Program-made: the position numbers and the translations under genes
The notes under the pieces: generated by a model
The model's input: the letters and a program-made list of their open reading frames with translations, nothing else
Database searches by the model: none
Told to the model about the DNA's origin: nothing
Assembly: GCF_036013525.1 (NCBI RefSeq)
Contig: NZ_CP107853.1
Coordinates: 10,416,001-10,480,000, forward strand
Direction: 5' to 3'
DNA: 64,000 bases
Origin: Nonomuraea sp. NBC_00507
Lineage (GTDB): Bacteria > Actinomycetota > Actinomycetes > Streptosporangiales > Streptosporangiaceae
In this document: positions 1 through 64,000 of the stretch, one piece after another
Numbering within the stretch: position 1 is the first letter of the stretch
Layout of the letters: each line of letters begins with the position of its first letter

Positions 1-662
1 TCGATGCCGGTCGCCTTGGCCTTCTCACCCCAGTAGCCGTCGTAACGATCGAGGGTCGCGGTCGTGGTGCCGTTGACCCTGGTCAGCTTGAAGGGGCCGC
101 TGCCGGTGCCGACCGGGTTCACCGTGCCGTCCGGGCCGTAGGCGCTCTCCGCGAGGATCGACAGCTGCGGCGAGGACAGACGCTGCGGTACGAGCGGGTC
201 CGGCTCGCCTGTGGTCACCACCACCTTGTCGCCCTCCGCCTTGGCGGTCAGCTCGACGCCGTCGAGGATGCGGGGTTTGGGGGTGGCCTTGGTGGCGCGG
301 GTCAGCACGTTGGCGGCCACCTGGGCGGTCAGCCGGGTGCCGTCGTGGAACGTCACGCCGGGGCGGACGGTGAACTCCCAGGTCCGTGCGGAGGTCCGCG
401 CCCACGCGGTGGCGAGCCCCGGTCGCGCGTCGCCGATCTCGTCCAGGTTGATCAGGGTCTCGGCGGTGGACCAGCGCGACAGCTTGAAGGCGTCGTCGCT
501 GAACGGCGACAGGCCCGTACGCGGGGGCAGGAGCATCGCCAATTTGATCCGCCCGCCGGTCGAGGCGGAATCCGTGCTCTGCCCGCCTGCCGGCACCGAA
601 CATGCGGCCGCGGAAAGGGCACAAGCTGCCGCCAGGGCACGCAAAAAGCTGGGGTAACGCAC
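1..662 (-). CDS. ABC transporter substrate-binding lipoprotein, family 5 (partial)
   Basis: N-terminal 220 codons of an extracytoplasmic solute-binding protein of the peptide/nickel (SBP_bac_5) type; the rest lies beyond the window's left edge. I take the GTG at 662 as start because it opens a lipoprotein signal: Arg near the N-terminus, an Ala/Leu-rich core and a lipobox ending SAAAC at residues 17-21. Family hallmarks follow: the stretch WEFTVRPGVTFHDGTRLTA, where a hydrophobic strand precedes the conserved FHDG, and later GTGSGPFKL, the usual GTGPF motif. The protein would be anchored outside the membrane and deliver a peptide or similar ligand to permeases not present here. A weak AGGGA precedes the GTG. 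The gene is divergent from the CsoR-family gene at 782. Ligand unknown. Confidence 0.85.
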   Translation of the reverse strand, partial: MRYPSFLRALAAACALSAAACSVPAGGQSTDSASTGGRIKLAMLLPPRTGLSPFSDDAFKLSRWSTAETLINLDEIGDARPGLATAWARTSARTWEFTVRPGVTFHDGTRLTAQVAANVLTRATKATPKPRILDGVELTAKAEGDKVVVTTGEPDPLVPQRLSSPQLSILAESAYGPDGTVNPVGTGSGPFKLTRVNGTTTATLDRYDGYWGEKAKATGI

Positions 663-706
663 TGAATGTCCCTAGTTCAGGGGGATTGGGGCGATCGCGA
701 GATTAG

Positions 707-1051
<345 letters not shown>

Positions 1052-1055
1052 TCCA

Positions 1056-1084
1056 GCGGCCGCGGGCTCCGCGGCCGCATTTTT
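1056..1084 (+). terminator. Rho-independent terminator after the CstR-like gene
   Basis: A 10-bp perfect stem (1056-1065 with 1069-1078), a 3-nt loop, then ATTTTT. It starts five bases after the stop codon. It separates the repressor transcript from the downstream MBL gene, which therefore needs its own promoter. Confidence 0.85.
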
Positions 1085-1095
1085 GTACGATCTAC

Positions 1096-1111
1096 ATACC
1101 CCTGGGGGTAT
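1096..1111. promoter_or_regulatory. CsoR/CstR-type operator 2, overlapping the ribosome-binding site
   Basis: ATACCCCTGGGGGTAT has the same 7-bp arms as operator 1, with TG at the centre. It ends three bases before the ATG at 1115. Its GGGGG run (1104-1108) lies six bases before the ATG and is the only Shine-Dalgarno candidate. A -10-like TACGAT (1086-1091) just upstream would place the transcript start inside the operator. Confidence 0.8.
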
Positions 1112-1114
1112 TTT

Positions 1115-2419
1115 ATGGACGTCATACCTTTTCGCACCCCTGGCTTGGGCGACCAGACCTATCTGCTGACGCACGAGGGCAAGGGTGCCCTCGTCGATCC
1201 GCAGCGGGACATCGACCGATTCCTTGCGGCCGCGGCCGACGTCGAGCTGCGGTTCGTGCTGGAGACCCATCTGCACAACGACTACGTCTCCGGCGCCGCG
1301 CAGGCCGCACAGCGGACCGGCGCGGAGCTGGTGCTGCCGGCCGCCGCGGCGGCCGCGTACCGGCACACGCCCGCTTTCCATATGGAGGACATCGAGGGCG
1401 GCGGGCTCACCATCCGGCCGATCCACACGCCCGGCCACACCCCTGAGCACACCAGCTACCTGGTGCTCATCGACGGCGAGCCGGTCGTGGTGTTCTCCGG
1501 TGGCAGCTTGCTGGTGGCCTCGGCCGGCCGCCCCGACCTGCTCGGCCCCGAACGCGCCCCGACGCTGGCCCGGCTCCAGCACCTCTCGCTGCGCCGGCTG
1601 GCCGCGCTGCCGCCCGGCGTCGGCCTGTACCCCACGCATGGCGAGGGCTCGTTCTGCACGGCCACGGGCGCGGGCCGGCTCACCTCCAGCATCGGCGCGG
1701 AGCTGACGGACAACCCGTTGCTGGCCATCGACGATGCCGGCGAGTTCGCCGATCGGGTGCTCGCCGATCCCCTGCCCATCCCGGCCTACTACCGGCGCAT
1801 GGGCCCGGCCAACACCCTCGGTGGGGCGCCCATGCCTCCGGTCGGGGTCCCCGAGCTCGACGCCGTGTCCGCCGGCTCGCACGTGGTGGACATCCGGCCC
1901 CGTCAGGTCCAGGCGCGCGGGATGCTGCCCGGCTCGCTCGGCATCGAGCTGGACGACGACTTCGGGGCGTGGGCGGGCTGGCTGCTGCCGTACGAGGAGC
2001 CCATCACCCTCGTCGCCGAGCCCGGCCAGGACGTCGCCGAGGCCGTCACCCAGCTGGCCAGGATCGGCATCGACACCGTCCGGGGCGTCGTCCGGGAGCT
2101 GGGTGAGGCCGCCACGCAGACGTACGAGCTGCTGGAGCTGAAGGCGTTCGCCGAGCGGCTCGCCCGGCCCGGGGCGCAGCTGCTGGACGTGCGGATGCCG
2201 AGCGAGTGGGCGGCGGCCCGGGTGGAGGGCGCGGTCGAACGCTTCCTGCCCGACCTGTTCACTCTCGGCGTTCCCGCGGAGCTCGACCCGGCGCGGCCGG
2301 TCCTGGTCGCCTGCGGCAGCGGCCGCCGCTCGGCCATCGCCGCCGGGCACCTGGCCCGCCTGGGATACCGCACGGCGGCCCTCACCGGCGCCGGCGTGCC
2401 CGACCTCGCCGCCGCCTGA
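1115..2419 (+). CDS. MBL-fold persulfide dioxygenase/rhodanese fusion (CstB-like)
   Basis: A 434-residue cytoplasmic protein. Residues 1-220 form a metallo-beta-lactamase domain with THLHNDYVSG (iron-binding HxHxDY), a second histidine in TPGHTPEH and YPTHGEGSF. This is the ETHE1/CstB class, which oxidises glutathione- or other low-molecular-weight persulfides to sulfite. A degenerate rhodanese module follows, around 245-335 (VVDIRPRQVQARG), with no cysteine at its active-site position. A C-terminal rhodanese, about 340-430, has CGSGRRS with a candidate catalytic Cys. This order (MBL, inactive rhodanese, active rhodanese) is that of CstB, which turns persulfide into thiosulfate. The start abuts operator 2, so control by the neighbouring CstR-like protein is expected. 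Sulfide detoxification is an inference from architecture and operator. Confidence 0.87.
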   Translation: MDVIPFRTPGLGDQTYLLTHEGKGALVDPQRDIDRFLAAAADVELRFVLETHLHNDYVSGAAQAAQRTGAELVLPAAAAAAYRHTPAFHMEDIEGGGLTIRPIHTPGHTPEHTSYLVLIDGEPVVVFSGGSLLVASAGRPDLLGPERAPTLARLQHLSLRRLAALPPGVGLYPTHGEGSFCTATGAGRLTSSIGAELTDNPLLAIDDAGEFADRVLADPLPIPAYYRRMGPANTLGGAPMPPVGVPELDAVSAGSHVVDIRPRQVQARGMLPGSLGIELDDDFGAWAGWLLPYEEPITLVAEPGQDVAEAVTQLARIGIDTVRGVVRELGEAATQTYELLELKAFAERLARPGAQLLDVRMPSEWAAARVEGAVERFLPDLFTLGVPAELDPARPVLVACGSGRRSAIAAGHLARLGYRTAALTGAGVPDLAAA

Positions 2420-2454
2420 CCCCCGACATCCGCGAGCTCTGAGGAGAACCTTCC

Positions 2455-2745
2455 TTGTCCCGTTTCAACGCCGCCCGCATCGACGCCGTCTCCGCCCGCT
2501 CGCTGATCGCGGCCGACCCCGGCGTGCTGCTCGTCGATGTGCGCACCCCGGCGGAGTTCCGGTCAGCGCACCTCGACGGCGCCGTCAACCTGCCGCTCGA
2601 GCAGATCGACGCCGCGCACCTGCGGCGCATCGTCGCGAGCGCCGGCGGCCCCATGGTGCTCATCTGCCAGTCCGGCAACCGCGCGGAACGCGCCCGGCAG
2701 GCGCTCGCCGGAGCCGGGTCCACCGATGTCGCCAGGTCCGTCTGA
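2455..2745 (+). CDS. Rhodanese-domain protein, truncated
   Basis: A 96-residue single rhodanese domain. The conserved LLVDVRTPAEFRSAHLDGAVN is followed by the active-site loop CQSGNRAERA, with the catalytic Cys near residue 71. The TTG start at 2455 follows GAGGAGAACC. The gene lies 35 bp after the MBL-rhodanese gene and should be co-transcribed, acting as a sulfurtransferase. The domain stops early: after GAGSTDVA the usual last strand and helix (the LEGGMxxW region) are missing and a TGA follows three residues later. In the next reading frame, overlapping this end, a membrane segment that normally belongs to the same protein begins, so the gene appears damaged. Activity is uncertain, although the cysteine loop is intact. 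Confidence 0.75.
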   Translation: MSRFNAARIDAVSARSLIAADPGVLLVDVRTPAEFRSAHLDGAVNLPLEQIDAAHLRRIVASAGGPMVLICQSGNRAERARQALAGAGSTDVARSV

Positions 2746-2868
2746 TCGCCGGCACGATCGTGCTCGTCTCGGTCGTGGCGAGCCCGTGGCTGCCCGCGGC
2801 GACGATCGCCGCCGGGGTCATCGGCGGCGGCCTGACGCTCGCCGCTCTGCGCCGGGCGGCTACCGTGC
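2733..2868 (+). pseudogene. DUF2892 (YgaP-type) membrane-tail remnant
   Basis: Read in a different frame from the rhodanese, this stretch gives QVRLIAGTIVLVSVVAS, then a second hydrophobic segment with the pattern AGVIGGGLTLAAL. That is the typical two-helix DUF2892 tail found fused to rhodanese domains in YgaP-like proteins, where an (E)RQVR sequence introduces the first helix. It has no start codon of its own. I read it as the C-terminal half of the preceding gene, cut off by a frameshifting internal deletion that removed the end of the rhodanese fold and the linker. It runs into the 3' end of the convergent kinase gene. Confidence 0.65.
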
Positions 2869-5031
2869 CGCGGGCGGCAGCGGCGGGACCGCGTTCTTCG
2901 CCCGTTCGAGGGCCTGGTCAGGCCACCACTGACCGGCGGCCGGGGTGACGATGCCGTACACCGGGTCGGCCGGTCCCGAGGTGCCCCTGGTGCACTGGCC
3001 GTTGGAGAACCCCGGGCTGTTGAGCCACAACAACGCGTCGGCCAGCGGGCTCCCCGTGTCGGCGGTCGGCCGCGCGCCCGCACCCCGGCCGGGTGGATTG
3101 CACCATTCGTCCGGCACGGGGAACCGCCCGGCCGGCGGCTCCCATTCCCCCGCCGCGTTGCGGCTGGTGTCGACGACGAAGTGGGGCAGGCCGGGCGCGG
3201 AGTCGGGCACGGCGGCCAGAGCCGCGTCGGCGCACGGCGCCGTCCTCGACGCGACTCTCAGGTAGACACATCTGGACAGCTTGGCGGCGTACGCGAGCGA
3301 CAGCTCGGTCGTGCGGTAGCCGACCATGTTGACGTAGAAGCCGTCGGCGTGGACCACCCCCGCGTTGACCAGCCGGTCGGCGATCTGGGCGAAGGCGGGC
3401 CACCCCGCCAGCCCGCCGTCGAGGTACACGGCGGTGCGGGCCAGGCCGGTGAGGGTCTCCACGGCGTACGTGAGATCGGCGTACCGCTGGGCGGCGGCGC
3501 CCTGCCCACCCTGTGGGCACTCCGGGCTGCCGGGCATCCGTGCCAGGCCGCTGGGCTCCAGGGCGACGACCGCGGGCCGGCTCCCGATGCCCTCGGCCAC
3601 CGCGTCGATCCACGCCCGGTAGCTCTCGGCGTTCGGGGCGCCGCCGTTCCAGCAATCACGTCCGGGGATGTGATCGGTGACGAACGCGGGGACGGTCCGC
3701 TGCCGGTCCGCCTCGGCGACGGCGTCACGGACTGTACGGGAGATGTCGGCGGGCGAGCCTCCGGCGAGCCACATGGCCGCGGGGACCTCCGACAGGGCCC
3801 GCATGAGGGCGGCGTCGGCCGTCCTGCCCTGCGTGGACCAGGTCTGTGCCTGCCGCGCCGCGTCGTTGTCCGGCTGCACGTGGAACCGCACGCCGTCAGC
3901 GTGGAGCGGGTTCTCACCGGGGAGTTTCCGCCAGCGTGTGCCGGCGTCCTGCGCGGACGGTTCATGAAGGGCCAGTTCGGCAGGCAGGAGGCTGCGGTTG
4001 GCGGCCGCCTGAGAGACGAGGACCGCGCCTGCCGTCACCAGGGCGAGCGCGGCCAACGCCGCACCGCCCCACGCCCAACGCCGGTACGGGGCCCGACGGC
4101 GTCTGCGCCCCTTTCCCGGCCTGGTGATCGCACGCGGCTCCGGGTCGGCCGGCCGGGCCTCGGGCTCCTGGCGGGCCCCCGGGATGGTCGGCGGGAGCCG
4201 GAGACCGGTGCCCCCGGCGAGCAGGTCCACGAGCTCCGCTGCCGACGGCCGCGCCGCCGGGTTCTTGCTCAGCGCCCGCGACACCAGTTCCCCCAGCACG
4301 CCGTCCAACGCGGGAAGCACGGGGTCGTCGTGAACGACGCGGTAGAGCACCTCGTGCCCCGCTCCCCTGCCGAACGGCGGCTGCCCACCGGCCGCGAAGA
4401 CCACGACGCCGGCCCAGGCGAAGACGTCGGAGGCCGGCGAGAGCGGCAGCCCGCGCACCTGCTCCGGAGACATGTACGCCGGCGTGCCCATCCTGGTGAA
4501 CGACAGGGTGGTGGAGTCGGCCGCGAAGGCGAGACCGAAGTCGATGACTTTAGGCCCCACGGGGGACAGCAGCACGTTCGACGGTTTGAGATCCCGGTGG
4601 ACGACGCCGGCCGCGTGGATGGCCCACAGGGCGACCGCCGTGCTCATGGCGAGCCCTTCGAGCTCCGAGCCCGACATCGGGCCCCGCTCCTTGACCGCGC
4701 GGAACAGCGTCGGCCCGGGCACGTATTCGGTGACGACGTACGCGAGGTCGCCGTCCAGATCGGCCTCGAGCACGGGCGCCGTGGAGAAGCGGGCGACCCG
4801 CTGCGTGGTCGCGACCTCGCGGCGGAAGCGCCGGCGGAACTCCGGGTCGCCGGCGAGATGCCGGTGGATGATCTTGATTGCCACCAGTCGCCGCGAAGGG
4901 CTCTGCGCCAGGTAGACGACGCCCATCCCGCCCGCGCCGAGCCGGCGGATCACGCGATGGCCGCCGACCTGCAGGGGGTCACCGCCGGTTCGCCCACCCA
5001 CCGCCTCGCCGCGCTTGGTGCCGTGTGCCAT
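2860..5031 (-). CDS. Membrane Ser/Thr protein kinase with extracellular GH6-like (pseudo-cellulase) domain
   Basis: 723 residues. A PknB-type kinase fills 25-275: glycine loop GAGGMG, Lys53, catalytic HRDLKPSN 145-152, DFG 164-166 and an APE-like SPE, so it should be active. A Pro/Arg-rich linker leads to one membrane helix (about 320-341). The outer part, about 350-715, matches glycoside hydrolase family 6: IPGRDC with Asp459, DTSRN with Asp621, and a WCNPPGRG...LWLNSPGFSNGQC end. In GH6 the catalytic acid sits in an EPD motif; here it is EPS (Ser494), so hydrolysis is probably lost while a sugar cleft may remain. The likely role is sensing cello-oligosaccharide or another glucan outside the cell and signalling through the kinase. 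The gene stands alone. The fold is clear; the sensor role is inference. Confidence 0.9.
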   Translation of the reverse strand: MAHGTKRGEAVGGRTGGDPLQVGGHRVIRRLGAGGMGVVYLAQSPSRRLVAIKIIHRHLAGDPEFRRRFRREVATTQRVARFSTAPVLEADLDGDLAYVVTEYVPGPTLFRAVKERGPMSGSELEGLAMSTAVALWAIHAAGVVHRDLKPSNVLLSPVGPKVIDFGLAFAADSTTLSFTRMGTPAYMSPEQVRGLPLSPASDVFAWAGVVVFAAGGQPPFGRGAGHEVLYRVVHDDPVLPALDGVLGELVSRALSKNPAARPSAAELVDLLAGGTGLRLPPTIPGARQEPEARPADPEPRAITRPGKGRRRRRAPYRRWAWGGAALAALALVTAGAVLVSQAAANRSLLPAELALHEPSAQDAGTRWRKLPGENPLHADGVRFHVQPDNDAARQAQTWSTQGRTADAALMRALSEVPAAMWLAGGSPADISRTVRDAVAEADRQRTVPAFVTDHIPGRDCWNGGAPNAESYRAWIDAVAEGIGSRPAVVALEPSGLARMPGSPECPQGGQGAAAQRYADLTYAVETLTGLARTAVYLDGGLAGWPAFAQIADRLVNAGVVHADGFYVNMVGYRTTELSLAYAAKLSRCVYLRVASRTAPCADAALAAVPDSAPGLPHFVVDTSRNAAGEWEPPAGRFPVPDEWCNPPGRGAGARPTADTGSPLADALLWLNSPGFSNGQCTRGTSGPADPVYGIVTPAAGQWWPDQALERAKNAVPPLPPAAR

Positions 5032-5141
5032 CGCCCGCCCATCCAGGACCCGAGGGTCCTCCTGAGACCAGAACGCAACAGGACTCTCTCCTCCAGACAG
5101 TCGACAGGAGGTACGGATCCGGCGGCCTCCGGGTTCAGCCC

Positions 5142-5203
5142 TTGACAGTTGTGGCTGTATCGATAAAGTTGCCTCGCTTTACCGATCCATGTATCGGTAA
5201 AGC
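5142..5203 (+). promoter_or_regulatory. Promoter and LacI-type operators of the arabinofuranosidase gene
   Basis: TTGACA (5142-5147), a 16-bp spacer and TAAAGT (5164-5169) form a good promoter. Overlapping and downstream are three related half-sites: TGTATCGATAAAG (5156-5168), its inverted form at 5177-5186, and TGTATCGGTAAAG (5190-5202). The last two form an 11-bp inverted repeat, 5176-5186 and 5193-5203, around 6 bp. The placement suits repression by the LacI protein encoded at 6794. Confidence 0.8.
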
Positions 5204-5232
5204 AACCTCCACCACCCCTGAGGGATTCATCC

Positions 5233-6750
5233 ATGAGCAATGTCGTCGTGCCTGCCATCATCAATGTCGACGTCGAGGGTCCGGTGATCAACCGGCATCT
5301 CTACGGTCATTTCGCCGAGCATCTGGGCCGCTGCATCTACGGCGGGTTCTATGTGGGCGAGGACAGCGACCTCCCGAACGCCGGCGGCATCCGCCTGGAC
5401 GTCGTCGACGCGCTGCGTGCCCTGAACATCCCCAACCTGCGCTGGCCCGGCGGCTGCTTCGCCGACGAGTACCACTGGATGGACGGCATCGGGCCGAAGG
5501 ACCAGCGCCCCGCGATGGTCAACACCCACTGGGGCAACGTCGAGGAGAACAACCACTTCGGGACCCATGAGTTCATGGCCCTGTGCGAGTTGCTCGGCGC
5601 CGAGCCGTACATCAGCGGCAACGTCGGCTCGGGCACGGTCAAGGAGATGAGCGACTGGGTCGAGTACCTCACCCGCGAGGGCGACTCGCCGATGGTGCGC
5701 CTGCGCAAGGCCAACGGCCGCGAGGAGCCCTGGCGGGTGCGCTTCTGGGGGCTCGGCAACGAGACCTGGGGCTGCGGCGGCCACATGACCGCCCAGCACT
5801 ACGCCGACGAGGCCCGCCGCTACGGCACCTACTGCCGCGACCACGGCGACAACAAGCTCTACCGCATCGCCGCCGGCGCGAACACCGACGACTACGCCTG
5901 GACCGAGACGCTCATGAAGCAGCTGGGCGACCTGGGCTGCGCCTACCGGCCCCAGCCGTTCTACCAGGCGCTCTCCCTGCACTACTACACGATTCCGGGC
6001 ACGTGGCAGGACAAGGGCGACGCCACCGTGTTCGACACCGACGACTACTACCGCACGATGGTCCAGGCGGCGCGCATCGACGAGCTCCTCACCGGCCACT
6101 CGAACGTCATGGACTGCTACGACCCGGGCAAGAAGGTGGGCCTGGTGCTGGACGAGTGGGGCACCTGGTGGAACGTCGAGCCGGGCACGAACCCGGGCTT
6201 CCTCTACCAGCAGAACACCCTCAGGGACGCGCTGGTGGCCGGCCTGCACTTCGACATCTTCCACCGCCACGCCGACCGGCTGGTGATGGCCAACATCGCC
6301 CAGACGGTGAACGTGCTCCAGGCCATGATCCTGACCGACCCCGACTCCGGCGCGCTCGTGCTCACGCCCACGTACCACGTGTTCGAGATGAACAAGGGCC
6401 ACCAGGACGCGGCCTCGCTGCGGGTCGACCTCCCGGCGGGCCTGCCCGGCAGGGAAGCGCTGAAGACGGTCTCGATCTCGGCGAGCCGCAAGGACGGACG
6501 GATGCTCGTGTCGATGTCGAACCTGGACGCGGCCGAGGCCGTCGACGTCGAGCTAGACCTGCGTGGCGGCGCCGTGGCCGGCGCGCGCTCCCGGATCCTC
6601 ACCGCGGAGAAGCTGCAGGCCCACAACACGCCCGAGACGCCGGCCGCCGTCGCCCCGAGGCCTCACGAGCAGGTCACGGCGACCGCTTCCGGGCTGCGGG
6701 TGCACCTGCCCGCCCACTCCTTCGTCACCGTGGAGGCCCGCCTCGGATGA
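5233..6750 (+). CDS. Alpha-L-arabinofuranosidase, GH51
   Basis: 505 residues, the usual GH51 size, with no signal peptide, so it acts in the cytoplasm on imported arabinoxylo- or arabino-oligosaccharides, releasing L-arabinose. The retaining catalytic pair is visible: acid/base Glu177 in GLGNETWG and nucleophile Glu308 in [10 protein letters not shown]. The N-terminal substrate-cleft motif [13 protein letters not shown] (about 70-82) is also intact, and a C-terminal beta-sandwich follows. GAGGG precedes the ATG with suitable spacing. A LacI-type regulator follows 43 bp later and a promoter with matching palindromes lies upstream, so induction by an arabinose-containing sugar is likely. No transporter for such sugars is adjacent. 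Confidence 0.95.
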
Positions 6751-6793
6751 CGGTCACCAGGGCCGCCGAACGCACCGCGATAGGCTCACAGGC

Positions 6794-7792
6794 ATGGTGA
6801 CCATGAACGACGTCGCCCGGCTGGCGGGTGTGTCGAAGATGACGGTCTCCAACGTGGTCAACAACCGCGCCGGGGTCAGCGACCCGGTCCGCCGCCGGGT
6901 GCTGGAGGCCATCCGGCAGTCGGGCTACCGCGTCAACCTCTCCGCCCGGACGCTCAAGTCCGGGCGGACCGGCATCATCGGCCTGGCCGTGCCGGAGATC
7001 CACAGCCCCTACTTCGGCCACCTCGCCGCCCACGTGATCGACGAGGCCGCGCAGCGGGGGTTCCACGTCGCGATCGAGCAGACCGGGGCGGCCGCCGCCG
7101 GGGAGATCGACGCGATCGCCCATTCGCACACGCTGCACTTCGACGGCCTGATCCTCAGCGCGGTCGAGCTCGGGCGGGAGGATCCACGGCTGGCCGGCGC
7201 CGGCTACCCCATCGTCATGCTCGGCGAGCGGGACTTCGGCGGCCGTTTCGACCACGTCGCCATGCCCAACGAGGAAGGCACGAAAGCGGCGACCACGCAC
7301 CTGATCGACCGGGGATGCCGCAGGATCGCGATCGTCACAGGCGACGCCCTGGAGGGGGTCAACGTGGTGACCCGCCGCTACCAAGGCTACCTCGCCGCCC
7401 TCGCCGAGCACGGGCTCGAGCCCGATCCCGGGCTGCTCTTCACCGTGGGCAGGATGACGATGGAGGCCGGCCGCGAGGCGGCGCACCGCCTGGCCGGCTC
7501 CGGCCGCGAGGTCGACGGCGTGATCGCGGTCACCGACACCGTCGCGCAGGGAGTGCTCCGCGGCCTGGCCGACCGCGGCCTCCGGGTCCCCGGCGACGTC
7601 CGCATCGTCGGCTTCGACGACATCCCCGAGGCGGAGTTCATGGTGCCCTCGCTGTCCACGGTGGCGCCGGATCACCGGTGGATGGCCGCGAAGGCCGTCG
7701 AGCTGCTGACCGGCCGCATGGGGGCGCCCGCACGCGAGGCCCGTGAGCACACCGCTCCCTTCGAGCTCATGGTCCGCGAATCCACCACCTGA
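6794..7792 (+). CDS. LacI-family transcriptional regulator
   Basis: 332 residues. The N-terminal helix-turn-helix MNDVARLAGVSKMTVSNVVN (from residue 4) is followed by the hinge helix and a periplasmic-binding-type sugar domain (GIIGLAVPEIHSPYFG, later FDDIPEAEFMVPSLSTV). ATG 6794 is used; the ATG at 6803 would leave the helix-turn-helix almost flush with the N-terminus and is also possible. The gene lies in the same direction as the arabinofuranosidase gene and probably shares its transcript. It most likely represses at 5156-5203 and is released by an arabinose-derived ligand. The assignment to that operator rests on proximity and palindrome type. Confidence 0.93.
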   Translation: MVTMNDVARLAGVSKMTVSNVVNNRAGVSDPVRRRVLEAIRQSGYRVNLSARTLKSGRTGIIGLAVPEIHSPYFGHLAAHVIDEAAQRGFHVAIEQTGAAAAGEIDAIAHSHTLHFDGLILSAVELGREDPRLAGAGYPIVMLGERDFGGRFDHVAMPNEEGTKAATTHLIDRGCRRIAIVTGDALEGVNVVTRRYQGYLAALAEHGLEPDPGLLFTVGRMTMEAGREAAHRLAGSGREVDGVIAVTDTVAQGVLRGLADRGLRVPGDVRIVGFDDIPEAEFMVPSLSTVAPDHRWMAAKAVELLTGRMGAPAREAREHTAPFELMVRESTT

Positions 7793-7815
7793 CCGTCGCT
7801 CTACGTTAGAGTGTC

Positions 7816-7837
7816 GTATCATCATGGATCTGTAGCA
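7816..7837 (+). promoter_or_regulatory. Shared catabolic-island motif, copy 1
   Basis: GTATC (7816-7820), ten bases, then TGTAGCA (7831-7837), 23 bp before the start of the enoyl-CoA hydratase gene. The same layout recurs at 14575-14596, at 19498-19519 and, inverted, at 19654-19675. It is a candidate operator for the aromatic-acid regulon. Confidence 0.55.
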
Positions 7838-7860
7838 CGTTCTGGATAGAGGAGCGTCCG

Positions 7861-8595
7861 CTGAGCGACACACTGAGGATCGAGGACGGTCAGGATCGGG
7901 TGCTGGTCCGGCTGGACCGCCCGCACGTGCGCAACGCGATCGACGCGGCGATGGTGGCCGATCTGCACGAGGTGTGCGCCGAGTTGGAGCGCCACCCCCG
8001 GATCCTGGTGATCACCGGGTCGGACGGCGTGTTCGCCGCCGGCGCCGACATCCGGGAGCTGCGCGAGCGCCGCCGCGAGGACGCGCTCGCCGGCATCAAC
8101 AGCGGCCTGTTCGACCGCATCGCCCGGCTGCCGATGCCCACGATCGCGGCCATCGACGGGCCCGCCCTGGGCGGCGGCGCGGAGCTGGCCTACGCCTGCG
8201 ACTTCCGCATCGCGACCCCGCGGGCCCGGTTCGGCAATCCCGAGGCGGGGCTCGGCATCATGGCCGCCGCGGGCGCGTGCTGGCGGCTGCGCGAGCTGGT
8301 CGGCGAGCCGCTCGCCAAGGAGATCCTGCTCGCGGGCAGAGTGGTGTCCGCCGAGGAGGCGCTGGCCGTCAGGCTGGTCAACGAGCTGGTCCCCGAGGAG
8401 GAGCTGGCGGCCGCGGCGGACCGGCTGGCCGCCCGCATCGCCAAGAACGCGCCGCTGGCGCTGCGCCTGACCAAGCTCGCCCTGGCCGCGCCTCCTGGCG
8501 CGCATCCGCGCTTCGACGACGTGGCGCAGGCCGTGTTGTTCGAGACCGAGGACAAGCACGCGCGCATGACGGCGTTCCTGGACAAGCGCCGCTGA
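7861..8595 (+). CDS. Enoyl-CoA hydratase/isomerase
   Basis: 244 residues of the crotonase fold. Oxyanion-hole motifs are FAAGADIREL (about 58-67) and DGPALGGGAEL (about 99-109). The acidic residue usually found in NPEAGLGI is present. It probably hydrates an unsaturated dicarboxyl-CoA from aromatic ring cleavage, as in the lower box or paa pathways. Start choice: no ATG or GTG matches the family N-terminus, but CTG 7861 sits seven bases after a GGAG and opens LSDTLRIEDGQDRVLVRL, a normal crotonase beginning. The alternative GTG 7900 would delete the first strand. The 3' end is two bases from the convergent gene at 8598. The motif at 7816-7837 ties it to the island. Confidence 0.88.
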   Translation: MSDTLRIEDGQDRVLVRLDRPHVRNAIDAAMVADLHEVCAELERHPRILVITGSDGVFAAGADIRELRERRREDALAGINSGLFDRIARLPMPTIAAIDGPALGGGAELAYACDFRIATPRARFGNPEAGLGIMAAAGACWRLRELVGEPLAKEILLAGRVVSAEEALAVRLVNELVPEEELAAAADRLAARIAKNAPLALRLTKLALAAPPGAHPRFDDVAQAVLFETEDKHARMTAFLDKRR

Positions 8596-8597
8596 CG

Positions 8598-9125
8598 TCA
8601 GGGGTCGAGCCTGCGCAGTTCGTGCCGGTAGCGCTTGGCGTTGCCGCGGTATTCGTCCACGCCGAAGTCGATCCACTCGCTCTGCGCGGTGCCGTCCATG
8701 GGCCTGGGGCGGGCCGGCACGCCGAGCGCCAGGTGGCCGGCCGGGACCTCCAGCCCTTCCGGTACGAGCGCCTGCGCGCCGACCACCGACCCGGTGCGGA
8801 CCAGGGCGCGGTTCAGCACGACTGCGCCCGAGCCGATGAGGCAGCGGTCCTCGACCGTGCATCCTTCGAGATGGGCGTTGTGCCCGACCACGCAGTCGCT
8901 GCCGATCACGGTGGGCCACTGCTCGGTGGTGTGCACGACGGTGCCGTCCTGGACGGAGGTCCGCTCGCCGATCTCGATGCGGCCGAAGTCGCCCCGCAGC
9001 ACGGCGGCCGGCCACACCGACGACTCCGCGCCGATGGTGACGCTGCCGATGACGACGGCGTCGGGGTGGACGTACGCGTCCGGATGGATGCGGGGCACCT
9101 GGTCGCCGAGGGCGTAAACGGGCAC
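8598..9125 (-). CDS. Gamma-carbonic-anhydrase-like hexapeptide protein (PaaY-type)
   Basis: 175 residues of left-handed beta-helix with repeated [IV]GxxxxV hexapeptides. Metal-binding histidines are seen in TVVHTT and VGHNAHLEGC, as in gamma carbonic anhydrases. In aromatic catabolic clusters this family includes PaaY, a thioesterase thought to clear dead-end CoA esters. Its place as last gene of the minus-strand benzoate operon favours that role, or a carbonic-anhydrase role, over transport. It begins 3 bp after the stop of the amidohydrolase gene. No acetyltransferase motif is evident. The substrate cannot be settled from sequence alone. Confidence 0.85.
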   Translation of the reverse strand: MPVYALGDQVPRIHPDAYVHPDAVVIGSVTIGAESSVWPAAVLRGDFGRIEIGERTSVQDGTVVHTTEQWPTVIGSDCVVGHNAHLEGCTVEDRCLIGSGAVVLNRALVRTGSVVGAQALVPEGLEVPAGHLALGVPARPRPMDGTAQSEWIDFGVDEYRGNAKRYRHELRRLDP

Positions 9126-9128
9126 CGG

Positions 9129-9977
9129 TCACACCCCCGCGTACACGCGCGTCGCGTTGCCCGCGAGCACGGCCGCGGCCACATCGGCCGGCAGCAGCCC
9201 GGCGACGGCACGCGCGTTGGCGGCGATGCCGGGCACGCCGGGCCAGTCGGTGCCGAAGATGCACTTGCGCGCCAGGCGGGTGAGGTCGTAGCGCGCGTAG
9301 TACTCCGGCAGCCGCTTGGGCGGCAGACCGGACAGCTCCAGCCACACGGTGTCGTTCGACAGCGCCAGGAAGGCCGCGGCGTCGTACCACCAGCCGCGCC
9401 CGCCGTGCGCGAGCACGACGTTGAGTCCGGGGAAGTCGCGCACGACCGGGATGAGGAAGCGCGGGTCGGCGTTCTCGTTCATCGAGCCGGGGAAGGAGCT
9501 CGTGCCGCAGTGCACGACGAGCGGGACGCCCCGCTCCTCGAGCACCTGGTAGGCCGGGTAGAGGGCCGCGTCGTCGCAGCGGAACCCGCCGTGCACCGGA
9601 TGCAGCTTCAGCGCGGCGGCCCCGAGGTCGAGTTGCCGCCGCACCTCCTCGGCGATCGGGAAGTGCAGGTGCGGGTTGACGTTGGCGACCGGGCGGAACC
9701 TGGCCGGGTTGTGCTCGACGATCGGCAGCAGGTCCTCGAAGGACTGCAGGCCGGTCGCCTTGGGGCTGTATTCGCAGAACAACAACGCCACGTCCACGCC
9801 CTGAGCGGCGAAGATCTCATCCAGGCGGGCCGGGCGCGGCCTGCCGCCGGAGTCCCAGGCGTCCTCCATGAGGCCGTGCTCGCCGAAGTCGCGGGCCCAC
9901 TCCAGCCAGGCCGGCTTGAGGGTGTCCAGCACGGGGATGTGCACGTGCGCGTCGATGAGTCGCATGCCATCGATCAT
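9129..9977 (-). CDS. Amidohydrolase family 2 (TIM-barrel metal hydrolase)
   Basis: 282 residues. An N-terminal metal-binding motif IDAHVHI is followed by KLHPVHGGF, the histidine in VVHCGTSS, LAHGGRGWW and the terminal FGTDWPG aspartate. This is the ACMS-decarboxylase/gamma-resorcylate-decarboxylase-like amidohydrolase superfamily. Its ATG overlaps the ferredoxin stop (ATGA, 9974-9977), so the two are translationally coupled. It may hydrolyse or decarboxylate an aromatic precursor or a side product of benzoate use, but no specific substrate is evident. Such a gene is not part of the classical box pathway, which makes it a local addition. Confidence 0.82.
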   Translation of the reverse strand: MIDGMRLIDAHVHIPVLDTLKPAWLEWARDFGEHGLMEDAWDSGGRPRPARLDEIFAAQGVDVALLFCEYSPKATGLQSFEDLLPIVEHNPARFRPVANVNPHLHFPIAEEVRRQLDLGAAALKLHPVHGGFRCDDAALYPAYQVLEERGVPLVVHCGTSSFPGSMNENADPRFLIPVVRDFPGLNVVLAHGGRGWWYDAAAFLALSNDTVWLELSGLPPKRLPEYYARYDLTRLARKCIFGTDWPGVPGIAANARAVAGLLPADVAAAVLAGNATRVYAGV

Positions 9978-10306
9978 GACCGGTCCGCCACCATGGGAGT
10001 GTCCACGCCGATGCGGCCCGTCTTGTTCGACCCTCCGGGCGTGCCGATGGGCGCCTCGCGTCCCGGCAGCACCTCGATGAAGAAGCGGCGGTTGTCCTCG
10101 ACGAAGCCGGCGTGCTCGGGGTCGACCCGGCGGTCCTGGCTGATCGCCTCGACGGGGCACACGGGCTCGCACGCGCCGCAGTCGATGCACTCCTTGGGGT
10201 TGATGTAGAGCTTGCGATCCCCCTCGTAGATGCAGTCGACCGGGCACTCCTCGACGCACGACTTGTCCATGACGTCGATGCAGGGTGCGGCGATGACGTA
10301 CGGCAT
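9974..10306 (-). CDS. 7Fe/8Fe-type ferredoxin
   Basis: 110 residues. Cluster ligands lie in CVEECPVDCIYEG and CIDCGACEPVCPVEAI, the FdxA pattern for a [3Fe-4S] plus [4Fe-4S] ferredoxin. It is encoded 15 bp downstream of a ferredoxin reductase and coupled to the amidohydrolase behind it. In this cluster it is well placed to carry electrons to the di-iron epoxidase BoxB, replacing the ferredoxin half of the missing BoxA. The C-terminal tail of about 35 residues lacks cysteines, as usual for actinobacterial FdxA. The electron-donor role is inference from position. Confidence 0.9.
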   Translation of the reverse strand: MPYVIAAPCIDVMDKSCVEECPVDCIYEGDRKLYINPKECIDCGACEPVCPVEAISQDRRVDPEHAGFVEDNRRFFIEVLPGREAPIGTPGGSNKTGRIGVDTPMVADRS

Positions 10307-10321
10307 GTGAGAACTCCTGAA

Positions 10322-11299
10322 CTAGACCGGGGCGGGGTTGTCGGTCGAGTGCCCCGGGAAGAGCTGGGCGGCGGGGTCGATGTGCACCGCGGCGTTGTTG
10401 ACGGCCGTCGCCACCTCGCCGAACCCGACCGCGATCAGCCGCACCTTGCCGTCGTAGTCGGCGATGTCGCCGGCGGCGAAGATGCCGGGCACGTTGGTGC
10501 GCATTGCCGAGTCGACGACCAGGTGGCGGTTGTCGTGCAGGTCGAGCCCCCACTCGCGCAGCGGCCCCAGGTTGGCGGTGAAGCCGAGGGCCGCGACGAG
10601 CCGCTCGCACGGGAGGGTCTCCCCCGTGCTCAGCTCGACGCGTTCCAGCCGGTCGCCGCCGTGGGCGGCGGCGACCTGGGCGTTGGTGACGATCTCCACG
10701 GGCGCGGCCCTGAGCCGCTCGACCGAGCCGTGGTGGGCGCGGAAGGTGGCACGGCGGTGCACGAGCGTGACGCTGCTCGCGATGGGGTGGAGCATGAGCG
10801 CCCAGTCCACCGCGCTGTCGCCGCCGCCGACGACGACCACGTCCTTGCCCGTGTAGCCCGCGGCGTCGGGCACGAAATACTCAAGGCCCCTGCCGAGGAA
10901 CTCTTCGCCGGCCGGGAGCGGGCGGGGCGTGAAGGTGCCGATGCCGCCGGTCACGACGACCGCCCGGGCGGTGATCTCGGTCCCGCCGCCGGTCTTCACC
11001 ACCAGCAGGCCGCCGGGCGCGTGTTCGAGCCGCTGGGCCTCCTCGCCGAGCACGTACGCGGGCCGGTACGGCGCCGCCTGCTCCACCAGATTGGCGATGA
11101 GGCGGCGGCCGGAGACGGCGGGGAACCCGGCGATGTCGTAGATCTCCTTCTCCGGGTACATGGCGCTGACCTGGCCGCCGACCTGGCTGAGTGAGTCGAC
11201 GACCGCGGTGCGCAACCCGCGCACCCCGGCGTAGTAGGCGCCGAACAGGCCGACCGGGCCCGCCCCGACGATCAGCACATCGACGTCGAGCACGCTCAT
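10322..11299 (-). CDS. Thioredoxin-reductase-like ferredoxin-NADP+ reductase
   Basis: 325 residues. An FAD-binding GAGPVGLFGAYYAG (about 12-25), an NAD(P)-binding VVVVGGGDSAVDWAL (about 155) and the C-terminal GIFAAGDIADYDGK are in the order of the TrxR-like FNR family. The redox CxxC of thioredoxin reductase is absent, which separates it from TrxB. The ATG overlaps the stop of the benzoate-CoA ligase gene by 4 bp, and a ferredoxin follows. The pair NAD(P)H to FNR to ferredoxin would supply electrons to BoxB; BoxA, the usual fused reductase, is not found in the window. Confidence 0.9.
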   Translation of the reverse strand: MSVLDVDVLIVGAGPVGLFGAYYAGVRGLRTAVVDSLSQVGGQVSAMYPEKEIYDIAGFPAVSGRRLIANLVEQAAPYRPAYVLGEEAQRLEHAPGGLLVVKTGGGTEITARAVVVTGGIGTFTPRPLPAGEEFLGRGLEYFVPDAAGYTGKDVVVVGGGDSAVDWALMLHPIASSVTLVHRRATFRAHHGSVERLRAAPVEIVTNAQVAAAHGGDRLERVELSTGETLPCERLVAALGFTANLGPLREWGLDLHDNRHLVVDSAMRTNVPGIFAAGDIADYDGKVRLIAVGFGEVATAVNNAAVHIDPAAQLFPGHSTDNPAPV

Positions 11300-12837
11300 C
11301 CGCGTACCTCCCGGTGGACGAGGAGCTCGCGGACCTTGAACCGCTGGATCTTGCCGGTCGCCGTCTTGGGCAGCTGATCGAGGAAGACCACGTGCCGGGG
11401 GCGCTTGAACGAGGCCAGCCCGTCACGGCACCACTGGACGAGCTCCTCGGCGGTGACCCCTCCCCTGGTGACGACGCACGCCACCGGCTTGTCGAGCCCG
11501 TTCTCGTCCGCCACGCCCACCACGGCCGCCTCCGCGACCTGCGGGTGCTCGAGCAGGCGGCTCTCGACCTCGGTCGGCGAGACCCAGATGCCGCCCGCCT
11601 TGAGCAGGTCGTTGCTGCGGCCCAGGCAGGTGTAGTAGCCGTCCGGGGACCGCACGTACGTGTCGCCGGTGTTGAGCCACTCGCCCGCGAACACGGTGCG
11701 GCTGGCGTCGGTGCGCCGCCAGTAGCCCAGGGCGATGGACTCCCCGCGGACGTACAGCGCCCCCGGCACGCCGTCGGGCACCTGCGCGCCTTCGGCGTCG
11801 CGCAGCTCGATGTCGTAGCCGGGCACCGGCACGCCGGTCGTGCCGGGGCGCACCTCACCGGGCCGGTTCGACAGGAAGATGTGCAGCGCCTCGGTGGAGC
11901 CGATGCCGTCGATGACCTCGACGCCGAAGCGCCCGGTGAACCGCTCCTGCAGCGGCGCGGGCAGCGCCTCCCCCGCCGAGGCGGCCAGGCGTACCGACGT
12001 GAAGGTGTCCTCGGGCAGGTCGGCGGCCAGCAGCGCGGCGTAGAAGGTGGGGACGGCGAAGAACAACGTCGGCCGGTCCGCGGCCATGCGCGAGGCCGTC
12101 ACGGCGGGGTTGGGGCGGCGCGGCTCCAGCACTGTCGAGGCCCCGGCCGAGAGCGGGAAGAACATCGAGTTGCCGATGCCGTAGGCGAAGAAGAGTTTGG
12201 CGATGGAGAAGCAGACGTCGCCGGGGCCGATGCCGAGCACCTGGTCGCCGTAGGTCCGGCAGACGTGGCGGATGTTGGCGTGGCGGTGCATGGCGCCCTT
12301 GGGCACGCCGGTGGTGCCGGAGGTGTAGAGCCACAGGGCCCAGGAGTCCTCCTGGGTGACGGCGGGCTCGCGCGAGTGGCCGTCGCCCCCCTTGAGCAGC
12401 TCGGCCCACGTCATGGACGTGTCGCCCGGCGGGGCGTCGCCGTCCCACACCAGGTGGCGCACTTCGGGCGCCAGGGTGAGGGCTTCCTGGACCTGGGGAG
12501 CGTAGTCGGCGCTCGCCACGACCACGGCGGCGCCGGAGTCGGCGATGATCGTGCCGAGCTCCTTGGCTCCCAGCATGGTGGAGACGGGCACGGCCACGAA
12601 CCCGCCGCAGAAGGCGGCGAGGATCCCGGCGAACATCGGCACGTCGTCGTTGGTGACGAACACGACGCGGTCGTCGCGCCGCAGGCCGAGAGAGCGCAGC
12701 CCGGCGGTGACGGTCCCGACGACCTCCGACAGCTCGGCGTAGGTGAGGGTGGCGGCGCCGCGCACGGCCATCCGGCCGCCGTGGCCCTCCTGGACGTGGC
12801 GGTGGACGAGCCAGGTTCCCGCGTTGAACTCGGTCAT
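11296..12837 (-). CDS. Benzoate-CoA ligase family protein
   Basis: 513 residues of the ANL adenylate-forming family. Motifs: P-loop LYTSGTTGVPKGAMH (about 170), A5 GIGSTEALHIF, A7 GEWLNTGDTY, A8 KAGGIWVSPTEVE, and Lys in PKTATGKIQRF near the C-terminus. The length and the GSTE and HIFLSNRPGEVRPGTTG stretches match benzoate-CoA ligases (BadA/BclA). It activates benzoate with ATP and CoA, the entry step for BoxBC. Its start lies 2 bp after the boxC stop and its stop overlaps the reductase ATG, so boxC, ligase, reductase and ferredoxin form one operon. 4-Hydroxy- or aminobenzoate specificity is possible. Confidence 0.92.
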   Translation of the reverse strand: MTEFNAGTWLVHRHVQEGHGGRMAVRGAATLTYAELSEVVGTVTAGLRSLGLRRDDRVVFVTNDDVPMFAGILAAFCGGFVAVPVSTMLGAKELGTIIADSGAAVVVASADYAPQVQEALTLAPEVRHLVWDGDAPPGDTSMTWAELLKGGDGHSREPAVTQEDSWALWLYTSGTTGVPKGAMHRHANIRHVCRTYGDQVLGIGPGDVCFSIAKLFFAYGIGNSMFFPLSAGASTVLEPRRPNPAVTASRMAADRPTLFFAVPTFYAALLAADLPEDTFTSVRLAASAGEALPAPLQERFTGRFGVEVIDGIGSTEALHIFLSNRPGEVRPGTTGVPVPGYDIELRDAEGAQVPDGVPGALYVRGESIALGYWRRTDASRTVFAGEWLNTGDTYVRSPDGYYTCLGRSNDLLKAGGIWVSPTEVESRLLEHPQVAEAAVVGVADENGLDKPVACVVTRGGVTAEELVQWCRDGLASFKRPRHVVFLDQLPKTATGKIQRFKVRELLVHREVRG

Positions 12838-12839
12838 GG

Positions 12840-14516
12840 TCAGACCCGCCCGAGGTCGTAGTCGCCCTTGCGGCCGGTGCCGTAGCGGCGCAGGGCGCCG
12901 TCGGGGCCGGAGGCGTTCGGCCGGATGAAGATCCAGTTCTGCCAGGCGGTGAGCCGTCCGAAGATCTTCGTCTCCAGCGTCTCGGGGCCGACGAAGCGGT
13001 GGTTGGCCTCCATGCCGGTCAGCGCGTCGGGCGAGAGCGAGGCGCGTTCCTCCAGGACGATCCGCAGCTCCTCTTCGAAGTCGATGTCGTCCAGGGCCAG
13101 CGTGACCAGTCCGAGCTCCACCGCGGCGGCCGCGTCCAGCGGCTCGCCGATCCTGGCGCGCACGGCCTGCAGGTCCTCCTCATGGCCCCAGAAGCGCGAC
13201 TGCAGGCGGGACAGGCCGTTGCCCATGGGGTAGTCGCCGTCGTTGACCGGGGTGAGCACGATGGTGGCGGGGACGGCATCGTCGTCGCGGTCCTCGTAGA
13301 CGCCCTCCAGCATGTACTGCCGGTCGGCGGCCAGGGCCAGCTCGGCCAGCAGTCCGGCGAAGGCCGTGCCCGGCTCGATGACGGCGATGAGGCTGCGGCT
13401 GGTGACGTCGAGGCGCTTGAGCGTGCGCTTGTAGTAGTGGCGCACCTCGTTGACGAACCAGTCGCCGGTCAGCTCGCGCAGCTGGGCGTCGTAGGCCAGC
13501 ACCCGCTCGTGATCGCCTGCCGCCCGCAGGACCCAGATGCCCAGATCCAGCTCATTGGTCCGCAGGTGCAGAATAAGGTCGTCCAGCGCCCGCGTCACGG
13601 CGAGCGGCCAGTAGTCGGCGCCCTGGGCCGCGGGGTCGGCCGGCGGGGCGTCGTGGGGGCCGCTCACGGTGATCTCGACGAGGCGGGCGGCCCGGTCGAT
13701 CCGCGCCGACAGATACGGGTAGGTGATCACGTCGCCCTCATCCTTGCGGTCGAGCGGCGTCAGCGCCACGCCCTTCGCCTCCGAAGGCCGCTGGGACGTC
13801 GCCGCGGCGGCCGCGGCGCGCCTGGCGACCTCCTCGTCCAGGGCGTTACGCGGGACGGAGGCGTCCACCAGGCCCCACTCCACGGCCGTGCCGCCGCGGA
13901 AACCCTCGGACTTGGTGGCGAAGAGGTCGGCGCGGTCCTTGCGCACGTGGCGCTTGTCCACGACGCGGGTCAGGCCGCCGGTGCCGGGCAGCACGCCGAG
14001 CAGCGGCACCTCGGGCAGGGACACGGCCGAGGACCCGTCGTCCACGAGGACGATCTGGTCGCAGGCGAGCGCGAGCTCGTAGCCGCCGCCGGCGGCGGTG
14101 CCGTTGAGCGCGGCGATCCAGGTCTGGCCGGAGTGCTCGGTCGCGTCCTCGATGCCGTTGCGGGTCTCATTGGTGAACTTACAGAAGTTGACCTTCCAGG
14201 CGTGCGTGGACTGTGCCAGCATCCTGATGTTGGCCCCGGCGCAGAACATGCGTTCCAGGCCGCCGGTCACCACGACCGCCTTGACCTCCGGGTGCTCGAA
14301 GCGCAGCCGCTGGACGAGGTCGTACAGTTCGATGTCGACGCCGAGATCGTAGGAGTTCATCTTGAGCTCGTAGCCGGGGACCAGGCCGCCGTGCTCGTCC
14401 ACGCGCAGCGTGACGGTGGCCACCGCCCCGTCCACCTCGAGCTTCCAGTGACGGTAACGGTCCGGGGAGGTCGCGAAGCGAACCACCGGCGGAGCCGAAT
14501 GCGTTGTTTCACTCAA
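12840..14516 (-). CDS. boxC: Benzoyl-CoA-dihydrodiol lyase / epoxybenzoyl-CoA dihydrolase BoxC
   Basis: 558 residues with two crotonase-like halves. The first carries MFCAGANIRML and NGTAAGGGYELALACDQ (oxyanion hole), followed by LPEVPLLGVLPGTGGL. The second carries GTAFAGLLAELALAADRQY. Size and architecture are those of BoxC, which hydrolytically opens 2,3-epoxybenzoyl-CoA to 3,4-dehydroadipyl-CoA semialdehyde and formate. I choose TTG 14516 because it follows GGAG by six bases and gives the usual N-terminus SETTHSAPPVVRF; upstream in-frame codons to 14618 run through the regulatory motif. First gene of its operon, divergent from the PaaX-type regulator at 14647. Confidence 0.93.
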   Translation of the reverse strand: MSETTHSAPPVVRFATSPDRYRHWKLEVDGAVATVTLRVDEHGGLVPGYELKMNSYDLGVDIELYDLVQRLRFEHPEVKAVVVTGGLERMFCAGANIRMLAQSTHAWKVNFCKFTNETRNGIEDATEHSGQTWIAALNGTAAGGGYELALACDQIVLVDDGSSAVSLPEVPLLGVLPGTGGLTRVVDKRHVRKDRADLFATKSEGFRGGTAVEWGLVDASVPRNALDEEVARRAAAAAATSQRPSEAKGVALTPLDRKDEGDVITYPYLSARIDRAARLVEITVSGPHDAPPADPAAQGADYWPLAVTRALDDLILHLRTNELDLGIWVLRAAGDHERVLAYDAQLRELTGDWFVNEVRHYYKRTLKRLDVTSRSLIAVIEPGTAFAGLLAELALAADRQYMLEGVYEDRDDDAVPATIVLTPVNDGDYPMGNGLSRLQSRFWGHEEDLQAVRARIGEPLDAAAAVELGLVTLALDDIDFEEELRIVLEERASLSPDALTGMEANHRFVGPETLETKIFGRLTAWQNWIFIRPNASGPDGALRRYGTGRKGDYDLGRV

Positions 14517-14573
14517 TGCGTGCTCCAGGAGGTGCAGGGGGGCTTGCGCCTCCAATGTTCGACGTTTCGCAGA

Positions 14574-14596
14574 TGTATCGTCAAGTGTTTGTAGCA
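14574..14596 (+). promoter_or_regulatory. Shared catabolic-island motif, copy 2 (boxC/paaX-type intergenic region)
   Basis: TGTATC (14574-14579), ten bases, then TGTAGCA (14590-14596), between divergent boxC and the PaaX-family gene, so one site could control both. On the minus strand positions 14574-14594 read CTACAAACACTTGACGATACA, 16 of 21 identical to 19656-19676 before the ABC importer. Confidence 0.6.
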
Positions 14597-14646
14597 TTTT
14601 GGGGGAACGGTACGTCACGACGCGCAGGCTTGCCTAACCTGGCAGA

Positions 14647-15552
14647 ATGCGCCTCACCAGCGAGACTGACGACAGGAGGGCGGACGTGGCCCCGCGCGAA
14701 GCGCACACGGAGACCGGCCAGGCGGCCGAGCGCCGCCCGACCGGCGCCAGTGCGCGCTCGCTGCTGCTGACCGTCCTCGGCGAGTTCGTGCTGCCGCGCA
14801 GCGGCGAGGTCTGGACGGGCACCCTGGTCACCGCGCTCGGCGCCCTCGGTGTCGAGGAGAAGTCCGCGCGTCAGGCTCTGTCCCGCACCGCGGCCGAAGG
14901 CCTGCTCACGTCGGTGCGGCACGGCCGCAAGGTGCGCTGGAACCTGACCGAGGCCGGCGACCGGCTGCTGCGCGAGGGCACCGAACGCATCTACGGCTTC
15001 ATGCGCGGGCCGCACGGGTGGGACGGCCGCTGGCTGGTCCTCACGGCCGGGGTGCCGGAGGCCCAGCGCCAGCTGCGCCACCGCCTGCGCACCAAGCTCA
15101 CCTGGCTCGGGCTCGGCTCGCCCTCCCCCACGCTCTGGATCGTCCCCGACGCGTCCAAGGAGGCCGCGGTCCGGGAGGTCATCCGCGAGCTCGACCTCGC
15201 CGACCGCGCCTACGCCTGGACCGGTCCGTCGGCGGGCATCGGCGACACCGCCACGCTCATCAACGCCGCGTGGGACCTCGACGACGTGGAGAAGCGCTAC
15301 CTCGGCTTCATCGAACGCTTCGAGGGCCTCCCCGTCGAGTCCGACCGCGACGCGTTCGTCAACCAGGTGCTGCTCATCCAGGAGTGGCGGCGCTTCCCGT
15401 TCCTCGATCCCGACCTGCCCGCCGAGCTGCTCGAGCACGACTGGCCCGGCCCGCGGGCGGCGGCCGTCTTCCACGACCTGCACAACCGGTGGCACCGGCG
15501 GGCCCAGGCCGAGTGGGACCGCATGGACGAAGGCGCCGCCGCCCGCTCCTAG
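14647..15552 (+). CDS. PaaX-family transcriptional regulator
   Basis: 301 residues. A winged-helix N-domain (GASARSLLLTVLGEFVLPR...SARQALSRTAAEGLL, about 33-85) is followed by the PaaX central region (GRWLVLTAGVPEAQRQLRHRLR) and a helical C-terminus. PaaX proteins repress phenylacetate genes and release on binding an aryl-CoA. Here, lying between boxB and boxC, it should sense benzoyl-CoA or a downstream CoA ester. That differs from proteobacterial box clusters, which use the XRE-shikimate-kinase-like BoxR. ATG 14647 is used; GTG 14686 would shorten the basic N-terminus. It converges on boxB with 6 bp between stops. Confidence 0.9.
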   Translation: MRLTSETDDRRADVAPREAHTETGQAAERRPTGASARSLLLTVLGEFVLPRSGEVWTGTLVTALGALGVEEKSARQALSRTAAEGLLTSVRHGRKVRWNLTEAGDRLLREGTERIYGFMRGPHGWDGRWLVLTAGVPEAQRQLRHRLRTKLTWLGLGSPSPTLWIVPDASKEAAVREVIRELDLADRAYAWTGPSAGIGDTATLINAAWDLDDVEKRYLGFIERFEGLPVESDRDAFVNQVLLIQEWRRFPFLDPDLPAELLEHDWPGPRAAAVFHDLHNRWHRRAQAEWDRMDEGAAARS

Positions 15553-15558
15553 ATCTTT

Positions 15559-17037
15559 CTAGAGGAGACCTTCGTCGGCCAGGTGCACGTAGTCGAATTC
15601 GACCGGCTGGTCGTTGATGCCGGTCTTCGGCGGGGCGATCCAGCCGGCGAACTTGCCGTACTCGTACTCGGGGACCATCAGGCCCGCCACCGCCTCGCGG
15701 TCGGCCGGCGTGGGCAGCCACTCGTCGGTCCTGGCCTGCCAGGCGGCCTCCTCGATGACCTCGCCCTGCGGGGTCACGTGGTGTCCTGCGTACACGCCGA
15801 CCTTGCGGTTGAAGCCCTCGTGCGGCAGGTACAGCCGGTCGCTGAGCCCGGCGTCCTCCAGGGCCTGGTTCCAGCGGCGCACGCCGTTGGCGCAGTCGGC
15901 GACGTACTCGTCGCGCAGGTCGAGGTTGAGCGCGCTGAGCATCGGCACGGTCTTCGTCTTGATCTGGCCGTCCTCGACGTAACGCAGCTCGCGGGTGTCT
16001 TCCAGCAGCACGTGGTCGTCCTTGCGCCGGGTCTCCATCCACCGGCCCTTCAGGCCGGAGCTGTAGTAGTTGCCGGCGTTGGTGGACTGCTCGGAGCCGA
16101 ACAGGTCCATCGACACCGAGAACTGGAAGTTGAGGTATTTCTGGATGATGTCCAGCGGGATGCCGCCGTGCGGGAGGACGTCGGCCGTGCCGTGCTCCTT
16201 CATGAGCTCGGCGGTGCGCTCCAAAATCCGCTGCACGCCGGTGGTGCCCACGAACATGTGGTGGGCCTCCTCCTTCAGCATGAACTCGCAGGTACGCGCC
16301 AGCGGGTCGAACGCCGACTCCTTCAACGTCCCGAGCTGATACTTGCCGTCCCGGTCGGTGAAGTACGTGAACATGAAGAACTGCAGCCAGTCGGTGGTCG
16401 CCTCGTTGAAGGCGCCGAGGATCCGCGGCGAGTCGAGGTCGCCCGAGTTGCGCTTGAGCAGCTGCTCGGCCTCCTCGCGCCCCTCCCTGCCGAAGTAGGC
16501 GTGCAGGAGGTAGACCATGGCCCACAGGTGGCGGCCCTCCTCCACGTTGACCTGGAAGAGGTTGCGCAGGTCGTAGATGCTGGGCGCGGTGTTGCCGAGG
16601 ATGCGCTGCTGCTCGACCGAGGCGGGCTCGGTGTCGCCCTGCACGACGATCAGGCGCATCAGGTCGGCCCGGTGCTCGCCGGGCACCTCCTGCCAGGCCG
16701 GCTCGCCCTTGTGCTTGCCGAAGTTGACCTTGCGGTCGGGGTCCCGCTCGGCCAGGAAGATGCCCCAGCGGTACTCATCCATGGGGACGTGCTCGAAGTG
16801 CGCCCACCCGTCGCGGCCCACCGCCACGGCGGTGCGCAGGTAGACGTCCTTGGTCGGCAGGGCCGGGCCGAGCTGCTTCCACCAGTCGAGGAACTTCGGC
16901 TGCCAGCCTTCGAGCGCGCGCTGCAGGCGGCGGTCACCGGCCAGGTTGACGTTGTTGGGGATGCGCTCGCTGTAGTCGACCCGGCTGAGGGGGCCGGCGG
17001 GCGCGGGGGCGGCGCCGGTGCGGGAGTCGGTGCTCAT
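15559..17037 (-). CDS. boxB: Benzoyl-CoA 2,3-epoxidase subunit BoxB
   Basis: 492 residues, close to known BoxB proteins. Di-iron ligands are recognisable as EEGRHLWAM (about 205) and KEEAHHMFVG (about 277), embedded in a ferritin-like helical core, with conserved GNTAPSIYDLRNLFQVNVEEG. It inserts one oxygen atom of O2 into benzoyl-CoA, giving the 2,3-epoxide, with electrons normally from BoxA. No BoxA is encoded here; a separate reductase and ferredoxin sit in the boxC operon. The gene lies 23 bp after the BoxD-type dehydrogenase and is the last gene of the 19453-15559 operon. Confidence 0.95.
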   Translation of the reverse strand: MSTDSRTGAAPAPAGPLSRVDYSERIPNNVNLAGDRRLQRALEGWQPKFLDWWKQLGPALPTKDVYLRTAVAVGRDGWAHFEHVPMDEYRWGIFLAERDPDRKVNFGKHKGEPAWQEVPGEHRADLMRLIVVQGDTEPASVEQQRILGNTAPSIYDLRNLFQVNVEEGRHLWAMVYLLHAYFGREGREEAEQLLKRNSGDLDSPRILGAFNEATTDWLQFFMFTYFTDRDGKYQLGTLKESAFDPLARTCEFMLKEEAHHMFVGTTGVQRILERTAELMKEHGTADVLPHGGIPLDIIQKYLNFQFSVSMDLFGSEQSTNAGNYYSSGLKGRWMETRRKDDHVLLEDTRELRYVEDGQIKTKTVPMLSALNLDLRDEYVADCANGVRRWNQALEDAGLSDRLYLPHEGFNRKVGVYAGHHVTPQGEVIEEAAWQARTDEWLPTPADREAVAGLMVPEYEYGKFAGWIAPPKTGINDQPVEFDYVHLADEGLL

Positions 17038-17060
17038 CGCTGCTCTCCTGTCTGCATGTC

Positions 17061-18599
17061 TCAGTTGACGATCGCGTCGAGAATCTCTGGGCCGCCCTGG
17101 AGAGCGGTGCGCTGCAGGTGGGCGTGCACGGCACGCAGGCCGCCCTCCTCCTCGCCGCCGCCGGCGCGGCCGGGTCCGCCGTGGACGAGCTGCGGCATGG
17201 GCGTGCCGTGCCCGGTGGACTCTCCCGCGCTGTCGCGGTCGAGCACGAGAAGGCGGCCGTGGCAGGCGGCCGCGCCGAGCACGACCTGCCGGACGAAGTC
17301 CCGGTCGTGGGAGACGACGGACCCGGCCAGCGAGCCGTCGCCCCGGGCGATCAGCTCCGCCAGCTGCGCGGTGTCGTGGTAACGCATGAGCGTGCTCACG
17401 GGGCCGAACGCCTCCACCTCATGGGGCTCGGGGCGGTCCACGTCGTCGGCACGCAGCAGCAGCGGCGACAGGAAGGCGCCGCGTTCGGCGTCGGCGCCGA
17501 CGACCTCGACCTTGTGCGGGTCACCGTACACAAGGGAGCCGGCCTCGGAGAGGCGGGCGACGGCGGCGCGGACGTCGTCGCGCTGCGCGAGACCGACGAG
17601 CGCCCCCATCGTCACGCCCGCCGCGCCCGGCGCGCCCGCGACCACGCGCGCGAGCCGTGCCTCGACCGCCTCGGACACCGGGTCGATGAGGTGCGCGGGC
17701 ACGAACGCGCGCCGGATGGCGGTGCACTTCTGCCCGGCTTTGACCGTCATCTCGGTGACGAGCGCGTCGGCGAACAGGTCGAACTCCGGCTGCCCGGGCA
17801 CGGCGTCCGGGCCGAGGACCGAGCAGTTGAGCGAGTCGGCCTCGGCGTTGAAGCGGGCCGAGCGGCGCGTGACGGCGGGGTCGGCCCGCAGCCGGGCGGC
17901 CGTGGCCGCGGACCCGGTGAACCCGATGTGGTCCTGCCCGCCCAGCAGCTCGAGCAGGCCGGGGATGCCTCCGGCGACGAGCTGGATCGCCCCCGGCGGC
18001 AGCGCGTCGGCGATGATGCGCACGGCGTGCGCGGCGATGTACACGGTCGGGGTGGCGGGCTTGACGATCGTCGGCAGCCCGGCGAGCAACGCGGGGGCGA
18101 GCTTCTCCAGCATGCCCCAGACCGGGAAGTTGAACGCGTTGATCTGCAGGGAGATCCCGCGGGGCGTGGTGAGGACGTGCCGGCCCGCGAACGTGCCGCC
18201 CTTGCCGAGCGGGATCAGGTCGTCCTCGACGATGAGGGTGTGGTCGGGCAGGCCCTTGCGGGCGAGGCTCGCGTAGACGAGGGCCGTGCCGATGCCGCCG
18301 TCCACGTCGACCGCGGCGTCCCTTCGAGTGGCGCCGGCCCGCGCCGACAGGTCGTACAGCTCCTGCTTGCGCTCCTGCAGTGCCAGGGCGGCGGCCTTGA
18401 GCGCGGCGGCCCGCTGCGGGAAGGTCAGCTCGCCGAGTGCGGCCAGGCCGGTGCGGCGCGCGTACGTCACCGCGGCGGCCAGGTCGAGCCCGTCGCTGGT
18501 GACCCGGGTGACGAGCTCGCCGGTGACCGCGTCGGCGACGGGCGTCCCTTCGCCGGCGCCGGTGCGCCAGGCGCCTTCGAGATAGCTCGGCAACGTCAT
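17061..18599 (-). CDS. boxD: 3,4-dehydroadipyl-CoA semialdehyde dehydrogenase (BoxD/PaaZ-N type)
   Basis: 512 residues of the PaaZ-type aldehyde dehydrogenase fold without the C-terminal MaoC hydratase domain of PaaZ. Catalytic Cys is in VKAGQKCTAIRR (about 296) and the general base is probably in FNAEADSLN (about 259). The motif INAFNFPVWGMLEKLAPALLAG is shared with PaaZ and BoxD. It oxidises the ring-cleavage semialdehyde from BoxC with NADP+. Its ATG overlaps the stop of the hydroxyacyl-CoA dehydrogenase gene by 4 bp and boxB follows, so the order is dehydrogenase, boxD, boxB. The symbol rests on context with BoxB and BoxC. Confidence 0.87.
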   Translation of the reverse strand: MTLPSYLEGAWRTGAGEGTPVADAVTGELVTRVTSDGLDLAAAVTYARRTGLAALGELTFPQRAAALKAAALALQERKQELYDLSARAGATRRDAAVDVDGGIGTALVYASLARKGLPDHTLIVEDDLIPLGKGGTFAGRHVLTTPRGISLQINAFNFPVWGMLEKLAPALLAGLPTIVKPATPTVYIAAHAVRIIADALPPGAIQLVAGGIPGLLELLGGQDHIGFTGSAATAARLRADPAVTRRSARFNAEADSLNCSVLGPDAVPGQPEFDLFADALVTEMTVKAGQKCTAIRRAFVPAHLIDPVSEAVEARLARVVAGAPGAAGVTMGALVGLAQRDDVRAAVARLSEAGSLVYGDPHKVEVVGADAERGAFLSPLLLRADDVDRPEPHEVEAFGPVSTLMRYHDTAQLAELIARGDGSLAGSVVSHDRDFVRQVVLGAAACHGRLLVLDRDSAGESTGHGTPMPQLVHGGPGRAGGGEEEGGLRAVHAHLQRTALQGGPEILDAIVN

Positions 18600-19453
18600 G
18601 CGTCACTCCAGTCGTAGAAGCCCTTGCCGGTCTTGCGTCCGAGATGGCCCTGTTCGACGAGCCGGACGAGCAGGTCCGGCGGGGAGAAGCGGGGGCCCAG
18701 CTCGCGTTCGAGATAGCGGGCGATGCCCAGCCGCACGTCCAGGCCGATGAGGTCGGTCAGGCGCAGGGGTCCTGTCGGGTGGCCGTAGCCGAGCGTCATC
18801 GCGGCGTCGATGTCCTCGGCCGTGGCGACGCCGGACTCGACCATGCGGATCGCCTCCAGGCCGAGGATGACCCCGAGCCTGCTGCTGGCGAAGCCGGGCG
18901 AGTCGCGGACGACCACGGCGGTCTTGCCGATCTCCTCCACCCAGGCCGTGGCACGCTCCCGCAGGGCGGGTTCGGTGGCGGAGGCGATCACCACTTCGAC
19001 GAGCTTGCTCGCCGGGACGGGGTTGAAGAAGTGCAGCCCGAGGAAACGTCCTGGCCGGGCGAGCGCCTCGGCGAGGGTGTCGAGCGAGATGCTGCTGGTG
19101 TTGGAGGCGATGACCGCCTCCGGCTCGACGGCGTCCTCGACGGCGCGGAGTGTGACGAGCTTCAGGTCGAGGTCCTCGGGCACCGCCTCGATCACCAGCC
19201 CGCATCCGGCCAGGCCGGCGGCGCCGGTGACCGGGTGCAGGCGGGTCATCGGCTCGTCGGCGTCCTTGATCAGGCCACGCTCGGCGCTGCCCCGGACGGC
19301 GCGGGCCACCCGGGCGCGGGCGGCGGCCGCGGCCTCCCCGTCGCGCTCCACCAGCGTGATCTCACAACCGGCCAGCAGAAGGGCGTGGGCGATGCCGGCG
19401 CCCATGCGCCCGCCGCCCACCACGCCGCATCGGTCCGGCAACGTACGGGTCAT
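18596..19453 (-). CDS. 3-hydroxyacyl-CoA dehydrogenase
   Basis: 285 residues. An N-terminal Rossmann fold (GVVGGGRMGAGIA) binds NAD. The catalytic histidine lies in LGLHFFNPVP (about 138), and the C-terminal helical domain ends LGRKTGKGFYDW. This is the PaaH/FadB2 class, oxidising 3-hydroxyadipyl-CoA to 3-oxoadipyl-CoA after BoxD and hydratase steps. ATG 19453 has GGAGG six bases upstream; the longer reading frame to 19546 would cross the promoter motif. First gene of the boxD-boxB operon, divergent from the importer operon. No thiolase is encoded in the window, so the last step is elsewhere. Confidence 0.92.
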   Translation of the reverse strand: MTRTLPDRCGVVGGGRMGAGIAHALLLAGCEITLVERDGEAAAAARARVARAVRGSAERGLIKDADEPMTRLHPVTGAAGLAGCGLVIEAVPEDLDLKLVTLRAVEDAVEPEAVIASNTSSISLDTLAEALARPGRFLGLHFFNPVPASKLVEVVIASATEPALRERATAWVEEIGKTAVVVRDSPGFASSRLGVILGLEAIRMVESGVATAEDIDAAMTLGYGHPTGPLRLTDLIGLDVRLGIARYLERELGPRFSPPDLLVRLVEQGHLGRKTGKGFYDWSDA

Positions 19454-19497
19454 CGCAATCCTCCGCTCACATCCCAAACTTGCCACACTTTCATCGC

Positions 19498-19519
19498 GTT
19501 GCGAAAGGCTTATGTAGCA
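19498..19519 (+). promoter_or_regulatory. Shared catabolic-island motif, copy 3
   Basis: GTTGC (19498-19502), ten bases, then TGTAGCA (19513-19519), 45 bp upstream of the hydroxyacyl-CoA dehydrogenase start. It lies between 8-bp inverted arms GCGTTGCG (19496-19503) and CGCAACGC (19531-19538). The rest of 19454-19746 holds no gene that I can see. Confidence 0.55.
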
Positions 19520-19653
19520 GATTGTGTTACCGCAACGCCGCGTCACACCAGCGTGACCTGCATCGACACACTAGATCCGACCTGGCTGGGAGCCGAATGG
19601 ACCCGCCGACACGATCCACACCTGACGCCCCGCAGCTCAACGAGGTATCGATT

Positions 19654-19675
19654 TGTTACAGACTCTTGACGCCAC
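19654..19675 (-). promoter_or_regulatory. Shared catabolic-island motif, copy 4 (inverted)
   Basis: On the minus strand: GTGGC, ten bases, TGTAACA. It lies 71 bp before the importer's first gene. The surrounding 21 bp (19656-19676, plus strand) match the boxC promoter element at 16 positions, including an identical CTTGACG block. Confidence 0.5.
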
Positions 19676-19746
19676 AACACTCATCTGTGGATTCTGTGCG
19701 CACTGTGTCAGCGCAATGACGCCGACGTCACCCCCGGGAGTCGCAC

Positions 19747-20940
19747 ATGGGTGTTCTCTCTACTGTTCTCCACACGCTACGACCCGGCACCGCCGTCGTC
19801 CTGCTCGCGCTGTCGGGTTGTGCGGGTTCGAGCCTGACCCAGTCCGGCGGCGAGTCGACCGCGGGCTCCGTGAAGATAGGTCTGCTGGTGCCGCTGTCGG
19901 GGGTCTACGCCCCACTCGGCGAGGACATGCGCAATGGATTCCAGTTCTACCTGGACCAGCACAGCGGCAAGCTGGGCGGGCGCACGGTCGAGGTCGTGTC
20001 CGCCGATGAGGGCGAAGGGCCGCAGACCGGCGTGCCCGCCGCCCAGAAGCTGGTGACCCAGGATCAGGCGACCGCGGTCGTCGGAGTCGTCAACTCCGCC
20101 ACCGCGCTCGGCCTGCGGGACTTCTTCCATGAGTCCAAGAAGCTGCTGCTGATCGCCAACGCCGGCGCCGACGCCATCACCGGTGCCCAGAAATCCGACT
20201 ATGTCTGGCGTACCAGCTTCTCCAACGGCAAGGTCGCGGCCGCGCTCGGCCCCGAGGTGGCCAAGGAGACCGACGGCGGCGTCTACCTCATCGCCGCCGA
20301 CTACGCCGCGGGCAAGGAGATGGTCGCGGGCTTCCGCAAGACGTTCGAGGCGGCCGGTGGCAAGGTCGCCGGCGAGAAGTACACGCCGTTCGGCAAGACC
20401 CAGGACTTCCAGCCGTTCCTGTCGGCGATCCGCGGCTCCGGCGCCAAGGCCGTCTACAGCTTCTACGCGGGCGCCGAGGCGGTCAACTTCGTCAAGCAGT
20501 ACCGGCAGTTCGGGCTGGCCGACAAGACGCCGCTGTACGCCACGGGCTTCCTCACCGAGGGCGGCGTGCTGGACGCGCAGGGCGAGGCGGCGGTCGGCGT
20601 GAAGACCTCCCTGCACTACTCCACTGAGCTGGACAGTCCACGCAACAAGGAGTTCGTTGCCGCCTACCGCAAGGCCTACAACGAGGCGCCCACGGTGTAC
20701 GCGGTGCAGGCCTACGACTCCGCGGCCGTGCTCGACAAGGCTCTCGCGAACGCGCCGAGCGGGAGCGGTGACGAGCTGGTCAAGGCGCTGGGCGCGGTCG
20801 GTCCCGTCGACAGCCCGCGCGGCCAGTGGAGCTTCGACGCCAACCACGACCCCCAGCAGGCGTACTACCTGCGCGAGGTCAAGTCCAGCGGCGGCGCCGT
20901 CGTCAACGCGGTCGTCGGCCCGCTCAGCGGGACGCCATGA
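19747..20940 (+). CDS. Branched-chain-type ABC transporter substrate-binding lipoprotein
   Basis: 397 residues. A lipoprotein signal ends at LSGC (about 21-24). The mature part is a type-I periplasmic-binding fold: IGLLVPLSGVYAPLGEDMRNG, VVGVVNSATALG and VYAVQAYDSAAVLDKAL are typical of the LivJ/Peripla_BP_6 class that also binds aromatic acids. It starts at ATG 19747 after GGGAG and is the first of five overlapping importer genes divergent from the boxD-boxB operon. A benzoate or related aromatic-acid ligand is inferred from this position. Leucine-type amino acids remain possible. Confidence 0.93.
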   Translation: MGVLSTVLHTLRPGTAVVLLALSGCAGSSLTQSGGESTAGSVKIGLLVPLSGVYAPLGEDMRNGFQFYLDQHSGKLGGRTVEVVSADEGEGPQTGVPAAQKLVTQDQATAVVGVVNSATALGLRDFFHESKKLLLIANAGADAITGAQKSDYVWRTSFSNGKVAAALGPEVAKETDGGVYLIAADYAAGKEMVAGFRKTFEAAGGKVAGEKYTPFGKTQDFQPFLSAIRGSGAKAVYSFYAGAEAVNFVKQYRQFGLADKTPLYATGFLTEGGVLDAQGEAAVGVKTSLHYSTELDSPRNKEFVAAYRKAYNEAPTVYAVQAYDSAAVLDKALANAPSGSGDELVKALGAVGPVDSPRGQWSFDANHDPQQAYYLREVKSSGGAVVNAVVGPLSGTP

Positions 20941-21809
20941 CCGGCCACCTGGTCAGCGTGCTCAACGGGCTGGCGATGGGCTCGCTGCTGTTCGCCATCG
21001 CGCTGGGATTGTCCCTGGTGTTCGGCATGATGGACGTGCTCAATCTCGCGCACGGCGCGGTCTACCTGGTCGGCGCCTACGTCGCGGTGGCGCTGGTCGC
21101 CGACGGCGCCGGCCTGGCGGCCTTCGTCCTGGCGGTGCTGCTCGCCGCCGTGCTGGGGGCCCTGCTGGGTGGCGTGCTCGCGGGCCTGACCCGGGCCACG
21201 CCGCACCATCTCGACCAGGCGCTGCTCACGCTTGGCGTCTCCCTCGTGGTCGCCGAGCTGCTGTCGATCTTCTTCGGCAACGACGTGCACTCCATCGCCG
21301 CGCCGGCCCCGGTCGCGGGGAGCGTCGTCGTGTTCGGCGAGACCTACCCGGTCTACCGGCTGCTGGTGATCGGGTTCGGGGTGGTGCTGGCGGTCGCGGT
21401 CTACGTCCTGGTCGAGCGGAGCGTGCTCGGCTCGGTGATCCGCGCGACCGTCGCCGACCGCGGCATGGTGTCGGCGCTGGGCATCAACACCGGACGCGTG
21501 CTGGTGGGGGTGTTCGCGGCGGGCGCCGGGCTGGCGGCGGTCGGCGGGGTGCTGGCCGGGCCGATCCTGGGCGCCCAGCCTGGCCTGGACGAGAAGGTGC
21601 TGCTGCTGGCGCTGGTCGTGGTGGTCATCGGCGGTCTCGGCTCGGTCCGGGGTGCGCTGCTCGGCGCCGTCCTGATCGGGCAGGTGCAGGCGCTCGGCAC
21701 CTCGCTGCTGCCGGAGTACGCGTCCTTCCTGATCTTCGCCGCGATGGGTCTGGTGCTCCTGCTGCGCCCGGCCGGTCTGCTGCCCGCGGGCGGGGCGGTG
21801 CGCGCGTGA
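20937..21809 (+). CDS. Branched-chain-type ABC transporter permease (LivH class)
   Basis: 290 residues with about eight membrane helices. The opening LNGLAMGSLLFAIALGLSLVFGMMDVLNLAHG is the LivH signature, and an EAA-like loop occurs in RATVADRGMVSALGINTGRV. Its ATG overlaps the binding-protein stop (ATGA), and its own stop overlaps the next GTG. It should pair with the LivM-class permease to form the inner-membrane channel for the aromatic-acid or amino-acid ligand. Confidence 0.93.
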   Translation: MTGHLVSVLNGLAMGSLLFAIALGLSLVFGMMDVLNLAHGAVYLVGAYVAVALVADGAGLAAFVLAVLLAAVLGALLGGVLAGLTRATPHHLDQALLTLGVSLVVAELLSIFFGNDVHSIAAPAPVAGSVVVFGETYPVYRLLVIGFGVVLAVAVYVLVERSVLGSVIRATVADRGMVSALGINTGRVLVGVFAAGAGLAAVGGVLAGPILGAQPGLDEKVLLLALVVVVIGGLGSVRGALLGAVLIGQVQALGTSLLPEYASFLIFAAMGLVLLLRPAGLLPAGGAVRA

Positions 21810-22804
21810 AGGTCACCACCACCATGGAACGGACGGAGACCGTGACTCCCGAGGTGACCCGCTCCTCGCCGCGCAAGGTCGTGATCGTCGCCGCCGTGCT
21901 CGCGGTGCTGGTGGCGGCGCCGGTGGTGCTGGGGGCGTACCCGGTGACCACGATGACGCGCATGCTGGCCTTCGCGGTGCTGGTGCTCAGCGTCGACCTG
22001 CTCACCGGGGTCGCCGGCCTGCCCACACTCGGGCAGGCCGCCTACTTCGGCGCCGGCGCCTACACGGCCGTGCTCATCGGCCTCCACATCACCTCGGACG
22101 CGATGGTGCAGGTGGTCGCCGGGCTCGCGGCCGGGTTGATCGCCGCGGCCGCCACCGGATGGGTCGCCGTGCGTGCCCGGGGCATCGTCTTCCTCATGCT
22201 GACGCTGGCCATCGGCGAGTCGGTGCATCAAGTGGCCGACACCTGGTCGGCCGTGGGCGGCAGCAACGGCCTGGCGGGGATGCCGCCGATCAGCCTGTTC
22301 GGCGCTCCGCTGCTGGCCAGCGGGTTCGTCTACTGGTGGGTGCTGGCGGTGGCCATCGTCCTCATCGCGGCGGTCGCGCTGGTCGTCCGGTCCCCGTACG
22401 GCAGGACGCTACGCGGCGTACGCGACAACGAGGCCCGGATGCGGGCGCTCGGCTACCGCCCAGCGCTCGCCAGGTATGGCGTGTTCTGCCTGGCGGGGGC
22501 CGTCGCGGGAGCCGGTGGCGCGTTGTGGGTGGCGCAGGCGCGGTTCGTCTCGCCCGGGGACCTGGGTTTCGAGGTCGCGGCGCTCGCCCTGCTCAGCGTC
22601 GTCATCGGCGGGTCGGGCAGCCTGTGGGGACCGTGCCTGGGCGCGGCCCTTGTGCTGCTGGTGCGCGACAACCTGTCGGCCTCCATCGACGGGCACGGCC
22701 CGCTGCTGCTGGGGCTGCTGTTCGTCGCGGTCGTCTTCGTCATGCCGCGCGGGCTGGCCGGCGTCCGCCGGAGAAAAGGCCGCGGAAAGGAGCGCTCGTC
22801 ATGA
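21806..22804 (+). CDS. Branched-chain-type ABC transporter permease (LivM class)
   Basis: 332 residues. A cytoplasmic N-terminus of about 25 residues is followed by about nine hydrophobic helices. LPTLGQAAYFGAGAYTA and the loop RGVRDNEARMRALGYRP are LivM hallmarks. GTG 21806 overlaps the preceding stop; ATG 21824 is an alternative start. Its stop overlaps the following ATPase ATG. Second permease of the importer. Confidence 0.92.
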   Translation: MKVTTTMERTETVTPEVTRSSPRKVVIVAAVLAVLVAAPVVLGAYPVTTMTRMLAFAVLVLSVDLLTGVAGLPTLGQAAYFGAGAYTAVLIGLHITSDAMVQVVAGLAAGLIAAAATGWVAVRARGIVFLMLTLAIGESVHQVADTWSAVGGSNGLAGMPPISLFGAPLLASGFVYWWVLAVAIVLIAAVALVVRSPYGRTLRGVRDNEARMRALGYRPALARYGVFCLAGAVAGAGGALWVAQARFVSPGDLGFEVAALALLSVVIGGSGSLWGPCLGAALVLLVRDNLSASIDGHGPLLLGLLFVAVVFVMPRGLAGVRRRKGRGKERSS

Positions 22805-23573
22805 CGCCTCTCCTGGAGCTGCGGGGGCTCACCCGCGCCTACGGCTCGCTCACCGCCGTGGACCACGTCGACCTGGCGGTGTCGCCGGGCGAACGGCACG
22901 CCCTCATCGGGCCGAACGGCGCCGGCAAGTCGACGTTGTTCGCGACCGTGGCGGGCACGTTGCCGGCCACCGGCGGAAGCGTGATGTTCGCCGGCCAGGA
23001 CGTCACGGCCCTGCCCGAGTCCGAGCGGGCCCGGCGCGGGCTGCTGCGCACCTATCAGCATTCCAGCCTCTTCCTGGACTGCTCGGTGCTGGACAACGTC
23101 GCGCTCGCCGTCCAGCGCGTTCACCGGGTGGCGTACCGGTTCGACCGGGCCGCACGGCGTTTCCGGCGCACCGAAGCCGAAGCCCGCCGCCACCTGGAAT
23201 CGGTGGGGCTGGCCGGGCGGGCCGACGACCGGGCCGCCGACCTGTCCCACGGCGAACGCCGGCAGCTCGAAGTGGCGATGGTGCTCGCGGCGCAGCCGGC
23301 TCTCGTCATGTTCGACGAACCCACCGCGGGGATGTCCGCCGCCGAGACCGAGCGCTTCGCGGCGCTGGTGGAGCGACTGCCGGACGAGCTGACCCTGCTC
23401 ATCGTCGAACACGACCTCGACGTGGTGTTCCGCCTGGCCGATCGCATCACCGTTCTGCACCTGGGACGCGTCCTGGCCACCGGGACCCCGCAGGAGATCC
23501 AGGCCGACGACGAGGTGCGACGCGCCTATCTCGGCTCCGCCAGAACCGACGAGCTCTTCCCGGGAGGTCTCCG

Positions 23574-23577
<4 letters not shown>
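22801..23577 (+). CDS. ABC transporter ATP-binding protein (LivG class)
   Basis: 258 residues. Walker A GPNGAGKST (about 39-47), signature DLSHGERRQLEVAM, Walker B ALVMFDEPTAGMS and the switch histidine in IVEHDLDVVF are all present. The insertion around VHRVAYRFDRAARRF is usual for LivG. It is coupled to the permease by ATGA overlap and to the second ATPase at its 3' end. It powers the importer as a heterodimer with the 23574 product. Confidence 0.94.
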
Positions 23578-24281
<704 letters not shown>

Positions 24282-24312
24282 CCACGTCCACCCGGCCCTA
24301 TCGGAGGTCGCC

Positions 24313-26007
24313 GTGCGTACCAGCGACATCGCACCGAGCCTGCGTCCCGAGATCGCGCTGTCATGGCGACGGTGCCGGATGAGCGGCCTCGAGCCCGAGG
24401 CGCCCGATCTGCGCATCGAGCCCGACGAGGTCGATCCGCGCAGCCGCCTCGTCGCCGCCGCCCAGCCGGTCCTGGAGCAGCTCGCCGAGCAGCTCGGCGA
24501 CACCGACTACTGCGTGATCCTCGCCGACCGGGAGTCGCGGCTGGTGGACGTGCCCCTCGGGGCGCGTACGCTCCGCAGCCGGCTGGAGGCGCTGGGCGTG
24601 GTGGCCGGCGGGGTCTTCATGGAGGAGACCACCGGGACCAACTCGATCGCCACGGTGTACGAGCTGCGCCACGGCCTCGCGGTGCACGGCGAGGAGCACT
24701 ACCTGGAACCGTTCAAACGGTTCAGCTGCTACGGCCACCCGATCAGGCACCCGGCGACGCGCCGGCTGGAGGGCGTGCTCGACATCACCTGCCTGGCCGA
24801 GAACGACTCCCCGCTGCTGGGCCCGTTCCTCGCCCGGGCCGTGAGCGACATCGAGGAGCGGCTGCTGCTCAGCGCGCGCCGGGCCGAGCAGCACATGCTC
24901 GCCGCCTTCCAGGCGGCCGCGGCCGGGCGCAACCGGCCGGTGCTGGTGCTCGGCGAGGGCGTGGTGCTGGCGAACCCCGCGGCGGTCGAACTCCTCGACC
25001 CGATCGACCACCTGCGGCTCCGCGAGCTGGCGGCCGACCTCGGGCGCCACCACCGGCACGAGGAGCGCGCGATCGAGCTGTCGTCGGGGCGTCACCTGCA
25101 CGTCCGTCTCAAGGCCATCGCCGCCACCGCGGACGGGACCTTGTTCGAGTTCACCGACCCCGGCGAGGCCCGGCCGGTCATCGGCGGCGGCACGCGGCCT
25201 TCCGCCGCACCGGCGCGCGCCTGGGTCTCCACGGGCGCCGTGGCCTCCACAAGCGCCTCGAGCGCCTCGGTCTACATCGGCGGGGAGCCGGGGACCGGAC
25301 GGACGACCACGGCGAGGTCGCTGGCCGGGGAGACCGGGTTCGTCACGCTCGACGCCTCGGAGGCGGCCGTCCAGGGCGAGGCCGCGTGGCTGGCCGCCCT
25401 GGAGCAGGCCTGTGCCTCCGGCCTGCTGCTCGTGGAAGACGCGCACGTGCTGCCCGGTGCGTGCGCGGTCCGGCTGCGGCGGCTCATCGAGCGAGCCCCC
25501 AGCGGCCAAGCAGCGGGGCGGATCCTCCTGACCGGGGCCCCGATCGCCGAGCTCGCCGGGGACGCCGCGGCGCTCGCGGCCGGGTGCGCCTCCCGGGTCG
25601 AGCTGCCGGCCCTGCGCGACCGTCCCCATGACCTGCCGGGGCTGGTGCGGGCCATGCTCGACGACCTCGGTGTGGGTGACCGGGTGCGGTTCACGCCCGC
25701 GGCGCTCGCGGCCCTGGCCGCGCACCCGTGGCCGGGCAACCTGCGTGAGCTGCGCGCGGTGATCGGCGCGGTCGTGGCACATCGCTCGGCCGGTGACGTG
25801 ACACCGCGCGACCTGCCCGAGAGTTACCAGGTCAGCCCGCGGCGGGGACGGATGACGCCGTTGGAGCGGGCCGAGCACGACGCCATCGCCGCCGCCCTGC
25901 GCGAGTACGACGGCAACAAACTGCGTGCCGCGCAGCGGCTCGGCATCAGCCGGACGACGCTCTACAGCCGGATGCGCGCCCTGCAGATCACCGTGTCCAA
26001 TAGTTGA
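24313..26007 (+). CDS. AcoR-like GAF/AAA+/Fis regulator
   Basis: 564 residues. An N-terminal GAF-like sensor (about 60-185; FMEETTGTNSIATVYELRHGLAVHGEEHY is typical of AcoR-type regulators) is followed by a degenerate AAA+ region with Walker A-like GEPGTGRTTTARS and a Walker-B-like LLLVEDAHVL. A Fis helix-turn-helix ends the protein (YDGNKLRAAQRLGISRTTLYSRM). The GAFTGA loop that contacts sigma-54 is missing, so it cannot be a classical sigma-54 activator, as is usual in actinobacteria, which lack sigma-54. Start GTG 24313. It precedes the alcohol and aldehyde dehydrogenase genes by 66 bp and probably activates them in response to an aryl alcohol or aldehyde. Confidence 0.88.
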   Translation: MRTSDIAPSLRPEIALSWRRCRMSGLEPEAPDLRIEPDEVDPRSRLVAAAQPVLEQLAEQLGDTDYCVILADRESRLVDVPLGARTLRSRLEALGVVAGGVFMEETTGTNSIATVYELRHGLAVHGEEHYLEPFKRFSCYGHPIRHPATRRLEGVLDITCLAENDSPLLGPFLARAVSDIEERLLLSARRAEQHMLAAFQAAAAGRNRPVLVLGEGVVLANPAAVELLDPIDHLRLRELAADLGRHHRHEERAIELSSGRHLHVRLKAIAATADGTLFEFTDPGEARPVIGGGTRPSAAPARAWVSTGAVASTSASSASVYIGGEPGTGRTTTARSLAGETGFVTLDASEAAVQGEAAWLAALEQACASGLLLVEDAHVLPGACAVRLRRLIERAPSGQAAGRILLTGAPIAELAGDAAALAAGCASRVELPALRDRPHDLPGLVRAMLDDLGVGDRVRFTPAALAALAAHPWPGNLRELRAVIGAVVAHRSAGDVTPRDLPESYQVSPRRGRMTPLERAEHDAIAAALREYDGNKLRAAQRLGISRTTLYSRMRALQITVSNS

Positions 26008-26073
26008 ACAGTGCACCGGGCGCGCGCCGCCATATGTTGCCGGTGAGAAACCCACCGGCAAAGGAGTCGTAAC

Positions 26074-27180
26074 GTGCGCATCACCGCGGCACTGACCGAG
26101 ACCAAAGGCGCTCCCTTCGCCCTCACCCCCCTCGAACTGGACGACCCGCGGCCGGGCGAGGTCGTCGTGCGGATGGTGAGCTCCGGCGTCTGCCACACCG
26201 ACCTGATCGTCCGCGACCAGTGGTACCCGGTGCCCCTGCCCGCCGTGCTCGGCCACGAGGGCGCGGGTGTCGTGGAGGCCGTCGGCGACGGCGTCACCTA
26301 CGTCGCCCCTGGCGACCACGTCGTGCTCACGTTCAACTCCTGCGGCTCCTGCCGCATGTGCGACCAGGGCCGTCCGGCGTACTGCGACCAGTTCTTCGCC
26401 TTCAACTTCGCGGGCTCGCGCGGCGACGGCAGCACGACGCTCCACCGGGACTCCGGCGACGTGCACGGCGTCTTCTTCGGCCAGTCGGCGTTCGCCACCT
26501 ACGCCCTGGCCACCGAGCGGAACGTCGTGAAGGTGGACCGGGACGCGCCGCTGGAGCTGCTCGGCCCGCTCGGCTGCGGCATCCAGACCGGCGCCGGCGG
26601 TGTGCTCAACTCGCTCAAGCCGCCTGCGGGCAGCAGCATCGCGGTCTTCGGCGCGGGCTCGGTCGGCATCAGCGCCGTCATGGCCGCCGCCGTCGCGGGC
26701 TGCACCACCATCGTCGCCATCGACCTGAACGACCAGCGACTGGAGCTGGCCGAGCAGGTGGGCGCCACGCACATCATCAACGCGGCCGCGGGCGACACGG
26801 TGGAGCGGCTCCGCGGCCTCACCGGCGGCCTCGGCGTGGACTACACGGTGGAGACCACCGCGGTGCCCGCCGTGCTCCGGCAGGCGGCCGACGCGCTCAA
26901 CCAGGGCGGCACCTGCGGCCTCATCGGCGCCGCCGCGCTCGGCACCGAAGTCTCGCTCGACATGTCCTCGCTGCTGTTCGGCCGCAGCGTACGCGGCATC
27001 GTCGAGGGCGACAGCGTGCCGCGCCAGTTCATCCCCAAGCTCGTCGACCTGTACCGGCAGGGCCGGTTCCCGTTCGACAAGCTGATCAAGACGTACGCCT
27101 TCGAGGACATCAACCAGGCAGTCGAGGACTCCGAGAAGGGCACCACCCTCAAGCCCGTCCTGACCTTTGGAGCGCACTGA
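26074..27180 (+). CDS. Zinc-dependent aryl/benzyl alcohol dehydrogenase
   Basis: 368 residues, medium-chain dehydrogenase. Catalytic zinc ligands lie in SGVCHTD and LGHEGAGVVE. The structural zinc site is CGSCRMCDQGRPAYC. The Rossmann motif is FGAGSVGISAVMAA. Long relatives include benzyl alcohol dehydrogenase XylB and aryl-alcohol dehydrogenases. Start GTG 26074 follows AAAGGAG. Its TGA shares a base with the ATG of the aldehyde dehydrogenase, so the two enzymes are coupled: alcohol to aldehyde to acid. With the benzoate pathway alongside, benzyl alcohol is the obvious but unproven substrate. Confidence 0.9.
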   Translation: MRITAALTETKGAPFALTPLELDDPRPGEVVVRMVSSGVCHTDLIVRDQWYPVPLPAVLGHEGAGVVEAVGDGVTYVAPGDHVVLTFNSCGSCRMCDQGRPAYCDQFFAFNFAGSRGDGSTTLHRDSGDVHGVFFGQSAFATYALATERNVVKVDRDAPLELLGPLGCGIQTGAGGVLNSLKPPAGSSIAVFGAGSVGISAVMAAAVAGCTTIVAIDLNDQRLELAEQVGATHIINAAAGDTVERLRGLTGGLGVDYTVETTAVPAVLRQAADALNQGGTCGLIGAAALGTEVSLDMSSLLFGRSVRGIVEGDSVPRQFIPKLVDLYRQGRFPFDKLIKTYAFEDINQAVEDSEKGTTLKPVLTFGAH

Positions 27181-28625
27181 TGAACCTCCGCTACGACACC
27201 TTCTTCATCGGCGGCACCTGGGTCAGCCCCGCCACGGACCGAGTGATCACCCCGGTCAACGCCAGCACCGAGGAGCCGCTCGGCCAGGTCCCCGAGGGCG
27301 TCGAGGCCGACATCGACGCGGCCGTCGCCGCCGCCCGGCGGGCCTTCGACGACCCGTCCGGCTGGGCGAGCTGGGAGCCCGCCCGGCGCGCCGACGTCAT
27401 GGACCGCCTGGCCGACGCCATCGACCGGCGGGCCGACGGCTTTGTGGAGCGGGTCAGCGCCCAGAACGGCATGCCGGTCGCCGTGGCCCGCCAGCTGGAG
27501 ACCGGCTACCCCAGCGCCGTGCTGCGGTACTACGCCGGACTGGCCCGCGCGGCCGAGTTCACCGAGACCCGGGACGGACTGTTCGGCGGCTCGATCCAAG
27601 TGCGGCGGGTGCCGGTCGGCGTCGTGGCGGCCATCGTGCCGTGGAACTTCCCGCAGGCGCTGACCATGTTCAAGATCGCGCCGGCGATGGCGACCGGGTG
27701 CACCCTCGTCATCAAGCCGTCGCCGGAGACCGTACTGGACGCCTACCTGCTGGCCGAGGCCATGGAGGAGGCCGGCGTCCCCGCCGGGGTCGTCAACATC
27801 GTCCCCGGCGGACGCGAGGTCGGAGCCTATCTGGTCGCCCACCCGGACGTGGACAAGGTGGCCTTCACCGGCTCCACCGCGGCCGGCCGGATGATCGCCG
27901 AGACCTGCGGGCGGCTGCTGCGCCCGGTCACTCTGGAGCTCGGCGGCAAGTCCGCGGCGATCGTGCTCGACGACGCGGACCTGGACCTGGCCAAGATCGG
28001 CGAAGGGCTGTTCGGGTCCACGCTGCTCAACAACGGCCAGACGTGCTTCCTCGGCACGCGGGTCCTGGCCCCGCGCAGCCGGTACACCGAGGTCGTCGAC
28101 GCCTTCACGGCCCTGGCCGGCTCCCTGACCGTGGGCGACGCCGGTGACCCCGCGACCCAGATCGGGCCGATGGCCACCGCCCGGCAGCGCGACCGGGTCG
28201 AGTCGTACATCGCCAAGGGACGTGGCGAAGGGGCCCGGATCACGGTCGGCGGCGGGCGTCCGGCCGGACTGGACCGCGGCTGGTTCGTGCAGCCGACCGT
28301 CTTCGCCGACGTCGACAACGGCTCCGTCATCGCCCAGGAGGAGATCTTCGGCCCCGTCCTGTCCCTCATCCCGTACGACGACGTCGACCACGCCGTCCGC
28401 ATCGCCAACGACTCCGACTTCGGGCTCGGGGGCACGGTGTGGACCAGCGACCCCGAACGCGGCGCCGCCGTCGCCCACCGGGTCCGTACCGGCACCATCG
28501 GGGTCAACCGCTACATCCCCGACCCCGCCGCCCCCTTCGGCGGCGTCAAGGCCAGCGGCCTCGGCCGCGAGCTGGGCCCGGAGGGACTGGCCGGCTACCA
28601 GCAGATCCAGACCGTGTACGTGTAA
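27180..28625 (+). CDS. Aldehyde dehydrogenase (benzaldehyde-type)
   Basis: 481 residues of the NAD(P)+-dependent ALDH superfamily. PWNFPQALTMFKIAPAMATGCT, general base Glu in TLELGGKSA (about 252), catalytic Cys in NNGQTCFLGTR (about 286) and the C-terminal PFGGVKASGLGRELG are all intact. It is coupled to the preceding alcohol dehydrogenase. It should oxidise the aldehyde to a carboxylate, supplying benzoate to the ligase at 11296-12837. A broader aromatic or aliphatic range is possible. A GC-rich hairpin follows the stop. Confidence 0.93.
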   Translation: MNLRYDTFFIGGTWVSPATDRVITPVNASTEEPLGQVPEGVEADIDAAVAAARRAFDDPSGWASWEPARRADVMDRLADAIDRRADGFVERVSAQNGMPVAVARQLETGYPSAVLRYYAGLARAAEFTETRDGLFGGSIQVRRVPVGVVAAIVPWNFPQALTMFKIAPAMATGCTLVIKPSPETVLDAYLLAEAMEEAGVPAGVVNIVPGGREVGAYLVAHPDVDKVAFTGSTAAGRMIAETCGRLLRPVTLELGGKSAAIVLDDADLDLAKIGEGLFGSTLLNNGQTCFLGTRVLAPRSRYTEVVDAFTALAGSLTVGDAGDPATQIGPMATARQRDRVESYIAKGRGEGARITVGGGRPAGLDRGWFVQPTVFADVDNGSVIAQEEIFGPVLSLIPYDDVDHAVRIANDSDFGLGGTVWTSDPERGAAVAHRVRTGTIGVNRYIPDPAAPFGGVKASGLGRELGPEGLAGYQQIQTVYV

Positions 28626-28637
28626 CCCCTGCCCACG

Positions 28638-28663
28638 CCGCCCGCCTGATCGCCGGCGGGCGG
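28638..28663 (+). terminator. GC hairpin after the aldehyde dehydrogenase gene
   Basis: A perfect 9-bp stem (CCGCCCGCC, 28638-28646, with 28655-28663) and an 8-nt loop lie 13 bp after the stop. No T-run follows, as is common for actinobacterial terminators. It marks the end of the catabolic island. Confidence 0.55.
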
Positions 28664-28734
28664 CCACGTCGGGAGTCGAGATCAGTGGGCGGACCGGAGA
28701 CAGAACTCAGGCCGGCACCTAACCGATGGGCGAG

Positions 28735-28923
28735 TCACGTGCCCGTCCAAGCCGGCGTCATCCAGCAACTAGCCGGCCAGGTCCGCGACTCGTCCTCGGC
28801 AGCCTGATCGACAAAACGCGAGAACCCCTGGGGACCGGTCCGGCTCTCGATCTCCTCGGCGAGCGAGCGGCGAAGGGTCACCGACTTCTTGATCGTCGGA
28901 TCTGTGGGCGGTGTCAAGGCCAT
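28735..28923 (-). CDS. Ribbon-helix-helix antitoxin-like protein, apparently truncated
   Basis: 62 residues. The first 40 or so (PTIKKSVTLRRSLAEEIESR and TGPQGFSRFVDQAAED) look like a CopG/MetJ-type ribbon-helix-helix antitoxin that binds DNA as a dimer. After that the sequence loses family character (SRTWPASCWMTPAWTGT). A different frame there gives VADLAG and LLDDAGLDGH, plausible antitoxin tail, suggesting a frameshift or rearrangement. No toxin gene is adjacent. The ATG lies in the left arm of the inverted repeat at 28921-28964, so autoregulation is likely if the protein is functional. The surrounding gene-poor stretch 28664-29043 holds nothing else I can support. Confidence 0.55.
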   Translation of the reverse strand: MALTPPTDPTIKKSVTLRRSLAEEIESRTGPQGFSRFVDQAAEDESRTWPASCWMTPAWTGT

Positions 28924-28964
28924 GGCCTCATTGTGCTACTTGAAGTCGCATAAATGAGGCCATG
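28921..28964. promoter_or_regulatory. 12-bp perfect inverted repeat at the antitoxin-like gene start
   Basis: CATGGCCTCATT (28921-28932) and AATGAGGCCATG (28953-28964) are exact inverted copies separated by 20 bp. The left arm covers the start codon of the ribbon-helix-helix gene. The layout suits two dimers bound about three helical turns apart, closing the promoter. Confidence 0.7.
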
Positions 28965-29043
28965 GATCATCACCAGGTCCCGCAGATGAGCGGTCGCCGT
29001 AGCCCCAGCCAAGCCGAACGGTTGGCAGGGCGTGCGTGCCTCG

Positions 29044-31818
29044 TTAGCGCGCGGACACCTTGTAAGTACGGCCCGGGCTGGTGGGGAAGGAGAAGGTCGT
29101 TTCGCCGGTGTCGGCGTCCCGGCCGAAGGTGAGGGGCACGGGACGGTGGGTGGACCGGTCGATCACGACCGGCCGCCCCGTACGCCACGGGCTGGCGAGC
29201 GTGGCCGTGCCGCCCTTCTCGCTGGTCACCTCGATCTCCGAGACCTCCTTACCTGCCTTGCGCTCGGCGGACACCAGGAAGGCGCCCTTCGCGCGCAGCC
29301 GGACGAACTTGCCGTCCCGCCCGGCCGGCCAGGCCGGGAAGACCCGGATGACGTCCTCGAACGTCTGCAGGAACATCGAGTTCACCGTCTCCAGCGACCC
29401 CGACGTCTCCTGCGCGCCGCCCGACTGGGACACGGTCAGGTTCGGCCGCCACAGCCGGTTGATCACCGTCGTGAACTTGCCGATGAGGTCCTCGGGATCC
29501 CACCCGGCTCGGGCCGCGATGGTGAACGTCTTCGGGAAGCCGTTGATGGACGAGCCGCGCGAGCCCGGCAGGAACGGGTCCACCCACTGCAGGGTGTTAC
29601 GGACCATTCGCAGCTGCTCGGGGTTGCCGCCGATGGCCAGGTTGTCGCTCGGGTGGACGACACCTTCCAGGTTGATCGGCTGGTCGTTCTTGTTGAGCAG
29701 CGCGTTGCCCTTGATCGGGTTCTCGATCTTCGAGGCGAGGAGGATGACGTCCAGTCCATCCATGGTCGCGGTCGGGTACGGGGCCAGGTCGTCGAGGTAG
29801 CTCTGCCAGACCGGCCGCAGCTCAGCGTCCACGCCGAGCACCTCGCTGTACTCGATGAGCGCGGTCAGCGTGCGCCGGATGTAGCCGAGGTCGTAGACCG
29901 AGTCGACGTCGTCGCCGCCTTCGTTCACGGCGCTGTGGTAGACGTGGTACTTGCCGTCCTCGCCCTTGACCACGTAGTCCATCCAGAACTCGCCCAGCTC
30001 CTTCAGGAACGGGTAGGCCGTGGTGCGCAGGAACGCCTCGTCCCGGGTGTACTCCCAGTTCCACATGAAGGGGATCGCGACGAAGGTGCCGTTCGTCTTC
30101 TGGTCCGCGAGCTTGCCCGGCGACTTGGGACCGGTCACCGGGACCTCGGCGGGGGCGGGCCGGGTCTGGTTGTACGGGTAGACGGTGCGGCTGAAGGTCA
30201 GGCCCTTGTACCCGGCGGCGTGGGTGGTGTTGCGCTGGTACGGGATCTCGGCCGTCATCGTCTTGTAGTACGGCGCGGCCAGCTCGGGCCGGTTCGACGA
30301 GTAGACACCGTAGAACTGGGCCTGGGTGTTGTAGTTCAGCCAGTAGCGGTTGGCTCCGCCGGTCTGGTCCATGGTGCGCCACGGCGAATAGGTGCCGGGC
30401 AGGAAGTAGCCCTCGCGACTGGCCGCGCCCATCGCGTACAGGGCGCCGTAGTAGAACTTGTTCAGGGTCGTGTCGCCGGTGTCGACGTACGACTTCAGCC
30501 AGAACTTCTTCCACCAGTCGCGGTGGGCGGACTTGGCGCTGTCGAGGTCGCGGTCGCCGACATCGCCCGCCCGGTCCACCGCCTTGGTGACGAAGTCGGC
30601 CAGCGGCGTGGGGTTGGCGTAGCCGCCGTTGCCGTGGAGTGAGGTGACGAGCCGCACGGGCCGGCCGGGGGCCAGGTGGAAGGCGAGGCGGGCGAGGTTG
30701 CTCGACGGAGTGCTCGCGGTGACCGGGGTGCGCGAGCCGACGATCTTGGCTGATGCGGCCGCCTTGGAGGCCCAGCCGCTCGCGCCGTCCGCCCCGGTCG
30801 TGCGGGTGATCCACACCTGCCCGTCACCGGCGACGCCCGTCGTCCCGGCCGGCACGGTCAGATCGATCTGGAGCGGCAGCGGCTGCGCGTCGTCTTCGGG
30901 CAGCGACACCTCGGTGACCAGCAGGTTCTCACCGTCGGCGATCCAGGTGCGGGTGTTCAGCACCTGGCCGTCGACCGTCTGCGAACCCTGCACTTCCGCG
31001 TTGAGGATGTCCTGCCGCTGGCGGTAGTTCGGATCGTTGCCGAGCGCGCCCGTGACGACGTTCATCTGGCCGTTGAACAGCTGCAGGTCGCGGATGAAGG
31101 CCTTCTGGTTCGGGTCGGCGGGATCGCGCACCGCACCGGTGATCAGCAGGCGCACGTGGCGGGCGGTGAAGGGGGGCGCGGTCCGCTCGGTCAGCTCGGC
31201 CGTGTTGCCCGTGACGGCGTCCACGTCGGTCCAGGTGGTTCCGTCGTCGCTCTTCTGCAGGGTGAAGTGCTGGGTGTTGAGCCGCTGGAAGGCGTCGGCT
31301 CTGCCCTGGTAACCGTTGTGCCTGACCACCCAGCGGTCGATCGTCTTCGTCTCGCCCAGGTCGACGGTGACCCACTGCGGGTCGGACGCGCTCGCGTTGG
31401 TCTGCGACACCCAGCGGGTCTCGGGGTCGCCGTCGATCACGCAGGCGGCGCCGCACTCCAGAGTGTCCTTGGCGGAAGCGGTGGCGGGGGTGTGCGCGGG
31501 GCCGATGGAGATCTTGCCGAAGGGCATCTGCCCGTTGCTGCTGTGCCAGAAGTCGGACTTGGACAGGTAGTACGTCTGCCGCTGGTCGCGGGCGTCAGAG
31601 GCGACATGTAGGTCGCCGTTGCCGAGAAGCAGGCCGGAGGTGTAGCGGACGGTCTGCACGGTGTTGATCGCGGGCGGGGTGGTGTAGGCGTCGTCGATGG
31701 AGGAAAGGATCTTGCGGATGTCCTGCCACTCCGACAAGTCCGCCTGGGCGGGTGCCGGGGTGATGCCGACCATGGTGGTGGTCATCAGGGCAAGGGCGAG
31801 TAAGGCACGGTGCCTCAT
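29044..31818 (-). CDS. Secreted GH95-like glycoside hydrolase with discoidin domain
   Basis: 924 residues with a Sec signal peptide ending near PAPAQA (about 25). After an N-terminal piece of the catalytic beta domain (YTSGLLLGNGDLHVASDARD, a GH95-like opening), an F5/8-type carbohydrate-binding domain is inserted at about 100-250 (VIDGDPETRWVSQ, WVTVDLGETKTIDRWVV). An (alpha/alpha)6-barrel-like region follows, about 420-800, with GGANRYWLNYNTQAQFYG and a GYIRRTLTALIEYSEVLG helix. A beta-sandwich ends the protein. This suggests a fucosidase- or galactosidase-type enzyme acting outside the cell. It is the last gene of the importer operon, 15 bp after the oxidoreductase gene, so its products are probably imported. 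Substrate not assignable. Confidence 0.75.
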   Translation of the reverse strand: MRHRALLALALMTTTMVGITPAPAQADLSEWQDIRKILSSIDDAYTTPPAINTVQTVRYTSGLLLGNGDLHVASDARDQRQTYYLSKSDFWHSSNGQMPFGKISIGPAHTPATASAKDTLECGAACVIDGDPETRWVSQTNASASDPQWVTVDLGETKTIDRWVVRHNGYQGRADAFQRLNTQHFTLQKSDDGTTWTDVDAVTGNTAELTERTAPPFTARHVRLLITGAVRDPADPNQKAFIRDLQLFNGQMNVVTGALGNDPNYRQRQDILNAEVQGSQTVDGQVLNTRTWIADGENLLVTEVSLPEDDAQPLPLQIDLTVPAGTTGVAGDGQVWITRTTGADGASGWASKAAASAKIVGSRTPVTASTPSSNLARLAFHLAPGRPVRLVTSLHGNGGYANPTPLADFVTKAVDRAGDVGDRDLDSAKSAHRDWWKKFWLKSYVDTGDTTLNKFYYGALYAMGAASREGYFLPGTYSPWRTMDQTGGANRYWLNYNTQAQFYGVYSSNRPELAAPYYKTMTAEIPYQRNTTHAAGYKGLTFSRTVYPYNQTRPAPAEVPVTGPKSPGKLADQKTNGTFVAIPFMWNWEYTRDEAFLRTTAYPFLKELGEFWMDYVVKGEDGKYHVYHSAVNEGGDDVDSVYDLGYIRRTLTALIEYSEVLGVDAELRPVWQSYLDDLAPYPTATMDGLDVILLASKIENPIKGNALLNKNDQPINLEGVVHPSDNLAIGGNPEQLRMVRNTLQWVDPFLPGSRGSSINGFPKTFTIAARAGWDPEDLIGKFTTVINRLWRPNLTVSQSGGAQETSGSLETVNSMFLQTFEDVIRVFPAWPAGRDGKFVRLRAKGAFLVSAERKAGKEVSEIEVTSEKGGTATLASPWRTGRPVVIDRSTHRPVPLTFGRDADTGETTFSFPTSPGRTYKVSAR

Positions 31819-31833
31819 AGGGGTGCTCTCCGT

Positions 31834-33123
31834 TCAGCTGGACGAGAGGGTTTGTACGGTGGCCGTGCGCCGGGCCCGTTCGGCGGCGAAGACGACACGG
31901 TGGCTGTCGACGCTCTCCTGGATGCCGGACAAGATCAGCTCGGGCCGGCCCTCGTGGAGGGCGGTGACGAACGACTCGATCAGCGCGGCGTCACCGCCGG
32001 CGTGGCCCTCGGCCGTGCTGGAGCCGTCCAACGAGGTGTCGATGGTGGTCGTTTCTTCCGACAAGAAGTCATAAATGTTGATAAAGCGGCCGTCGCCGGT
32101 CAGCTGCCCTTGGGTGCCGAACAGCTTGGTGTGCCGGTTCTCCAGCGGCGTGAAGGCGGTCATCGTGAACGCAGCGGTGATCCCGCCCTCGTACTCGATG
32201 GTCACCACTTGGTGGTCCACCACGTCGTTGTCGCTGGCGTACACGCAGCGCCCGTAGGGGCCCTCGGCGAGCGCCCTGGTGACCGCCTCCTCGGTGAGCA
32301 CGCCGCCGGTCGCGACGCGGGTGAAGTACTGCTTGGTGCCGCCGTGACGCAGCCCGTCGCGGTAGAGCCGCACGGCCGAGTACGCGCATGCGCGCTCGAC
32401 CGGGCACTCCAGGCACCGGTCCGCGGCACCGGCCGGCCGGCGGTCGGCGCGGAAGTGGCGCAGCCCGCCGAAGGAGGAGACCCGCTCGGCCCTGCGGCCC
32501 ACGACGTGGCCGAGCCAGTCGATGTCGTGGCAGGACTTGGCCAGCAACGCGAAGGTGGTCTCGTCCTCGCGCCGCCAGTTGCCGCGGACGAAGGAGTGGG
32601 CGAAGTGGTACCAGCCGATCGGCTCCAGGTGCTCGACGCTGACGATGTCGCCGATCCTGGGCAGCACCTCGCGGAGCTTGCGCGTGTAGGGGGTGTAGCG
32701 CATGACGTGGCAGACCGCGATCATCGCGCCGGTGCGGGCGGCCGCCTCGCCGATCGCCACGGTCTCCGACTCGGTGGGGGCGATGGGCTTCTCCAGCAGG
32801 ATGTCGTAGCCCTGCCCGGCGAAGACCTCCGTGGGCGCCAGATGGTCGGCGTCCAGCGTCGCCACGATCACCGCGTCGGCGATCCTGCCGAAGTCGGCCA
32901 GCTCCTTCCAGCACCGGAAGACCCGCTCGGGCGGCAGCTCGTGCCGGGCCGCGAACTCCTGGCGGACGCCGGCCCGCGGCTCGGCCACGGCCACCACCCG
33001 CACCCGGTCGGGCCACCGCGCGGCCAGCTCGGCGTAGGCCGCGCCGCGTGCGCCCGCCCCCACCACGGCCAGGGTGATCGGCCGGTCGAGGGCCTCCCCG
33101 ACATGGTCCCTCAGGTTGATCAT
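31834..33123 (-). CDS. Gfo/Idh/MocA-family oxidoreductase
   Basis: 429 residues. An N-terminal Rossmann domain (AVVGAGARGAAYAELAA) is followed by the family's EKPIAPTESE, which holds the catalytic-site Lys, and HVMRYTPYTRKLREVL. The C-terminal alpha/beta domain carries a cysteine group CLECPVERACAYS seen in a subset of this family and possibly metal-binding. It oxidises or epimerises a sugar or sugar derivative with NAD(P). ATG 33123 overlaps the permease stop (ATGA); the longer open frame runs into the permease and is not real. Its place in the sugar operon suggests it processes the imported saccharide. Confidence 0.9.
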   Translation of the reverse strand: MINLRDHVGEALDRPITLAVVGAGARGAAYAELAARWPDRVRVVAVAEPRAGVRQEFAARHELPPERVFRCWKELADFGRIADAVIVATLDADHLAPTEVFAGQGYDILLEKPIAPTESETVAIGEAAARTGAMIAVCHVMRYTPYTRKLREVLPRIGDIVSVEHLEPIGWYHFAHSFVRGNWRREDETTFALLAKSCHDIDWLGHVVGRRAERVSSFGGLRHFRADRRPAGAADRCLECPVERACAYSAVRLYRDGLRHGGTKQYFTRVATGGVLTEEAVTRALAEGPYGRCVYASDNDVVDHQVVTIEYEGGITAAFTMTAFTPLENRHTKLFGTQGQLTGDGRFINIYDFLSEETTTIDTSLDGSSTAEGHAGGDAALIESFVTALHEGRPELILSGIQESVDSHRVVFAAERARRTATVQTLSSS

Positions 33124-33935
33124 CCTTTGACCGCTCCCCCGGTGAGTCCTTTGACGAAGTGCTTCTGCAGCAGGAAGTAGAAAATGAGGATGGGCAGGGC
33201 CGACAGCACCATCAGGCCGAACATGCCGCCGTAGTCCCGCTGGAACTGGCCCAGCGCGCGGTAGACGCCCACGGTGACCGTGGTGCCGCCGGCCGGGCCG
33301 AGAATGATGAGCGGGTTGAGGAAGTCGTTCCAGATCCACACGCCCAGGAAGATCAGCACGCTGGCCGTGGCCGGCCGCAGCAGGGGGAAGACCACCCGCC
33401 AGAACGTGCCGAACCGGCCCGCCCCGTCGATCGAGGCGGCCTGCTCCAGCTCGACCGGGATGGCCCTGATGAAGCCCGAGAAGACGAACACCCCGAACGG
33501 CACGTAATAGCCGACGTTGAACAGCACCAGCCCGCTGATCGTGCCCATCAGCCCGGTCACGTTGAGCACCTGCGTGACCGGCACCAGGATCACCTGGGGC
33601 GGGATCATGAGCCCGGCCAGCAACACCAGCAGAGTGATCCGGGCGAAACGCGACGGCGTGCGGCAGATGTAGTGGCCGAGCATGGCCGAGACGACCGTGA
33701 GGAGCACGATCGACAACAACGTCACGGTGACGCTGTTGATCAGGCCGTTCCAGAACAGGTTGTCCGGGCGGGTGAGCGCCTGCGTGATGTTGTCCAGCGT
33801 CGGCGGTATCGGCAGCGCGGCCGGCGACGCGGTGATGTCCGGGCCGTGCTTGAAGACGTTCGCCGCGACCAGGTAGAGCGGCAGGAAGAAGGCACTGGCC
33901 ACGACGATCGCGACCAGCGGGCGCAGCTGCCTCAT
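33120..33935 (-). CDS. Carbohydrate ABC transporter permease (MalG class)
   Basis: 271 residues with six predicted membrane helices. The EAA loop VELEQAASIDGAGRFGTFWRVVFPLLRPA, which contacts the ATPase, is intact. ATG 33935 overlaps the stop of the partner permease. No ATPase is encoded here, as is usual in actinobacteria, where a shared MsiK-type ATPase serves many sugar importers. Second transmembrane subunit of the saccharide importer. Confidence 0.93.
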   Translation of the reverse strand: MRQLRPLVAIVVASAFFLPLYLVAANVFKHGPDITASPAALPIPPTLDNITQALTRPDNLFWNGLINSVTVTLLSIVLLTVVSAMLGHYICRTPSRFARITLLVLLAGLMIPPQVILVPVTQVLNVTGLMGTISGLVLFNVGYYVPFGVFVFSGFIRAIPVELEQAASIDGAGRFGTFWRVVFPLLRPATASVLIFLGVWIWNDFLNPLIILGPAGGTTVTVGVYRALGQFQRDYGGMFGLMVLSALPILIFYFLLQKHFVKGLTGGAVKG

Positions 33936-34819
33936 AGGTCCACCTCCCGGCGGTTGAGCACGCGCAGCACAATGCCGGACACCGTCGCGATGATCACGAG
34001 CATGAGGATGGCCATGGCCGACGACTCGCCCGTGCGGTTGGCGGTGAAGCCGATCTGGATGACGTTGAAGGCCACGGTCGCCGTGGTCCCCAGCCCGGGC
34101 CCGCCCGCGGTGAGGACCTGGATGTGGTCGTACGCCTTGAAGCCGGTGATCAGCAGCATCACCGTGTTGGTGGTCAGCGCGGGCGCCAGCAGCGGCCAGG
34201 TGATCTTGCGGAAGCGGGTCCACGTGCCGGCGCCGTCGATCGACGCGGCCTCCAGCAACGACTGGGGCACGCCCTGCAGCGCGGCCAGGTAGACCACCGA
34301 GCAGAAGCCGAGCATCTGCCAGCTGATGATGAAGCCGATCGAGTAAAGCGCCAGATCAGGGTCGGACAGCCAGCCGACGCGGACGCCGAGCAGCTGGTTG
34401 ATCAGGCCTTCGTCCTGCAGCATGGCCATCCACACCACGCTGACCACCACCGAGCTGAGCACAACGGGGATGAAGAAGACGCTGCGCAGCACGCGGTAGA
34501 GCCAGCCGGTGCGGTCGAGCAGCACGGCCACGCCCACGCCGGCCACGTTCGGCACGATCACGATGATCAGCGTCAGGATCGTGGTGACCTTGAGTGAGGT
34601 CAGGAAGGCGGGGTCGCCGAGCAGGCGCAGGTAGTTGTCCAGCCCGACGAAGCGGGTCCGCGTCGCGAAGAGGCTGGCGTTGGTGAGGCTGTAGCCGAAG
34701 CTGAGCAGGATCGGCGCGAGCACGAAGCAGGCGTAGACCAGCACGCCGGGCGCGACGAAGCTCAGCAGGTACGGCAGCCGCCCCGACGAGGCGGCCGCCC
34801 GCAGGTGACGCAGGGGCAT
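33932..34819 (-). CDS. Carbohydrate ABC transporter permease (MalF class)
   Basis: 295 residues. A short basic N-terminus is followed by six hydrophobic helices and the EAA loop SLLEAASIDGAGTWTRFRKITWPLLAPA. It begins directly after the binding-protein stop and overlaps the second permease by 4 bp, so the three transport genes are co-translated. It forms the membrane channel with the 33120-33935 product. Confidence 0.93.
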   Translation of the reverse strand: MPLRHLRAAASSGRLPYLLSFVAPGVLVYACFVLAPILLSFGYSLTNASLFATRTRFVGLDNYLRLLGDPAFLTSLKVTTILTLIIVIVPNVAGVGVAVLLDRTGWLYRVLRSVFFIPVVLSSVVVSVVWMAMLQDEGLINQLLGVRVGWLSDPDLALYSIGFIISWQMLGFCSVVYLAALQGVPQSLLEAASIDGAGTWTRFRKITWPLLAPALTTNTVMLLITGFKAYDHIQVLTAGGPGLGTTATVAFNVIQIGFTANRTGESSAMAILMLVIIATVSGIVLRVLNRREVDL

Positions 34820-36088
34820 TTACTGGCCGCCCGCCTTGACCCACTCCTCGTCGAGCGCCTTGGCCGCGGCTGCGCCGTCGGTCTTGCCCGCAATGATCTC
34901 CTGTGCCAGCGCGAACACCTTGTCGCCCACCCCGGGCAGCAGGGAGTCGTCGCCCGTCTCGACCGTGAAGGCGTTGACGACCTGGCCCGACTTGAACACC
35001 TCGAGCGTGGCGTTGTAGACCGGGCCCATCTGCGGCGGCTGGTAGCCGTTGATCGCGATGATGGCCGCGTCGGTCTTGACGAGCACGTCGTTGTTGGCCG
35101 CGTTCTGGTTGAACTCCAGGGCGAAGGTCCTGGCCGCCTCCAAGTTCTTGGACTTGGCGTTCACGATGGGACCGCCGCCGGTGTACGACGGCACCACGAC
35201 CTTGCCGTCGTCGGTGGGCCAGGCGAAGACCCCGATGTCGAACGGCGGCTTGCCGGCGTCGGCCGAGGCGGCGAACCACGACCCCATCGGGTACATCGCA
35301 CCCTTGCCGTCCAGGAACGCCTTCTCCGTCGACGGGTAGTCGCGCGACAGCCCGGCCTTGTCGATGTAGCCCTTGCCGACCAGGTCGGCGAACTTCTGCG
35401 TGGCCTTGACGAAGACCGGATCGGTGAACTTCGCCTGTCCGCCACGCCGCTTGACCAGGAAGTCCGGCTGCTGGGCGTAGACGTCGGCGCCGACGAGCGC
35501 GATCCAGATGTAGCCGGCCGCGAACGCGTCCTTGCCACCGCCGCCCACCACGAACGGGTTGATGCCCTTGGCCTTGAGCTTGGCTGACACCTGCAGCAGC
35601 TCGGCGTACGTCGTCGGCGGCGCAGTGACGCCGGCCTCGGCGAACAGGGTCTTGTTGTAGTAGACCAGCGGGGTCGGCTGGGAGTTGTAGGGCAGCTGGT
35701 AGATCTTGCCGCCCAGCGGGTTGGAGCGCGGGTAGGTGTAGTTCTTCAGCTCTTCCTCGCTCCAGGCGTACAGGTTGCCGCTCTCTGCGAGCCCACTGGG
35801 CGCGATGGCCTGCAGGACGTCGGGGAGCTGACCGGAGGCCAGCAGCTGCTTGGCGTAGGCGTTGCGCTCGCCCGCGCTCGGCGCCACCAGCTTCTTGACC
35901 GCGATGTCCGGGTGCTTGTCGGTGACGCGCTTGATGGCCGCGTCCCAGTACTCCGGCGTCAGGTTGGGTGTCTCGAACACCAGGAAGGAGATCTCCTTCT
36001 TGCCGCTCGCCGCTGGTTGTTGCGACCCTGCCGGCGCACACGCGACAAGCGCCAAGGCAGCGGTGGTCAGCACTATGGCCTTCTTCAC
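34820..36088 (-). CDS. Sugar ABC transporter substrate-binding lipoprotein
   Basis: 422 residues. The signal MKKAIVLTTAALALVACAP ends in a lipobox (LVAC). The mature part is a family-1 solute-binding protein with PLVYYNKTLFAEAGVTAPPTTYAEL, the conserved hinge motif, and GKGAMYPMGSWFAAS. I choose GTG 36088 because it gives the signal peptide directly; the reading frame is open upstream through the divergent ROK gene. It captures an oligosaccharide for the two permeases downstream. The operon runs 36088 to 29044 and starts beside the ROK operator. Confidence 0.93.
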   Translation of the reverse strand: MKKAIVLTTAALALVACAPAGSQQPAASGKKEISFLVFETPNLTPEYWDAAIKRVTDKHPDIAVKKLVAPSAGERNAYAKQLLASGQLPDVLQAIAPSGLAESGNLYAWSEEELKNYTYPRSNPLGGKIYQLPYNSQPTPLVYYNKTLFAEAGVTAPPTTYAELLQVSAKLKAKGINPFVVGGGGKDAFAAGYIWIALVGADVYAQQPDFLVKRRGGQAKFTDPVFVKATQKFADLVGKGYIDKAGLSRDYPSTEKAFLDGKGAMYPMGSWFAASADAGKPPFDIGVFAWPTDDGKVVVPSYTGGGPIVNAKSKNLEAARTFALEFNQNAANNDVLVKTDAAIIAINGYQPPQMGPVYNATLEVFKSGQVVNAFTVETGDDSLLPGVGDKVFALAQEIIAGKTDGAAAAKALDEEWVKAGGQ

Positions 36089-36123
36089 CTGGGGGTCCTC
36101 TCTCAAGGGGTGCAGATATATTT

Positions 36124-36139
36124 TTAGGGGTTCCTCTAA
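36124..36139. promoter_or_regulatory. ROK-type operator between the sugar operon and its regulator
   Basis: TTAGGGG (36124-36130), TT, CCTCTAA (36133-36139): an inverted repeat with one mismatch in 7-bp arms, inside an AT-rich patch unusual for this genome. It lies 10 bp before the ROK ATG and 36 bp from the sugar-operon start, so one repressor could control both directions. Confidence 0.6.
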
Positions 36140-36148
36140 TAATTCGCA

Positions 36149-37288
36149 ATGCCCTACCATCACTTCGTGACCTTGACCGGACAGGACCCGGCGCTCCTTC
36201 GCCGCCTCAACTCCGCTGCCGTGCTGCGCGCGCTGCACGCCGCGGACGAGCTGACGCTCACGCAGCTCGTGAAGACCACCTCCATCTCCCGCGCGACCGT
36301 CGAGGACGTGATCGCCGGGCTCGACGACCTCGTCGAGGAGGTAGGGCGCAAGGAGGGGGATCCCCGTCCGGTCGGCCGACCGGCCAGGCGCTACCGATTC
36401 CGCGCCGACGCGGGGCACGTCGTCGGCCTCGACATCGGCCCCCACAAGGTGCTGGCGCTCACCGCCGACCTCAAAGGGCGCATCGTCGACCGCAGGCGCA
36501 CCGTCGTCACACCCGAGACCAGCACCGGCGACCGCATCGCCGCGGCGAAGTCGGTGGTGCGCAGGACCCTGCGTGCCGCCGGTGTCGAGCCAGGTAGGGT
36601 ACGGGCGCTGGGCGTGGCCACGACCGGCGTCGTCGACCCCGCCACCGGCACGATACTGATCAGTGACCGGCTGCCCGGCTGGGCAGGTGTCGATCTGCCT
36701 GCCACACTCTCCGGCCTGGCCGACGGGCCCGTCCTGGTGGGCAACGACACCAACCTGGCCGCGCTGGCCGAGCACTGGTGCGGCGCCGCGGTCGGGGCCA
36801 AGGACGTGATCTGCATCCTGGCCGGGCGCAGCATCGCGGCCGGACTGCTCATCGGCGGCAAGCTCCACCAGGGCCGCAACGGCGCCGCCGGCGAGATCGG
36901 CGTCATGCGAGCCTTCGGGTGGTACACCGCGTTCGACCGTTTCCTCGCCTACGGCGGCGACGTCCCGGCTGCGGAGGCCGCCGAGCGCGTGTTCGAGGCC
37001 GTGCGGCAGGGCGACGCGGAGGCGGCGGCCATCGTCCGCGCCTTCGCCCGTGACCTGGCCAAGGGCGTGGGTGCGGCCGTGCTCACGATGGACCCCGAGC
37101 TGGTCGTCCTGGGCGGCGGGCTATCAGGCGCGGGCGAGTTGCTCGCCGCGCCGCTCCGCGAGGAGCTCGCCGAGCTCTGCCTCTTCCCGGTGCGGGTGGA
37201 GACCTCCGCCCTGGGCGGCGAATCCGTGGCGCTCGGCGCCGTACGGCTGGCGCTAGATCACGTCGAGCACACGCTCTTCGAAGTGTGA
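36149..37288 (+). CDS. ROK-family transcriptional regulator
   Basis: 379 residues. An N-terminal winged helix (LLRRLNSAAVLRALHAADELTLTQL and TSISRATVEDVIAGL, about 16-60) is followed by an actin-like ROK domain: VVGLDIGPHKV phosphate loop, VGNDTNLAALAEHW and AAGLLIGGKLHQGRNGAAGEIG. The zinc-binding cysteine cluster found in NagC and Mlc is not evident, and sugar-kinase activity is doubtful. It should repress the divergent saccharide operon and respond to the imported sugar or its phosphate. The end of the gene is followed within 20 bp by the IS remnant. Confidence 0.92.
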   Translation: MPYHHFVTLTGQDPALLRRLNSAAVLRALHAADELTLTQLVKTTSISRATVEDVIAGLDDLVEEVGRKEGDPRPVGRPARRYRFRADAGHVVGLDIGPHKVLALTADLKGRIVDRRRTVVTPETSTGDRIAAAKSVVRRTLRAAGVEPGRVRALGVATTGVVDPATGTILISDRLPGWAGVDLPATLSGLADGPVLVGNDTNLAALAEHWCGAAVGAKDVICILAGRSIAAGLLIGGKLHQGRNGAAGEIGVMRAFGWYTAFDRFLAYGGDVPAAEAAERVFEAVRQGDAEAAAIVRAFARDLAKGVGAAVLTMDPELVVLGGGLSGAGELLAAPLREELAELCLFPVRVETSALGGESVALGAVRLALDHVEHTLFEV

Positions 37289-37300
37289 CCCATCCACACA

Positions 37301-37858
37301 GTGGATGAGGAGCGTCTGAGTTGCCATGATCTGACCGACGAGGAGTGGGAGCGGCTGGTGCCGTTGTTGCCCGTCAATCCGCGGCAGGGTGGTCGTTGGG
37401 CCGATCACCGGATGGTGATCAATGGGGTGTTCTTCCGGACGCGGACCAACGTCAGCTGGCGTGATCTGCCGCCCTGCTATGGGAACTGGAAGACCGTCTA
37501 CAACCGGCATCGCCGCTGGTCGATGGACGGCACCTGGGCGGAGATCCTGGACGGGTTACAGGCTGGATGCGATGCGGAGGAGGGTGCGGACTGGACGGTG
37601 TGTGTGGATTCCACCGTGGTGCGCGCCCACCAGCATGCCGCCGGAGCGCACCTGGCGCTGCCGCCCGATCGCGACGATGGTCAGTCCTGGCCAGCATGGG
37701 GACAGCCCGTACTTCCGGCAACCCCGTCGAACGCTGCGTGAACAAGCTCCGCAACAACCGGGCGGTGGCCCTGCACACCAAAAAACGCGAGCGAATCTAC
37801 CAGGGCACCATCGACGTCGCCTCGATCAGGATCTGGCTCCGTGACCCAACTCCGTGAT
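37301..37858 (+). mobile_element. IS5-family element remnant (transposase internally deleted)
   Basis: The first frame from 37301 encodes a normal IS5-type transposase N-terminus: DLTDEEWERLVPLLP, WRDLPPCYGNWKTVYNRHRRW and the first catalytic Asp in VCVDSTVVRAHQHAAG. At about 37680 this breaks down. From about 37715 a different frame encodes the family C-terminus: NPVERCVNKLRNNRAVA, with the catalytic Glu, and YQGTIDVASIRIWLRDP, ending at 37857. Roughly 300 bp carrying the middle of the DDE domain is missing and the frame is shifted, so the enzyme is dead. TGATCCACAGGACA at the right end looks like an IS terminal repeat; I cannot find its partner at the left end or target duplications. Confidence 0.8.
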
Positions 37859-37968
37859 CCACAGGACACGCCCTCGGCCCTGCTGAGCAAATGGCCGCTT
37901 TATGTCCGGTAGATGCCCTGGTTCACCCATGTCTCCACTCGCACACTCGTGCCGTGAACCTCCAGCGA

Positions 37969-40323
37969 ATGATCCGGATATTACACATCACGACCCTCTC
38001 CCTCCTGATGGTCGCCTCCTCAGCGGTGCTCTGGGCAGGGGCGACGCCGGCCCAGGCCGTCAAGGGAGCCAGCCCGGTGGCCGACGGCACGTACGGTTTC
38101 GTGGCGAAGGTGAACGTCGGCGAGACGCACAGCTGCACCGGAGCCCTCGTCAGCCCGCAATGGGTGATCACCGCCACCAGTTGTTTCGCCTCCCAAGGGC
38201 AGTCCGTCACGAGCGGAGCGCCGAGGACGGCGACGACGGTGACGGTCGGCAGGACGGATCTGTCCGGTACGAGCGGGCGGGTGCTGCCCGTGGAATGGAT
38301 CCACCCGCACCGCGACCGGGACGTCGTGCTGGTCAAGCTGGCGCTGCGAGCAGTCGGCATCACGCCTGCCGTGGTCGGCTCCGCCGTTCCTGCCGCGGGG
38401 GACGCGCTGCAGGTCGTGGGCTATGGACGAACGGCTGAGCAGTGGGCGCCCAACCGGGTGCATGCCGCGCCGGTCGTGGCGGGGGCCGTGGACGCCGGCT
38501 CGTTCGGCTGGACCGGGGCGAACGGCAGTGACGTGAGCGCCTGTCAGGGGGACGCGGGCGCGCCGGTGCTGCGCACGAGCGGGGGCCGCGCGGAGCTCGT
38601 CGGGCTCAGCTCCGGCGCGGGCCAGGGAGGCTGCCTGGGCGCGGCCGGCGACGGGGCGCGCGGGGGCGATGCGGCGCGGGTGGACGACCTGGCGAGCTGG
38701 ATCCGCACGGTGGCGATCGAGCCCACCACGTCCTTCGCACAGTACGGCGGCAGCGTGACGGGTATCGGCGGCTATGACATGGATGACAACCGTGATCAGG
38801 CGGTGGCCTTCGATTACGACCATTCGGGAAAGCTGGATCACCTGCTGCTCTACCGTCCGGGCTCGCAGATCGTCTTCATCGTCAAGCGGAGGACGGACGG
38901 CACCTACGCCCCGGTCTTCTCCTCGACCACTGGTATCGGTGGCTATGACCTGAAGGACAACCGGGACCGCATCATCGCCTTTGACTACACGGGTTCGGGA
39001 AAGCTGGACCATCTGCTGCTCTACCGTCCGGGCGGGCAGACGGCCTGGATTCTCGAGCACGGTTCGGGCAACACGTTCAAAGCCGTCTTCCACAGCTCGG
39101 CAGGCATCGGCGAATATGACCTGAAGGGCGCCGAGGACCAGATCATCGCCTTCGACTACGAGCATTCGGGGAAGCTGGATCATCTGCTGCTGTACCGGCC
39201 GGGGACCGGTATGGCCCGCATTCTCCGGCACAACGGTAATGCCACGTTCACGACGGTCTTCGCCACGGCCGATGGTGGGATCGGCGGGTACAACCTGAAA
39301 GATGCCCGGGACCGCATCATCGCCTTCGATTACACGAGTTCAGGTAAGCCAGATCACCTGGTGCTCTATCGTCCGGGCGGGCAGACGGCCTGGATTCTCG
39401 AGCACGGTTCGGGCAACACGTTCAGAGCCGTCTTCAACAGCGCGGCGGGCATCGGTGGCTATGACCTGAAGAGCACGGCGGATCAGATCATCGCCTACGA
39501 CTACGAGCACACGGGCAGGCTGGATCATCTGCTGCTCTACCGTCCGGGCGGAAAGACGGCCTGGATCCTGCGGCATGGCGCGGGCAATTCGTTCACGGCG
39601 GTGTTCCACAGCTCGACCGGCATCGGTGGCTATGACCTGGAGCTGGCGAAGGACCGCATCATCACCTTCGACTTCACGAGCACGGGCGGGCAGAGCCATC
39701 TGTTCGCCTACCGTCCGGGTGACCAGATCACCTATTTCACGGGACGGGCCCTTCCGCCGGTACGGGTGGTTCCGGTCACCGTGACGCCCGTCATCGGCCC
39801 GGACTCCATCGTGGAGAGGTTCGCCTACCCCGCGCACTTCCCGCACGAATACGCGGGCACCTCCGGTCAGACCGATTGGGGTACGGAAAAGGCCGAGGAG
39901 AAGAACTTCGAGCTGATCTCCGGGAACGGCGGGATCATCTGGGTCTCGTGCAGCTCGTCCCCGGAGAACGGGGTCGGCGTGCTCAAGGTGTTCCCGGGCC
40001 TGCTGAACGGCCAGCCCGTGGTCGGCGAGCCGCACCTCGGGGTGATGGCGGTGTGCTTCAAGGTCCTCGCGCCCACGGGATGGGTGAAGCTCCGGATCCC
40101 GAACGTCTTCGAGGTTCAAGGAGACAGCCGCTCGCCGGGCGCCGGCCACGACGTGGACGCGACAGTCGTCAACGTGGAGACCGGAACGGAGCGGACCAAG
40201 CGCGTCGAACGGGACGAGAGCGAGCAGTTCGGACGCTCGGATACCACCACCTGTGACGCGAGCCACCCCGATTATCCCGAGAACTGCAGCGAGACCCTCC
40301 TGGAGCTGCGGGTCGTCAGCTGA
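37969..40323 (+). CDS. Secreted trypsin-fold pseudoprotease with six C-terminal repeats
   Basis: 784 residues, with a Sec signal ending ATPAQA (about 28). Residues 30-245 follow a chymotrypsin-type protease, but two of three catalytic residues are changed: the TAAHC histidine is Ser (ITATSCF) and the GDSGGP serine is Ala (GDAGAP). The aspartate (DVVLVKL) remains. Six repeats of about 57 residues follow, each starting GIGGYDL and containing I[IA]FDY, SGKLDHLLLYRPG and a TAWILEHG-like strand, resembling FG-GAP/lectin propeller blades. A C-terminal domain, about 610-780, with four cysteines is unassigned. A binding rather than proteolytic role is likely. The ATG at 37969 best fits the signal peptide; GTG 37954 is possible. 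Confidence 0.85.
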   Translation: MIRILHITTLSLLMVASSAVLWAGATPAQAVKGASPVADGTYGFVAKVNVGETHSCTGALVSPQWVITATSCFASQGQSVTSGAPRTATTVTVGRTDLSGTSGRVLPVEWIHPHRDRDVVLVKLALRAVGITPAVVGSAVPAAGDALQVVGYGRTAEQWAPNRVHAAPVVAGAVDAGSFGWTGANGSDVSACQGDAGAPVLRTSGGRAELVGLSSGAGQGGCLGAAGDGARGGDAARVDDLASWIRTVAIEPTTSFAQYGGSVTGIGGYDMDDNRDQAVAFDYDHSGKLDHLLLYRPGSQIVFIVKRRTDGTYAPVFSSTTGIGGYDLKDNRDRIIAFDYTGSGKLDHLLLYRPGGQTAWILEHGSGNTFKAVFHSSAGIGEYDLKGAEDQIIAFDYEHSGKLDHLLLYRPGTGMARILRHNGNATFTTVFATADGGIGGYNLKDARDRIIAFDYTSSGKPDHLVLYRPGGQTAWILEHGSGNTFRAVFNSAAGIGGYDLKSTADQIIAYDYEHTGRLDHLLLYRPGGKTAWILRHGAGNSFTAVFHSSTGIGGYDLELAKDRIITFDFTSTGGQSHLFAYRPGDQITYFTGRALPPVRVVPVTVTPVIGPDSIVERFAYPAHFPHEYAGTSGQTDWGTEKAEEKNFELISGNGGIIWVSCSSSPENGVGVLKVFPGLLNGQPVVGEPHLGVMAVCFKVLAPTGWVKLRIPNVFEVQGDSRSPGAGHDVDATVVNVETGTERTKRVERDESEQFGRSDTTTCDASHPDYPENCSETLLELRVVS

Positions 40324-40326
40324 GTA

Positions 40327-40369
40327 CTGAACGGCCGGTCGGGCGCATGAGCTCCGGCCGGCCGTTCAG
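40327..40369 (+). terminator. Hairpin after the pseudoprotease gene
   Basis: CTGAACGGCCGG (40327-40338) pairs perfectly with CCGGCCGTTCAG (40358-40369). It starts 3 bp after the stop and precedes the toxin-candidate gene by 26 bp. There is no T-run. Probably a terminator or attenuator. Confidence 0.6.
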
Positions 40370-40395
40370 CCCGTTCATTGACCACATCGACGGAA

Positions 40396-43300
40396 ATGGT
40401 GGAAGTGAATACGATTCGAGCGTTACGTGGTGGCAGGACGGCAGGGGCCATCGGCACCGTGCTCTCGCTGCTTCTCGCAGGCAGCCCCATCACCGAGGCA
40501 AAGGCGGCGGCGGACCCGCCCCCAGCACCGGTATGCGAACGTCAGGTGGTTCTGGAAGCGTGGGTGACGGGCGGCGTGAACGTGCGTCCGGCCGCCGAGA
40601 GGGCGCTGCTCGGGGACAGAGCGGCGGTCTGTGCCCTGCTCGCCGAGCTTCCCCGGCTCGTGGCGCAGGACGATCGTGAGCAGGTCGGCCGCATCAAGTC
40701 CCAGGGCGAGCCTGAGGTGGCCGCCGCCGCCAATGCCGCTCTGGTCTCGGACGACCCCAGCGCCGTGGCGAAGTTCCTCGACGGTGGCTGGGAGACCGCC
40801 CGGGAGATCGACCTGCGCGCCAGCGTGAACAAGATGAAGGCGGCCGGCGGACCGGAGGTCAAGGCTGCCGCGAACGCGGTGCTGCGCAACGGGTCGCGTG
40901 CGGACCTGGGGAAGTTCATCGAATCTGGCTGGCGGGTGCCGTACCGGATGGACCTGCGCGTGGTCGTCAACCGGGCGATGTCCGAGGGGGGCCCGCAGGT
41001 GCAGGCCGCGGCGAACCGGGCGCTCCAGGACGGCAGCCAGGAGATGCTGGAGCGTTTCGCCCAGATCGACTGGGGGGTGGCCCAGGCCCGGGACAACGAG
41101 GCCCAGACCTTGAACGATCTCCGGGCGAGCGCCGCGGAGGCGACCCGCCGCGCGGCGTTCGAGACGGTCTCCGCGGTCGCGCAGGCCGACCGTGCGAAAG
41201 CCGAGGCCGCTGCGGCCAAGAGCGACGCGGAAGAGGCGCAACGCCTCGCCGCGCTGGCCGGGCAGGAGTCGGCGGAGGCCAAGCGTCAGGCCCAACGCGC
41301 TGCTGAGGCCGCCGACCGCGCCGCGGCCGCGTCCCGGGTCGCCGTACAGGCCGCGCGGACAGCGGCGACGGCCGCGCGCGCAGCCTCTGGGGCCGCCGCA
41401 CGCGCGGCGACCGCGGCGGCGCGGGCGCACACGAAGTCGGACGAGGCGTGGGCGGCCGCGACGGCGGCAGAGCTGGACGCGGCAGCCGTTGCCAAAGCGG
41501 AGAAGCACAACCGGGACATGCAGCGGATCGGTCCGGAGATCACCGCGTTGATCTCGCCCATCAATCAGATCATCGCCGTGACCGAGCAGGCGCACGCCGC
41601 GGTCGCCGCCGCCAATTCGGCCAGGGCGAACACCGAGGCCGCCGGACGCGCGGCCGAGGCCGCCGGGCGTTATGCGGGGCAGGCCAGCGCCGAGGCCCGA
41701 AACGCGTTCGCAGCGGCCGCGCGGGCGAAAGCGAGCGCGGACCAGGCGAGGCGCGCCACCGAGGAGACGGTACGTCAGGCCGACATCGCCAAGGACGCGG
41801 CCGGAAAGGCGCGCGACGCGGCGACGCGCGCCGTGACCTACGCGGAGCAGTCGGCAAGCGCCGCGGCGAGCGCGGCCCAGCATGCGGGCGGCGCCGTCAA
41901 CGCGGCCGAGCTGGCGACGCAGCACGCGAACAACGCCTACCGCGCGGCGGAGGACGCGTTGCAGGCGGCTGAGACGGCCCAGATCGTTTACAAAGCGGCG
42001 CGTGAGGTGGACGCCGAACGACTTCAGAAGGAGCTGGAACTTGAGCTGTCCTTCGCCCGGCACATCAGCCAGAAAGCCGCCGAGGCCCGATTGGGGGAGG
42101 CTCGCGGCTTCGATGTGCCAATGGGCCAGTACCACACCCCGCAGATCGACGCGCTGATCGCCGAGGTCGCCAACGCGCCGGAGACCGAGGCCGCATCGGC
42201 GGCCCTCAAGGCGCGGGAGGTGGCCCGCTACTTCGCGACCGTGCCCGGCACGTGGACCAGTTCGGCGGCCATGACGGCTCTCGGCGAGGACGATGACCTC
42301 ATGGTCATCGAGTTCGTCAAGAGCGGACTCGCCTCCGCCGAAGAGCAGGACGACCGCACGAGGCTGACCGGCCTCATGATCACCGGCAGCGCGGCCATGA
42401 GAGCAGCCGCTCAGGACGCTCTCGACAGCGGATGGTCCGACGTCATCGAGTTCCTCAAGGACCCGGACTACCCCGAGCGACCCGCCGAGGACCGGGAGGA
42501 GGTCAACGGCATCCTTTCTGACGCCCGCAGCACCGGCCACACCCACATCGAGGAGGCGGCGAACATCGCCCTGCGTTCGAACGACCCGGACGCCCTCAAG
42601 AAGTTCCTCGATAAGGAGCACAACACCGCTTACGCGATCGACGTCCGGGCGAAGGTCGGCGCGATCGCCGGGGACGACTCTCACGGGACCGAGGTGCGCA
42701 ACGGCGCCCAAATCGCGCTGGCCGGCACGACGGCGATGCAGGTCGAGTTCCTGGAGGTGGAGCGGCACCGTGCGGCCCAGCGCGACTACGCGACCGCGAC
42801 GCACAACTACATCGCCAGTTCCTTGATGATCGAGACCTCGCAGATCGCGCAGCAGGCCGTCGACTTCGCGCGCACCGCGCAGGCTGCGGCGGCTGAGGCC
42901 CGCGGTGCGGCGGAGGAGGCCATCGGTTACGCGAACGACGCCGGCAAGGCGGCCGAGGAGGCGAAGAAGTTCGCGACCGATGCCGTCGCCCACGCCCGCG
43001 ACGCCGCCGCGTCCGCGGAACGGGCCGCCGAGGCCGTCCGCACCGCCGCCGCAGCGACCAAGCAGGCCCAGCAGTCGGCCAGGTCGGCGTCCCTCTCGGC
43101 CCGCTGGGCCCGCGCCTCGGCCGTCTCGGCGGCAAAGGACGCGGCCAGCGCCTACGCCGCCTATGACACCGCGTACGCCGCGCAAATCGCGGCCGGCAAG
43201 AGCGCGTCCGAGGCGGCTCGCATCGCCGCGGAAGTGTTCGAGACTTATCGGCTCGAGGCCGAGGGACATTTGCGCGAGCTCAAGAGGGAGTTGAAAGAGC

Positions 43301-44478
43301 ACTGCGAGAATGCACCCAAACTCGGCAACCCTGGATACCACGACTGCGACGCACGCGCTGAAGAGATCCTGAACGACCCCAAGGGGCCGCTCCACGATCC
43401 GGACGGCTTCGCCAAGGACAACATCGAGCACTGCAAGAGGCAGTTCGTCGGCAAAGCCCAGGACGCCTGCATGTCCATCGTCCTGAGCCCGATATTCTCC
43501 TTCGCGGCAAGGGAAATCGGTAACCGGGAGACTGACGCTCAACGCCTCGCCGAAGAGTACATAGCTCTGACCGGCATGGACCTGATCAACGCCGCCTCCC
43601 AGTACGGCTTGGTCGGCGATTGCAAGAACGCCCTCAAGGGCGGTGTCGCGGATGCGGCGCAGTCGGTCACGGACTGCCTCACTGGAGCCCTGGAACTGTC
43701 CGAAGATCCCGACTGGGACGAGTATGCGTCCCAGTGGAGGGGGACCTTCGTGGAGTCGCACGTCCCGGAGGAACTTCGGTTCGGCGAGTACAACTCGATC
43801 TGGGGAACGATGTACCTGCTCGCGCGCCAATCTGATCTATCCATCCTGTGGGCGACCCGCGAGACCGAGCTGGCAACGTCGATACTGCGCACTATTCCGA
43901 TCGGATGCATCCAGGAAGGCGGACACTGCCCGTTCGAGGACGCGGCGCGCCAGCTCAAGGACGTGAGCGAGACCATCAAACGGCTCAACAACCAGGGCTA
44001 CATCGTGGACGAGTCCGGACGGGTGCTCGATGCGAACGGCCTGCCGATCGCGACTCTGCCACCGGTCACCGATCTGGAGAAGTGGGCGAACTACACCGTC
44101 GAGAGCGGTCTGCACGACGACCTCGCGGCCCTCGAACAACGTCTCAGCCTGCTGTACACGCAGCAGTTCGGCCTGCCCATGGCGCCCCCGGCCTGGCACC
44201 TTGAGACGCAGCTCGCCTATCGCGTCGCCACGCGGGAAGTGGCGCTACGCGAGAACACGCTACGGCTTGTCATGAACAATCCGGGCGGTGTCTGTGACGC
44301 GGTGCCGATCGATGGCACCGGACCTGATCAGCGGCGCCAGGCCGTGGCAGGATGCATCCAAGCCGTCAAACTGCTGCTTCCGGCCGGCACGACCATGATC
44401 ATCCACTACCCGGACCCGGACAATCCGGCAGAGCTGCTTGAAGTCACCGTGCGTGGCGTCGGCCGCTGGCTGGACTGA
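40396..44478 (+). CDS. ALF-repeat secreted protein with C-terminal DddA/SCP1.201-like deaminase domain
   Basis: 1360 residues. A Sec-type signal ends near SPITEAKA. ALF repeats at about 60-230 (AANAVLRNGSRADLGKFIESGW) are followed by long Ala-rich coiled coil, a second ALF block (about 620-800), more coiled coil and a Cys-containing region, the layout of actinobacterial polymorphic toxins. The last 95 residues match the SCP1.201 deaminase family, which includes the double-stranded-DNA cytosine deaminase DddA: His1268-x-Glu1270 (HLE), MNNPGGVC with Cys1300, then AGC with Cys1320 and LLPAGTTMIIHYP. The usual short spacing between zinc cysteines is stretched to 19 residues. No immunity gene follows. 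Start ATG 40396 (TTG 40378 possible). Toxin function is inferred. Confidence 0.82.
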   Translation: MVEVNTIRALRGGRTAGAIGTVLSLLLAGSPITEAKAAADPPPAPVCERQVVLEAWVTGGVNVRPAAERALLGDRAAVCALLAELPRLVAQDDREQVGRIKSQGEPEVAAAANAALVSDDPSAVAKFLDGGWETAREIDLRASVNKMKAAGGPEVKAAANAVLRNGSRADLGKFIESGWRVPYRMDLRVVVNRAMSEGGPQVQAAANRALQDGSQEMLERFAQIDWGVAQARDNEAQTLNDLRASAAEATRRAAFETVSAVAQADRAKAEAAAAKSDAEEAQRLAALAGQESAEAKRQAQRAAEAADRAAAASRVAVQAARTAATAARAASGAAARAATAAARAHTKSDEAWAAATAAELDAAAVAKAEKHNRDMQRIGPEITALISPINQIIAVTEQAHAAVAAANSARANTEAAGRAAEAAGRYAGQASAEARNAFAAAARAKASADQARRATEETVRQADIAKDAAGKARDAATRAVTYAEQSASAAASAAQHAGGAVNAAELATQHANNAYRAAEDALQAAETAQIVYKAAREVDAERLQKELELELSFARHISQKAAEARLGEARGFDVPMGQYHTPQIDALIAEVANAPETEAASAALKAREVARYFATVPGTWTSSAAMTALGEDDDLMVIEFVKSGLASAEEQDDRTRLTGLMITGSAAMRAAAQDALDSGWSDVIEFLKDPDYPERPAEDREEVNGILSDARSTGHTHIEEAANIALRSNDPDALKKFLDKEHNTAYAIDVRAKVGAIAGDDSHGTEVRNGAQIALAGTTAMQVEFLEVERHRAAQRDYATATHNYIASSLMIETSQIAQQAVDFARTAQAAAAEARGAAEEAIGYANDAGKAAEEAKKFATDAVAHARDAAASAERAAEAVRTAAAATKQAQQSARSASLSARWARASAVSAAKDAASAYAAYDTAYAAQIAAGKSASEAARIAAEVFETYRLEAEGHLRELKRELKEHCENAPKLGNPGYHDCDARAEEILNDPKGPLHDPDGFAKDNIEHCKRQFVGKAQDACMSIVLSPIFSFAAREIGNRETDAQRLAEEYIALTGMDLINAASQYGLVGDCKNALKGGVADAAQSVTDCLTGALELSEDPDWDEYASQWRGTFVESHVPEELRFGEYNSIWGTMYLLARQSDLSILWATRETELATSILRTIPIGCIQEGGHCPFEDAARQLKDVSETIKRLNNQGYIVDESGRVLDANGLPIATLPPVTDLEKWANYTVESGLHDDLAALEQRLSLLYTQQFGLPMAPPAWHLETQLAYRVATREVALRENTLRLVMNNPGGVCDAVPIDGTGPDQRRQAVAGCIQAVKLLLPAGTTMIIHYPDPDNPAELLEVTVRGVGRWLD

Positions 44479-44563
44479 GCCTGCCAGACGCATGCGGATG
44501 GTTCCGTAGCGAACTGGCCGACTTGAGATATGCGCCGTCCCGGCGTCAACCGGTGTTCTCTCC

Positions 44564-44597
44564 GCTCACCAGGTAGCGTCCATCCTGCCTGGTGAGC
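44564..44597. terminator. Hairpin between convergent genes
   Basis: GCTCACCAGG (44564-44573) and CCTGGTGAGC (44588-44597) form a perfect 10-bp stem with a 14-nt loop, midway between the deaminase gene and the convergent NACHT gene. It could terminate both. The 169-bp gap contains no credible immunity gene. Confidence 0.5.
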
Positions 44598-44647
44598 GCT
44601 TGCCCATGGAGCGCCGGGCAGTGCCGAAGGCGATCAGCGCGCGCCAG

Positions 44648-47251
44648 CTAACGACCTTCAAGCGGCTGACCAGCTAGTTCGCTGGACAACCCCAGATAAC
44701 GACTGTCGCCCTCGGACGGGGTCAGGAAGTCCTGGAGTTCGCGGTGCCGGAATTGGTAGGTGGCGCCGCTGACGCGCAGCAGCCGTGCCTCGCAGGCCCA
44801 GTCGAGAAAGGTCCACAGCCGCAGCGGAAGCACCCCACGCGCGGCCGCGATGATCAAGCCGATCATGGTGCGGGACCAGGCGATCGCGCCAAAGGCGAGT
44901 CCGAACGTCACCCCGCCGACGACCGCGCACGCCAGCGACGTGAGGACGCCCTGATGCATGACGAACACGAGAAAGGCGGCGACGCCGCCGATGAGGCCGA
45001 AGGCCACGCCGATCAATGGGTTGCGGTGGAGGGCCTCTCGCGGATGGGCCAGCTCCGCGTCCTTGCTCCAGCCCCCCGTGGCGATCTTGAACACGATCCC
45101 GAGGGCGAAGGCCAGGGTGAAGGCCCCCATGACCTCCGCGGCCAGTGCGACCGGGCCGGCGCCGACGAGGCGCAGCGGCGGCAGCCCGGTGAGGGCGCCG
45201 CACAGCCCGAACCCCAGCAGGGTGACCGGCTCGGCGCGGACCGCCTCGGATACGGTCATGCGCTCGGCTCCCCTCCGCGCGGCGGCGGTCAAGCCGATGA
45301 CCGCTCCGAACACCGAGCCCCCGGCCGCCCCCGCGGCGATGGCGAAACCAGGACCGAAGACCCCGCCTCCGGTCAGCACGAGTCCGGCCAGGCCGCAGAG
45401 CACGCCGATCGGGCTGCCCGCCAGAGCGCCGAGCAGACCCCCGATCACGCGCCGCCTGCGAGGGACGTTGGTCCGCCCGCCGGCGGCGGCCGGCCACGGC
45501 GACAGCGACAGGCCGGTGGCGATGGCCACCCAGCTCCCCATGAGCGCCAGGGTGAGCCCCTCGCCCAGGTCGAGCGAGTCGCGCAGGTCACCGGGGCGAT
45601 CGGCCGCCGACCCCGCCCAGAACGCCAGCATGGCGATGACGGCGAAGATCGCACAGCACAGACCGTGCAACGCCCGGACCCGGCGCCGGCCACCGATCGG
45701 CCACAGCAGGTGCGGGACGATGTCGATCGGTGTCAGACCGGGCGGCGGCCGATCCGTCTCGGCGGTGTGGGCAGCCTGCCACCGCAGGTGGGAGGCCAGG
45801 TTCTCCAGCCAGGATCGCACCTGTTCGGGACGGTACGGAGCGCCGTGGGCGGTGCGTGGGGTGAGTTCGGTCGCCGCCGGGACGTACGCGTCGAGCAGCC
45901 TGCGGGCGATCCGCGCCGCCGCCACTCGAGGGTCGGGGTCCGGGTCGGCGTCGAGCAGCTCGGCCGGGTCGGCGCCGGACTCCACGGCGGTCACGGTCAG
46001 CAGCAACCGCCAGGGGGTGGCCAGGGCGGTGTGGACGGCCGTCCCCGACGGTCCGGACAGTGCCGCGTGGATGCCGTCGCGGTGGGTGTCGCAGGAATGG
46101 CCGTCCGGCCAGCGGGTGCGCAGGTACGCATTGATCTGTTCGATGGTCAGGTCATGCAGATGGATCCGGGTGGCGTTGTCGAGCCCGCTGCGTGCTTCGG
46201 CCAGCTCGGTGTAGCGGCCGGCTCGGCAGGTCACGACGACCGCCCCCGGCCGCCGTCCGGAAAGGTCGCTGTACCGGTTGAGCTCGGTCAGCAGGCCGAT
46301 CGCCCGGCGAGGCGTCCCCATGGACGGCTCGGGGTCCAGTTCGTCCAGACCGTCCAGCACCGGCAGCACCTGGCGGTCCCGCACCAGCCGATCCGCGTCC
46401 TTGGCCGCGAGCCCGAAGTCCTGCACCAGCTGTTCGGCCAGCCATGGTTCGAACGGGCTTCCCAGGGTCCATCGTGCGGCGTTCAGGCGTACCGGCACCA
46501 TCTGCCGGTGACCGGGTCGTCCGCCGGTGGTCAGCAAGGGCTCCAGCAGCTGCAGCACCAGTTCGATGGCGAGCACCGTCTTGCCCGCTCCTGACTCGCC
46601 CACGACCAGCAGGCGCTGCGGGTGCAGACCGCCGAAGAACTCGCCGATCGCGTGCAGGTCGGCACCGGTGCCGACGTCGTGGCGGATCAGGTCCGCGTGC
46701 GGCCCGAAGGAGACCGGCGCGATGCTGTAGCCTCCGAGCAGCCCTTTGCGCGCCCTGTCCTCTTCCCGGGCCACCCGACGCGCCAGGAGATCAACGGCCG
46801 GGTCCGGCCCGAGAGGACCGGTGGTTTCCGCGATCCCGGCCGCGACCGCCGGCGGCTCCGGCCCGACCGCCGAGGACGTTCGCCGCTCGCCGCCGGATGG
46901 TGTACGGGTGTCCGGCTCGGCCAAGGCGGTCCTGGCCGCGCGCCAGCGTTCGAGTTCGCCGGGAATCAGCTCGGCTGGATAGTCGCGGTAACGGAGGCAG
47001 GCGGTGACGAAGGCCTTCACGAAATCCCACCGCGGCAGCCTGTCGGTCTGCCGGAGAACGTGTGAGGTCGTGCTCTTGGGCAACGCGTCGATCGTGACTC
47101 CGTCCGAGGTCACCGTCTGGCCGCCGAGAGACCGCAGCCTGCTCAGGGACGGCTCGCCCGCCCACTGTTTGAGACGGACCAGCGACCGGACGAAGTCCGC
47201 GGCGCTTCCGGCCTCGGTGGGATCGGGCGGGCAGGGGTGGTCTGCGGTCAT
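44648..47251 (-). CDS. NACHT-type STAND NTPase with helix-turn-helix N-terminus and membrane C-terminus
   Basis: 867 residues. The N-terminus (PSLSRLRSLGG, then LPKSTTSHVLRQTDRLPRWDFVKAFVTACL, about 35-85) is the helix-turn-helix-like segment common in actinobacterial NACHT proteins. The NTPase has Walker A GESGAGKT (218-225), Walker B QVLPVLDGLDEL (about 295) and sensor TCRAGRY. From about 540 to 800 come eight or so hydrophobic glycine-rich segments. A winged-helix-like end YQFRHRELQDFL follows. This suggests a switch that oligomerises at the membrane on ligand or stress sensing, possibly forming pores. ATG 47251 overlaps the stop of the small middle gene (ATGA). Third gene of the STAND trio. 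Confidence 0.85.
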   Translation of the reverse strand: MTADHPCPPDPTEAGSAADFVRSLVRLKQWAGEPSLSRLRSLGGQTVTSDGVTIDALPKSTTSHVLRQTDRLPRWDFVKAFVTACLRYRDYPAELIPGELERWRAARTALAEPDTRTPSGGERRTSSAVGPEPPAVAAGIAETTGPLGPDPAVDLLARRVAREEDRARKGLLGGYSIAPVSFGPHADLIRHDVGTGADLHAIGEFFGGLHPQRLLVVGESGAGKTVLAIELVLQLLEPLLTTGGRPGHRQMVPVRLNAARWTLGSPFEPWLAEQLVQDFGLAAKDADRLVRDRQVLPVLDGLDELDPEPSMGTPRRAIGLLTELNRYSDLSGRRPGAVVVTCRAGRYTELAEARSGLDNATRIHLHDLTIEQINAYLRTRWPDGHSCDTHRDGIHAALSGPSGTAVHTALATPWRLLLTVTAVESGADPAELLDADPDPDPRVAAARIARRLLDAYVPAATELTPRTAHGAPYRPEQVRSWLENLASHLRWQAAHTAETDRPPPGLTPIDIVPHLLWPIGGRRRVRALHGLCCAIFAVIAMLAFWAGSAADRPGDLRDSLDLGEGLTLALMGSWVAIATGLSLSPWPAAAGGRTNVPRRRRVIGGLLGALAGSPIGVLCGLAGLVLTGGGVFGPGFAIAAGAAGGSVFGAVIGLTAAARRGAERMTVSEAVRAEPVTLLGFGLCGALTGLPPLRLVGAGPVALAAEVMGAFTLAFALGIVFKIATGGWSKDAELAHPREALHRNPLIGVAFGLIGGVAAFLVFVMHQGVLTSLACAVVGGVTFGLAFGAIAWSRTMIGLIIAAARGVLPLRLWTFLDWACEARLLRVSGATYQFRHRELQDFLTPSEGDSRYLGLSSELAGQPLEGR

Positions 47252-47934
47252 CCGCGCCCCGTCCTCACCAGCGACCATTCGAACCTCGCCGCGCCGCGTC
47301 GCGGCCACCGGCCATCCACGCAGGTCCCCGCCAGGGTCTGAACATGACGACACTCCATCAGGAAGTTGCGCGCCTCGTCGGACTCCACCAGGTCCCGCCC
47401 GACCGCGATGGGAACGAATCCGTGCCGCGGAATGTAGACCCATCGGCCGCGGTCCCAGTCGTAAGGGTCGAACCAGTGGTGGCGTACCGTGCCGGACACC
47501 CGTACCTCCGCTCCGGTCCTGGTCAGGACGAACGAGCCCTGTGAGCGCAGCAGGCTCATCCTGCTGACGTAGAAGAGCTCCGTACCGATGAACGCGTTGA
47601 TCCGCGCGTCCCAGTGATCGTGCAACCAGGTGGAGGCGCCGTCGCCCAACCGCCCGGCCTCCCGCGCGAGCTGCCGTTCGAACCGGCGCTGGTTCTTGCG
47701 CTCGGCCTTCTTGATCACTCTGAACGAGCGCAGCCAGCGCAGTGACATCGTCCTGGAGGCGCCGGCGCCGTCCATGAAGTGTTCCAGGAAATCGGAGGCC
47801 ATCGGGTGGAGCTGGCGGCCGCCCTCCACGATCGAGCGGAACAACTCGACCAGTTCCGGGACGGGCCTGCCCGTCCGCCGCCGCAGACCTCGCAGGAACA
47901 TGCTCGCCTTCTCCATGATGGGGTCCAGGGTCAC
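47248..47934 (-). CDS. Unknown 228-residue protein, middle gene of the STAND trio
   Basis: No family recognised with confidence. The N-terminal half is basic and helical (RSFRVIKKAERKNQRRFERQLARE, about 70-95). The C-terminal half is beta-rich with WFDPYDWDRGRWVYIP (about 152-167), a pattern seen at the ends of various actinobacterial effector-like proteins, and a terminal cysteine pair (MECRH, GTCVDG). No signal peptide or membrane helix. GTG 47934 overlaps the WD40-STAND stop (GTGA), and its own stop overlaps the NACHT ATG, so all three proteins should be made together. It could be an effector, adaptor or ligand of the two NTPases. Confidence 0.75.
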   Translation of the reverse strand: MTLDPIMEKASMFLRGLRRRTGRPVPELVELFRSIVEGGRQLHPMASDFLEHFMDGAGASRTMSLRWLRSFRVIKKAERKNQRRFERQLAREAGRLGDGASTWLHDHWDARINAFIGTELFYVSRMSLLRSQGSFVLTRTGAEVRVSGTVRHHWFDPYDWDRGRWVYIPRHGFVPIAVGRDLVESDEARNFLMECRHVQTLAGTCVDGRWPRRGAARFEWSLVRTGRG

Positions 47935-50900
47935 GGACACGTCTGGCGGTACTTCTCCTGCGGCACGAGATTCTCCCATTCCTCGCGGGTGAGAGACCGG
48001 CCCGCGTTGGCGCACGCCGCGGCGACCAGGTCGGGGGGCCTGCGGACGTTCCACAGCCGCGCGCTGTTGTCGCCCGCGACCGTGGCGACGATGGTCCCGT
48101 CCCGAGCGTAGGCGAGCGCGGTCACACCGCTCTTGTGCCCGACCATCGGGGCGCCGAGCCGCCGGTAGGTCCGCAGATCCCACAGCTGCACATCCCCGCC
48201 GGTCAAGCCGGTGGCGAGAACCTGACCGTCCGCGCTGAACGCGAGGCTGTACGTTACGTGGTCCTCGACGATCAGACCGACGCCGACCGAGTGGCGGCCG
48301 GGCACGTCCCAGAACCGGACGCTGTTGTCGGAGGCCGTGAGGGCCAGCCTGCCGCCATCGGGACTGAACGCCAGGGCGTTGACGAACCCGCCAGCGCCCT
48401 TGAACGGCGGGCCCGGGATCTCGCGGCCGGTTGTCACCTCGAAGAGCCGTGTCCGGTTGTCCCAGCCCGTGGTCGCCACCATCGCCCCGTCGGGGCTGAT
48501 CGCCATCCCCGTGATGATGTCGGTGTGGCCGGGTACGCGGATGCGCGTCCCGGTCTCGCGGCGGCGCGCGATGTCCCAGAACACGATGGCGTCGTCCTCG
48601 TTCACGGCGGCGAACCTGCCGTCGGGACTGATCCTGGCCACACCCTTGAGCGCCGGGTCATGGGCTATCTCGCGGCGCCCCGCGACGTCCCAGAGGCGCA
48701 GGCCGTCCGCGTGGGACGTCAGGAGCATCCGCCCGTCGGGGGTGAATTCGACGTGGTACACCGCGCGGCGCGTGCCCTTGGGACTGAGTGGCGGGCCGAG
48801 GGGACGCTGGGTGGCCACGTCCCACAGCTGGATCGCGGGGTTCTTGTCGTCGGGCACACCGGCGGCCAGGATTCGTCCGTCAGGGCTCAGCGCGACGGAC
48901 GACATCGCGGGCATGGGGGTCCCGAGCTGCTGGAAAACCTGCGGGTCGGCCAGCCGTACGTCGCCGTCGTCGCTGGCGGCGGCCAGCAGCTTTCCGTCCG
49001 GGCTGAACGCCACGCCGTTGACACTGCTGAAATTGTCGGCGAGCACGAACACCTGTTGCCGGCTGACCGTGTCCCACACGACGGTGCGACCGCTGTCTCC
49101 GCCGGTGACGATCCGTGTGCCGTCGGGGCTGAAGGCGATCGACTCGTAACCGGCGGTGCGGTCCTTGAGCCTGCCTGTCTCCTTATGCGTGGCCATGTCC
49201 CAGAGGCGCCCCGTCCGGTCCCAGCCCACGGTCGCGAGGGTGGTGCCGTCCGGGCTGATGGCGAGATCGGTGACGGATTCGGTGTGTCCTGCGAAGGGGG
49301 CGCCGAGCCGGCGGGAGGTGGCGGTGTCCCATAGTCGTACGGTGTTGTCCCCGCCGGCGGTTGCCAGGATCTTCCCATCCCGGCTGAACGTCACCCTGGT
49401 GACGGAGGTCTCGTCGCGCGACTTGTCACCGGGGTGGCGTATGGGAGTGCCGTGCGGGCGGCGCGTGGTCGCGTCCCACTGCCGGACGACGCCCTTGCTG
49501 TCTCCGGTCACGATGGTCTTCCCATCCGGGTTGTACGCGAACGCCCTCACGACCGACTCCTGGTCCAGCGGGGCGCCCACCTCGCGGTGGGTGGCCACGT
49601 CGTAGAACCGGACGGTGCTGAGACACGCCGTGGCCAGCGTACGGCCATCGGGGCTGAAGGCCAGCTTGGTGCCGCTCAAGCAGCTGTACTTCGGCCGGGT
49701 GATCGGGGCGCCGAGCTGCCGTCGCGATGCCGTGTCCCAGAGCCGTACGGTCTCGTCGTCGCTTCCTGTCGCGATGATCGAACCGTCAGGGCTGAACACC
49801 AGGCCCGTGACGCCTCGCGTGTGCCCGGTGAGGATCCCGCGGCCGGTGCGGGTGGCCGCGGACAGCACGCGGTTGCGGGCCTCGTCGGTGTCAGCGATTC
49901 GCCACGCCGCCACAGCCAGCATCGACGACAGGGCGGAGTCGCCGGTGACCTCGCTCTGCGCCGCCAACTGGCGGGAGCTCGCCACGCTGCGTTGCCGATC
50001 AGCCTCGTTCGCCGCATCGACGGCGTTGCGCGCCGCGTTGACGGCGGCGCCGGCCGCGACGAGGGCGAGAGCCGACAGCGCCCCGAGCCCTGCGATGACG
50101 AGACGCCGACGGCGGCCCGCCCGCCGTGCCGCCTCGGTCGACGCCGCGAGGAATCTCTCCACGGTCGGACCGGGCGGCGGGAAGCTGTCGGGGTCGCGGT
50201 CCCAGCGGGGCCGGCTGTCATCGACCGCCAGCAGACGGGCGCCCCGGTAGAGGAAGGCGGGGTCGCGGTGGTTCTCGGCCCACTGGGCGGCGTCCGCGGC
50301 GAGCTGGTCGTACACCGCCTGTGCGGTCATGTCCGGTTCGAGCCACTGCCGCAGGGTGGGCCAGGCGGTCAGCAGGGCGTCGTGGGCGATCTCGACGCTG
50401 TCCTCGTGCAGCGTGAGAAGGCGCCGGTCGGCGAACGCCGAAAGCAGCTCCTCGACCTGGGCACGCCGCTCCGCCGACTGCGCGGCCGCGGCCGCGTGGA
50501 CCTCGGCCGGCGTCACCCGGCGCCGCCCCAGCCGCCCGCCCGCGGTGATCAGCGTCATCCGCCGGAAGATCCGGAGCGCGGCCTTGCTGTCCTCCGGCGA
50601 CAGCCGTCCGAGGACCTCGTCGGCCGTGCGCCGCACGGAGTCGCGGACCCGGCCGGATTCCTCATAGCCCCGGAGGGTCAGCCGGCCGTCCTCACGTCTC
50701 TCCCAGGTGTTGCGCAGCGCCTGCGAAAGCAGCGGCAGGGCCCCGGCCTCGTAGCGATCACCGGCGGCCTGGTCGACGCGTAGTTCGCCCAGGATGGTCT
50801 CCACCAGACCGGGCTCGATCTCCAGGCCCACCGCGGCCGCGGGGCCGGTGATGGCCAGCCGGAGGTCCGACTCCGTCATCGGCTCGACGATGACCTGGCC

Positions 50901-51590
50901 GTCCTGGATGGCCTCGGCGAACTGCGGGTAGGCCGCGCAGCGGTCCCAGTAGTCCGCACGTACACCGATGATCACTCCGGCGCCGGACGGGCCTTCGGTC
51001 AGCGCGTGCAGAGCCCTCACGAACGATTGGCGCTCCCGCTCGTCGGTCACCAGAGTGAACAGTTCCTCGAACTGATCGACGACCAGGACGAGACGGCGGT
51101 CCGGTGAGAAAGCCTCTGACACCATCTGCTTCGGATCGTCCCGCAGTTGCTCGTGCACCGTTTCGACGTGCCCGCCGAACGCCGCCATCCAGCCTTCGGC
51201 AAGTGCCTGTAACGGCCTCGAGGTCGGCGTGATGAGCAGGCGCGGCCAACGCTGCGATCCGGCGAGCGGCAGCAAGCCCTTGGTCAGCGCCGGCATCAGC
51301 CCCGCCCGTAACAGCGACGACTTGCCCACACCCGAGGCGCCCGAGACCAGCAGGATGGACCCGTGCTCGTCCAGGCGCGGGCCCAGGCGCTCGAGCAGAC
51401 CGTGCGTCGCCCGCGCGCGTCCGAAGTAGAACTCGCTCTTCTCGGTCTCGAACGGTGCGAGGCCTTGGTAGGGGCACACGTCGTCCGAATGGTCGGACGG
51501 CAGCGGGACACCGCCACTCCGGGGCGGCCGGAGACCGGTCGGCGCCTGTGCCCGCGGCGGTCGGTGGCCGCCCCCGTCACCCTCACCCAT
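47931..51590 (-). CDS. nSTAND1-type NTPase with membrane helix and 14 WD40 repeats
   Basis: 1219 residues. The opening CPYQGLAPFETEKSEFYFGR is the conserved start of the nSTAND1 class. Walker A SGASGVGKSS (about 83-91) and Walker B LVLVVDQFEEL (about 170) follow, then a winged-helix region. A single hydrophobic helix (LVIAGLGALSALALVAAGAAV, about 505-525) leads to a short coiled coil. About 14 WD40 repeats (about 590-1195; FSPDGxxxATGxxDxTVRLWD) could make two seven-bladed propellers sensing a partner. ATG 51590 is my choice, although its SD is poor; TTG 51677 would add 29 residues. First gene of the trio, divergent from the NB-ARC regulator remnant. Confidence 0.88.
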   Translation of the reverse strand: MGEGDGGGHRPPRAQAPTGLRPPRSGGVPLPSDHSDDVCPYQGLAPFETEKSEFYFGRARATHGLLERLGPRLDEHGSILLVSGASGVGKSSLLRAGLMPALTKGLLPLAGSQRWPRLLITPTSRPLQALAEGWMAAFGGHVETVHEQLRDDPKQMVSEAFSPDRRLVLVVDQFEELFTLVTDERERQSFVRALHALTEGPSGAGVIIGVRADYWDRCAAYPQFAEAIQDGQVIVEPMTESDLRLAITGPAAAVGLEIEPGLVETILGELRVDQAAGDRYEAGALPLLSQALRNTWERREDGRLTLRGYEESGRVRDSVRRTADEVLGRLSPEDSKAALRIFRRMTLITAGGRLGRRRVTPAEVHAAAAAQSAERRAQVEELLSAFADRRLLTLHEDSVEIAHDALLTAWPTLRQWLEPDMTAQAVYDQLAADAAQWAENHRDPAFLYRGARLLAVDDSRPRWDRDPDSFPPPGPTVERFLAASTEAARRAGRRRRLVIAGLGALSALALVAAGAAVNAARNAVDAANEADRQRSVASSRQLAAQSEVTGDSALSSMLAVAAWRIADTDEARNRVLSAATRTGRGILTGHTRGVTGLVFSPDGSIIATGSDDETVRLWDTASRRQLGAPITRPKYSCLSGTKLAFSPDGRTLATACLSTVRFYDVATHREVGAPLDQESVVRAFAYNPDGKTIVTGDSKGVVRQWDATTRRPHGTPIRHPGDKSRDETSVTRVTFSRDGKILATAGGDNTVRLWDTATSRRLGAPFAGHTESVTDLAISPDGTTLATVGWDRTGRLWDMATHKETGRLKDRTAGYESIAFSPDGTRIVTGGDSGRTVVWDTVSRQQVFVLADNFSSVNGVAFSPDGKLLAAASDDGDVRLADPQVFQQLGTPMPAMSSVALSPDGRILAAGVPDDKNPAIQLWDVATQRPLGPPLSPKGTRRAVYHVEFTPDGRMLLTSHADGLRLWDVAGRREIAHDPALKGVARISPDGRFAAVNEDDAIVFWDIARRRETGTRIRVPGHTDIITGMAISPDGAMVATTGWDNRTRLFEVTTGREIPGPPFKGAGGFVNALAFSPDGGRLALTASDNSVRFWDVPGRHSVGVGLIVEDHVTYSLAFSADGQVLATGLTGGDVQLWDLRTYRRLGAPMVGHKSGVTALAYARDGTIVATVAGDNSARLWNVRRPPDLVAAACANAGRSLTREEWENLVPQEKYRQTCP

Positions 51591-51785
51591 GGCCTCATTC
51601 TGGCCAATCGCGGCGAGGCCGATCAATCGAGATACCCGCGAATCGCGATCATGCGGCCCCACCTTCAGTGCGTCCAATTCCGTTCGCTTTCGTCCGACCG
51701 TGGTCTGAACAGCCGGGACGCGCCTTTGATGGACCTGCGGATCTCAGCGGCCAGGGGGCGACGAGACGGGGGGTGTCGACCGACC

Positions 51786-53126
51786 GTGATCACTGGTAAC
51801 AGACTTTCGACGGAGTGGCCCGACGCCGGGCTGCCCTTGGGAACGCTCCTGCGCAGGTGGCGGGAGCGGGCGTTGCTGACACAGGAGCAACTGGCCCAAG
51901 GGGCCGGCCTCAACGTCCGGACGGTTCGCCGGTTGGAGAGCAGCGGGCTTCAGCAACCTCGCATGGAATCGATCCGGCTGCTGGCGGAGGCGTTGGGGCT
52001 GGACGGGGAAGAGCGCGCGACGCTGGCCGCCGTCGCCCGGAGCCTGCCGGCTTCCCCTGAACGCGATGATCCGGCAGGCACACCGCCGGCAGCGGTGACC
52101 GTTCCCCGGCAGTTACCGGCCGGTGTGGCGGCGTTCGTCGGCCGAGAGCGCGAACTGACGGCCTTGGAGGATTACGAGAACGCGAACACGGCAACCGTCG
52201 TCGCCATCGACGGCATGGCCGGAGCCGGCAAGACGGCGCTGGCGGTTCATGCCGCCCATCGGCTCGCACCCCGGTTTCCCGACGGGCAGTTGTTCGTGAA
52301 CCTCCACGGCCATACCCAGGGAATGACACCGGTCGATCCGGGCGACGCGCTGGCCCGCGTGCTCAGAGCACTCAGCGTTCCCGGCGAGCGTGTCCCCGAG
52401 CATGTCGACGACCGCGCCGCGCTGTACCGCAGTGTGGTGGCCGATCGCAAAGTCCTGATCGTGCTGGACAACGCCGCCGATGAAGATCAGGTCTGCCCGC
52501 TGCTGCCCGCCGGCCCGGGCTGCCGGCTGATCGTCACCAGCCGGCGCCGCCTGATCGGCCTCGACGACACCCGGACCTTGTCGTTGGACGTCCTGCCGCG
52601 GGAGGAGGCGGTCGCCCTGTTCACCCATACGGTTGGGCGGGAGCACGTCATGGACGCGCCGGGGGGTGTCCTGACGGAGACCGTGGAGCGGTGCGGGCTG
52701 CTCCCGCTCGCCATCCGCATCGCCGCCGTCCGGCTTCAGGCGCGTCCCACCTGGAGCGTGAGACATCTGCTTGACCGGTTGAACGATGATCGACTGGCCG
52801 AGCTGACGGTCGGGCGGCACAGCGTCACCGCCGCCCTGGATCTGTCCTATCAGCGGCTTTCCGAGGACCAGCGGCGTGTGTATCGGCTGCTGGGCTCGCT
52901 CGTCGGCGCCGAGTTCGGCGTTGACGAGGCCGCCGCCGTACAGGACACGACCGTGGTGCGGGCCAGGCGGGAACTGGACCAACTGCTGGACGTCCATCTC
53001 CTGCAAGAGCCCGCCCCCACCCGGTACCGGTTCCACGATCTGGTCCGCGACCATGTCTCGGCGTTGTCGCCTGGCGGGGCTCCTCGACGAGACAGAGATC
53101 CACCTGGTCCCGGTCCTGCTCGGTGA
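51786..53126 (+). pseudogene. XRE/NB-ARC regulator, 3'-truncated
   Basis: An XRE helix-turn-helix (LGTLLRRWRERALLTQEQLAQGAGLNVRTVRRLE, about 18-51) is followed by an NB-ARC ATPase: FVGRERELTAL, Walker A DGMAGAGKTALA, Walker B KVLIVLDNAAD, LIVTSRRRL, GLLPLAIRIAA and the winged helix ending RYRFHDLVRDHV. Family proteins continue with several hundred residues of TPR repeats; here homology stops at about 53068, where the frame runs into unrelated sequence and ends at 53126. The start is GTG 51786. It is divergent from the WD40-STAND gene and may once have regulated or accompanied the trio. A truncated product could still bind DNA. Confidence 0.78.
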
Positions 53127-53168
53127 GGGCCGCCGGCTCTTTGAACACCTCGGCGCCGACGGCTGTAC
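53069..53168 (+). pseudogene. RibD/dihydrofolate-reductase-like C-terminal fragment
   Basis: In frame +1 relative to the NB-ARC frame the sequence reads LAGLLDETEIHLVPVLLGEG and RRLFEHLGA. That is a characteristic C-terminal segment of the small 'dihydrofolate reductase family' (RibD_C) proteins common in actinobacteria. There is no start or upstream domain: it is fused directly to the broken NB-ARC gene, and is itself cut off before its last strand. It marks one deletion or recombination junction. Confidence 0.7.
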
Positions 53169-53572
53169 GCCCCGAGCTCCCACAGCGAGGCCGGCTCCAG
53201 CAGCGTCGCAGCCCCATCTGATGAGCGCGAGGTCGTAGGTGCAGTCGAGCGCGCCGCCGTACTCGGGAGAGAAGGCCGTCGGCAGGCGCCGGTAGTAGTT
53301 GATCGATCGGCGCAGCAGCGGGAACAGGACGTCGCGGAGCACGTCGGTGTCCATGGTGTGCCGGTAGGACAACCAGACGTTGTGCAGGGCCCAGGTGAGG
53401 TTGCCGATCTCGGGAGCCGTGCGCGTGCCGTACGAGGAGCTGGGCCGCAGTGCCGTGCGGCTGGGGTTGGAGCTGAAGGAGGGGTGGGCGCGCAGCGGCT
53501 CGGAGCAGCACGCCGTGTTCGGCACCCACGTCGTGGTGCGCCAGTCCGTCGCGCCACCCGCCCGCGAACCGG
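53165..53572 (-). pseudogene. Glycoside hydrolase (GH95-like) fragment
   Basis: On the minus strand this stretch encodes GNLTWALHNVWLSYRHTMD, VLRDVLFPLLRRSINYYRRL, FSPEYGGALDCTYDLALIRWGC and, after a frame change, ATLLE. These are consecutive helices of a GH95-like (alpha/alpha)6 barrel, with an internal piece missing between YYRRL and FSPEY. Neither the start nor the end of the gene is present. It is bounded by the reductase fragment on one side and the stop of the alginate-lyase-like gene (53573) on the other. Confidence 0.65.
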
Positions 53573-55222
53573 TCAAGCCCAGGCGGTGACGGCCGTGAAG
53601 GAGCTGTCGTCGCGGAATCCGCTCGTGCCGTCGTAGGCGTCCACCCAGAGCTCGTAGTTGCGGTGCCGCAGGTAGCGGCCGGGGTAGTTGCTCGATTCGA
53701 GACGCACCGAGCCGCTCGCAACGCCGGGGACGGCGTAGAAGGTGGCGTCGCTCTTGAACGTGGCCGTCCCGTCGTCGGCGGCCAGGCGCACCCGGAAGTC
53801 GTAGTGGCGCAGGTATTGCCCGTTGGCGGCGCGCAGCGAGTAGCCGTTCGGCGCGGCCAGGCCGGGCACGATGGTGAAGGTGGCGTCCTGCCGGGTCTGC
53901 GCGTCGCTGGAGGCGCTCACCTCGTGCAGGTAGCCGAGGTAGTTCTCGTGCCTGATGAAGCGGGCCGGATAGTTGACCGACCGTAATGATCGCGTCGTCC
54001 CCGTCGGGAGGGTGGCGGCGCCGGCGGCTCTCGTGTGCGTGAGCGTGCCGAACCCGAGCTGGTCGAAGCCGCCGCTGGTGGTCCCGTAGTCACCGCCGCC
54101 GCCTTCCGGCCGAACCTGGGCGACGAACGCAGCCGCGTACGGCATGGGCAGGCCGCGCCTGACCGCGTAGTGGTTGTAGACCGTCTCCCAGACGGGGCGC
54201 ACGTGGCCGCGGCCCGCCGACGAGATGACGGTGTGCGTCTGCTGGGCGCAGTTCTGGCCGGTGCCCCAGGTGTAGGCGGTGAACGGGACGTCCTCGCCCA
54301 GGTTGTACTTGGCGATGTACTCGCACGCCTTCATGAACCGGTTGTCGGCGTAGCCGTACAGGTCGATGCCCTGGTTCCAGGCCATCTCGCAGAAGGCGCC
54401 CATCTGGCCGACGCCCATCACAGTGTGGCCCTGGTCGCGCCCGCTCTCCTGCCACTGCGCGAGCCCGCCGCTGTGCAGGAACGGGACGGCGTGCATGATC
54501 GAGCCGTTGCCCGCGCCGGTCCTGAAGTAGGTGACGGCCCGGTCGATGAGGTCCTGGCGGTCGCAGAGCACGCCGATGGCCAGGACCGAGTTCATGGTGC
54601 ACAGGTCCCAGTTGGCCCAGTAGTTGGTGATGCAGGCGCCGTTGTGGTTGGTCAGGAACTGGTCGTTGAGCGGATAGAAGACGTTGAGCATCATGCGCTG
54701 GAAGCGGGCCAGGTCGAAGCCGCTGTAGCCACGCATGATCTCGCCGACGTTGGCGAACTGGTAGCCGTAGATACCCGCCGCCAGGAACCTGTCGGCGTTG
54801 CCGGTGACCGTGGTGAGCGTTCCCGACCAGGCGTTGAGGATGTCGCGGGCCTTGTTGCCGTGCGCCGTACTGCCGCTGACCTTCCACCGCAGCGCGTTCT
54901 GGTAGGCGGCGTGGATGTCGTTGTAGAGCTGCGGGTAGTTCTGGCCGTCGCCGCCCCGGATGATCGTCGCGGTGGGGCGGGGCGTCCAGGTGCTTTGGGA
55001 GTGGGCGTTGGCCACGAGCCGGTCCCAGCCCGCCTTCCACGGCTGGGCGCCGGCGTTGACCTGGGCCCGCATACGGTCGAAGTCGGCCTGGGTGTGCAAC
55101 AGGCCGGGGTGGGTCGCGGCGGCGGCGGGTTCGGCGCGGATGAGCAGGGCCGCGCCGACACCGGCGGCGAGTCCCGTCTTGAGCGCTGTCCGGCGGCTGA
55201 CGTGGGGCGTGCGAGCGGACAT
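53573..55222 (-). CDS. Tat-exported alginate-lyase-like protein with AbfB (CBM42) domain
   Basis: 549 residues. A twin-arginine signal (SRRTALKTGLAAGVGAALL) is cut near AEPAAAA. Residues about 37-390 match the helical alginate-lyase-type domain (HPGLLHTQADFDRMRAQVN; NHNGACITNYWANWDLCTMNS; GRDQGHTVMGVGQMGAFCEMAWNQG). The C-terminal part, about 405-548, is an AbfB arabinofuranose-binding beta-trefoil with repeated SxNYPxRxxRHxNY. It would degrade an acidic or arabinose-decorated polysaccharide outside the cell. True alginate specificity is not shown: such domains in soil actinomycetes often act on other uronates. It follows the 1492-residue gene by 76 bp in the same direction. Confidence 0.83.
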   Translation of the reverse strand: MSARTPHVSRRTALKTGLAAGVGAALLIRAEPAAAATHPGLLHTQADFDRMRAQVNAGAQPWKAGWDRLVANAHSQSTWTPRPTATIIRGGDGQNYPQLYNDIHAAYQNALRWKVSGSTAHGNKARDILNAWSGTLTTVTGNADRFLAAGIYGYQFANVGEIMRGYSGFDLARFQRMMLNVFYPLNDQFLTNHNGACITNYWANWDLCTMNSVLAIGVLCDRQDLIDRAVTYFRTGAGNGSIMHAVPFLHSGGLAQWQESGRDQGHTVMGVGQMGAFCEMAWNQGIDLYGYADNRFMKACEYIAKYNLGEDVPFTAYTWGTGQNCAQQTHTVISSAGRGHVRPVWETVYNHYAVRRGLPMPYAAAFVAQVRPEGGGGDYGTTSGGFDQLGFGTLTHTRAAGAATLPTGTTRSLRSVNYPARFIRHENYLGYLHEVSASSDAQTRQDATFTIVPGLAAPNGYSLRAANGQYLRHYDFRVRLAADDGTATFKSDATFYAVPGVASGSVRLESSNYPGRYLRHRNYELWVDAYDGTSGFRDDSSFTAVTAWA

Positions 55223-55298
55223 GATCTCTCCTTCGGGCGTGCTCCTTCAGGGGTGTGGAGTGGTGGTACGGCCCGTGGCGGGCCGTACCACCGGTGGT

Positions 55299-58200
55299 TC
55301 ACAGGTTCGCGAGCGCGAGGCGCAGCCGCTCGGCCGCCGCGTCGATCTGGTCCTGGCCGGCCAGGTCGGATCGGGCGTGCTCGAGTGCCGCGGTCAGCTC
55401 GGCGGTGTGCCGGCTCGGGTCTATGGCCTCGGCCTCCTCGATGAGCAGGTCGAGCAGGGTGCGGTCGTCGGTCATGGACAGGAACTCGATCTCGGCCACG
55501 TTCGTGTTGCCGGTCGGGAAGGCGACGCGCAGCCATGGGTGGGCGGCGGTCCGCGGGATCGGGACCGTGTACCACTGCGCGGCCGCGACCCCGCTGACCG
55601 TGTGCAGGTCGGTCCAGGTCGCGCCGCCGTCGGCGGATGCCCTGAACACGGCCCCGTTCAGCCTGGTGACGTGCGTGACCCGCGGGTGGTAGCGGAGGGC
55701 GTCCAGCGCCACCGCCTTCGGCAGGCGCACGTCGATCCAGCCCGACGCCGTGGTCGTGTCGGTGGCGGTGGCCAGGTCGCCGTCGAAGGCGCGCCAGCCG
55801 TTCTCGGCCTTGGTGCCGCCGCCTCCCCACGCCTCCGTGGACGCCTCCACCATGGACGGGTCGACGGTCACCTTCTGCAGCAACGCGCCTATGGGCACGA
55901 GTTGCTCGACGGCCGCGTAGATCCGGTCGATCAGCTCGCCCTCGTCACCGCCTGCCTTCGCCTCGGCGATCGCCTGGGTCAGCAGGTAGTAGCTGCCCTT
56001 GGTGTAGTCGGCCGCGGGCAGCTTCTCCGCCTCGGCGATCACCGCGGCGAGCGGCTCGGCCGTCGCCATCAGCAGGCCGGTACCCGGCCGCTCGGCGCCG
56101 TCGGCGCCGAGCGTCGTGATCCGGTAGAAGCGGGTGCCGTGGCGCAGCGGCTCGTCGGTGAAGCTGAAGGTCAGTGCGTTCGACAGCACCGGGCGCCACG
56201 TCCCGGCCGCTCCGTCCTTGCGGTACACGGTGAACCGGGTGGCGGTGTCCGGCTTGCTCCAGTGCAGCGTCACCTGGTCCCTGACCCGCTCCACGCGGGC
56301 GTACAGGGTGCCGTCGCGGTCGGGCGAGACCGTGACGTCGGTGAACGTGGCCGCCGTGGCTGCCACGACTCCGGCGTACACGCCTTCGGGAAAGGGGGTG
56401 AACAGCTCGGCCACGAACGACCACGACCGGCCGTCCTTGCTCGCCCACGCCCGCACGAAGTGGGAGTCGGCGTCCCGCACCAGCTTGACGAAAGGGTACT
56501 CGGCCGCGGTGTAGCCATGGACGTTCGCGTTGATCGGGCTGCGCCGGTCGTCCTGCCAGTCGTGGCGGGAGTCGCGGGTGCGGTTCTGCAGGACGAGCCG
56601 GCCCTCGGCGTCGGCGCCGAAGTAGATGTAGCGGGCGTCGGCCCGGAGCATGACCCCGCTCGCCGGGCCCTGCGCCTGCTCGATCCTCGCGCTGACCGAT
56701 CCACTGCCGGTGAGCACCTCGTTGGAGAACAGCAGGGTGTCCTGGATATCGCGCTTGTCCAGGTAGTAGTCGTCGCCTTCGCCGAGCCCCTTCCCGTTGC
56801 CGCCGGTGAGCTCGACACGTTGCTTGCTCGTCTTGACGCGGCCGGTGATCTCGCCGATGCGGTCGACCGGCTCGGCGGGCGGCTCGACGGCCTGCGACGC
56901 CCACCCTTCGCCGTGCCGGTTGACCCCGGTCACGGTGTAGGCGCCCTGCTGGTCGGCCGTGAACGTCGTGCCGCGGACGCCGGTGGCGATCACCTTGCCG
57001 TCGCGCCTGATCGTGTAAGACTCGGCGCCGGCGGAGGGCTTCCAGGTGAGGGTGACGCCGTCGCGGTCGCGCAGCGCCTGCACGAAGTCCACATGGTGTG
57101 GCCTGGGCCGCTCCGTCACGTCCAGCTTCAGCACCATCGCCGTCTCGGGTGGCACGCTCACCGTGCCCTTGGCCACTTGCTTGCCCGAGACCAGGTCCAC
57201 GGCGTCGCCGGGCACGTCCAGGGAGAACGACCGCTCGTTCCCGTAGACGTCCCTGGTGGTGTTGAACGCGAACAGGTAGCTCCCGTAGCGGGCGGTCAGG
57301 AAGTCGGCGTAGCCCGAGTAGGGGGTGTCGAACTCGTAGTTCTCCCGCCGGACGGTGCCGACGCCCGGCTGGTGGACGGCGGGCAGGATCTCGCCGGCCA
57401 GCGCCTGCGGCAGGCCGCCGTCGCCCTTCTGCTGGTCCTCCATGAAGTCGACGTCGATGTTGTCCATCCGCACGTTGTAGTCGCGGAAGGTGAACTGCGT
57501 GTCCGTGGCGAGCTGCACGATGGCGTGGTGGTTCTTGGCCAGGACGTGCAGCCGCCCGTTCCCGGCGACGCCGCGCTGCCGTTCGAACAGCGAGCCGAAG
57601 ATCCTTGTGTCGCCATCGCGAAGGGAGACGAACATGTTGTCCACGTCCGCGAAGGCGAACCGCTCGTAGCGGGCCGGATCGACGCCCATCGCGGCAAGCT
57701 GCTCGGACGTGTACGCGGCGAAGTCCGTCTGCGGGAGCACGACCCCGGCCGCGGGCCTGCCGCGCAGGTAGGCGTAGGTCTCGGGCAGCCACAGGTCGTA
57801 CTTCCGCTTGGCCTCCACGGAGGAGAACGTGTTGAAGTACTGGTTGTCGGCGAGCTGCTGCTGGACGAATCCGACGGCCTCGTTCGCGTAGCGCCGGTAC
57901 GGCTCCCACTCCGCGCCCGCGTAACGCTCGGCGTGCTCGGCCATGTGCTTGTCGAGCGCGACGTACTCCATCGTGCGGCCCTCGGTGTTGCGCAGGGCGT
58001 AGGCCGGCCAGCCCGGGTAGCTCGCGTTGCGCTCGTCGACGACCATCTCGGCCAGAGCGACGCGCTTGCCGTTCGCGTCGACGCCGGTGTAACGCGTATA
58101 GCCGCGCGCGTGCAGGTTCTTCAGCGCCAGCTTGAGGATCTCGTCGTTGATCTTCTCGTCGCCCTTGTGTCCCCAGGTGCGGAAGAACCACTCCGGCAGG

Positions 58201-59777
58201 TAGTTGGTGGCCTCGCCGTAGTTGGCGACGAAGGTGTTCTCCCTGGTCAAGCCCGCTTTCGTCAAGCCGGTGTAGTGCTCGCCGTACGGCAGGCGGCGCA
58301 CCACCTTCCCGTCCGCGTCGAGCTTCGACTTCGCCAGGCCCTTCGCGACGATCTGCGCGAAGTCGTCGGTGAAGCGGGCCGTCTGGTCGTGGTAGAAGAG
58401 CGAGTGGTAGAGGTCCAGGTCCTTGCCGTCAGGCCCCACCAGCACCTCTTCACCGAGGAACGGCTCGGCGCCGAGCGACTCCAGCAGGATCCGGTGGCTC
58501 CTGGCCTTGCCCTCGTAGAACCGCGACCCGATCACCCGCAGGCCCTCGTGCGCCTCCCACGCGCCCTCGTAGGTGTACATGACCTGGTTGAAGATGTAGG
58601 ACAGGCGCGCTCGGGCGAAGTCGAAGTTGGCCTTCAGCACCCGCTCGTACGCCTCCCGCCTGGACAACTCGCCGCCGTCCCAGTCCACGCCCTTGAGCGA
58701 GGACGGCCCGTCCAGCGTGCCGGTGACGAAGGGCTCGTCCAGGAACGCCGCGAACTCCTCCGTGCCGTAGACCTCGGGGATCAGATTCTCCACGATGTAC
58801 AGGGCCTCGCCGAGCGCCCCGTAGTAGCCACCCCAGTCGCCCTGGTGGCCGCCCCTCAACAGCAGCCGGGTGTTGGCGTAGTAATCCTTCACGTGGTTGT
58901 CGATGGCCTTGAACAGCCGCCGCAGCGCCGCCTTCTTGAGCTCGGGCGTGTTCGCCGGCACCCACGGCTCCAGCAGCGCGGAGGCGTAGAAGCGCAGGTC
59001 CTCCTGGTAGCGGACGATCGACAGTTTCGCGGTCGGTGAGGCGTCGAGCTGCGCGCTGTACTGGTTGAACAGGGCGATCTGGCTCTGCCGGTAGCGGTCG
59101 ACCATCGCCTGCTTCTCGGCGTCGGTGGGGCCGGCCGCGGGCGTGGTGTCCGCGGTGACCGCCCCCTGCTTCTCGCCGGACACGTCCAGGGAGGCGGTGG
59201 TGTGCGTGTAGGCCTTGTAGTAGCCGCGCGAGTCGGCGGTCACGGGCTGGCTGAACCCGGCGTCATACGTCCTGACGGTCATCTCCGCCACCCGCCGGCC
59301 ACGCGTGTGCTCCAGCGGCAACATGATCGTGTTGTAGTGGAACAGGCCCGGCAACGGCCTGCTGGACCCGATGTTGATCGCTTCGTAGTCGCCGGAGCGG
59401 CGGTAGCCGATCTGCTCACCGTTGATGTAGGCGATCGTCTTGTACGGAGAGACGTCGCTCCCCCAGAACTTCAGCGTGAAGTAGTTCTGCGCGACGGGGT
59501 CGACCGCCACCCTGAACCGCAGCTCACCGCCCTTCACGCTCGGCGGGTCGGTCGGCTTGGCGACCCTGGCCGGCTCTCCCAGCGCCCCGTCCACCACCGC
59601 GGTGGACGCCGCCTGCAGCGCGTGCGCGCTCTCGGACGCGGTGTCGCCGAACGTGACCATGTCCACGTATCCGGCGGGCAACGGGGCGGTGGCGGTGGCC
59701 GCGGCGGGTGCCGGGACATGAAAGGGCAGCAGCAGGATCGCGGCCAGGAGGCCGCGTAAGGGGTGCCGTAGGCGCAT
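55299..59777 (-). CDS. 1492-residue multidomain secreted protein, probably polysaccharide-active
   Basis: A Sec signal ends around APAAATA (about 28). Residues 35-200 look like a jelly-roll carbohydrate-binding domain. Residues 210-900 are a large helical then beta-rich region with no family I can name; aromatic and acidic patches such as GGHQGDWGGYYGALGEALYIVENL and FADVDNMFVSLRDGDTRIFGS suggest a toroid lyase or hydrolase. Later come a fibronectin-III-like domain, a beta-sandwich (about 1000-1140), another FnIII, a FIVAR-like helical module (AEKLPAADYTKGSYYLLTQAIAEAK), a discoidin-like domain (WRAFDGDLATATDTTTASGWIDVRL) and a second helical module at the C-terminus. It lies in a polysaccharide locus with an AbfB protein. 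The catalytic class is unknown. Confidence 0.75.
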   Translation of the reverse strand: MRLRHPLRGLLAAILLLPFHVPAPAAATATAPLPAGYVDMVTFGDTASESAHALQAASTAVVDGALGEPARVAKPTDPPSVKGGELRFRVAVDPVAQNYFTLKFWGSDVSPYKTIAYINGEQIGYRRSGDYEAINIGSSRPLPGLFHYNTIMLPLEHTRGRRVAEMTVRTYDAGFSQPVTADSRGYYKAYTHTTASLDVSGEKQGAVTADTTPAAGPTDAEKQAMVDRYRQSQIALFNQYSAQLDASPTAKLSIVRYQEDLRFYASALLEPWVPANTPELKKAALRRLFKAIDNHVKDYYANTRLLLRGGHQGDWGGYYGALGEALYIVENLIPEVYGTEEFAAFLDEPFVTGTLDGPSSLKGVDWDGGELSRREAYERVLKANFDFARARLSYIFNQVMYTYEGAWEAHEGLRVIGSRFYEGKARSHRILLESLGAEPFLGEEVLVGPDGKDLDLYHSLFYHDQTARFTDDFAQIVAKGLAKSKLDADGKVVRRLPYGEHYTGLTKAGLTRENTFVANYGEATNYLPEWFFRTWGHKGDEKINDEILKLALKNLHARGYTRYTGVDANGKRVALAEMVVDERNASYPGWPAYALRNTEGRTMEYVALDKHMAEHAERYAGAEWEPYRRYANEAVGFVQQQLADNQYFNTFSSVEAKRKYDLWLPETYAYLRGRPAAGVVLPQTDFAAYTSEQLAAMGVDPARYERFAFADVDNMFVSLRDGDTRIFGSLFERQRGVAGNGRLHVLAKNHHAIVQLATDTQFTFRDYNVRMDNIDVDFMEDQQKGDGGLPQALAGEILPAVHQPGVGTVRRENYEFDTPYSGYADFLTARYGSYLFAFNTTRDVYGNERSFSLDVPGDAVDLVSGKQVAKGTVSVPPETAMVLKLDVTERPRPHHVDFVQALRDRDGVTLTWKPSAGAESYTIRRDGKVIATGVRGTTFTADQQGAYTVTGVNRHGEGWASQAVEPPAEPVDRIGEITGRVKTSKQRVELTGGNGKGLGEGDDYYLDKRDIQDTLLFSNEVLTGSGSVSARIEQAQGPASGVMLRADARYIYFGADAEGRLVLQNRTRDSRHDWQDDRRSPINANVHGYTAAEYPFVKLVRDADSHFVRAWASKDGRSWSFVAELFTPFPEGVYAGVVAATAATFTDVTVSPDRDGTLYARVERVRDQVTLHWSKPDTATRFTVYRKDGAAGTWRPVLSNALTFSFTDEPLRHGTRFYRITTLGADGAERPGTGLLMATAEPLAAVIAEAEKLPAADYTKGSYYLLTQAIAEAKAGGDEGELIDRIYAAVEQLVPIGALLQKVTVDPSMVEASTEAWGGGGTKAENGWRAFDGDLATATDTTTASGWIDVRLPKAVALDALRYHPRVTHVTRLNGAVFRASADGGATWTDLHTVSGVAAAQWYTVPIPRTAAHPWLRVAFPTGNTNVAEIEFLSMTDDRTLLDLLIEEAEAIDPSRHTAELTAALEHARSDLAGQDQIDAAAERLRLALANL

Positions 59778-59816
59778 GGGGGGTGCTTTCGGGCTAGATA
59801 GAAACCGTTCTCCCGG

Positions 59817-59874
59817 AGAGTAGGCCGGAAGTTAGCCGGCCGACAAGAATCTGTTACCTAGGCGTTACATAGGT
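59817..59874 (-). promoter_or_regulatory. Promoter of the 1492-residue gene with upstream 11-bp direct repeats
   Basis: On the minus strand TTGTCG (59846-59841), 18 bp, TACTCT (59822-59817) form a promoter 40 bp from the ATG. Just upstream of the -35 lie tandem GTTACCTAGGC and GTTACATAGGT (plus strand, 59853-59874), period 11 bp. Such repeats are typical of OmpR-family regulators; GTTAC-N6-GTTAC resembles GlnR half-sites and, less well, Pho boxes. Confidence 0.55.
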
Positions 59875-60061
59875 GCACTGCGAACGCAGACGCGTTTCCG
59901 CAGCTAGTCGGCTAAATAAGGGGCTGCAGGGTCGCGGTCGAATATGTCCACCCTCTTGCCACCCCACCCGCCCCCGGTTCTTGAGGGCACTGCTGATAGA
60001 GACCGATAACTACGATGCGGCGACTACGGGCCATGTGGACATCGAAGGGGCGTCGACCTGC

Positions 60062-60116
60062 GGTATCGGATCTTATGGACATGTGTCCGACAAGTACTGG
60101 ACATGTGTCCGATACC
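60062..60116. promoter_or_regulatory. Nested palindromic operator before the TetR gene
   Basis: Two identical palindromes GGACATGTGTCC (60077-60088 and 60099-60110), 22 bp apart, lie inside outer inverted arms GGTATCGGA (60062-60070) and TCCGATACC (60108-60116). A further GTGTCC half-site lies at 60126-60131 before the ATG. Two-turn spacing suggests cooperative TetR dimers. The remainder of 59875-60061 shows no gene. Confidence 0.75.
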
Positions 60117-60133
60117 TTTCTACAGTGTCCGGC

Positions 60134-60895
60134 ATGGCTCTCACCGGAGTTCCCCCCGCGGCGTTCATGCGCACCGGCGACCTGGCGGATCCGCGGGCAC
60201 AACGCACCCGCGCTTTACTCCTGGCCGAGTTCGAGCGCCAGCTCGCCCTCACGGGTCAGGTGCCGACCGTGGCCTCTCTCGTGCGCGAAGCCGGGGTGAG
60301 CCGCAGCGCCTTCTACTGCCACTTCACCTCCATCGAGGAGCTCGGCATCGCCGCGGTCCGCACCGCGCTCGATGAGCTGGGCGAGCGGGACACCGCGATG
60401 CGGCGGGCCAACGACCTGTCCGGCGCGAGCGTCACCCGGATGACGTACGGCGCCTTTTTCGCGCACATCGCCGGGCATCGGCACCTGTACGCGACGCTGG
60501 TGGCCGCGGCCGGCGACGGCTCTGCGCGCGATGAACTGCGCGAGGCGCTGGTACGCCAGACCCAGCAGTCAATCGAGGCGGTGCCAGGACGCCCGCAGGG
60601 GCTCGACAGCCGGCGGGCGGCGGCGTTCGTCATCGGCGGCGTGCTGGCCGTGTTGTCGGAGTGGCTGGCCGATCCTGACCCGTGCAGTCCCCATGAGCTG
60701 GCCGAAGCGATCACGGCGCTGATGCCGCCGTGGCTGGTCGGCAGCGGCAACGCCCTGCCTGCGCTCCAGGTCGACGTCGGCCCGCAAACACCCGCCACCC
60801 CAGCCGACATCGCCACACAGACACTCCCCACCCCAGCCCACATCGCCGCACAGACACCCCCCACAGGAGGAACCCCCCATGACGATGACGCTTGA
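60134..60895 (+). CDS. TetR-family transcriptional regulator
   Basis: 253 residues. The DNA-binding helices fall at about 17-62 (ARAQRTRALLLAEFERQL-like region; PTVASLVREAGVSRSAFYCHF). The C-terminal ligand domain includes YGAFFAHIAGHRHLYATLVAAAG. The last 35 residues are a Pro/Thr/Ala-rich tail with three imperfect repeats (PQTPATPADI, TQTLPTPAHI, AQTPPTG), probably disordered. ATG 60134 is used; ATG 60167 is possible. Its end overlaps the esterase gene by 17 bp, so the two are co-transcribed. Autoregulation through 60062-60116 is very likely, with the ligand perhaps a substrate of the esterase. Confidence 0.9.
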   Translation: MALTGVPPAAFMRTGDLADPRAQRTRALLLAEFERQLALTGQVPTVASLVREAGVSRSAFYCHFTSIEELGIAAVRTALDELGERDTAMRRANDLSGASVTRMTYGAFFAHIAGHRHLYATLVAAAGDGSARDELREALVRQTQQSIEAVPGRPQGLDSRRAAAFVIGGVLAVLSEWLADPDPCSPHELAEAITALMPPWLVGSGNALPALQVDVGPQTPATPADIATQTLPTPAHIAAQTPPTGGTPHDDDA

Positions 60896-61826
60896 CCCGG
60901 AGATCGCGGCCGTCTTGATGGCCCAGGCGCAGACCATGGCCGACGTCATCCTGCCCGAGCGGGGTGACGCCATCGGCCTGCGGGCGATGATCGACGAGAC
61001 GTTGAAGATGACCTTCGACGCCCTGCCGGACGCCCCCGATGTGACCATGACGCCGTGCACCGCGACCGCCGCGGACGGCGCCGCCATCCCCATGCGCTGG
61101 TACACCCACGCCGGGTCGCGTACCGGCGCCGCGGTGGTCTACATCCACGGCGGCGGCATGATCTGCGGATCGCTGGACAACTACGACCGGCTGGTGCGGC
61201 ACTACGTCCAGCTCACCGGGGTTCCGTTCCTCGCCGTCGGCTACCGCCTGGCGCCGGAGTTCCCCGGCACCACGCCTGCCGAGGACTCCTTCGCCGGGGT
61301 CAGGTGGCTGTTCGACCACGCCGGCGAGCTGGGAGTCGACCACGCGCGCATCGCGCTGATGGGCGACAGCGGCGGTGGCGGCGTCGGCGCGGCCGCGGCC
61401 ATTCTGGCCCGCGACAACGGCGTGCGGCTGGCCAGGCAGATCCTGATCTACCCGATGCTCGACGACCGCAACACCAAGCCCGACCCGGTGCTGGCGCCCA
61501 TGGCGGTGTGGACCTACGACAATAACTACACCGGCTGGAAGGCCCTGCTGGGCGACGCGCTCGGCACGCCGTCGGTGCCCCCGGTGGCGGCGCCGGCCCG
61601 CCTGCGCGACTTCGCCGGGCTGGCGCCGGCCTACATCGAGGTGGGCGACCTGGATATTTTCCGCGACGAGAGCATCGCGTACGCCGGGAAGCTGCTGGCC
61701 GCGGGCATCTCCTGCGAGCTGCACGTCCACCCCGGCGCCCCGCACGCGCACGACTGGCTCAACCCGAACGCGGACATCAGCAAGCGCGTGGTCGCCGACC
61801 GCGTACGGGTCATCACCGCCCTGTAA
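60879..61826 (+). CDS. Alpha/beta hydrolase, hormone-sensitive-lipase-type esterase
   Basis: 315 residues. The oxyanion motif is HGGGM (about 89-93). The nucleophile elbow is GDSGGGG, with Gly where GDSAGG is usual. The acid and histidine appear in the C-terminal EVGDLDIFRDE and HPGAPHAHDW. No signal peptide: a cytoplasmic carboxylesterase for short acyl or aryl esters. AGGAGG lies ahead of the ATG at good spacing, inside the end of the TetR gene. Translational coupling to the regulator suggests the substrate or product is the inducer. The natural substrate is unknown. Confidence 0.92.
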   Translation: MTMTLDPEIAAVLMAQAQTMADVILPERGDAIGLRAMIDETLKMTFDALPDAPDVTMTPCTATAADGAAIPMRWYTHAGSRTGAAVVYIHGGGMICGSLDNYDRLVRHYVQLTGVPFLAVGYRLAPEFPGTTPAEDSFAGVRWLFDHAGELGVDHARIALMGDSGGGGVGAAAAILARDNGVRLARQILIYPMLDDRNTKPDPVLAPMAVWTYDNNYTGWKALLGDALGTPSVPPVAAPARLRDFAGLAPAYIEVGDLDIFRDESIAYAGKLLAAGISCELHVHPGAPHAHDWLNPNADISKRVVADRVRVITAL

Positions 61827-61954
61827 GGGAACCCCAAAGACCTCACCTATTCCCGCCGGCCCCGATGACCGTGCCGAAACCCATTTAGAACACACGGCAT
61901 GATCACCGGCAACAAAACACTCGCAGACTCACCTCCGACCAATCATGGAGGTGC

Positions 61955-63544
61955 GTGTTGGGGAACAGCAGACGCGAGTTCCTGTCCGCAGTGGGGTTGT
62001 CCGGCGGGGCAGGCGCGCTCTTTGCGACTATGGGGGCGCTCGGGCTCGCGCCGACCGCCGAGGCGTCCGCGAAGGGCGCCTTCGACCCACCGCAGTCATC
62101 CGACTTCTCGCTCACCGGACGGTCCGCGAAGAAGGTGGTGGTCCTCGGCGCGGGAGTGGCCGGGCTGGCCACGGCGTACGAGCTGGGCAAGGCAGGGTAT
62201 GACTGCACGATCCTGGAGGCCCTCGACCGGGTCGGCGGGCGCAACTGGACCATCCGCGGCGGCGACCGCGTCACCGAGTTGGACGGCTCCACGCAGGTCG
62301 CGCGCTTCCGGGACGGCGCCTATCTCAACGCGGGACCGGCGCGGCTGGCGCAGTGGATGGTCACCATGGACTACTGCCGCGAGTTGGGCGTGGACCTGGA
62401 GGTGTTCACGAACTCCAACGCGCAGGCGTACATCTATCACCAGGGCATGCCGGCTCCCGTCCGCTGGCGCACGGCCAAGGCCGACGTCTACGGGTACGTG
62501 TCGGAGCTGCTGTCGCGGGCGACCGACGCGGGCGCGCTGGACGGGGCGCTGACCGCGCAGGACAAGGAGCGGCTGATCGCGTTCCTGTCGAGCTTCGGGG
62601 CGGTGGGCAACAAGGCGAGCGGGTTCAAGTACTCCGGGAGCTCGCGCCGCGGCTACGGCGTGAACCCGGGAGCGGGCGAGCAGCCGGGCACGGTGCTCGG
62701 GCCGGTGCCGTCGCTGTCGGAGGTGTTGTCGAGCGGCATCGGGCAGCGCTTCGCGTTCGAGTTCGGCTACGACCAGGCGATGCTGATGTTCCAGCCGGTG
62801 GGCGGCATGGACCAGATCCCGCGGGCGTTCGCCGACAAGATCGGGCGGCAGCGGATCAAGCTGCGGTCCGCCGTCACCAAGATCACCGATCTGCCGGACG
62901 GCGTGGAGGTGGAGTACACCGACCGGCACGGCCGTACGCAGAAGATCAAGGCGGACATGTGCGTGGCCGCGATGCCGCCGCACATCCTGGCCAAGACCCC
63001 GCACAATCTAGGTGCGGAGGTGCAGTCCGCGCTCACCACGCCTACCGTGGCCAGCTCGGGCAAGATCGGGCTGGAATACCGCCGCCGCTGGTGGGAGACC
63101 GACGAGGACATCTACGGCGGCATCACCAGCACCGACCTCGACGTCGCCACGATCTGGTACCCCTCCTCCGGGTACGGCTCCGCCCGCGGCCTGGTCGTCG
63201 GCTACTACAACTTCGGCGCGCAGGCCGACGCGTACGCCGCGCTCAAGCACGCCGACCGCGAACGCCGCGCGGTCGAGCAGGGCATGCTCATCCACGGTGC
63301 GAAGTACCGAGACGAGCTGGCGTCGTCGGTGTCCGTCGCCTGGAAGCTCCAGCCGCACATCGAGGGCGCCTGGGTGGGGTGGCCGTCCAGGCAGGGCGCG
63401 TACCAGCTGCTCAACAAGCCCGCCGGCCATGTGTACTTCGCGGGCGACTGGCTGAGCTACATGATCGCCTGGCAGTCGGGTGCTCTGGAGTCGGCCCGCA
63501 AGGTCGTCACCGAGCTGCACCAGCGCGTCCTGAGCACCTCCTGA
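61955..63544 (+). CDS. Tat-exported flavin amine oxidase (L-amino-acid oxidase-like)
   Basis: 529 residues. A twin-arginine signal (NSRREFLSAVGLSGG) is followed by a processed N-terminus. The FAD-binding motif VVVLGAGVAGLATAYELGKAGYDCTILEA and the GG motif GGRNWTIRGGD start a monoamine-oxidase-type fold. The C-terminal GHVYFAGDWLSYMIAWQSGALESA closes the flavin site. This fits L-amino-acid oxidases and tryptophan 2-monooxygenase relatives. As a Tat substrate it would fold with FAD inside and act outside, producing imino acids, hydrogen peroxide and ammonia. GTG 61955 follows GGAGG. A secreted RidA-like gene follows after 16 bp. Confidence 0.9.
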   Translation: MLGNSRREFLSAVGLSGGAGALFATMGALGLAPTAEASAKGAFDPPQSSDFSLTGRSAKKVVVLGAGVAGLATAYELGKAGYDCTILEALDRVGGRNWTIRGGDRVTELDGSTQVARFRDGAYLNAGPARLAQWMVTMDYCRELGVDLEVFTNSNAQAYIYHQGMPAPVRWRTAKADVYGYVSELLSRATDAGALDGALTAQDKERLIAFLSSFGAVGNKASGFKYSGSSRRGYGVNPGAGEQPGTVLGPVPSLSEVLSSGIGQRFAFEFGYDQAMLMFQPVGGMDQIPRAFADKIGRQRIKLRSAVTKITDLPDGVEVEYTDRHGRTQKIKADMCVAAMPPHILAKTPHNLGAEVQSALTTPTVASSGKIGLEYRRRWWETDEDIYGGITSTDLDVATIWYPSSGYGSARGLVVGYYNFGAQADAYAALKHADRERRAVEQGMLIHGAKYRDELASSVSVAWKLQPHIEGAWVGWPSRQGAYQLLNKPAGHVYFAGDWLSYMIAWQSGALESARKVVTELHQRVLSTS

Positions 63545-63560
63545 GAGGAAACCCTCCCCT

Positions 63561-64000
63561 ATGAAGATCCGCACCGCCGCTCTCGCCGCGGCCGCCGTCC
63601 TCGTCCTGGGCTCGGGTACGGCCGCCGCCACCACGTGGTGGTCGCCCAAGCCCACCGAGGTCAAGCCCTTCCTCCCGGCGGGCAACACCAACCCGGCGAT
63701 CGCCGACGGCGTGGCACTCGGCAAGCTCGTCGCCACGTACACCGCCAGCGGGCTGGGCCCGGCGGCGGCCAACCCCGCAGCCCCGGCCGACTCCCCCGAG
63801 CGCTACATCGACTTCCCCGGTGCAGCGCTCCCGCCGGGCGTCACGATCACCGAGGCGCAGGCCCTCAACGTGCTCAAGCGCATCAAGGCCAACCTCACCG
63901 CGGCCGGCCTGGGCCTCGGCGACGTGGTCTCGATGCGTGCCTACCTGGAGAAGCCGCCGGGCGCGGCGGAGGCGGACTTCGCCGGCTGGAACCGCGCCTA
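63561..64000 (+). CDS. Secreted RidA-family protein (partial)
   Basis: The first 146 codons; the 3' end lies beyond the window. A clear Sec signal (MKIRTAALAAAAVLVLGSG, cleaved near AAA) precedes a RidA/YjgF fold: AIADGVALGKLVATY strand pattern, ITEAQALNVLKRIKANLTAAGLGLGDVVSMRAYLEK, which is the family's conserved central helix and strand. Cytoplasmic RidA hydrolyses reactive imines and enamines; this one is exported and encoded directly after an exported amine oxidase, whose product is an imine. The catalytic arginine region lies beyond the window, so activity cannot be judged. Confidence 0.85.
   Translation, partial: MKIRTAALAAAAVLVLGSGTAAATTWWSPKPTEVKPFLPAGNTNPAIADGVALGKLVATYTASGLGPAAANPAAPADSPERYIDFPGAALPPGVTITEAQALNVLKRIKANLTAAGLGLGDVVSMRAYLEKPPGAAEADFAGWNRA

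What the first reader, a model, noticed from the sequence alone, without database searches (positions are those of the whole stretch)
40396..44478. Large ALF-repeat protein ending in a DddA-like deaminase with an expanded zinc loop
The C-terminal 95 residues carry HLE (His1268, Glu1270), NNPGGVC (Cys1300) and AGC...LLPAGTTMIIHYP (Cys1320), the order and spacing of the SCP1.201/DddA deaminase family. In DddA the two zinc cysteines are two residues apart and in other members a few; here 19 residues separate them, including a PIDGTGPDQRRQ insert next to the active site. That could alter the substrate: double- or single-stranded DNA, RNA, or a nucleotide. The long ALF and coiled-coil stem resembles polymorphic toxins, whose tips are released into target cells.
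Basis: partly seen in the sequence, partly recalled or inferred. Interest (0 to 1): 0.82.

Follow-up and report, generated by a model that had tools for sequence, protein, structure and literature searches.

The report
Umbrella toxin with fixed deaminase tip
A soil bacterium carries a two-gene "umbrella" toxin particle whose tip looks like a DNA-editing enzyme; the particle type is already known, but here the tip stays nearly unchanged across genera, has no recognised antidote gene beside it, and has lost a key metal-binding residue in some relatives.

Summary
In detail: the ORF, the four named residues and the 19-residue gap between the cysteines are there, and the tip passes Pfam's DddA-like cut-off. 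A middling model (pLDDT 73) aligns best with DddA-type deaminases. UmbC1 of S. coelicolor already carries a DNA-mutating deaminase with a 10-residue loop, so the long loop is an extreme, not a new kind; NCBI names 17 of 27 homologues DddA-like. Unusual: (i) the tip core has the lowest dN/dS of the UmbC segments compared; (ii) no downstream ORF is shared by more than 3 of 15 loci and Imm1 was not found in 13 genomes, whereas Imm1 follows 10 of 10 annotated Streptomyces-group relatives examined; (iii) the zinc histidine is Gln or Asn in 4 of 28 proteins, at least 3 changes on a tree. Most likely an umbrella toxin with an active, divergent deaminase; a retired, non-catalytic tip is the serious rival.

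The parts
37969..40323 (+). umbAB: degenerate trypsin domain, repeat (lectin/propeller-like, by eye) region and UmbB-like C-terminal domain in one gene (longest ORF from 37891)
   Evidence: Trypsin PF00089 E 2.7e-18; 8w20_C E 1.1e-37 and 9oee_A E 5.7e-30; catalytic-His position Ser/Thr in 14 of 14 UmbA examined, by motif; upstream of umbC in the window and in 13 of 14 loci
39796..40320 (+). UmbB-like adaptor domain fused at the C-terminus of UmbA
   Evidence: Profile A5 best PDB hit 8w20_B, whole-sequence E 0.025, over 31 residues; 37% identical to an UmbB-like domain elsewhere in this genome, which hits 8w20_B at E 3e-05; [VL]E motif in 14 of 14
40396..44478 (+). umbC: ALF-repeat umbrella scaffold with C-terminal deaminase-like tip, 1360 aa
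40531..41085 (+). first ALF set (half of the UmbC ring); boundaries rounded by me
   Evidence: PF03752 matches
42166..42855 (+). second ALF set (other half of the ring); boundaries rounded by me
   Evidence: PF03752 matches
43321..43977 (+). pre-tip region, the segment with the highest dN/dS; no HINT domain detected
   Evidence: no Pfam match here
43978..44475 (+). DddA-like deaminase tip (residues 1195-1360)
   Evidence: PF14428 over cut-off; hhalign 99.0%, E 3.2e-18 to Streptomyces DddA-like tips; model and fold match
44197..44205 (+). His1268 (presumed zinc ligand, not conserved in all relatives) and Glu1270 (presumed catalytic, invariant)
44293..44355 (+). Cys1300 to Cys1320 with the 19-residue insert 44296-44352

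Best explanation
This is an umbrella toxin locus of the umbAB-umbC type. Shown by sequence: UmbC has the ALF ring and coiled-coil stalk, and the upstream gene is a degenerate trypsin domain with a repeat region and a fused UmbB-like adaptor. Inferred from the S. coelicolor system: the two proteins are secreted, UmbB-like domains dock the lectin-bearing UmbA on the ALF ring, lectins bind glycans on related actinobacteria, and the tip at the end of the stalk enters the target cell. The tip is a DddA-like (SCP1.201/BaDTF1) deaminase domain; most likely it is active and mutates target DNA by cytosine deamination like the UmbC1 tip, using His1268, Cys1300 and Cys1320 for zinc and Glu1270 for catalysis. 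The long loop probably reshapes the substrate face, since in DddA this loop carries the residue that enters the DNA. Activity and substrate are not shown here.
Confidence: 0.6

Rival explanations
1. The tip is a deaminase-derived domain that no longer catalyses. It has been kept as a fixed structural, binding or delivery piece of the particle; the two invariant cysteines may form a disulfide in this secreted protein instead of holding zinc.
For: His lost by at least 3 changes on a tree of 34 rows, with no new His or Cys seen by eye in the L034 tip; L034 tip dN/dS 0.18-0.40 against the other 13, so still constrained; tip more identical than the body in 175 of 190 pairs of 20 proteins; no recognised immunity gene.
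Against: Glu1270 and both Cys are invariant in 28 of 28; His is kept in 24 of 28; tip identity in the 51 pairs with one non-His member lies below the trend (mean residual -2.3 points against +0.9 in 136 His-His pairs; P0019 was too short to be included), and L034 has higher dN/dS in the tip than in ALF1-4 in 6 of 13 pairs, as expected of recent decay; absence of adjacent immunity is not unique: UmbC2 of S. coelicolor has none identified (PMC11062931, passage) and the second umbC of this genome has none adjacent.
Confidence: 0.25
2. The tip is an active deaminase, but not on double-stranded DNA: the expanded loop fits single-stranded DNA, RNA or a nucleotide.
For: The DddA loop residue that enters DNA has no counterpart in the 19-residue loop (PMC10442228 passages); ssDNA-targeting SCP1.201 deaminases are named in a title (PMC12983258, search listing only).
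Against: UmbC1, the nearest relative of known activity found here, also lacks the aromatic and still mutates chromosomal DNA.
Confidence: 0.3
3. An ordinary polymorphic toxin of which only one tip variant has been sampled.
For: The named members come from a few genera; another UmbC in the same genome carries another tip.
Against: Of 297 family genomes, the 5 with a ring at least 81% identical all carry this tip; in L035 and L037 the trypsin-lectin part of UmbA is replaced while the tip is kept; tip at least as conserved as the ring, the reverse of the second UmbC type in the same family.
Confidence: 0.1

Closest known systems
UmbC1 of Streptomyces coelicolor, Umb1 particle (PDB 8w20/8w22; PMC11062931)
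   Same: ALF ring, two coiled coils, C-terminal DddA-like deaminase; profile match of the tips E 8.2e-09; UmbA and UmbB partners
   Different: UmbC1 has a HINT domain, a separate UmbB and Imm1 (UmbD1) directly downstream and a 10-residue inter-cysteine loop; here no HINT found, UmbB fused to UmbA, no Imm1 found, loop of 19
UmbAB fusion proteins (PMC11062931, section 10 read)
   Same: trypsin-like domain and UmbB-like domain in one chain
   Different: here the order is trypsin, repeats, UmbB; the second locus of this genome has UmbB first
DddA of Burkholderia cenocepacia (6u08, 8e5d/8e5e)
   Same: deaminase fold, HxE and two cysteines
   Different: cysteines two residues apart with a DNA-entering Phe; type VI secretion; no ALF ring
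Streptomyces DddA-like toxins (P0031-P0034, L023, L024, L042-L048, L050)
   Same: PF14428-type tips; P0031-P0034 sit on ALF scaffolds with HINT
   Different: loop of 5 in 8 of the 10 plasmid loci with a readable loop, 9 and 10 in L045 and L046; Imm1 next door wherever annotated

Membership tests
Umbrella toxin particle (Umb) | UmbC: ALF repeats in two sets with two coiled coils | tested here: met
   PF03752 8 stretches; 8w20_A E 3.9e-56 over 26-971
Umbrella toxin particle (Umb) | UmbA: trypsin-like domain without a complete catalytic triad | tested here: met
   by motif the catalytic His is Ser/Thr in 14 of 14; GDAGAP in place of GDSGGP in the window, but L034 keeps the Ser
Umbrella toxin particle (Umb) | UmbA carries a lectin domain | tested here: inconclusive
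   six GIGGYD-type repeats seen by eye; no Pfam lectin or propeller match; not modelled
Umbrella toxin particle (Umb) | UmbB adaptor encoded nearby | tested here: met
   fused to UmbA; direct profile match weak (E 0.025), through an intermediate sequence 37% identical E 3e-05
Umbrella toxin particle (Umb) | twin-arginine signal on UmbC | not tested
   no predictor available; by eye RGGR and a hydrophobic stretch, no clear twin arginine
Umbrella toxin particle (Umb) | assembled, secreted particle that inhibits target growth | not testable with these tools
   needs purification and growth assays
DddA-like deaminase (PF14428) | score over the curated cut-off | tested here: met
   28.1 bits, cut-off 25; 8 of 27 homologues have no precomputed PF14428
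DddA-like deaminase (PF14428) | HxE motif and two zinc cysteines | tested here: met
   present in the window; across the clade Glu and Cys 28 of 28, His 24 of 28
DddA-like deaminase (PF14428) | deaminase fold | tested here: met
DddA-like deaminase (PF14428) | cytosine deaminase activity | not testable with these tools
   no experiment
DddA-type double-strand recognition | aromatic in the inter-cysteine loop and Met three residues after the second Cys | tested here: not met
   no aromatic in the loop; Ala at +3; UmbC1 also lacks them
Classical polymorphic toxin | tip varies between close relatives | tested here: not met
   tip core has the lowest dN/dS; tip more identical than body in 175 of 190 pairs
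Classical polymorphic toxin | immunity gene beside the toxin | tested here: not met
   no ORF shared by more than 3 of 15 loci within about 8 kb downstream (5.6 kb in L034), and that one lies 2.9-7.6 kb away; Imm1 in 0 of 13 genomes, control 2 of 2; an unrelated immunity family elsewhere is not excluded

The most novel reading that the evidence does not exclude
A fixed-tip umbrella particle in which a DddA-like deaminase has been retired from catalysis: the fold, the catalytic Glu and a cysteine pair are kept under selection, zinc binding is being lost repeatedly, no antidote is needed, and targeting diversity sits only in the lectins.
Probability: 0.22. Interest if true: 0.7.

Novelty: new variant of a known kind. 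Interest (0 to 1): 0.42.

Why it matters
Umbrella particles are described as varying in both lectin and toxin (PMC13274773, abstract and section 13 read). Here is a lineage, patchily present across genera and strains, in which the trypsin-lectin part of UmbA differs between members while one tip is kept, with no recognised antidote. It is a natural set for asking whether the tip must be enzymatic at all. If the tip is active, its loop is the longest between zinc cysteines among the family members I examined and would be useful for learning what that loop does to substrate choice.

Tried and rejected
A new kind of zinc site: rejected, because loop lengths run 2, 5, 9, 10, 18-19 in relatives (no loop could be read in L049 and P0039 by my pattern).

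First structure model (15 close sequences, pLDDT 55.2) and its Foldseek search: uninformative; replaced by a 20-row alignment with distant relatives.

phmmer of the tip alone against the PDB found nothing useful, and phmmer of the UmbB-like region alone found nothing; both needed profiles or an intermediate sequence.

'Tip is the most conserved part' as a flat statement: softened. Over 60-residue windows, 301-360 and 781-840 are as conserved as the tip (88, 89 against 87, 88%), mean dN of the whole tip equals that of ALF1-4 (0.127, 0.126), and in the closest relative, L026, the tip core (90%) is the least conserved segment.

Relaxed selection after loss of the histidine: not clear either way (numbers under the first rival).

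Missing immunity as strong proof of inactivity: weakened, because of the second-type UmbC loci only L063 and L064 share a downstream candidate, the own copy L068 and L066 have none directly downstream, none was evident in L067, and L065 ends too close to judge.

My first downstream comparison had L032 in the wrong register; repeated with it corrected, same maximum of 3 loci.

PADLOC: no match at E 0.001 for the two umb genes or two neighbours. NCBIfam: nothing relevant. Phages: no match to a Streptomyces DddA-like tip. PF14428 in 396 genomes of the phylum: 2, the own one included.

Searches for print on this lineage: 'Nonomuraea' with 'umbrella' gave one unrelated paper; 'umbrella toxin' with 'UmbC' gave the two umbrella papers, whose main texts do not contain the word Nonomuraea (supplements not read); 'DddA-like', deaminase, zinc, Streptomyces gave none; a five-term loop search gave nothing relevant by title; 'TOD6' with deaminase gave none. 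That 9oee is UmbA4 I did not verify (one search found no PDB code).
Full report
Observation. Pfam finds ALF repeats (E 2.4e-32, 8 stretches) and DddA-like PF14428 over its cut-off (28.1 against 25 bits; 34.0 for the tip alone). Nineteen residues separate Cys1300 and Cys1320.

What the whole thing is. Against solved structures, the only match at E 0.01 is 8w20_A (E 3.9e-56, residues 26-971). 8W20/8W22 are the deposited Umb1 particle of S. coelicolor (PMC11062931, passage), and the long chain is its UmbC1. The gene directly upstream, 37891-40323, matches in its trypsin part chain C of the same particle (E 1.1e-37) and 9oee_A (E 5.7e-30). By motif the catalytic histidine of trypsin is Ser or Thr in 14 of 14 UmbA proteins examined, as umbrella biology expects: UmbA binds UmbB and does not cut (PMC11062931, section 6 read). 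The C-terminal 175 residues are UmbB-like: the profile's best PDB match is 8w20_B (E 0.025 over 31 residues), and a 37%-identical domain in the second umbrella locus of this genome matches 8w20_B at E 3e-05. UmbA-UmbB fusions are known (PMC11062931, section 10 read). So this is a compact two-gene umbrella locus.

The same genome has a second UmbC at L017 6400-10302 (G000:C1:3316399-3320301) with another tip, and an UmbB-first UmbBA gene on the other strand.

Relatives. A search of 5.8 billion proteins for the tip within proteins of comparable length gave 27 proteins: Nonomuraea, [Actinomadura] parvosata, Jiangella, one Kribbella, and a few without a species name; 17 of the 27 are named DddA-like double-stranded DNA deaminase toxin by NCBI. 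A scan of one genome per species found 14 loci. UmbA lies upstream in 13 of 14 and in the window; in the 14th, L032, the contig ends inside umbC. In L035 and L037 only the trypsin part (44%) and the UmbB part (78%) of UmbA align with the window's, nothing in between: there the trypsin-lectin part differs while the tip is kept.

The loop. It is 19 residues in 26 and 18 in 2 of 28 members of this clade, 5 in most Streptomyces relatives, 9 in L045, 10 in L046, 10 in UmbC1 and 2 in DddA. UmbC1's tip introduces widespread C:G to T:A mutations (PMC11062931, section 8 read). A long loop is therefore compatible with activity. In DddA the loop residue Phe1375 enters the DNA and F1375A and M1379A are inactive (PMC10442228, passages); the window loop has no aromatic residue and Ala at the Met position, but so has UmbC1.

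What is unusual. (1) The tip core (1256-1360) is 80-91% identical to the window's in the 12 Nonomuraea-type and Jiangella UmbC compared and 65% in Kribbella, against 53-68% and 31% for the pre-tip; L026, nearest to the window, is 90-98% throughout with the tip core lowest. Median dN/dS is lowest in the tip core (0.179; whole tip 0.235; ALF1-4 0.270) and highest in the pre-tip (0.531) over 91 pairs of 14 UmbC, L032 left out as truncated. In 175 of 190 pairs among 20 of the 28 proteins (those over 1150 aa) the tip is more identical than the body. As a control, the second UmbC type of the same family has last-150-residue tips 48-64% identical where the first ring half is 77-85%, over 13 of 15 pairs of six loci; the other two pairs are near-identical copies. 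(2) In 297 family genomes, 5 rings are at least 81% identical to this one and all 5 have this tip; 7 further rings are at 45-46%. (3) No ORF within about 8 kb downstream of umbC (5.6 kb in L034) is shared by more than 3 of 15 loci, and that one is 2.9-7.6 kb away on either strand. Imm1, listed with SCP1.201 deaminases (PMC3482391, passages), was not found in 13 genomes, with 2 of 2 positive controls. Imm1 lies next to the tip in 10 of 10 annotated Streptomyces-group plasmid loci; I fetched 11 of the 15 such records hit, and one of the 11, L044, is unannotated. (4) The zinc histidine is replaced in P0015, P0019, P0025 (Gln) and P0027 (Asn), at least 3 changes on a tree built without the tip (34 rows, quick method, some long branches). 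In L034, of the same species as P0015, the DNA reads CAG at that codon.

Against over-reading. UmbC2 of S. coelicolor has no identified immunity protein either (PMC11062931, passage), and of the second-type UmbC loci only L063 and L064 share a downstream candidate. Glu1270 and both cysteines never change in the 28. The His losses are a minority and could be recent decay; those members score lower in tip identity than the trend, and none of the four has a precomputed PF14428 match.

Mobility. A genome of the same species (G287) shows no match to this tip or ring type. Its DNA matches the window to 37290 at 97% and again from 53422 at 94.5%, with 5.8 kb of other DNA in place of window 37291-53421. 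The umbrella genes thus sit in a strain-variable stretch together with a NACHT gene and an nSTAND1-WD40 gene.

Mechanism and verdict. Known steps of umbrella biology (secretion, UmbB-mediated docking, lectin recognition) are taken from the S. coelicolor work; only the parts list is shown here. I hold an active divergent deaminase most likely (0.6), with a retired tip (about 0.25) as the rival worth testing. It is a new variant of a known kind, of moderate interest.

Noticed in passing
window 37291-53421: About 16 kb that is replaced by 5.8 kb of other DNA in a genome of the same species (G287); holds the umb genes, a NACHT NTPase and an nSTAND1-WD40 protein.
   Followed up: partly
L017 3620-10302 (G000:C1:3313619-3320301): Second umbrella locus of the same genome: umbC with a different tip and a divergent umbBA gene with UmbB at the N-terminus.
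   Followed up: partly
window 37301-37741: Short IS4/5-type transposase piece (DUF4096) just upstream of umbAB.
   Followed up: no
L030 1759-4256: UmbA of the second Nonomuraea solani copy is split into two ORFs (547 and 278 aa), suggesting a broken gene.
   Followed up: no
L063 and L064, 33-518 bases after umbC: A 161-aa ORF directly downstream of the second-type umbC, a candidate immunity gene, absent next to the own copy L068.
   Followed up: no
L045, S. clavuligerus pSCL3: DddA-like toxin with a 9-residue inter-cysteine loop and Imm1 next door.
   Followed up: no
P0039 (Streptomyces anulatus, 149 aa): Short DddA-like relative whose HxE glutamate reads Lys (HAKAK), seen by eye; possibly a decayed copy.
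   Followed up: no
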